Translations under genes and position numbers: made by a program
Notes under the pieces: model-generated
The model's database searches: none
The model's input: the letters and a program-made list of their open reading frames with translations, nothing else
Told to the model about the DNA's origin: nothing
Shown here: positions 1-25,560 of the stretch, piece after piece
Position numbering within the stretch: the stretch's first letter is position 1
Layout of the letters: every line of letters starts with the position of its first letter
Origin: a virus
Length of the DNA stretch: 25,560 nt
Reading direction: 5' to 3' (one strand)
Virus record (IMG/VR): IMGVR_UViG_3300006810_000342
Span: 1-25,560 of that record

Positions 1-49
1 GCGTTAAAGTTGGTGATTGTTTAGTTATATATTTAACCATATTGCTCAT
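1..49 (-). CDS. 5' end of a leftward gene of unknown function (partial)
   Basis: Reading the minus strand from 49, an ATG opens a frame of 16 full codons (MSNMVKYITKQSPTLT) that runs off the window edge with no stop. It is preceded by a strong ribosome binding site, AGGAG six bases upstream (complement of 56-60), better than those of most genes here. I see this directly; the product cannot be recognised from 16 residues. It is transcribed away from the terminase block, so 50-164 is a divergent control region. A leftward promoter candidate (84-110) and a palindrome (67-82) lie at suitable distances, suggesting it begins a separately regulated, perhaps earlier-expressed, gene set. Confidence 0.6.
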   Translation of the reverse strand, partial: MSNMVKYITKQSPTLT

Positions 50-66
50 GTTTCTCTCCTATTTTA

Positions 67-82
67 ATTAACATAAGTTAAT
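67..82. promoter_or_regulatory. Palindromic operator candidate, copy 1
   Basis: A perfect inverted repeat with arms ATTAAC (67-72) and GTTAAT (77-82) around a 4-base spacer, ATAA. A second copy with identical arms and a 4-base spacer TAAA is at 911-926. Copy 1 overlaps the start point predicted for the leftward promoter at 84-110, where a repressor would block it. Binding by a dimeric regulator is inferred. In AT-rich DNA short palindromes are common, so the identical arms and placement near promoters are the main support. Confidence 0.45.
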
Positions 83-83
83 A

Positions 84-110
84 ATTAAATTATTTGATAA
101 AACCCGTCAA
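84..110 (-). promoter_or_regulatory. Leftward sigma70-like promoter candidate
   Basis: On the minus strand TTGACG (complement of 105-110, 5 of 6 to TTGACA) is followed after 15 bases by TTTAAT (complement of 84-89, 5 of 6 to TATAAT). The spacer is two bases short of optimal. Its start would fall near 77, inside palindrome 67-82, giving a leader of about 28 bases with a good ribosome binding site before the leftward gene at 49. Confidence 0.4.
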
Positions 111-126
111 CCCATAAAATAACAAT

Positions 127-155
127 TTGCATAAAAAAAAACTTTAGTTTATAAT
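127..155 (+). promoter_or_regulatory. Promoter for terminase small subunit
   Basis: TTGCAT (127-132), an exact 17-base spacer, then a perfect TATAAT (150-155). The expected start (about 161-163) is only two to four bases before the ATG at 165, so the transcript would be leaderless or nearly so. No Shine-Dalgarno sequence is visible in 150-164, consistent with that. The same -35 sequence and geometry recur at 930-958. Confidence 0.6.
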
Positions 156-164
156 GTTGCAAAT

Positions 165-593
165 ATGTCACAAAACCTTACAGACAAACAAAAAATGTTT
201 ATTGAGTACTTTAGCCAGACGGGCAACGCTACTCAATCTGCGATCAAGGCGGGCTACTCCGAGAAGACAGCCGAGCAACAAGGTTACGAACTCAAAAACA
301 AGCTACAAAACCAGATTGAAAGTGCTACCAAGAAGCTTCTAGGCTCTGCTGTACCTATGGCGGTGGATAAGCTTAAAAAACTGATTGAGAACGACAAGAC
401 TACTCCAAGCGTTCAACTAGGTGCAATCAACTCATTGCTAGATCGTACGGGTTACCAGACGACAACCAAGTTTGAAGACATAACGGGTAAGAAGACAGAC
501 GAGGAACTTAAAGCGGAACTAGATCACTTACTTAATAACATGAAGATCATTAAACTTACTGATCCCAATGATGGCGGGTCTAGCTTAAACTAG
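165..593 (+). CDS. terS: Terminase small subunit
   Basis: A 142-residue protein opening with LTDKQKMFIEYFSQTGNATQ and AIKAGYS, the pattern of the Terminase_2 small-subunit family, whose N-terminal helix-turn-helix (about residues 5-50) binds the packaging site. TerS forms a ring that recognises concatemeric phage DNA and delivers it to TerL, encoded nearby. The C-terminal half is charged and helical, fitting oligomerisation and TerL contact. Longer than T7 gp18 (89 aa) and not of that type. The start at 165 is preferred over the out-of-frame ATG at 154 because of the family match; there is no Shine-Dalgarno site. The gene is clearly more GC-rich (two counted 60-base lines: 40% and 52%) than the structural genes (about 30%), so it may have a different history from its neighbours. 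Confidence 0.88.
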   Translation: MSQNLTDKQKMFIEYFSQTGNATQSAIKAGYSEKTAEQQGYELKNKLQNQIESATKKLLGSAVPMAVDKLKKLIENDKTTPSVQLGAINSLLDRTGYQTTTKFEDITGKKTDEELKAELDHLLNNMKIIKLTDPNDGGSSLN

Positions 594-910
594 GTCATTG
601 CTCCTCCATATCTGCTCATAGACAGACATAACACCTATAGGCTATGACAAGCCTCGTCACTCTGATTACCTGCGTAAGATGGCCAGAAGAAGGGTGTCCG
701 CACACACACACACGTTTTGGCTGGCTCGTGCCTTATGTTGCGTGGTCTAGGCAATGTTACCCCTGCTATGTTCTCCTACTCACCTACATACGCACAGATA
801 AAAGAAAAAAACATGAGAACAGAAGCCCCTGTTTTGACCCCCACCCCCCAAACGGACTTTCCTGCCACTAATCAATGCATTCCTCCGCACAGCGATTGGT
901 ATATTTAGAT
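594..910. other. Gene-free GC-rich stretch between terS and the next gene; possible packaging-site region
   Basis: About 370 bases separate terS from the gene at 967, in a genome where most genes touch or overlap. Frames here (644-871 and 717-908) give Cys/His/Pro-rich translations unlike phage proteins and lack ribosome binding sites, so I see no gene. Counted lines are 52-55% GC. It holds a CA dinucleotide run (about 700-713), three C-tracts at 826-829, 838-842 and 844-849 (G-tracts on the minus strand), and a small hairpin AGGCT/AGCCT (639-643/650-654). No tRNA is evident. Lying beside terS, it could contain the cos or pac site recognised by terminase; this is inference from position only. 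Confidence 0.4.
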
Positions 911-926
911 ATTAACTAAAGTTAAT
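911..926. promoter_or_regulatory. Palindromic operator candidate, copy 2
   Basis: Arms ATTAAC (911-916) and GTTAAT (921-926) with spacer TAAA; the arms are identical to those at 67-82. It ends three bases before the -35 element at 930. At that position a bound protein could activate or block RNA polymerase. Function is inferred. Confidence 0.45.
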
Positions 927-929
927 AGG

Positions 930-958
930 TTGCATATGTAAAAAAATTAAACTATATG
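930..958 (+). promoter_or_regulatory. Promoter candidate for the small gene at 967 and large terminase
   Basis: TTGCAT (930-935), a 17-base spacer and TATATG (953-958, 4 of 6 to consensus). The -35 sequence is identical to that at 127-132, and the distance from -35 to the ATG is 37 bases here and 38 there. The predicted start (about 964-966) again abuts the start codon. The -10 is weaker than in the terS promoter. Confidence 0.45.
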
Positions 959-966
959 GGATAATT

Positions 967-1185
967 ATGGCACGTAAATTTTTACAGATAAAAAAACCAC
1001 AAACTTTGTTGCATTATCAAAAAGGTGCGTATATCTATAGGTATGTTCTTGTTGATAGAATTCCTTATACTGCTACACAGCATTATGGCTTTGACGACAA
1101 AACGCATATGACCACCGAAGAAATTTTTGAGTTATCAACACCACGAAAAATACGTAGAAAGTATATTTTAAAAAATGACAAGTGA
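967..1185 (+). CDS. Small basic protein of unknown function
   Basis: A 72-residue, Lys/Arg/Tyr-rich protein (MARKFLQIKKPQ at the start, KIRRKYILKNDK at the end). I do not recognise a family. It ends in TGA and overlaps the large terminase start by 11 bases (1175-1185), so the two are likely translated together. The start at 967 has no Shine-Dalgarno sequence but sits where the 930-958 promoter would begin transcription. Its place between TerS and TerL suggests a packaging accessory or a DNA-binding role, but nothing in the sequence demonstrates this. Confidence 0.65.
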   Translation: MARKFLQIKKPQTLLHYQKGAYIYRYVLVDRIPYTATQHYGFDDKTHMTTEEIFELSTPRKIRRKYILKNDK

Positions 1186-2596
1186 TGATCTAGAACAAGC
1201 TGTTAAGATAGCTAAAGAATTAGAACTACGTAAAACTACTAATCGTATGAATGACTATAAACCATATGATTACCAAATCAAATTTCATAATACAGAAGCA
1301 CAACAAAGATTGCTTATGGCTGGAAATAGAATCGGTAAGTCCTTTAGTGGGGCTATGGAAATGGCGTACCATGTGACGGGTCTTTACCCAACGTGGTGGG
1401 AAGGTAAACGGTTTAACAGACCAATTCGTGCTTGGGCTGGGGGAGTTTCTAACGAAACCACTAGGGATGTTTGCCAAAAAGAACTTATCGGTCAACCAGA
1501 CGATCCTTCGGCAAAAGGTACAGGTTCAGTACCACGAAAATACATTGTGGAAACTGTTAGAAAAGCGGGTGTACCAAATGCCTTAAACTCGGTTATAGTA
1601 AAACACGTTTCTGGAGGTAATTCTAGAATAGGTTTTAAATCTTATGATATGGGTAAAGAAAAATGGATGGGAGAAAGTGTAGATGTAATTTGGCTAGATG
1701 AAGAACCACCTACTCCAATTTACACACAATCACTTACAAGAACAGCTGATAAAGGCGGAATAGTATATATGACGTTTACTCCAGAAAGCGGAATGACAGA
1801 AACAGTTGCACAATTTGTAAATAATTTAAGAGCAGGCCAAGCATTAATAACAGCAGGATGGGATGACGCACCTCATATGACAAAAAAAGTTAGAGATCAA
1901 ATTTTAGCGGCTTTACCACCACACGAAAGAAAAATGAGAGAACGTGGAATACCACAATTAGGTTCTGGTTTAGTTTTTCCTATTGCAGAAGAAGATATTA
2001 TTTGTGATGAAATAGAAATACCAAATCATTGGCCAAAAATTTGTGGATTAGACTTTGGTTGGGATCACCCAACAGCCGCAGTATGGGTTGCTTGGGATAG
2101 AGATACAGATACAGCTTATGTTTATGATAATTATGCTATGAGGCAAGAAGCAGTACCTATTCACGCATCTGCAATCAAAATGAGAGGTAAATATATACCT
2201 GTAGTATGGCCTATGGATGGAAGGCAAGCTGATAAAGGTTCTGGTAAAAGTTTAACACAACAATACAGGGAAGAAGGCGTAAATATGACTAGAGAGCATT
2301 TTACTAATCCACCTGCAAATGGACAAAAAGAAAATACAGGAGGTAATTCTGTAGAAGCAGGTATTCAAGAATTATATACAAGATTTAAAACACAAAGGTT
2401 GAAAATTTTTAAAAATCAAGGTAAACTGTTTGAAGAATTGCGAATGTATCATAGAAAAGATGGTAAAATTGTACCAGCTAATGATGACGTTATTTCTGCT
2501 ATGAGATATGCGGTTATGTCGTTAAGAAAAGCTAGAACAAAAACATATGAAAGATTACAAACACAATCAGATTATGAGTTTAATGTATTTAATTAA
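1175..2596 (+). CDS. terL: Terminase large subunit (packaging ATPase and nuclease)
   Basis: A 473-residue DNA-packaging motor protein. The ATPase half shows a Walker A motif GNRIGKS (residues 50-56) and a Walker B segment ending in IWLDEE (172-177), with a coupling-like stretch VYMTFTPESG soon after. The C-terminal half is an RNase H-like nuclease: GLDFGWDHPT (D293, D298), PMDGRQAD (D348) and ANDDVISAM (D437/D438) supply the acidic metal-binding residues. It cuts concatemers and drives DNA through the portal at ATP cost. Shorter than T7 gp19 (586 aa), as in many marine podoviruses. It starts inside the end of the preceding gene. Base composition shifts within the gene: about 43-50% GC in counted lines at 1381-1560, falling to about 27% at 1981-2040. 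Confidence 0.95.
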   Translation: MTSDDLEQAVKIAKELELRKTTNRMNDYKPYDYQIKFHNTEAQQRLLMAGNRIGKSFSGAMEMAYHVTGLYPTWWEGKRFNRPIRAWAGGVSNETTRDVCQKELIGQPDDPSAKGTGSVPRKYIVETVRKAGVPNALNSVIVKHVSGGNSRIGFKSYDMGKEKWMGESVDVIWLDEEPPTPIYTQSLTRTADKGGIVYMTFTPESGMTETVAQFVNNLRAGQALITAGWDDAPHMTKKVRDQILAALPPHERKMRERGIPQLGSGLVFPIAEEDIICDEIEIPNHWPKICGLDFGWDHPTAAVWVAWDRDTDTAYVYDNYAMRQEAVPIHASAIKMRGKYIPVVWPMDGRQADKGSGKSLTQQYREEGVNMTREHFTNPPANGQKENTGGNSVEAGIQELYTRFKTQRLKIFKNQGKLFEELRMYHRKDGKIVPANDDVISAMRYAVMSLRKARTKTYERLQTQSDYEFNVFN

Positions 2597-2609
2597 CAAA
2601 GGATAAAAA

Positions 2610-2870
2610 ATGGGCGGATTTGTAAGATCAATTACTAGAAGAATTTTTAAAGTAATTGCACCACCAGCAGCACAAGCACAAGCACCAGCAGCAGCAATAG
2701 CAGAACCAGAAAAAAAAACTGTAGATACTTCAATGCAAGAAAAAGCAAAATTAGCTGGTTCTGGATATGGTGGAAGTACAATTATGACTTCTGCAAAAGG
2801 TTTAGAAGATGATGCTAATGTTGCTAAAACTGTTTTAGGTGCGGGTAAGAAAAAAAAAATAAAAGCATAA
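2610..2870 (+). CDS. Small protein with TS-x-KGLE and TVLG motifs, paralogue of the gene at 3314
   Basis: 86 residues: a basic N-terminus (MGGFVRSITRRIFKVI), an Ala/Pro/Gln low-complexity stretch (about residues 18-33), a charged linker, then YGGSTIMTSAKGLEDDAN and TVLGAGKKKKIK. The last part aligns with the 70-residue protein at 3314-3526, so the two are paralogues. AAAGGA before the ATG is a good ribosome binding site. Small proteins with a TILTS-type segment and a C-terminal T-LLG motif occur near the portal in podoviruses and are suspected to be virion or assembly components; I know no proven function. Probably structural, by context. Confidence 0.7.
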   Translation: MGGFVRSITRRIFKVIAPPAAQAQAPAAAIAEPEKKTVDTSMQEKAKLAGSGYGGSTIMTSAKGLEDDANVAKTVLGAGKKKKIKA

Positions 2871-2873
2871 TTT

Positions 2874-3302
2874 ATGATTGAAGTCGTTACAAACGACAAA
2901 TGGAGAAAACCAATTGGTGAGTATCTTAAAAAAGCTTGTCATATAAGTGCAGATATAGCTGATGAATATTCTTATATTGGTTTTATAGAAGATGATAAAA
3001 TATTAGGTGGTTTTTTATTTACTGATTATGATGGCAATAATATTTATGTACATTTAGCTATAGAAAGTCCTAGATTATTTTCCAGAAAACATATAAGATA
3101 CGTGTTTGACTACGGTTTTAAACAAATCGGCTGTGGTCGTATGACAGCTGTTTGTAGAAATGGATACAAAAGAAATGAACGTATTTTATCTGGAACTGGT
3201 TGGACAAAAGAAGGCGTTGTAAGACAAGTTATGAAAATAGATAATAATTTTGTTGATGCGGCTATATACGGTATGTTAAAACAAGAATGCAAATGGATTT
3301 AG
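2874..3302 (+). CDS. GNAT-fold acetyltransferase-like protein
   Basis: 142 residues with the layout of GNAT acetyltransferases: strands around IGFIEDDKILGGFLFTDYD (about 36-54), a beta strand IYVHLAIESPRLFS, a helix HIRYVFDYGFKQIGC and the late strand-helix GRMTAVCRNGYKRNERILSG followed by GW. Similar GNAT-like proteins occur in the structural blocks of many podoviruses, sometimes labelled internal virion protein A (T7 gp13-like position is different here). The acetyl-CoA loop (R/Q-x-x-G-x-G/A) is not clear, so enzyme activity is uncertain. It starts three bases after the preceding stop with no obvious ribosome binding site, suggesting coupled translation. Confidence 0.72.
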   Translation: MIEVVTNDKWRKPIGEYLKKACHISADIADEYSYIGFIEDDKILGGFLFTDYDGNNIYVHLAIESPRLFSRKHIRYVFDYGFKQIGCGRMTAVCRNGYKRNERILSGTGWTKEGVVRQVMKIDNNFVDAAIYGMLKQECKWI

Positions 3303-3313
3303 GAGAATAAATT

Positions 3314-3526
3314 ATGGGCGGAAAAGCACCAATGCAAGCACCACCACCAATAGACAATTCTGTCATGGAAAAAACAAATGCCGCAGAAGCAAAATTTGAA
3401 GCTGAAAAAGGTAAAATGTTAGCTACAAAAAAAAAAGGTCAATATGGAACAATTTTAACAAGTGGTAAAGGTGTAGAAGAAGAAGCAGATACATCACAAA
3501 CATTATTAGGCGGAAAAAAAATATAA
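3314..3526 (+). CDS. Small protein with TILTS-x-KG and TLLGG motifs, paralogue of the gene at 2610
   Basis: 70 residues. An N-terminal Met/Pro-rich stretch (MGGKAPMQAPPPIDN), a Lys/Glu-rich helix (about 18-42), then YGTILTSGKGVEEEADTS and TLLGGKK. It matches the C-terminal part of the protein at 2610: YG, TI-TS-KG, acidic triplet, T-LLG, terminal lysines. The ribosome binding site AGGAG overlaps the stop of the GNAT gene (TAGGAG), linking their translation. Function unknown; a small virion or assembly factor is likely from its place just before the portal. Confidence 0.7.
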   Translation: MGGKAPMQAPPPIDNSVMEKTNAAEAKFEAEKGKMLATKKKGQYGTILTSGKGVEEEADTSQTLLGGKKI

Positions 3527-3545
3527 TTAACAAATAGGAAATAAT

Positions 3546-3635
3546 ATGCCATACGGACAAGGAACATACGGATCAAAAGTAGGAAGACCAACTAAACCTA
3601 AACCTAAACCAAAACCTAAACCAAAAAATAAATAA
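3546..3635 (+). CDS. 29-residue Lys-Pro repeat protein
   Basis: A 29-codon gene: MPYGQGTYGSKVGRPTK followed by repeated Lys-Pro pairs and NK. AGGA lies a few bases before the ATG. The opening YG-GTYGSKVGRP resembles very short proteins next to podovirus portal genes; from memory these are common but uncharacterised. The strong positive charge and lack of hydrophobic residues suggest an unfolded nucleic-acid- or protein-binding peptide. It lies in a run of three small genes ahead of the portal and is too short for usual gene finders. Confidence 0.6.
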   Translation: MPYGQGTYGSKVGRPTKPKPKPKPKPKNK

Positions 3636-3636
3636 T

Positions 3637-3759
3637 ATGGCTTACACTAAAAATTCTTTGGTTAAAAATATTAACGCTAGAAAAGCTGCTGGCACTTCCA
3701 GACCAAAATCTAAATCTACAGTTTCTAAAAAAGCTTATGCTCAAATGAAAACTGGATGA
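3637..3759 (+). CDS. 40-residue basic protein just upstream of, and in frame with, the portal
   Basis: A 40-codon frame starting one base after the preceding stop (TAATATG): MAYTKNSLVKNINARKAAG, then a Ser/Lys-rich tail ending KAYAQMKTG and TGA. It is basic and polar, with the look of similar tiny phage genes. The TGA (3757-3759) is in the same frame as the portal ATG at 3772, and the four intervening codons (KKNN) contain no stop, so readthrough would fuse it to the portal. No function is known to me. Confidence 0.55.
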   Translation: MAYTKNSLVKNINARKAAGTSRPKSKSTVSKKAYAQMKTG

Positions 3760-3771
3760 AAAAAAAATAAC

Positions 3772-5436
3772 ATGGCAACATATGAGTATATTAAAAAGCG
3801 TGTAGATGCTTTAGCCAATGATAGAGGTACGTGGGAATCAAACTGGCAAGAAATTCTTGATTACGTTATGCCAAGAAAAGCTGACGTTACTACTTTAAGA
3901 ACAAGAGGTGAAAAACGTACAGAAGTTTTATTTGATAGTACAGCAATAACTGCAAACAATTTATTAGCTGCAAGTTTACATGGAACACTTACATCTCCAT
4001 CACTAGCTTGGTTTAATATAAAATTAAGAGATGAAAATTTAAATAAAGATAGAGATGTACAAGTCTGGTTAGAAGATACTGGTCGTAGAATGTATGATAA
4101 TTTTAACGATACAAATTTTAACACAGAAGTACATGAATTATATTTAGATTTATGTTCTATTGGAACTGCTGCTATTTTTGTTGAAGAAGGCAATGAAGGA
4201 TTTGAAAAAGATGGAATTCATTTTAATACTTTACATATTGCAGAATATTATATTCAAGAAAATATAAATGGAAAAGTAGATACACTTTATAGAAAATATA
4301 AATTAACAGCTAGACAAGCTGTACAAGAATTTGGAGAAAAAAATTTAGGTGAAAAAGTTTTACAAGCAGCAACAGAAAAACCAGATAAAAAATTTAGTTT
4401 TATTCATGGAGTAGAACCAACAAAAGATTATGAAAGAGCAATAGGAAAATCAAATACTAAATTACCTTTTCATTCATGTCATGTTTGTGAAGAAGATAAA
4501 ATGGTTGTACGATCTGGTGGTTATAATGAGTTTCCATATTTAGTACCTAGATGGTCTAAAGCAACAGGTGAAATTTTTGGAAGATCACCAAGTTATAATG
4601 CGTTACCAGATATTAAAACTTTAAACAAAGCAGTTGAAATTGGATTAAAAGCTTGGGCTAAAGCAATTGATCCACCATTACTTGTTCAAGATGATGGAGT
4701 AATTGGTAGAGTTAGAATGACCCCTGCTGGTATTACAGTTATTAGACATGATGGTGCAGTTAAACCATTAGAAATTGGTGCTAATTGGCAAATTACAGAT
4801 ATGAAAGAAGGCCAATTAAGAACTGCTATTAGACAAGCATATTATTCAGATCAATTACAATTACAAGATGGCCCACAAATGACAGCAACAGAAGTTCAAG
4901 TTAGATACGAACTTATGCAAAGATTACTTGGGCCAACATTAGGTCGTTTCCAAACTGAATTTTTAAATCCATTAATTGAAAGAGTATTTGGAATTATGTT
5001 TAGAGCAGGTGCTTTTAAAGATGCACCAGAAATTATTGGCGACAGTAAAATAGATATTGAATATGTTGGGCCTTTAGCACGTTCTCAAAGAATGGAAGAA
5101 GCAGTTGCTATTGAAAGATTATATACATTAGCAATGAACATTGGACAAGTTGATCCATCAATTATGGATAACATAGACCATGATGAAGCTATTAGAATGA
5201 GAGCAAGATTATTAGGAGTACCTAAAACTGTTTTAAGAAGTTCAGAACAGGTAGAAGAAATAAGAGCAGCGGCAGCAGAAGCACAACAACAAGCACAAAT
5301 GGCTCAACAAGCACAACAAGAAGCACAAGCAATGAATACATCAGCTGATGCTACTAAAAAACTAGCAGACCCTAACGTACAGACAGCTATGGATAATATG
5401 GCTGATGATATGGGTATGTCTGATATGACAGGTTAA
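3772..5436 (+). CDS. Portal (head-tail connector) protein
   Basis: 554 residues, close to T7 gp8 (about 535). It forms the dodecameric ring at one capsid vertex through which DNA enters and leaves and to which TerL and then tail tubular A dock. Family marks include the N-terminal RDTWESNWQEI-like segment (here RGTWESNWQEILDYVMPRK), LAASLHGTLTSP, the central PRWSKATGEIFGRSP, and the C-terminal Gln/Ala-rich coiled coil (about residues 493-520, rich in AQQQAQ) followed by an acidic Met-rich tail. These match the bacteriophage head-to-tail connector family. No Shine-Dalgarno site is visible before the ATG, which follows the preceding gene's TGA by 12 bases, so coupling or reinitiation is likely. 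Confidence 0.95.
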   Translation: MATYEYIKKRVDALANDRGTWESNWQEILDYVMPRKADVTTLRTRGEKRTEVLFDSTAITANNLLAASLHGTLTSPSLAWFNIKLRDENLNKDRDVQVWLEDTGRRMYDNFNDTNFNTEVHELYLDLCSIGTAAIFVEEGNEGFEKDGIHFNTLHIAEYYIQENINGKVDTLYRKYKLTARQAVQEFGEKNLGEKVLQAATEKPDKKFSFIHGVEPTKDYERAIGKSNTKLPFHSCHVCEEDKMVVRSGGYNEFPYLVPRWSKATGEIFGRSPSYNALPDIKTLNKAVEIGLKAWAKAIDPPLLVQDDGVIGRVRMTPAGITVIRHDGAVKPLEIGANWQITDMKEGQLRTAIRQAYYSDQLQLQDGPQMTATEVQVRYELMQRLLGPTLGRFQTEFLNPLIERVFGIMFRAGAFKDAPEIIGDSKIDIEYVGPLARSQRMEEAVAIERLYTLAMNIGQVDPSIMDNIDHDEAIRMRARLLGVPKTVLRSSEQVEEIRAAAAEAQQQAQMAQQAQQEAQAMNTSADATKKLADPNVQTAMDNMADDMGMSDMTG

Positions 5437-5437
5437 T

Positions 5438-5656
5438 ATGGCGAATGAAAAAGACGATTTAAAAGAATTAAAAGCACAATATAATATTACGTTTGCATCT
5501 AAAGAAGGTGAAACAGTATTAGCAGATTTAAAATCTGCTTATTATCATAGGAGTTCATATTCAAATAACCCTTATGAAACAGCATACCGTGAAGGACAAA
5601 GATCGGTATTAATCAGAGTAATAAATCTAATGAAGGAAAATAAAAATGTCAAATGA
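5438..5656 (+). CDS. Bbp19-like small virion-associated protein
   Basis: 72 residues. The pattern F-x-S-x-EGETVLADLKSAYYHRSS followed by ETAYREGQRSVLIRVINLMK matches the short Bbp19-like phage domain, in which an ETAYREGQR-type helix is the hallmark. Such proteins sit beside portal and scaffold genes in podoviruses; a head-assembly role is suspected from context but unproven as far as I know. The ATG lies one base after the portal stop, and the end overlaps the scaffold start by 11 bases, so portal, this gene and scaffold are a tightly coupled group. Confidence 0.72.
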   Translation: MANEKDDLKELKAQYNITFASKEGETVLADLKSAYYHRSSYSNNPYETAYREGQRSVLIRVINLMKENKNVK

Positions 5657-6488
5657 AACATTAAGTAACGAAATAGATAAATCTTTTGAAAATGAAACAG
5701 CAATAACTCCTACCAGTTCTGGAACAGTTTTAGGAGCAACTAATGATAATGGAGATTGGAAATCATCATTACCAGATGAACTTAAAAATGATGCTACTTT
5801 ACAAAATTTTAAAGATGTTGAAAGTCTTGCTAAAACAGTAGTACATCAACAAAAAGTATTAGGTAGTAGAATACCAATACCTAAAACAGATGAAGAAAAA
5901 TCTGAATTGTATAGTAAATTAGGCAGACCAGAAAATTCTGAACAATATGAAATTAATATACCAGATACTCATAAATCTTATTTTCAAGATGATGATGTTA
6001 AACAATTTAAAAATGTAGCACATCAAATTGGTTTAAATAACGATCAAGTAAAAGCAATAATGGATTTTCAAATGAAATCTATTGACAATCAACTTTCTAC
6101 TGAACCAAGTAAAGTTGCAGTACAAAGAGAAGAAACAGAAAATACTTTAAAAAAAGAATGGGGCTATGAATATGATAAAAATGTAAGAGCCGCACAAAGA
6201 GCATTAGATGTTTATGGTGATGATGAAATTAGAGAATTAATGAATACGGAAGCTGGTAACAATCCTGCTGTAGTAAAAATGTTTGCTAGATTAGGTGCAG
6301 AAGTAACAGAAGATATGGCTAAAAATACACAACATAATACTTTAGCTACTTCACCGTTAGATGCACAAGCTGAAATAGATGCAATATTTAATAATCCAGA
6401 TGACCCTTATCACGATCAATCTCATAGAGAAAATTCACAAAGAGTTGAATATATGCGTCAACTACATGAGAAAAGATTTGGCAAATAA
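5646..6488 (+). CDS. Capsid assembly scaffolding protein
   Basis: 280 residues, acidic and helical, comparable to T7 gp9 (307 aa). It would template the procapsid and leave before DNA enters. Supporting features are an N-terminal disordered part, DWKSSLPDELKNDATLQNFK and DVESLAKTVVHQQKVLGSRI (typical of podovirus scaffolds), a central helical region, and a basic C-terminus EYMRQLHEKRFGK suited to binding the capsid protein. AAGGA precedes the ATG, inside the preceding gene. It directly precedes the capsid gene, as expected. The capsid promoter overlaps its last codons (6478-6488). Confidence 0.88.
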   Translation: MSNETLSNEIDKSFENETAITPTSSGTVLGATNDNGDWKSSLPDELKNDATLQNFKDVESLAKTVVHQQKVLGSRIPIPKTDEEKSELYSKLGRPENSEQYEINIPDTHKSYFQDDDVKQFKNVAHQIGLNNDQVKAIMDFQMKSIDNQLSTEPSKVAVQREETENTLKKEWGYEYDKNVRAAQRALDVYGDDEIRELMNTEAGNNPAVVKMFARLGAEVTEDMAKNTQHNTLATSPLDAQAEIDAIFNNPDDPYHDQSHRENSQRVEYMRQLHEKRFGK

Positions 6489-6507
6489 GTTAAATTTGTG
6501 TTATACT
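6478..6507 (+). promoter_or_regulatory. Strong extended -10 promoter for the capsid genes
   Basis: TTGGCA (6478-6483, 5 of 6 to TTGACA), an 18-base spacer, and TATACT (6502-6507, 5 of 6 to TATAAT) with an extended -10 TG one base upstream (6499-6500, TGTTATACT). It overlaps the end of the scaffold gene. The expected start is about 6511-6515, exactly where the predicted closing stem of the leader RNA begins. A host-sigma promoter dedicated to the capsid gene fits the need for much capsid protein. Confidence 0.65.
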
Positions 6508-6511
6508 AACA

Positions 6512-6691
6512 AAATCTAATTCGCCCTTTTTAGGAAAACGAAGAAGTAGCCATGATTGGCTTTAAACTTCCGATATGATCGTATCGTTTACGATAAGGTT
6601 TCCCGCAAGGATAAAGACCGATTTATGGAATATGGATTAATAATTTTTATTACTCCCCCTATTTCTAACTTTTAAATAAGGACTAAAACAA
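6512..6691 (+). ncRNA. Structured 5' leader RNA of the major capsid gene
   Basis: This 180-base non-coding stretch lies between a strong promoter and the capsid ATG. By hand pairing: P1 6512-6516/6620-6624 (AAATC/GATTT) closes a multiloop; P2 6520-6523/6539-6542 (TTCG/CGAA), extendable by TTTT/AAAA with a CCC bulge; P3 6543-6547/6566-6570 (GAAGT/ACTTC) stacked on 6548-6552/6557-6561 (AGCCA/TGGCT) with loop TGAT; P4 6578-6583/6589-6594 (ATCGTA/TACGAT), or the exclusive alternative 6571-6575/6582-6586 (CGATA/TATCG); P5 6597-6599/6617-6619 (GGT/ACC) with an inner 6600-6603/6609-6613 helix. A further hairpin at 6658-6681 covers the ribosome binding site AAGGA (6678-6682). It could be a cis-regulatory leader or a separate small RNA. 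No known class is recognised and no folding program was run. Confidence 0.5.
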
Positions 6692-7552
6692 ATGTCAACA
6701 CAAATAACAACAGCTTTTGTAGAACAATACAAGAGTAACGTGTTTCATTTGGCTCAACAAAAAGGTTCTAGATTAAGAAGTGCGGTTAAAACTGAAACAG
6801 TAACAGGAAAATCACATTTTTTTGAAAGAATTGGGTCAACTGCGGCACAATTAAGAACAAGCAGACATTCTGATACTCCGAGAGTAGATACTCCCCATAG
6901 TAGAAGAAAAGTTACAATGAACGATTACGATTGGGCAGATTTGATTGACCAAGAAGATAAAGTAAGAATGCTTATATCTCCACAATCTGAATATGCACAA
7001 GCGGGTGCTTTCGCAATGGGCAGAGCAATGGATGACGCAATTATTGCGGCAGCTACAGGCAATGCACTTGGCGGAGTAGCAGGTGGAACAACAATTGCTC
7101 TACCAGCAGCACAAAAAGTTGTTCATGGTTCAGCTGGATTATCAGTAGCAAAATTAATTTCTGCTAAAGAAATTTTAGATGCGGCTGAAACTGATCCAGA
7201 CGAACAAAAATTTGTTGTATGTACAGCAGGTCAAATTTCTGATTTGCTAGCAATTACTCAAATTACTTCTGCTGATTTTAATTCAGTAAAAGCGTTAGTA
7301 CAAGGTCAAATTGACACTTTCATGGGTTTCAAGTTTATCAGAACTGAAAGACTAGGAACAGATGCAGATGGCAATAGAGCAGTATTAGCATTCAATCAAT
7401 CAGCATTAGGTCTTGCTGTTGGATCAGATATATCAACAAAGATATCTGAAAGAGCAGATAAGAACTATGCAACACAAGTATTTTTATCCATGACTATCGG
7501 AGCTACGAGAGTAGAAGACGAAAAAATGGTTGAAATTGCTTGTACAGAGTAA
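6692..7552 (+). CDS. Major capsid protein
   Basis: 286 residues, HK97-fold type by family pattern rather than T7 gp10 (345 aa). The N-terminal segment FVEQYKSNVFHLAQQKGSRL, then FERIGSTAAQLRTSRHSDTP, a WADLIDQEDK segment and AFAMGRAMDDAIIAAATGNA are typical of capsid proteins from marine podoviruses with this gene order. The C-terminal part carries GFKFIRTERLGTD and a late VEDEKMVEIAC strand. It builds the icosahedral head on the scaffold encoded just upstream. AAGGA sits nine bases before the ATG. It has its own promoter and structured leader and, with the next gene, ends in a terminator, so expression can be set apart from the rest of the late genes. Confidence 0.9.
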   Translation: MSTQITTAFVEQYKSNVFHLAQQKGSRLRSAVKTETVTGKSHFFERIGSTAAQLRTSRHSDTPRVDTPHSRRKVTMNDYDWADLIDQEDKVRMLISPQSEYAQAGAFAMGRAMDDAIIAAATGNALGGVAGGTTIALPAAQKVVHGSAGLSVAKLISAKEILDAAETDPDEQKFVVCTAGQISDLLAITQITSADFNSVKALVQGQIDTFMGFKFIRTERLGTDADGNRAVLAFNQSALGLAVGSDISTKISERADKNYATQVFLSMTIGATRVEDEKMVEIACTE

Positions 7553-7567
7553 TAGGAGTATATAGAC

Positions 7568-8059
7568 ATGGCTGTAACAACACAAAATAGTACAGAATAC
7601 GCTAACACAATAGCTACTCCTCTTGTAACTGCTGACGCAGTAAATGATAAAGGTAAATTAAGAACTTTAAGTTTTACTTTTAATCAAGATGGTGTCGGTG
7701 ATGCAGGATCAATGATCGTGTTGGGAAAACTCCCAGCAGGAAAAGTTAAAATCATAGGTGGTTTATCTAGATTTTATTGCAATATCGTTGCTGGTTCAGC
7801 AACAATTGATATTGGAAACCAAGCATATACATCAGTAGATGGAGCAGCAGTTGCTCTTGACGTTGATGGTATGGTTGATGGACTTGACGTTGATACTGCT
7901 GGTTATTTTACAATGGAAAGTAATACTGCCGCAGGTAAACTGCTTGGTGGTAATCATACTTTTCATAGTAGAGATGGAGTTGTTATCACTATCAAAAGCA
8001 TTGCTGCTTTAGCAGATAGTGATGATGTTGCTGGTGTAATTACTTACATAGTAGACTAA
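7568..8059 (+). CDS. Probable capsid decoration/stabilising protein
   Basis: 163 residues, beta-rich and nearly Cys-free. Patterns such as LPAGKVKIIGGLSRFYCNI, TIDIGNQAYTSVDG, DGMVDGLDVD and FHSRDGVVITIKS resemble small structural proteins that follow the capsid gene in other marine podoviruses, where they are usually annotated as hypothetical. The alternating beta pattern and Gly/Asp turns suggest a compact beta barrel. It shares the capsid transcription unit (AGGAG 11 bases before the ATG; terminator at 8074-8098), implying it is needed in similar large amounts, as a decoration or cement protein would be. That role is inferred. Confidence 0.7.
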   Translation: MAVTTQNSTEYANTIATPLVTADAVNDKGKLRTLSFTFNQDGVGDAGSMIVLGKLPAGKVKIIGGLSRFYCNIVAGSATIDIGNQAYTSVDGAAVALDVDGMVDGLDVDTAGYFTMESNTAAGKLLGGNHTFHSRDGVVITIKSIAALADSDDVAGVITYIVD

Positions 8060-8073
8060 TAACAAAAATATTG

Positions 8074-8098
8074 GGGGCGATTTATACTCGCCCCTTTT
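8074..8098 (+). terminator. Intrinsic terminator closing the capsid unit
   Basis: A 7-bp GC-rich stem GGGGCGA (8074-8080) and TCGCCCC (8088-8094) with a 7-base loop, followed by TTTT (8095-8098). It stands 15 bases after the stop of the decoration gene and is the only clear rho-independent terminator I see in the window. The T-tract is short, so some readthrough into the tail genes is likely, and no promoter is evident between it and 8119. Confidence 0.85.
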
Positions 8099-8118
8099 AC
8101 ATATAAAAATAAAAAATT

Positions 8119-8691
8119 ATGGCTACAGAAGTATCAATTTGTTCAAATGCATTAAGAAGATTAGGAGATGATCCTATTACATCTTTGACAGATGATACTG
8201 AAAGAGCAAGACTTTGTAACGCATTTTATACAGATGCAAGAGATGCAGTTTTAAGATCACATTCTTGGAACTTTGCAATTACAAGAACATCATTAGCACA
8301 ATTAACAACAAAACCTGCTTATGGATTTGCATATCAATATGCAATACCATCTGATTGTATGAGAGTATTATCAATGGAACATCCAGATTATATTTTTAAA
8401 ATAGAAAATGAACCTACTCATGGTAGAGTATTATTAACAGATGAATCTACAGCTAAAATTTTGTATATATCACAAATTACAAATACAATTTTATTTGATA
8501 GTATGTTTGTGGATACTTTAACTTCAAAACTAGCAGCAGATTTAGCATATCCAGTAACTAACTCTCCCAAAGTACAAGCAGATATGTCAAAACTTTATTT
8601 AAATAAACTTTCTGAAGCACGTAGTATTGATGGACAAGAGGGTTTTATAGACGATCTTGTTTCTGATACATTTACGGACTTTAGAAAATAA
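8119..8691 (+). CDS. Tail tubular protein A (head-tail adaptor)
   Basis: 190 residues, very close to T7 gp11 (196 aa) and related to P22 gp4. The opening SICSNALRRLGDDPITSLTD, then RARLCNAFYTDARDAVLRSH and SWNFAITRTSLA with PAYGFAYQYAIPSDCMRVL, is the family signature. It forms the ring joining portal to the nozzle (tubular B). There is no Shine-Dalgarno sequence before the ATG, only an A-rich stretch after the terminator. Its last codon overlaps the next gene's start (TAATG), so the two tail genes are coupled. Confidence 0.93.
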   Translation: MATEVSICSNALRRLGDDPITSLTDDTERARLCNAFYTDARDAVLRSHSWNFAITRTSLAQLTTKPAYGFAYQYAIPSDCMRVLSMEHPDYIFKIENEPTHGRVLLTDESTAKILYISQITNTILFDSMFVDTLTSKLAADLAYPVTNSPKVQADMSKLYLNKLSEARSIDGQEGFIDDLVSDTFTDFRK

Positions 8692-11156
8692 TGGCTAGAG
8701 TACATCCATTTCAAACTAATTTTACTGCTGGTGAATTAACACCTAAACTTGCAGGCCAAGTTGATTTTAAAAAATATAATAATGGCGTTGAACTTATGGA
8801 AAACATGACAGTATTTCCACAAGGAGGAGCATCAAGAAGATATGGAAGTAGATTTGTTGCAGAAGTAAAAGATAGCAGTAAAACTACAAGATTAATTCCG
8901 TTTGAATTTAACATAGAACAATCTTACATTTTAGAATTTGGAAATAATTATATTAGATTTTTTAAAGACAATGGTCAAATAACAGAAACAGCAAAAACAA
9001 TAAGTGCAGTTACAAAAGCTAATCCTGCTGTAGTAACATCAAATAGTCATGGGTATTCAAACGGAGATCATGTTTGGATTGCTGGAATAGTAGGAATGAC
9101 TAGACTTAATGGAAGAAGATTTACAGTTGCAAGTTCTACAACTAATACATTTGCATTAACAGGTGAAAATTCATCAAATTATGATGCTTACAGTTCTGGT
9201 GGAACTGCATCTAAAGTTTATGAAATATCAACTACTTTTACAGAGGCTATGTTATATGATTTACAATTTACACAATCTGCTGACGTTATGTATATTGTAC
9301 AAGAATCAATACCACCTAGAAAATTATCTAGAACAGGTCATACATCATGGACATTAGCAGACGTTGCATTTACTAATGGCCCTTATTTGGATGTTAATAC
9401 AACAACAACTACTTTAACTCCTTCTTCTGCATCAACTGGATCAAGAAATATAACTGCATCTGCTGTAACTGGAATAAATGATGGTCAAGGATGGTTGACA
9501 AGTGATGTAGGTAGAATATTAAAATTTAATAGTGGAGAAGCTAAAATTACATCTAGAACAAACTCTACAGTAGTAGTTGCAACAGTTACTAAAGCTTTTA
9601 CAAATTCTAATGCAATAACAGAATGGCAATTAGGTTCTTGGTCTGCAACAACAGGTTATCCTAGAACAGTATCATTTTTTGAACAAAGATTAGTATTTGG
9701 AGGTAGTACATATTATCCTCAAACAATATGGGCTTCACAATCTGGTTTGTATGAAAATTTTGATGCAGGAGATGGTAGTGCAGCAGATGGATTTATCTAT
9801 ACTATTGCTGCAAACAAAGTAAATGTAATTAGATGGTTAGCACCTGCTAGAGATTTAATTGTTGGTACTGCTGGAGGTGAATTTAAAGTAGGTAAACCAG
9901 CAGGTGAGCCTTTAGAACCCGATAACGTACAAATTACACAACAAACTACTTATGGTGGTTATACTACACAACCAATTCAAATTGGTAACTCAATATTATT
10001 TTTACAAAGACAAAGAAAAAAAATTAGAGAATTTTCTTATAGATTTGAAGATGATGCATATCTTGCACCAGACATGACTTTACTTGCAGATCATATAACA
10101 GGAACAGGAATTATTGATGTTGATTATGCACAAGAACCTTTTAGTATTTATTGGGCAGTAAGAGATGATGGTACTTTGTTAGCATTAACTTATCAAAGAG
10201 AAGAAGATGTAGTTGCATGGAGTAGAAATATTTTAGGTGGTTCTTATAAACTTACTTTTAATGGAGCATCTGGCGTAACAGATTATTTAAATGATGCTAA
10301 TTTTAATGGATTTATTACAATTACAGCACACGGTTTAAGTACAGGTGATGAAATTGTTTATAGTGCTGGCGGAGGAACAAAAATAGCTGGTTTAGAAGAA
10401 GGTCAAACATATTTTATTTATAAAATAGATGCTGATAAACTTGAATTAGCTAGTACATACAAACAAGCTATAGATAGAACTATATTACAAATAGCTGATG
10501 GAGTAGGAGCAAGTCATACTTTAACTGCAATAGCACAAGTTAAAAGTGTTTCTTCAATATCAAAAGCATCAGAAAATCAAACTTGGGTAATTACACGTAG
10601 AAGAATTAATGAAAATATAGTACAATATGTAGAATATCTTGATCCAACTTTAAATATGGATAGTACGTTATCTGCTTTAGTAAATGATGGAACAACAGTT
10701 GTTACTGGTTTAAATCATTTAGAAGGTGAAAGTGTACAAGTTTTAGTAGGTGACGCTGTATTTCCAAACCAAACAGTAACAGGTGGATCAATTACAGTAA
10801 CTTTACCTTCAAAAGCTAGTTTTAAAAGTATTGAAATTGGTTTAGGATATGCGTCTAAAATAAAAACTTTAAGAGTAGAAGCAGGTTCACAAGCTGGTAC
10901 TGCACAAGGGCGTAAAAAAAGATATAATGAAGTTATGGTAAGATTATTAAAAACAGTAGGAATTAAAATTAATGGCGATCAGTTACCTTTTAGAACATCA
11001 TCTACACCAATGGGTCAAAACATTGCAGAATTTACTGGAGATAAAAGAGTAATTAATTTAGGATGGGATCGTGACGGACAAATAGAAATTTTACAAGAAC
11101 AACCATTGCCAATGACAGTACTAGGAATTACTGGAACTTTGGCTACAACAGATTAA
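8691..11156 (+). CDS. Tail tubular protein B (tail nozzle)
   Basis: 821 residues, similar in size to T7 gp12 (794). The start HPFQTNFTAGELTPKLAGQV and MENMTVFPQGGASRRYGSRF are hallmark sequences of this family, as are SFFEQRLVFGGSTYYPQTIW and the later QRQRKKIREFSYRFEDDAY. It forms the hexameric nozzle at the end of the short tail, through which DNA and the internal proteins leave, and holds the fibres. A region around residues 110-155 and another around 540-610 look like inserted beta domains (NSHGYSNGDHVWIAGI; TAHGLSTGDEIVYSAGG), two related segments with an HG-S-GD pattern. Confidence 0.93.
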   Translation: MARVHPFQTNFTAGELTPKLAGQVDFKKYNNGVELMENMTVFPQGGASRRYGSRFVAEVKDSSKTTRLIPFEFNIEQSYILEFGNNYIRFFKDNGQITETAKTISAVTKANPAVVTSNSHGYSNGDHVWIAGIVGMTRLNGRRFTVASSTTNTFALTGENSSNYDAYSSGGTASKVYEISTTFTEAMLYDLQFTQSADVMYIVQESIPPRKLSRTGHTSWTLADVAFTNGPYLDVNTTTTTLTPSSASTGSRNITASAVTGINDGQGWLTSDVGRILKFNSGEAKITSRTNSTVVVATVTKAFTNSNAITEWQLGSWSATTGYPRTVSFFEQRLVFGGSTYYPQTIWASQSGLYENFDAGDGSAADGFIYTIAANKVNVIRWLAPARDLIVGTAGGEFKVGKPAGEPLEPDNVQITQQTTYGGYTTQPIQIGNSILFLQRQRKKIREFSYRFEDDAYLAPDMTLLADHITGTGIIDVDYAQEPFSIYWAVRDDGTLLALTYQREEDVVAWSRNILGGSYKLTFNGASGVTDYLNDANFNGFITITAHGLSTGDEIVYSAGGGTKIAGLEEGQTYFIYKIDADKLELASTYKQAIDRTILQIADGVGASHTLTAIAQVKSVSSISKASENQTWVITRRRINENIVQYVEYLDPTLNMDSTLSALVNDGTTVVTGLNHLEGESVQVLVGDAVFPNQTVTGGSITVTLPSKASFKSIEIGLGYASKIKTLRVEAGSQAGTAQGRKKRYNEVMVRLLKTVGIKINGDQLPFRTSSTPMGQNIAEFTGDKRVINLGWDRDGQIEILQEQPLPMTVLGITGTLATTD

Positions 11157-11168
11157 GGAAGACATATT

Positions 11169-11600
11169 ATGGCATGGCAAGTATTAGCCGCAATGGCAGC
11201 AAGCACAGCAGTTACGTTGATGGGTCAACGTCAACAAATGAAAACTATGAAAAACAATGCTGCTTGGCAAAATTATGAAAATGAATTGTCTTTTCAATAT
11301 GAAAAACAAAAACAATTAAAAGCACAAGCAAAATTAATGAGTAAACAAAGAGCAGCTGTTGGTGCTAGTGGTGCTACATTTAGCGGTTCACCTTTAATTG
11401 TTGCTAATGCAGATTTTGAAGAATTTGAAAATGATATGTGGTTTTTAGAAAAAAGATTTTTTACACAAAAAGCTGCTAGTAATGCAGAACTTACTGGACT
11501 ACTTACAGCACAAAAATATAAAATGGCAGGAACATTGTTATCTGGTGCAAGTAGTGCAACTAATTATAGTTATGGAAATAAAACGGCTCAATCAGGATGA
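11169..11600 (+). CDS. Internal virion protein, T7 gp14-like
   Basis: 143 residues. It opens with a short hydrophobic segment (WQVLAAMAASTAVTLMG), then a long Gln/Lys-rich helix, RAAVGASGATFSGSPLIVANA (from KQRAAVGASG), and a second helical part. The GASG-FSGSPL pattern is common in the small internal proteins of podoviruses. T7 gp14 (196 aa) goes to the outer membrane during ejection; the same role is inferred here from position and from the membrane-compatible N-terminus. AAGGA precedes the ATG. It ends in TGA overlapping the next ATG (ATGA). Confidence 0.78.
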   Translation: MAWQVLAAMAASTAVTLMGQRQQMKTMKNNAAWQNYENELSFQYEKQKQLKAQAKLMSKQRAAVGASGATFSGSPLIVANADFEEFENDMWFLEKRFFTQKAASNAELTGLLTAQKYKMAGTLLSGASSATNYSYGNKTAQSG

Positions 11601-11773
11601 TATATTTAATTAAAGTATGGGATGGTATGGAAAAAATATTTGAAGGATTTTCAAGAACAGAACCTTCTACTAAAGAATTTAATGCATGGACAGATAAAAC
11701 AGATGAAAAAGGAACAACAATGAAAGTAAATTTTACACCTGCTAGATATAGGATTACATATGAAACTGCCTAG
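11597..11773 (+). CDS. 58-residue protein overlapping both neighbours, unknown
   Basis: A 58-codon frame begins inside the end of the preceding gene (ATGA at 11597-11600) and runs 14 bases into the next gene, ending TAG at 11771-11773. The translation (MIYLIKVWDGMEKIFEGFSR and onward to NFTPARYRITYETA) is well mixed in composition and the frame uses the same A/T-ending codons as its neighbours. Without it 11601-11759 would be an odd gap in a packed operon. The overlaps imply translational coupling between the gp14-like and the next internal protein. No family is recognised. Confidence 0.72.
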   Translation: MIYLIKVWDGMEKIFEGFSRTEPSTKEFNAWTDKTDEKGTTMKVNFTPARYRITYETA

Positions 11774-13592
11774 ATATACAAGTGATTCAAATGTTGGAAG
11801 TGTTAGAAGTAGCAGAACATTAACTACTGGTGTTCAAGAAGGTGGTGCTATTGCTGAAATTGGAAAAATAGCTTTAGAAAAAGCTACACAATATGGTGCT
11901 ATGAAAAATGCCCATGATGCAAAAATGAGAAGATTAGATATTAATACTAATAAAGATTTATCATCATCTATGTTTTTTGGAGAAACAACTCAATTTGAAA
12001 CATCTTTAGATACAAGAGAAGATTTTTTAACTCCAGATAATTGGGCAATGGATTATGAAAAAATGTCATTAGCAGCAGAAAAAAAATTTAAAAGTAGTTT
12101 AGATGAGCAAACTTGGAAAGAATATCAACCTTTATTTTATCAAAAAATGTTTGAAGGTAGAAACGCAGTTGCTAAAAAAATTACTAATCAAAAACTTAAA
12201 AATGCAGGTCATGCTTTTTTAGAAGCAAATATTGCCTATAAAACATCTATAGAAAATTCTACTTCATTACCACAAATTAAATCACAATTTGAACTATATA
12301 CAGAATTACATTTAAAGAAAAATTTAGAAACTAATATGTTTGACCAAGAAAAGTTTGGAGCAGTTAAACAAGAAACAAAAGATTATACAAATAATAAATA
12401 TGGAATGTTACAAGCTACTAATGGTTTGTTAATAATGTCACCTAATGGAAGTCAAGAAGTAGATTGGAATAATGTTACATCAAGATTAAGAGATAAAAAT
12501 TTTAAAATGTATGATCTTGATAATAATGAATTAACTGTTGATGATGATATAAGACAAGCATTAATTAAACAAGCAACAGACAGTTATACTAATCAAGATA
12601 GTTTACATACAAATCAAAAAGAAGAAAAAGATAGACAAGTTAAAACTGATTTTGTTAGTACACTTATTGGATTAGAAAGTGGTAATCCAGAAGCAATGGA
12701 ACAATCTAAAAGTTTTTTAAATGATTTAGATGCATCTAATTTATTACCTGCTACAAAATTAAAATACAAAAATGCTTATTTATCAAGTTTAAAAAATTTA
12801 AAAGCAGGTACAGCTACTTTTGATAGTGTTGAAGGACAACAAGCATTAACAATTGCTACGTTTTTAGTTGGTTCTGGTGCTATGGATACAGAAGCAGAAA
12901 GAGAAGTGCTTTGGGATTTAATGGGTAAAAGTTTAATTAAACCAGAAAAAGCAATGTCATTATATGAAAAAAGTATGTCATTAACTAAAGATAGAAATGT
13001 TTACAAAAAAGATTTAACTACAAGAGCAACTTCTATGCTTATGAAAGAAATAGGAGCAGGTGAAGATGTTTTACAATTACTAACAAGTATTAACACACTA
13101 GCACCAGCAGAAAGATTAAATGCTATTACTAATGCATTATCTAGTGGTAAAATGACACAAGAATCTTATAACGCAATGAACAATATGTTTAGATTACTTT
13201 CTGAAGGTGAACGTAAAGGATTTACGTATGAAAATATGTTAGTTAATCAAAGGCATCCTAATTATATTTTAAATGATTTAATTTCATCTTACAAAGGCAC
13301 TATGGATACTGCTAGATTACAAGAATTACAATCTAAAATAGATGGAATACAAGGAACAACAGCAACAGATAAAACTTTTTACATTATGCCAGCAGAATAT
13401 TTTGCAAAGAAAACACCTGCAAATGCAAATATGGTTATGCCGCCTAGATTAGATGGAGAGGGTGTTTTTGATTATGTTAAACGTGCTAAAAAATTAATTA
13501 AAAGAAATGACAATTTACCTAGTGTTATTACAGGAACAAATATAGAAACATTAGATATATCAGATTTATTTTTAACACCAGAATTTGAATAA
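11760..13592 (+). CDS. Internal virion protein, T7 gp15-like by position
   Basis: 610 residues, largely helical and highly charged, without signal peptide or obvious membrane segment. N-terminal LPRYTSDSNVGSVRSSRTL resembles the start of ejection proteins in other podoviruses. T7 gp15 (747 aa) sits between gp14 and the transglycosylase gp16, exactly this place, and forms part of the ejected channel in the periplasm. I assign it by order, size and composition, not by a strong motif. It starts 14 bases before the end of the preceding small gene and stops two bases before the next. Confidence 0.72.
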   Translation: MKLPRYTSDSNVGSVRSSRTLTTGVQEGGAIAEIGKIALEKATQYGAMKNAHDAKMRRLDINTNKDLSSSMFFGETTQFETSLDTREDFLTPDNWAMDYEKMSLAAEKKFKSSLDEQTWKEYQPLFYQKMFEGRNAVAKKITNQKLKNAGHAFLEANIAYKTSIENSTSLPQIKSQFELYTELHLKKNLETNMFDQEKFGAVKQETKDYTNNKYGMLQATNGLLIMSPNGSQEVDWNNVTSRLRDKNFKMYDLDNNELTVDDDIRQALIKQATDSYTNQDSLHTNQKEEKDRQVKTDFVSTLIGLESGNPEAMEQSKSFLNDLDASNLLPATKLKYKNAYLSSLKNLKAGTATFDSVEGQQALTIATFLVGSGAMDTEAEREVLWDLMGKSLIKPEKAMSLYEKSMSLTKDRNVYKKDLTTRATSMLMKEIGAGEDVLQLLTSINTLAPAERLNAITNALSSGKMTQESYNAMNNMFRLLSEGERKGFTYENMLVNQRHPNYILNDLISSYKGTMDTARLQELQSKIDGIQGTTATDKTFYIMPAEYFAKKTPANANMVMPPRLDGEGVFDYVKRAKKLIKRNDNLPSVITGTNIETLDISDLFLTPEFE

Positions 13593-13594
13593 CT

Positions 13595-16500
13595 ATGAAA
13601 CTAACAGCTTTACAATTATCACAAGCTGGATTTGATAACGACACAATTAAATCCTACGTAGATATGCAAGTACCTTTATTAGAAAAAGGTGGTTTTACTA
13701 AAAACGAAATTTACAAATCTTACGGAATTACTGAAACTAACAGTAAAGCATTATCTGAAACTGATATGCAAGAAGATACTACTGCTATTACAAATAATGA
13801 AACTACTTTAGGTAAAAAAACTTCTTTAATGAAAGTATCAGACATTGAAACACAAGATACAATTCAATCTAATAAAACAACTGATGGCAAATACAATATT
13901 AAAAACACTACATTTGAATTATTAAAAGATGAAAACAAAGTTGAAATTACAAACAAAATAGATGAAGCATATAAATTGTTTAAAGAAGATGAAGAAGGTA
14001 GAATTGGTTTTATGGATAATTATATGGAAAATTATTATCCAAATGTTGTATATGATTCATCAAAATTAAAATCTCAACCTTTATCTTTAGCAGAAAGTGC
14101 ATTAAATGATGAACAACAAAAAACAATAAAAGGTTTGCACGCTAAAGATATTATAGGTGGCAATCAAGGCTATAATGAAGAAACAGGTAGATATGTTTTT
14201 GATAAACAATATAAAGAAGCAGAAGAAGAAAGAAAATTTAATGAACCAATAAATGTATTACACACAGCATTTACAACAGGCAATAATACTTTAGCATTAT
14301 TAGAATATACTAAACAAAATTATGGATTTAATGATATGGATAATATGTATCTTAATGAATTTATGTCATTTGTTTCAGCATTAGAAAGTGATAATAAAAA
14401 TATTTACAATGCAGATGGTAGTGCTGCTGGCCTGTTTCAATTTAGAAAAACAAGTTTTCCAACTGCAATAAATAGATTTATAAATATTAACAGAAGAATG
14501 AATAAAAATTTTGAAATACCTGTTTGGATTTCAGAAGCATTAAAACATCAAGACCCTACAAGATTATCTCCAGATGAACAAAAAGCTTTAGCGTTAGCTA
14601 ATTTTTTAGAAATACCTAGAAGTGAAAAATACAATCGTGCTGGTTCAGATGCTTTAATTAAAGCTATTGCTAAAGGTGATGTTGATGCAATGAAAAAATT
14701 GTATATTGAATATCATCATGGTGATTATAAAAAAGTAGAAGATATAGAAGCAGGTGTAGGACAAGAATATGTACTTCTTGATAATCAAAAATTAAGAGAT
14801 AGAACAGATAAATATTTTAGTAAATGGGGTACTGAAAATTATGATTATGAAACAGCACAATTAGCTTATTGGGGTTCAGAAAGTAAACCAGATGATAAAA
14901 AAAACATATTAACAAAAGCAGGAGATTTTTTCTTAAATAAAACAGGTGGTAAAGGTTATTATAACGTATTTACAAATGGATACGAACAATCTGTAAATGG
15001 TGTAATAGATAGATATTATCAAGTATTTATTGATGACCCCAAAGCTGATCCAAAAGCAGCTATAGAAAAAGTGTTTATGTATCAAGATCAAAGATTTGAT
15101 AAAGATGTTATTTCTGCTGCTGTAACATTAGTAAATGATTTACCTTTTATGGCTGCTGGTTGTTTTGCGGCAGCAGGTGCAGCATTAGTAGGTAGTGCTG
15201 GTACATCTGCACCTGCTACACCTGTTGTGTGTGGTGCTGGTGGTTTTGCATTACCAGAAGTTTTAAGATCAGCATATATGAGAGCAATTGATGAAAATTT
15301 TGTTGGTACATTTCCAGAATTTTTAAGTCATTACATGGATAAAAAAACAGCAATTGTAGCAGGTAAAGCAGCAGTTGTTGGTGGTGCTACATTTGGTGTT
15401 GGTGCTAAAGTAAAAGCACTTACAGGAAGTACAACTGCTAGACTAGCATCAGAAATAGGTGTTATGACCACTCTAGGGGCGGCTATGGAAGGCCACGTAC
15501 CTACTTTAAAAGACTTTGCTCATGCTACTGTCTTGGTATTTGGAATACATGGTTCAATAAGAGGAATGAGTATGTTTAAAAACATTTATAGTAAATATTC
15601 TGTTCATCCTAGAGATGTTATTCAAATGATGGAAAAAGATATAACTATTAGAACTCAAATAGAAAATGGTCAAATGCCAACTATATTTGAACAAGGTTCT
15701 AAAACAGTTATAGAAGGATTAGAAAAACAAGCTAACATAAAATTATTACCTCCACCTAAATATAAAAATAATGAAACTGTTAATATATCTACATCTGGCA
15801 CAGAAGTTGCTAAAGTTGTAGGTAAAGAAGTAATAGGAACTGAACAAATTATAATTGTTGAAAAACCAAATGGTGTAAAATTTCCTGTATTAGAAAGCCA
15901 AGTAAGAAAAGCACCAACTAAACCAATAGAAGTAATAGTAGAAGGTGACAAACTATCTATAAAAATTGCTAAAGATAACTCATTTAAAGAAAGACAAGAA
16001 AATGGTGAATTTGCAAAAGATATTATTGAAGTAACAAAAGATGCAGATGGTGTTTATAGAGAAACTAATTTTAAATCTACAACAGAAGCAGCAGTTAAAG
16101 AAACTGGATCATCATTTAAATACGAAACACTAGATGGTAAAACAATTGCTAATGATGGCATAACAATACAAACTAAATTTTATCCAGAACTAGCAAAAAG
16201 TTTTAAAAACAATAAACTTGTTAGTAAAGCAGAATACAAAACTGCTAAAGATATAATTAATAAAGATCGTGGTGGAATATCATCTATTGCTAAAAAAGTA
16301 GAAATTCTATTTGCAGTAGAAGCAGGTGGTAAATCAAGATTTACTGCTGATAGTTTAATTGTTAGAGTAGGTAATGATAACGTAGCTATTAATAGATCAG
16401 CTTACGAACAGTTAATTAAATTTACAGAAAAAGGTGAAGTTAAAACTGCTGAATTAATGGGTTCAGATAAAAACCAAGTTTTAATGTTTTTACATCCAGA

Positions 16501-16651
16501 AAGCGGTAAAATTTTAGCAACTATAAAACCAGAAAAAATTACTAATGGTGAAACAAATGCACAAGCTAGTAACTACTTTGAAAATTTTAAAGAAAAAGAT
16601 GGTGTACATTATGATAGAGTAAAAAGTAGTAGAGATGGTGATAACTGGTGA
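13595..16651 (+). CDS. Giant internal virion protein, N-terminal part with lytic transglycosylase domain (ends at in-frame UGA)
   Basis: 1018 residues up to a TGA at 16649-16651. A family-1-type lytic transglycosylase domain lies around residues 255-350: SALESDNKN has the catalytic glutamate (E264), and AAGLFQF (277-283) matches the G-L-F/M-Q motif. This is the T7 gp16 position and enzyme, cutting peptidoglycan as DNA enters. A hydrophobic Ala/Gly-rich region (about 512-555, with a further one near 586-605 and 620-655) could cross or insert into the inner membrane. The frame continues past the TGA without another stop into 16901-20362, so this is very probably the first 45% of a 2255-codon gene. 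If the TGA is real and obeyed, this product lacks the metallopeptidase part. Start follows the preceding stop by two bases, without a Shine-Dalgarno site. Confidence 0.88.
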   Translation: MKLTALQLSQAGFDNDTIKSYVDMQVPLLEKGGFTKNEIYKSYGITETNSKALSETDMQEDTTAITNNETTLGKKTSLMKVSDIETQDTIQSNKTTDGKYNIKNTTFELLKDENKVEITNKIDEAYKLFKEDEEGRIGFMDNYMENYYPNVVYDSSKLKSQPLSLAESALNDEQQKTIKGLHAKDIIGGNQGYNEETGRYVFDKQYKEAEEERKFNEPINVLHTAFTTGNNTLALLEYTKQNYGFNDMDNMYLNEFMSFVSALESDNKNIYNADGSAAGLFQFRKTSFPTAINRFININRRMNKNFEIPVWISEALKHQDPTRLSPDEQKALALANFLEIPRSEKYNRAGSDALIKAIAKGDVDAMKKLYIEYHHGDYKKVEDIEAGVGQEYVLLDNQKLRDRTDKYFSKWGTENYDYETAQLAYWGSESKPDDKKNILTKAGDFFLNKTGGKGYYNVFTNGYEQSVNGVIDRYYQVFIDDPKADPKAAIEKVFMYQDQRFDKDVISAAVTLVNDLPFMAAGCFAAAGAALVGSAGTSAPATPVVCGAGGFALPEVLRSAYMRAIDENFVGTFPEFLSHYMDKKTAIVAGKAAVVGGATFGVGAKVKALTGSTTARLASEIGVMTTLGAAMEGHVPTLKDFAHATVLVFGIHGSIRGMSMFKNIYSKYSVHPRDVIQMMEKDITIRTQIENGQMPTIFEQGSKTVIEGLEKQANIKLLPPPKYKNNETVNISTSGTEVAKVVGKEVIGTEQIIIVEKPNGVKFPVLESQVRKAPTKPIEVIVEGDKLSIKIAKDNSFKERQENGEFAKDIIEVTKDADGVYRETNFKSTTEAAVKETGSSFKYETLDGKTIANDGITIQTKFYPELAKSFKNNKLVSKAEYKTAKDIINKDRGGISSIAKKVEILFAVEAGGKSRFTADSLIVRVGNDNVAINRSAYEQLIKFTEKGEVKTAELMGSDKNQVLMFLHPESGKILATIKPEKITNGETNAQASNYFENFKEKDGVHYDRVKSSRDGDNW

Positions 16652-16900
16652 ATACCTAGAGATATTTTTAGTGAAACAAAAGTAGAAGATAGTGGTAATG
16701 CATCTGCATGGAAAGACTTATTTAACTCATCAAGAGGTTTAGATTTAATTGATCTTGTAGAATTATACAAAGTATTTGTTAAAAAATCACCAGAACTTAA
16801 AAACCTACCAGAAGGTTTAAATGGTTATTTTCAGTTTAAAGGTAAAAAGTCACCTAGAATAGTTATAAACGAAGCATTACAAAAAAATCCAGAACAATTT
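16649..16900 (+). other. In-frame UGA and open coding-like stretch joining the two halves of the giant gene
   Basis: The TGA (codon 1019 counted from 13595) follows a TGG codon and is followed by ATA. The next 83 codons (16652-16900) stay open in the same frame, with the same codon choice, translating to segments such as IPRDIFSETKVEDSGNASAW and PRIVINEALQKNPEQF. The last leads straight into MMTFAHELGHLID, the normal upstream strand and helix of an HExxH domain. There is no ATG, GTG or TTG in frame between 16652 and 16901 and no Shine-Dalgarno site before 16901. A point change, base-call error or stop-codon readthrough all fit. Confidence 0.8.
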
Positions 16901-19900
16901 ATGATGACGTTTGCACACGAATTAGGTCATTTAATTGATTATTTACCTAACGGTACTTTAAGTAGAGGAAACATATTAGGTTCAATAGCTACTTTAAAAG
17001 GTTACATGAACAAATGGATTGACGGTAAAAATGAAGGTGCAAAACCTTTTTCTGCAAAAGAAATAGAAGCAATGAAAAAAGCTGCTATGAAAGAAGCTAA
17101 AGAAAAAGAGAAACAAACAGATGTTGAAATTAAAGAATTAGAAATTACACCAGAAACTATACTTCAAATTTTTAGAGATGCTGGTGCTAGAGATAAAATC
17201 AATCCAGAATTTTATAATGCATTTGTTAAGTTAGATGGTGCGTTAAAAAAATTAGTAGTTAAAGATGCATTAAAAGGAATGATGTCAACTCATTTAAAAG
17301 CTATTGCAGATAAAATTAATGGCAAACCTACAGATAGTAGATTAACAAATGAAGCATACAAAATATTTAAACAAAGATTTGAAAAAGGATTAAAAGAAAG
17401 AAACCTAGTTAATAAAGAATGGATTACATCAGAACTTAAAAGTTTATCAGCTAAATGGAAACCATTTAATAGATCAGCAGACGCAGAATATACAGCTTAT
17501 AGAGATGGCCCAAGAGAATTAATGGCTGATTTTATGATGGCTTTTATGTTAAGACCACAATGGGTTAAAAACAATGCACCTAGAACTTGGGAAATGTGGA
17601 TGTATTACATGGATGCTAGACCAGAAGTAAGAGCAAATTGGGAAAGAATACAAATAGATTTAAAATCTGGATCAGATGCTAGACTAGGTGATGTAGTTAG
17701 TAAAATTGGTAATATGTTTAGAGAAACTAACGAAGCAATGATTAAAGCACAAGAAAAAGATTATAAAGCATCAAAAATAGATATTTTAGGTTCGGAAGCA
17801 ATAGATAACTTTTTTTGGATTTATAGAAGATTTAAAGGAACTGGTAGAGATAGATGGCATAGTCCATTAGCTAAAGAAGTAAACTGGTCTATTGAAAATT
17901 ACAGATACCGTCATGCTAAATTAAAAAGATACACAGATGATATGTTAAGCAAAGTTGTTAAACCAGCAGAAGAATTAGGGTATAGCACAGGCGATCTTGG
18001 TACTATGTTATTTTTAAGAAACATAGCTGAAAGTTCTCAAAGAGATAAATTAGTAAATTCATTAGGTGTTATGAAAGTTGATCCTAAATTAGGTAATATA
18101 ATGGGTGGTAGAACTGCTAAAGAAGCCTATGATTATTATGTAAAACTTCATCCAGATTTATTAAATTTAACAAATGAATTTTACAAAGTAAGAAATGAAA
18201 TGGTTATTCCAGAATTAAAAGAAAGTGGAATGTATAGTGCAGAATTAATAGCTAAATTAGAAAATAATAAAGAATACATAACATTTAATGTAAGAAAATA
18301 TTTAATTGAACGTATAGAAAAATATGGGCCAAATGCAAGTGCTACAGCTTTCTTAAAAAAAAGTAAAGGTTCATTTGAAGATATTATGAACCCTTTAAAT
18401 GCAACACTTGAAAAAGATATGTTGTTATTAGTTGAAGCTAGAAGACATAGAACAATGTCTTTAATAGTTAAATGGTTAAAAGAAAACAAAAATTGGATGG
18501 AAAGATACGACAAAAAAGCTGGAGAAGCATCTGATAGAATTATTTATAAACCTAAAAAAATTTTTATAAAAGGTAGTAATGCAGTAACCTATGAAAGACC
18601 AGCAAAAGGCATGGAACAATTTAGTTACATGAAAAATGGTGAAATGCAACATTGGCACGTTAATAAATTTGTTGCACAATCATTTAAAGAAAATCCTCAT
18701 GGAACTCATATGATGTACAGAATATTTACTCGTACAGGTGATGTATTTAGAAAAATGTTTACTGAATATAATCCTGCGTTTTGGCCAATCAATTTGGGTA
18801 GAGATTTAAACAGATCAGTTAAATTATTAAAAGGTGCAAGATATTTGGATTTAAAAGGTAAAGGTAAAAATTCATTACTTAAATATTATTGGAAAGCAGT
18901 TAAACCTGCTTACAAATCTATTTGGAAAGATGGTACTGAATTAACTAGACGTATGGAAGAAGATGGTTTTTTAATTTCTATGAACGAAGGTTATAGAGGT
19001 CAAGCAGGAAGCAAAGCATTATTAAAAGAAAAAGACCCAGACACTTTTGCTATTGAACAATTACTTGGTGAATTAAAAAAGAAAAAAGGTTTTGATAAAT
19101 ATTTTGATGAAACATTTGGTTTATTATTTAGACAATTAACTAATACAGCTAGAATGTTTGAACGTGTACCTAAAATTGGAGGTGAAATGTTTAAAAGAGA
19201 TCAGATTAAAAGAGGTGAATTAAAAATGTCTGATAAAGAAATGATGATAAGAATTCAATCAGAAGTAGGATCACCTAATTTTTTAAGACAAGGTAAATTA
19301 AACGCATTAACTAATAATTTATATTTATATTCTAATGCATTTAAAGAAGGTTGGAGAGCAGATATAGTTAGAGCAAAAGAAGCACCTTTTTCTGTTGGTT
19401 CAAAATTTGTAGCATATAACCTTATGCCTAAAATATTACAAAAATCTATGGAAATGGGATTGTATGGTACAGCATTAGGTATGGCTTACAAATATGGAGT
19501 TTCAGAATGGGATAAAATAAATTACATTCCAGTTGTATTAGGTGAAACAGCAGATGGTAGAACAGTTTATTTAAGAATACCGCAAGATGAAAGTTCAAGA
19601 TTAATTAATGGATTTTTTTACAAAGCAATGGGTATTGGTACAGACGGAAAAGAAAATTCATTTATGGATTATGCTGATTTAGTTGGATACGTAATGGGTC
19701 AAGGGCCTTCTATGAACCCTGCAATTGATTTATTTGCAGACCTAGTAGGATGGATGAATGGTACTACACCATATGATGATTTTAGAGGTTCAACTGCAAT
19801 TGATAAACAAACAGATTTAGCAGACGATCACAGAAAAAACAAAGAAATATTAAAATGGTTCTTTAATACTTATTCTGGTCAAGGTTTATATAAATTTAAA

Positions 19901-20362
19901 AGTAGCAATTTAGATAATGTAAATGCAGAAATACAAGAAGTTTTTGATTTACCAGTAGTAGGTAGAATAATTAACAGATGGATTAAAATAGGTGAAAGTC
20001 CAGTAATAGGATTTACTAATAAATCAGAAGGTGGAATGGAAAGTTTTACTAAAGAAAATGCACAAATTGGACTTGATTACAAAGAAGCAATAAATAATCT
20101 ATTAAGTGGTGAAACTTTAACTGAAAAACATAAAGTAGCCTTACTTATAAAAGGTGAGAATTTAAAAAATAATACATTATTAATTGAACAATTATCTCAA
20201 CAAGCAGGTGCTGGTGTATTACTTCAAGACATTCTTACTGAAACTGATAGTAAAAAATTATCAATTAAGATAATGAAGTTGATTGAATTTATTGAAAAAA
20301 CTGATAATGAGTATCCTATTAACTTTATTAAAGAAGAAAAATCTGATAAAATAGACGAATAA
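16901..20362 (+). CDS. Giant internal virion protein, C-terminal part with HExxH metallopeptidase-like domain
   Basis: 1153 residues if counted from the first ATG, but the coding frame reaches back to 16652 and through the UGA to 13595, so this is probably not an independent start. HELGH (residues 6-10) is a zinc-binding HExxH motif, with a probable third ligand E206 in GPRELMADFMMAFM, the usual glutamate-zincin arrangement. Beyond it come about 900 helical residues without a recognised enzyme motif, including FNPAFWPINL-like ejection-protein sequence (EYNPAFWPINLGRDLNRSVK) seen in large podovirus internal proteins. Starting at 16901 would remove the strand and much of the helix before HExxH. 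Possible roles are cutting cell-envelope proteins or self-processing on ejection; neither is shown. Confidence 0.82.
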   Translation: MMTFAHELGHLIDYLPNGTLSRGNILGSIATLKGYMNKWIDGKNEGAKPFSAKEIEAMKKAAMKEAKEKEKQTDVEIKELEITPETILQIFRDAGARDKINPEFYNAFVKLDGALKKLVVKDALKGMMSTHLKAIADKINGKPTDSRLTNEAYKIFKQRFEKGLKERNLVNKEWITSELKSLSAKWKPFNRSADAEYTAYRDGPRELMADFMMAFMLRPQWVKNNAPRTWEMWMYYMDARPEVRANWERIQIDLKSGSDARLGDVVSKIGNMFRETNEAMIKAQEKDYKASKIDILGSEAIDNFFWIYRRFKGTGRDRWHSPLAKEVNWSIENYRYRHAKLKRYTDDMLSKVVKPAEELGYSTGDLGTMLFLRNIAESSQRDKLVNSLGVMKVDPKLGNIMGGRTAKEAYDYYVKLHPDLLNLTNEFYKVRNEMVIPELKESGMYSAELIAKLENNKEYITFNVRKYLIERIEKYGPNASATAFLKKSKGSFEDIMNPLNATLEKDMLLLVEARRHRTMSLIVKWLKENKNWMERYDKKAGEASDRIIYKPKKIFIKGSNAVTYERPAKGMEQFSYMKNGEMQHWHVNKFVAQSFKENPHGTHMMYRIFTRTGDVFRKMFTEYNPAFWPINLGRDLNRSVKLLKGARYLDLKGKGKNSLLKYYWKAVKPAYKSIWKDGTELTRRMEEDGFLISMNEGYRGQAGSKALLKEKDPDTFAIEQLLGELKKKKGFDKYFDETFGLLFRQLTNTARMFERVPKIGGEMFKRDQIKRGELKMSDKEMMIRIQSEVGSPNFLRQGKLNALTNNLYLYSNAFKEGWRADIVRAKEAPFSVGSKFVAYNLMPKILQKSMEMGLYGTALGMAYKYGVSEWDKINYIPVVLGETADGRTVYLRIPQDESSRLINGFFYKAMGIGTDGKENSFMDYADLVGYVMGQGPSMNPAIDLFADLVGWMNGTTPYDDFRGSTAIDKQTDLADDHRKNKEILKWFFNTYSGQGLYKFKSSNLDNVNAEIQEVFDLPVVGRIINRWIKIGESPVIGFTNKSEGGMESFTKENAQIGLDYKEAINNLLSGETLTEKHKVALLIKGENLKNNTLLIEQLSQQAGAGVLLQDILTETDSKKLSIKIMKLIEFIEKTDNEYPINFIKEEKSDKIDE

Positions 20363-20364
20363 TT

Positions 20365-22239
20365 ATGACAATTTCTACTACGATTATTAAAAACAGTTAT
20401 TCTTGTACGGGTTCACAAGATACTTTTGCTTATTCGTTTCAAATTTCTACTATTGCTGATATGCAGGTTATTATTCGTTCTGCCGCAGGAGCAGAAACGG
20501 TTAAAACTTTAACTACTCATTATACAGTAACAGGTGCAGGTAGTGCAAATGGTGGTAATGTAGTATTTGAATCTGGCCATATACCAACTAATACGGAAAC
20601 TGTTATTTTAAGAAGATCAACTGCACAAACACAAGCGTTAGATTTAGTAGAAAATGACCCTTTTACCGCTGATAGTGTTGAAAGTGCATTTGATAAAAAT
20701 TTAGCATTAGTACAAGAATTGCAAGAACAAGCAGATAGATCAATAAAAATTTCTAGAACTAATACAATGACTAGCACAGAATTTACAAATTCTGCAACTG
20801 ATCGTGCTAACAAACTTTTATCTTTTGATGCTTCTGGTGAACTTACAGTTGCTCAAGAAATTGGAACTTTTAAAGGTAATTCTGCAACTACTACTACAGC
20901 GGCATACGTTGTAAGAGATATAGTTAAAGGAACTACTACTGCTCAATTAAATAATATTTACATTTGTATTCAAGCATCACCAGTTGGTACTGCTTTAACT
21001 AATACATCTTATTGGACATTAATTGTTGACGCTGTTTCGGCTGCTGCATCTGCAACGACAGCTACAACTAAAGCTAGTGAAGCTGCTGCATCTGCGGCAA
21101 CAGCTACAACTAAAGCTAACACCGCAACTACTAAAGCATCTGAAGCCGCTACGTCTGCGTCTAATGCCTCAACATCTGAAACTAATGCTGCTGCAAGTTT
21201 TGATAGTTTTGATGACAGATATTTAGGAGCAAAATCTTCAGCACCATCTGTTGATAATGATGGTAATGCTTTATTAACAGGTGCATTATATTTTAATTCT
21301 TCTTCTAATCAATTATTTAACTGGACAAGTGGAGATGCTTGGGAAGCAATCAAACCTAGTTCATCTGAACAAACAAATATTAATACTTTAGCTGCTAGTG
21401 CAGTTGTGGCGGATATGGCTTTATTAGCAACAACAGATGTAATTGCTGACATGGCCTTACTTGGTAATTCAGATGTTATAGCTGACATGGCTCTACTTGG
21501 AACAAGTGATGTAGTAGCTGATCTTAATAAACTTGCTACAACAGATATTGTTAATGACTTAAATACTTTAGCAACAACAGATATAGTTAATGATCTTAAT
21601 CAATTAGCAACTTCTGATTTTGTTTCAGACTTAACTGCTATTGAAGCGATCAAAGCTAATGTAACAACTGTAGCTGATAACGTAGCAGGTGTAACTAGCT
21701 TTGCCGAAAAATATAGAGTTGGTTCTAGTGATCCATCATCATCACTTAATGAAGGAGATTTATTTTATAACTCAACTTCTAATGTTTTAAAATTTTATGA
21801 TGGAAGTAACTGGGTAGTTGTATCAGCTGTAACTAGCGCAACGATTACTGGTCAAACAGCCGAAACATCAATTGCCGATGATGATTTAATTTTACTTAGT
21901 GATACTTCAGCTAGTGGTGCTTTAAGAAAAATGACAAAGGCTAATTTTGTTACTGGTCTTGGAAGTGCATCAAGCATAGCAGATACAGATAGCGATACTC
22001 AAATTCAAGTAGAAGAAAGTTCAGATGAAGATAAATTAAGATTTGATACTGGCGGAACTGAAAGAGCCATTATGGATGGCAACGGAATTGCTTTAACAAC
22101 AAATGGTGGATCATTTATTCATCACAATACAATCGCTAATGATACAACATTGGCAAATCAAAATATGCTGTTAGTTGGAAATGTTGCCATAACTGGAACT
22201 CTAACTATTGGCTCTAACTCAACGGTGGTAGTAATATAA
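20365..22239 (+). CDS. Tail fibre protein with T7-type N-terminal attachment domain
   Basis: 624 residues. Residues 1-135 match the T7 tail-fibre N-terminal domain that binds the tail: FAYSFQISTIADMQVIIR, HYTVTGAGSANGGNVVFESG, ILRRSTAQTQALDLVEND and VESAFDKNLALVQELQEQAD. Then an Ala/Thr/Ser-rich heptad-like stretch (about 223-275), a GALYFNSSSNQLFNW module, seven 12-residue repeats (347-430), a second LFYNSTSNVLKFYDGSNW module (about 466-485) and a TAETSIAD...ALRKMTKANF module shared with the protein at 24277. The C-terminus ends in a VAITGTLTIGSNSTVVV beta segment. Trimeric shaft, presumably. It lacks a large receptor-binding head, so tip proteins encoded downstream may provide it. Its stop overlaps the next start (TAATG). 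Confidence 0.88.
   Translation: MTISTTIIKNSYSCTGSQDTFAYSFQISTIADMQVIIRSAAGAETVKTLTTHYTVTGAGSANGGNVVFESGHIPTNTETVILRRSTAQTQALDLVENDPFTADSVESAFDKNLALVQELQEQADRSIKISRTNTMTSTEFTNSATDRANKLLSFDASGELTVAQEIGTFKGNSATTTTAAYVVRDIVKGTTTAQLNNIYICIQASPVGTALTNTSYWTLIVDAVSAAASATTATTKASEAAASAATATTKANTATTKASEAATSASNASTSETNAAASFDSFDDRYLGAKSSAPSVDNDGNALLTGALYFNSSSNQLFNWTSGDAWEAIKPSSSEQTNINTLAASAVVADMALLATTDVIADMALLGNSDVIADMALLGTSDVVADLNKLATTDIVNDLNTLATTDIVNDLNQLATSDFVSDLTAIEAIKANVTTVADNVAGVTSFAEKYRVGSSDPSSSLNEGDLFYNSTSNVLKFYDGSNWVVVSAVTSATITGQTAETSIADDDLILLSDTSASGALRKMTKANFVTGLGSASSIADTDSDTQIQVEESSDEDKLRFDTGGTERAIMDGNGIALTTNGGSFIHHNTIANDTTLANQNMLLVGNVAITGTLTIGSNSTVVVI
21403..21654 (+). repeat. Seven 36-bp coding repeats (12-residue units) in the fibre shaft
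   Basis: Consecutive units begin at 21403, 21439, 21475, 21511, 21547, 21583 and 21619: VVADMALLATTD, VIADMALLGNSD, VIADMALLGTSD, VVADLNKLATTD, IVNDLNTLATTD, IVNDLNQLATSD and a degenerate FVSDLTAIEAIK. The pattern is hydrophobic pair, Asp, then two Leu, and a T/S-D cap, fitting a trimeric helical or beta-helical shaft. The first three resemble each other most, as do units 5 and 6, suggesting local duplication. Confidence 0.85.
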
Positions 22240-22988
22240 TGGCTGGAATTATAGAAGTAAAAGATCAAGGTAAATTAAGAATATATGATGCAGATAACTC
22301 TCACTATATAGACATAGTAGTTCCAAGTTCTGTTACAGCAAACAGAACGATCACTATTCCAGATGCTAGTTTTACAGTACCTCAAGCAGATACTAATACA
22401 GTTTATACGCATCCTAATCACTCTGGCGAAGTTACATCTTCAGCAGATGGTGCAACTGTTATCGCAGACAATATTGTTGATGAAGCTAATCTTAAAGTTT
22501 CTAACTCCGCAGTTAATGGTTATATGCTTACTGCTCAATCTGGAAATACTGGAGGATTGACTTGGGCTGAAGCTGGTGGTGGAAAAATTTTACAAGTAGT
22601 ACAAGGAACTGATACAAATTTTAGAACAACAACCTCAGGATCATATGCTTCCTTAACACTTAACGCATCTATAACTCCAGCTTCAGCATCAAATAAAATT
22701 TTAGTTATTGTTGCTGCTGCTTTTGGTAATTCTGGTGGCAATGCTTTTTTTGATATTCAAAAAAGCACAGATGGTGGTAGTAGTTATTCAAGTTTAGGAG
22801 GAGGTGATGGCTTTGGTGAAAGAATTGATAATGCTGGTTTTACTCCGGGAGCATTAATGACTTTAAATGGTGCTGGTACTACAAATGCAATTAATTACAA
22901 AATTTTTGGAAAACAAAGTGGTGGTATAACAGCAAAATTAGGAGCTGGTGGATATTCAGTCATAATGTTATTGGAGGTAGCAGCATAA
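22239..22988 (+). CDS. Fibre-associated tip protein 1
   Basis: 249 residues. The N-terminus (IIEVKDQGKLRIYDADNSHY, TANRTITIPDASFTVPQ) is a short collar found in marine phage fibre proteins; the middle has ANLKVSNSAVNGYMLTAQS and TGGLTWAEAGGG; the C-terminal half (about 118-249) is beta-rich, KILQVVQGTDTNFRTTTSGS to SVIMLLEVAA, like a jelly-roll-type head. No enzyme motif. It starts on the fibre's stop (TAATG) and ends on the next gene's start, so production is tied to the fibre. Receptor binding at the tip is inferred from composition, order and its similarity in layout to the proteins at 23248 and 24277. Confidence 0.72.
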   Translation: MAGIIEVKDQGKLRIYDADNSHYIDIVVPSSVTANRTITIPDASFTVPQADTNTVYTHPNHSGEVTSSADGATVIADNIVDEANLKVSNSAVNGYMLTAQSGNTGGLTWAEAGGGKILQVVQGTDTNFRTTTSGSYASLTLNASITPASASNKILVIVAAAFGNSGGNAFFDIQKSTDGGSSYSSLGGGDGFGERIDNAGFTPGALMTLNGAGTTNAINYKIFGKQSGGITAKLGAGGYSVIMLLEVAA

Positions 22989-23248
22989 TGAGATTAGAAG
23001 ATAAAATTATTGCAGCAATTAGAAAAATAAATGCAGATGCAGAAGTTACATTAACAATTGCTCCAGATAAATCTTGGAGTATTGAATGGCTTAATGGTAC
23101 TGCTGAAATTTCTAAATCAGATATTGAGGCTCAATTTTCTAATGTTAATGCAGATGAAACACAAAAAGTTACTGATAAAACAAACGCAGTAAATAAATTA
23201 AAAGCATTAGGTTTAACTGATAATGAAATAGGAGCATTGAAAATATAA
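22988..23248 (+). CDS. Small fibre-cassette protein A (possible fibre assembly helper)
   Basis: 86 residues: RLEDKIIAAIRKINADAEVT, then DKSWSIEWLNGTAEISKSDI, and a helical C-terminus AVNKLKALGLTDNEIGALKI. The last 20 residues are nearly identical to those of the 92-residue protein at 23999 although the N-terminal parts differ. Small proteins with this K-L-LGLT-EI-AL ending follow fibre genes in many phages and are often called tail fibre assembly proteins; helper function is inferred. It overlaps both neighbours by one base (TAATG). Confidence 0.62.
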   Translation: MRLEDKIIAAIRKINADAEVTLTIAPDKSWSIEWLNGTAEISKSDIEAQFSNVNADETQKVTDKTNAVNKLKALGLTDNEIGALKI

Positions 23249-23250
23249 TG
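23192..23250 (+). repeat. Cassette junction repeat, copy 1
   Basis: A 59-base block covering the end of the small helper gene and the ATG of the following tip gene. Compared with 24221-24279 it differs at 4 of 59 positions, far more alike than the flanking sequence. The protein it encodes ends GLTDNEIGALKI. It looks like a recombination seam for swapping fibre-tip cassettes. Confidence 0.85.
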
Positions 23251-23997
23251 TCTGAAATAAAAGTAGATACAGTAGCAGAAAAAACTTCAGCCAATGGAGT
23301 TACTGTTGACGGATTAAATATTAAAGATAGCAAACTAGTTACTGCTAACTCCGTAGTAGAAACTAATCTTACTGATAACATTGTGACTTTAGCAAAAATG
23401 GCTAGTGGTACAGATGGTAATATTATTTCTTATGATGCTTCTGGTAATCCAGTTGCGATTGCTACTGGTAATGACGGACAAGTTTTAACTTCTACTGGTG
23501 CTGGATCGCCTCCAGCTTTTGAAGCAATACCTGGTGGTGGAGTAGAAAATATTTCTACATTTAGAATGAGCACTAATTTTACTATGACTACTGGTGCTCA
23601 TATTACTGCAAATTGGAGTAAACAAGGAGCAACTTTAGGAACAGCTATATCAGAAAGTTCTGGAACATTTAGCTTTCCACAAACTGGTTTATATAGAGTT
23701 GAAGCAAACTTTAATTTATTTAGAGTACAAGGAGATTCTGATTATATTGAACTAAACATTAAAGGTACAACTGATAACTCAAGTTACGCTGATCTTTTAT
23801 CACATTGGACGCATATTGGAGATGTAGCGAATCAACATTCTTGTATTTATGGAGCAACTATTTTTGATGTAACTAATACTACAAATGACAAAATTAGACT
23901 TCATTATGAAAGTGAAAGTGCAACTAATATTAGACTTGTAGGAAGTAGTGATAGAGATGGAACATATATTAGATTTATTAGATTAGGAGACACATAA
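23248..23997 (+). CDS. C1q/jelly-roll-like fibre tip protein 2
   Basis: 249 residues. The N-terminus IKVDTVAEKTSANGVTVDGL with NIKD is shared with the protein at 24277 and is a common start of marine phage fibre-tip proteins. A linker (GNIISYDASGNPVAIATGND, GQVLTSTGAGSPPAFEAIPG) leads to a C-terminal domain (about 108-249) with the C1q/TNF-like pattern: SGTFSFPQTGLYRVEANFNL, then long beta strands and a final RFIRLGDT. C1q-like domains form trimers that bind surface ligands, so host receptor binding is likely. It starts on the stop of the preceding helper gene. Confidence 0.75.
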   Translation: MSEIKVDTVAEKTSANGVTVDGLNIKDSKLVTANSVVETNLTDNIVTLAKMASGTDGNIISYDASGNPVAIATGNDGQVLTSTGAGSPPAFEAIPGGGVENISTFRMSTNFTMTTGAHITANWSKQGATLGTAISESSGTFSFPQTGLYRVEANFNLFRVQGDSDYIELNIKGTTDNSSYADLLSHWTHIGDVANQHSCIYGATIFDVTNTTNDKIRLHYESESATNIRLVGSSDRDGTYIRFIRLGDT

Positions 23998-23998
23998 G

Positions 23999-24277
23999 AT
24001 GAATAGACCAACACACATAGAAGATTATTTAGCACAACTACATACTGGACAATGGTTCGGTTGGAGTGATAGCAAAAATAAAGTTTATGCAAATTTAATT
24101 ATACATGATGATAGTAAAAATAAACCTAGCGAAAGCGATTGCACATCTGGCTTAGCAACTTTACAATCTGATTATGATACAGCAGAAACAGCAGTAGCAA
24201 ACAATAAAATATCAGCAACAAATAAACTAAAAGCATTAGGTTTAACGGATGCTGAAATAGGAGCATTGAAAATATAA
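23999..24277 (+). CDS. Small fibre-cassette protein B (possible fibre assembly helper)
   Basis: 92 residues. The N-terminal part (THIEDYLAQLHTGQWFGWSD, VYANLIIHDDSKNKPSESDC) is unlike protein A, but the end, ATNKLKALGLTDAEIGALKI, is nearly the same, as is the DNA (24221-24279). It occupies the same place ahead of a C1q-like gene. Start one base after the preceding stop; end overlaps the next ATG. A helper for fibre-tip folding or assembly is inferred. Confidence 0.62.
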   Translation: MNRPTHIEDYLAQLHTGQWFGWSDSKNKVYANLIIHDDSKNKPSESDCTSGLATLQSDYDTAETAVANNKISATNKLKALGLTDAEIGALKI

Positions 24278-24279
24278 TG
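24221..24279 (+). repeat. Cassette junction repeat, copy 2
   Basis: The second copy of the block at 23192-23250, 1029 bases downstream, with 4 mismatches in 59. It again spans the end of a small helper gene and the ATG of a C1q-like tip gene. Similarity continues at lower level into the tip gene (VDT-E-TSANG-TVDGLNIKD). Confidence 0.85.
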
Positions 24280-24936
24280 AGTTCAATAGTTAAAGTAGAT
24301 ACCATCCAAGAAAACACTTCCGCTAACGGAATTACAGTTGATGGTTTAAATATTAAAGATGGTATAATTACAAGTGCAACAGCCATTACTGGACACACAG
24401 CAGAAACTTCTATTGCAGATGGAGATACTATTTTAATCCATGATGCCTCTGCTTCAGCATTAAGAAAAATGACTAAAGCAAATTTTGTATCTGGTATTGG
24501 TGGTGATAACACTCCAGCTTTTGCTGCATTTCAATCTAGTGGACAAAATATTGATAGCGGTACAACTACAATAGTTACTTTAGACACAGAAATATTTGAT
24601 ACTGATAATGCTTTTGCATCTAATAAATTTACAGTACCTAGTGGAGAAGGTGGAAAATATTATGTTTCTGCTGCAATAAGAGCAGATGCTTCTTGGGCAG
24701 CAACTGGTCAATTTAATGTAATGGTTTTTATTGGAGGTACTGGAGATAATGGACTATTTGCTTCTTATAATATAGCTGCAAGTAATGGAAATGGTGGAGC
24801 AGTTTCTGGAATACTTACTTTAAGTGCTGGTGATGAAATTACAATGAGGCTATACCACAATGAAGGTGGTACAGAAGGATTACAAGCTGGAAGATACTGT
24901 ACTGTTTTTTCTGGATACAAATTAATAGGAGTTTAA
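24277..24936 (+). CDS. C1q-like fibre tip protein 3
   Basis: 219 residues. N-terminus KVDTIQENTSANGITVDGLN and IKD as in the protein at 23248; then TGHTAETSIADGDTILIHDA and ALRKMTKANFVSGIG, a module also in the tail fibre (21847-21963). The C-terminal domain (about 85-219) has a clear C1q pattern: NKFTVPSGEGGKYYVSAAIR, a central FNVMVFIGGTGDNG, LSAGDEITMRLYHNE and a final CTVFSGYKLIGV. Likely a trimeric receptor-binding tip. Being built from pieces of both neighbours it looks like a shuffled paralogue. Confidence 0.78.
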   Translation: MSSIVKVDTIQENTSANGITVDGLNIKDGIITSATAITGHTAETSIADGDTILIHDASASALRKMTKANFVSGIGGDNTPAFAAFQSSGQNIDSGTTTIVTLDTEIFDTDNAFASNKFTVPSGEGGKYYVSAAIRADASWAATGQFNVMVFIGGTGDNGLFASYNIAASNGNGGAVSGILTLSAGDEITMRLYHNEGGTEGLQAGRYCTVFSGYKLIGV

Positions 24937-24942
24937 TAAATT

Positions 24943-25275
24943 ATGGCAACACTTTTTACAAAAACAAAACTTTATTTAGAGGCTAATTCTAAAACTTGGG
25001 ATAATACAAAAGTATCTTTACATGATGATGGTGCTGGTGCTTATATTAAATTTTGGACTTATGATGGATTAGCTCAACCAACTGCTGAACAACTAGCATC
25101 ATACGAAACAGCTGGTAATGCTGCTGAAGCAAATGCTGGTATAGATGCAACTAGACGAACTGAATACTTGTCTTGGGATAAGCAAATGGAAATGATCTAC
25201 AAGGATCAAAAGAATGGTACTACAACTTTTAAAGATCATTGCGATAAAGTAAGATCAGATAATCCTAAAGATTAA
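24943..25275 (+). CDS. Conserved small tail-associated protein, unknown
   Basis: 110 residues. The C-terminal part RRTEYLSWDKQMEMIYKDQK followed by NGTTTFKDHCDKVRSDNPK follows the pattern Y-x-x-W-x-x-Q-x-x-x-x-Y-K-D--NGTT-F-DH--V----PK, found in small proteins at the end of tail-fibre clusters in marine phages. The N-terminal part (TKTKLYLEANSKTWDNTKVS) precedes an IKFWTYDGLAQPT segment. I know no proven function; a tail assembly helper is plausible. TAGGAG within the end of the previous gene is the ribosome binding site. Its stop overlaps the stop of the convergent gene by four bases. Confidence 0.68.
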   Translation: MATLFTKTKLYLEANSKTWDNTKVSLHDDGAGAYIKFWTYDGLAQPTAEQLASYETAGNAAEANAGIDATRRTEYLSWDKQMEMIYKDQKNGTTTFKDHCDKVRSDNPKD

Positions 25276-25560
25276 ACTAATTTTTTAATCCATTTACCTT
25301 TGTTATTTAATACCATTGGAAGTAGTTTAGGAATACCATCAATAACAATACCACAACCATTTATAAATCTAGTTCTAAAATTTCTAGCATAAGCAAATGC
25401 CATTGATTTTTGATTTACTAAACATCCTACATTCATACCAAAGAATAGATTGTCTGGATTAGCCCAATAAGATATTACAAATTTAGTATGGAAGTGTCCT
25501 TGAACACAACTCATTCCCATTGTTTGGCTTGTCTTTAATACATCTGCACTTCTTCCATGA
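25272..25560 (-). CDS. Calcineurin-like metallophosphoesterase, C-terminal part (partial)
   Basis: The minus-strand frame ends with TAA at 25272-25274 and stays open to the window edge, so the gene starts beyond 25560; the internal ATG at 25520 is not its start. The visible 96 residues contain HGRSADVLKTSQTMGMSCVQ and GHFHTKFVISYW. GHFH is the last metal-binding motif (G-H-x-H) of calcineurin-like phosphoesterases, and the surrounding pattern matches phage-encoded members. Substrate is unknown; these enzymes may act on nucleotides or nucleic acids. It is convergent with the tail cluster, with a 4-base overlap and no terminator between, so it belongs to a different, leftward transcription unit. 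Confidence 0.85.
   Translation of the reverse strand, partial: HGRSADVLKTSQTMGMSCVQGHFHTKFVISYWANPDNLFFGMNVGCLVNQKSMAFAYARNFRTRFINGCGIVIDGIPKLLPMVLNNKGKWIKKLV

Follow-up and report, generated by a model that had tools for sequence, protein, structure and literature searches.

The major capsid gene in the window, that is, the whole 25,560-base stretch of DNA analyzed here, is preceded by a folded RNA that we propose to represent a new family of cis-acting, pseudoknotted 5′ leaders of capsid mRNA, which would be read by a protein and would set the stability or the translation of the message; we give this reading a probability of about one half. As defined by comparison of sequences, the family (type I) is placed before the capsid gene and combines hairpin H1, a pseudoknotted hairpin H2 and a hairpin H4, the CC...GG-ANAA motif being present twice, and the leader in the window qualifies as a member. 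Within this proposal, we infer the capsid mRNA as the target in cis, the reading of the loops by a protein and the outcome.

The window is part of the genome of a podovirus-like pelagiphage, which we take to be an ocean virus infecting SAR11 bacteria, and its genes include those for a terminase, a head-tail adaptor, a scaffold/protease, the major capsid protein and tail proteins. It is related to Pelagibacter phage EXVC032P Baldr, the closest isolate (capsid identity 82%). The locus tags of the GenBank records for Baldr and Hodr (L233, OQ414636.1; L100, OQ414635.1) look swapped, the Baldr record carrying EXVC031PHodr tags and the Hodr record EXVC032PBaldr tags. A tiny reading frame between the packaging and portal genes of the window (around 3546-3637) ends in repeated Lys-Pro (KPKPKPKPKNK).

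Table 1 Features of the capsid leader and its surroundings, in window coordinates
Feature	Position	Strand	Description
Promoter	6478..6507	+	TTGGCA - 18 nt - TATACT, extended -10 TG (6499-6500); start site inferred
Basal helix P1a of hairpin 1	6514..6547 (about 6514-6517 with 6544-6547)	+	UACC/GGUA in relatives; weak in the window
Hairpin H1	6520..6542	+	UUCG/CGAA stem; C-CC...GG-ANAA internal-loop motif (6524-6526, 6533-6538)
Hairpin H2 (pseudoknot stem 1)	6548..6561	+	AGCC/GGCU; loop 6552-6557; covarying
Pseudoknot stem 2	6554..6570	+	G6554-C6570, A6555-U6569 (H2 loop with bases before CG)
Hairpin H3	6578..6594	+	AUCGU/ACGAU, conserved CGU in loop; missing in some relatives
Hairpin H4	6597..6619	+	GGUUU/ARRCC stem, second CC...GG-ANAA copy; most conserved part
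Hairpin H5	6627..6665	+	GGAAUA/UAUUYY, asymmetric loop, variable upper stem; only in long-linker leaders
A+U-rich linker	6666..6691	+	UUAA-type repeats, Shine-Dalgarno AAGGA (6678-6682); read from sequence
Major capsid protein gene	6692..7552	+	PHROG 3437 major head protein, E 6.5e-94; directly 3′ of the leader RNA
Terminator-like hairpin	8074..8098	+	GGGGCGA...UCGCCCC-UUUU; 3′ of the capsid gene and of the gene that follows it

Occurrence of the leader and its link to the capsid gene

A first-pass annotation of the window had drawn four adjacent hairpins by hand, using nearly all bases from 6520 to 6619, and comparison bears them out: they covary and recur in about 50 distinct viral leaders, 28-79 nt 5′ of the major capsid gene. 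For this comparison 80 capsid-linked loci were collected. A separate pattern scan for the H4 motif, blind to the capsid gene, returned at least 120 stretches, at least 110 of them lying 28-79 nt upstream of a capsid gene; among the matches listed, one (L133) has the complete structure but reaches the end of its contig, and nine fall in unrelated, GC-rich coding sequence. Applied to 84,980 cellular species, the scan yielded coding coincidences and one phage contig binned in a Verrucomicrobia MAG only, with no cellular homologue. A contig binned in a Verrucomicrobia MAG (TMED56), L230 (NHDJ01000148.1), bears both leader and capsid gene and is probably a pelagiphage contig misbinned with the bacterium.

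The covariance model finds a single copy in the window and a single copy in the complete Baldr genome, and Baldr was also the sole match to the window leader in a sequence search of 50,697 phage records (77% identity). Rfam 15 gave no match in the window at the gathering threshold, a permissive scan returning chance-level matches far below it, in keeping with the earlier impression that the fold belongs to no known class, and no published description of the leader RNA was found among open-licence papers.

Covariation and folding energy

On comparative sequence evidence, the core fold is real. RNAalifold, run on a plain MAFFT alignment, recovered H2, H3 and H4 with compensatory changes. In an alignment of 50 distinct sequences fitted to the covariance model (A3), 96.8% of stem cells are paired and 19 of the 26 pairs have compensatory changes on both sides; none of 500 shuffles matched any of the measures, and shifting the partners by one base lowered pairing to 43-46%. 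Individual pairs were scored with a custom G-test against a phylogenetic null that re-places the changes of each column on the tree. Under this null, four pairs of A3 reach E ≤ 0.05, all of them structural, with H1 and H3 contributing two each, and only one of the eight best-scoring pairs falls outside the structure, while the plain MAFFT alignment yields two pairs at E ≤ 0.05, again both structural. Covariation among related capsid leaders, which the first-pass annotation had named as a check on its fold, is present. Model-fitted alignments are biased towards the structure, a bias partly offset by alignment A1 and by the anchored pseudoknot test described below. The count of G-U pairs is 75 against 5 for A-C, an excess indicating that selection acts on the plus-strand RNA, and an element acting at the DNA level was rejected on the same count.

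Folding energy, likewise named there, gave a divided answer. Positions 6511-6657 fold at -33.3 kcal/mol as against -25.2 kcal/mol for shuffled sequence (z = -2.32; 5 of 200 shuffles equally good), but across the family the mean z is only -0.97. Because, in addition, the single-sequence minimum for the window is a fold other than the comparative one, we rest the proof on covariation and not on energy.

Helices, loops and the pseudoknot

Comparison added three elements to those already annotated, namely a pseudoknot, hairpin H5 and an internal-loop motif that occurs twice, and removed two. The stem once thought to close the whole fold (6512-6516/6620-6624) has 48% of its cells paired and is complete in just 2 of 40 relatives; its 5′ strand pairs in relatives with the 3′ flank of H1 instead. 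This helix, P1a, has changes on both sides in all three of its pairs, with 93.3% of cells paired and E = 0.087 for pair 4-45 under the phylogenetic null. A two-state switch between mutually exclusive stems likewise did not survive, as the stem 6571-6586 is fully formed in two of the nine relatives with letters there, whereas 6578-6594, which is H3, is paired in 96% of cells. The leader had also been called more GC-rich than nearby coding DNA; its GC content of about 0.39 does exceed that of the upstream gene (about 0.25-0.33) but not that of the early capsid gene (0.36-0.46).

In A3, pairs 12-36 (E = 0.013) and 13-35 (E < 0.007) of H1 are significant, and GGANAA occupies invariant positions in this hairpin. 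Pair 67-76 of H2 is significant also in the plain MAFFT alignment (E = 0.007), and pairs 83-101 and 85-100 of H3 reach E ≤ 0.007 in A3, where 98.1% of the cells of this hairpin are paired. H4 is nearly invariant (AGGUUUCCC...GGA-AAA..CCG), and the support for its pairing consists of the replacement of the outer G-C pair by A-U in one sequence together with G-U exchanges. Hairpins with the CC...GG-ANAA motif occur in the window at H1 and H4 only, where 0.25 would be expected by chance, and this doubling of a motif absent from the rest of the window points to a repeated recognition site. A GGANAA hairpin at Baldr 35784 was set aside, since it lies inside the helicase gene and is likely due to chance. 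In H5, 99.3% of cells are paired (16 sequences) and three pairs have changed on both sides. Folds of the linker in relatives contain no conserved hairpin covering the Shine-Dalgarno sequence; conserved sequestration of this site was considered and rejected, the site being partially paired in whole-leader folds but without a conserved partner in the linker folds.

The H-type pseudoknot is formed by bases 3 and 4 of the H2 loop, which pair with the two linker bases preceding "CG". With U[GA]N of the H2 loop and [CU]CG of the linker as anchors, base 4 of the loop pairs in 42 of 42 sequences (A-U 33, U-A 6, G-C 2, C-G 1), against a mean of 28.7 in shuffled data, where none of 2000 shuffles reached 42. 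On a tree built without the columns concerned, this A-U position has undergone five changes, each of them two-sided. The neighboring pair is G-C in 36 cases, G-U in 3 and A-U in 3. In the window, the pseudoknot has two certain base pairs only (A6555-U6569 and G6554-C6570). A kissing contact between the H2 and H3 loops (RUG/CGU) was rejected, as the change of the H2-loop G to A in L111, L121 and L184 goes unmatched in H3; its counterpart is instead a C-to-U change in the strand that forms the pseudoknot.

Leaders of other pelagiphage groups

Comparison of sequences indicates that a structured capsid leader is kept in at least three groups of abundant SAR11 phages, and the leader RNA may extend beyond pelagiphages. 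The HTVC028P-type (type II) leaders consist of a hairpin, a four-pair H-type pseudoknot and a GAU-CC...GG-NNA-AUC hairpin; 99.3% of the cells of the pseudoknot are paired, and pair 56-68 has E = 0.033. The HTVC010P-type leaders have comparable hairpins, with 95.8% of cells paired and double changes in 15 of 26 pairs, and the loop of their second hairpin covaries with a downstream base (pair 61-73, E < 0.007; C-G or A-C only), possibly through a non-Watson-Crick or base-triple contact between columns 61 and 73 of this alignment (A6). At the corresponding site before the capsid gene, both groups have a loop contact or a pseudoknot and, after it, a hairpin resembling CC...GG-ANAA.

The covariance model of the window-type leader does not match HTVC028P- or HTVC010P-type leaders. 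The second hairpin of two window-type leaders, L006 and L008, is nearly identical to that of the HTVC010P type (in L008, AGUCUAACAGACUUUAAAUG), which suggests common descent, and homology between the leader types is likely. Type II leaders overlap the end of an upstream frame and, as read from the sequence, no clear promoter adjoins them. The geometry of the 5′ end seen in the window is therefore not universal, and this arrangement speaks for a leader that acts on capsid mRNA rather than one bound to a promoter.

Promoter and transcription unit

The promoter upstream of the leader is the strongest promoter-like plus-strand site in the window. The earlier prediction that transcription starts at the 5′ edge of the fold, made from the extended -10 element (6499-6507), holds up as a predicted start: in 42 of 53 leaders, the distance from the end of an extended -10 (TGNTATAAT-like) to the first helix is exactly 5 nt, although the surrounding sequences differ. 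A T7-type RNA polymerase was not detected in Baldr, HTVC010P or HTVC028P, the HTVC019P control being positive, so that these genes are probably transcribed by the host polymerase.

No terminator was found within the window leader. The terminator-like hairpin after the capsid region is kept in relatives in position and not in sequence, hairpins of other sequence lying about 490-580 nt past the capsid gene in many of them (46 of 159 loci under a strict rule). The hairpin at 8074-8098 is a strong GC-rich inverted repeat that could be used as a terminator on both strands.

Proposed function and alternative explanations

In the mechanism that we propose, a sigma-70 promoter of host type, lying within the 3′ end of the scaffold/protease gene, would give rise to a transcript whose first bases belong to the fold, and H1, the H2 pseudoknot, the optional H3, H4 and, in the window subgroup, H5 would form during transcription. 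H1 and H4 would present the same asymmetric internal loop (CC...GG-ANAA), and the invariant unpaired loop bases would most likely be the binding site of an RNA-binding protein of the phage or the host. Binding would set the lifetime of the capsid message or its rate of translation, acting via the A+U-rich linker to the Shine-Dalgarno sequence, and we favor protection or activation, or else a titratable repression, over a metabolite switch. This agrees with one of the functions first suggested for the fold, a capsid-level control element of no known class, the option that survives for a covarying RNA that is without a match in Rfam and always lies directly 5′ of the capsid gene. A bolder version, rather unlikely, is that the leader is a widespread pseudoknotted operator by which a tailed phage would monitor one of its structural proteins, the capsid or the scaffold protein, and tune capsid translation; this would be the tailed-phage counterpart, across the dominant SAR11 phages, of the coat-protein operators of RNA phages.

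The protein-read leader has to be weighed against a passive 5′ stabilizer or translation enhancer like the T7 gene 10 leader or the ompA 5′ stem, in which a buried 5′ end would resist decay and no specific ligand would be involved. The start of the structure at the predicted transcription start, the order promoter-leader-capsid-terminator-tail tube, which resembles phi10-gene 10-Tphi of T7, and the lack of a conserved shut-off device all speak for such a stabilizer, but the invariant unpaired bases (GGANAA twice, the CGU loop, CCG) and the pseudoknot exceed the needs of simple stability, and the type II leaders have no adjacent promoter; we consider it somewhat unlikely. The combination of a folded RNA at the 5′ end of a transcript, host polymerase and a terminator-like hairpin downstream would also suit a put-like antiterminator, in which the emerging RNA would attach to RNA polymerase and take it past the post-capsid terminator into the tail genes; HK022 putL, with its two stem-loops, lies just 3′ of its promoter (PMC9378689). 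The resemblance is positional only, however, types II and III have no clear tie to a neighboring promoter, and every occurrence of the single-copy element among the matches listed is at the capsid gene, with none elsewhere in the genome, which makes antitermination improbable.

Two further functions raised by the first-pass annotation found no support. The compact pseudoknot of the leader and its strongly conserved unpaired bases would befit a riboswitch sensing a metabolite or an ion, but the capsid gene would be the sole regulated gene, with no metabolic gene in evidence, and there is neither a match in Rfam nor a conserved terminator, anti-Shine-Dalgarno or other Shine-Dalgarno-blocking hairpin, and therefore no standard riboswitch platform; we regard sensing of this kind as very improbable. 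The slimmest chance falls to processing of the capsid transcript into a small trans-acting RNA or a packaging RNA. A stable fold behind the window's best promoter would yield much RNA, yet no terminator follows the core, the element never occurs apart from the capsid gene among the matches listed, and the linker, though variable in length, always leads into the capsid start.

Comparison with known systems

The closest worked-out precedent is the leader of T4 gene 32, in which an H-type pseudoknot lies about 67 nt before the start, and the RNA from there to the ribosome site is rich in A+U and contains UUAA(A) repeats (PMC3014915). Types I and II share with it an H-type pseudoknot in an mRNA leader, and the window leader also has an A+U-rich linker with UUAA-type repeats. 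The T4 leader controls a single-stranded DNA-binding protein, whereas that of the window precedes a major capsid gene (PHROG 3437), and window-type leaders have three or four further hairpins and a reader protein that is putative only.

In T7, the gene 10 cassette runs phi10, leader, gene 10 and Tphi, with its own promoter after the scaffold gene and the tail tube genes following. The window resembles it in having a structured leader at the predicted start of the capsid promoter and a terminator-like hairpin after the capsid region, but the T7 cassette depends on the phage's own polymerase and has just a simple stem, in contrast to the host-type promoter and conserved pseudoknotted fold found here. 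The put RNA of HK022 likewise folds as it is transcribed, near a phage promoter that the host polymerase uses (PMC9378689); it differs in having two stems, in occurring in two copies (putL, putR) at early promoters and in acting on the polymerase, whereas the window leader is single-copy and capsid-linked. The marine manA, wcaG and PhotoRC-II RNAs are structured RNAs upstream of phage genes that were found by comparative genomics (PMC2864571). They precede other genes and have other structures, and the Rfam scan, which included these families, gave no match.

Few marine viruses are as abundant as pelagiphages, and no report of post-transcriptional control of their gene output was found in the open-licence literature searched. 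A capsid-linked pseudoknotted RNA in at least three pelagiphage groups, outside Rfam, would be a concrete and testable control point and one of few examples of a tailed phage whose capsid message is controlled by a folded leader; the isolates Baldr, HTVC010P and HTVC028P, which grow on HTCC1062, are in hand. Several hairpin-like repeats stand before the capsid gene of a freshwater relative, L099 (MW202510.1; capsid 43% identical), and L098 (MW202572.1) has a CCCGCAAGGACAA hairpin just before its capsid gene.
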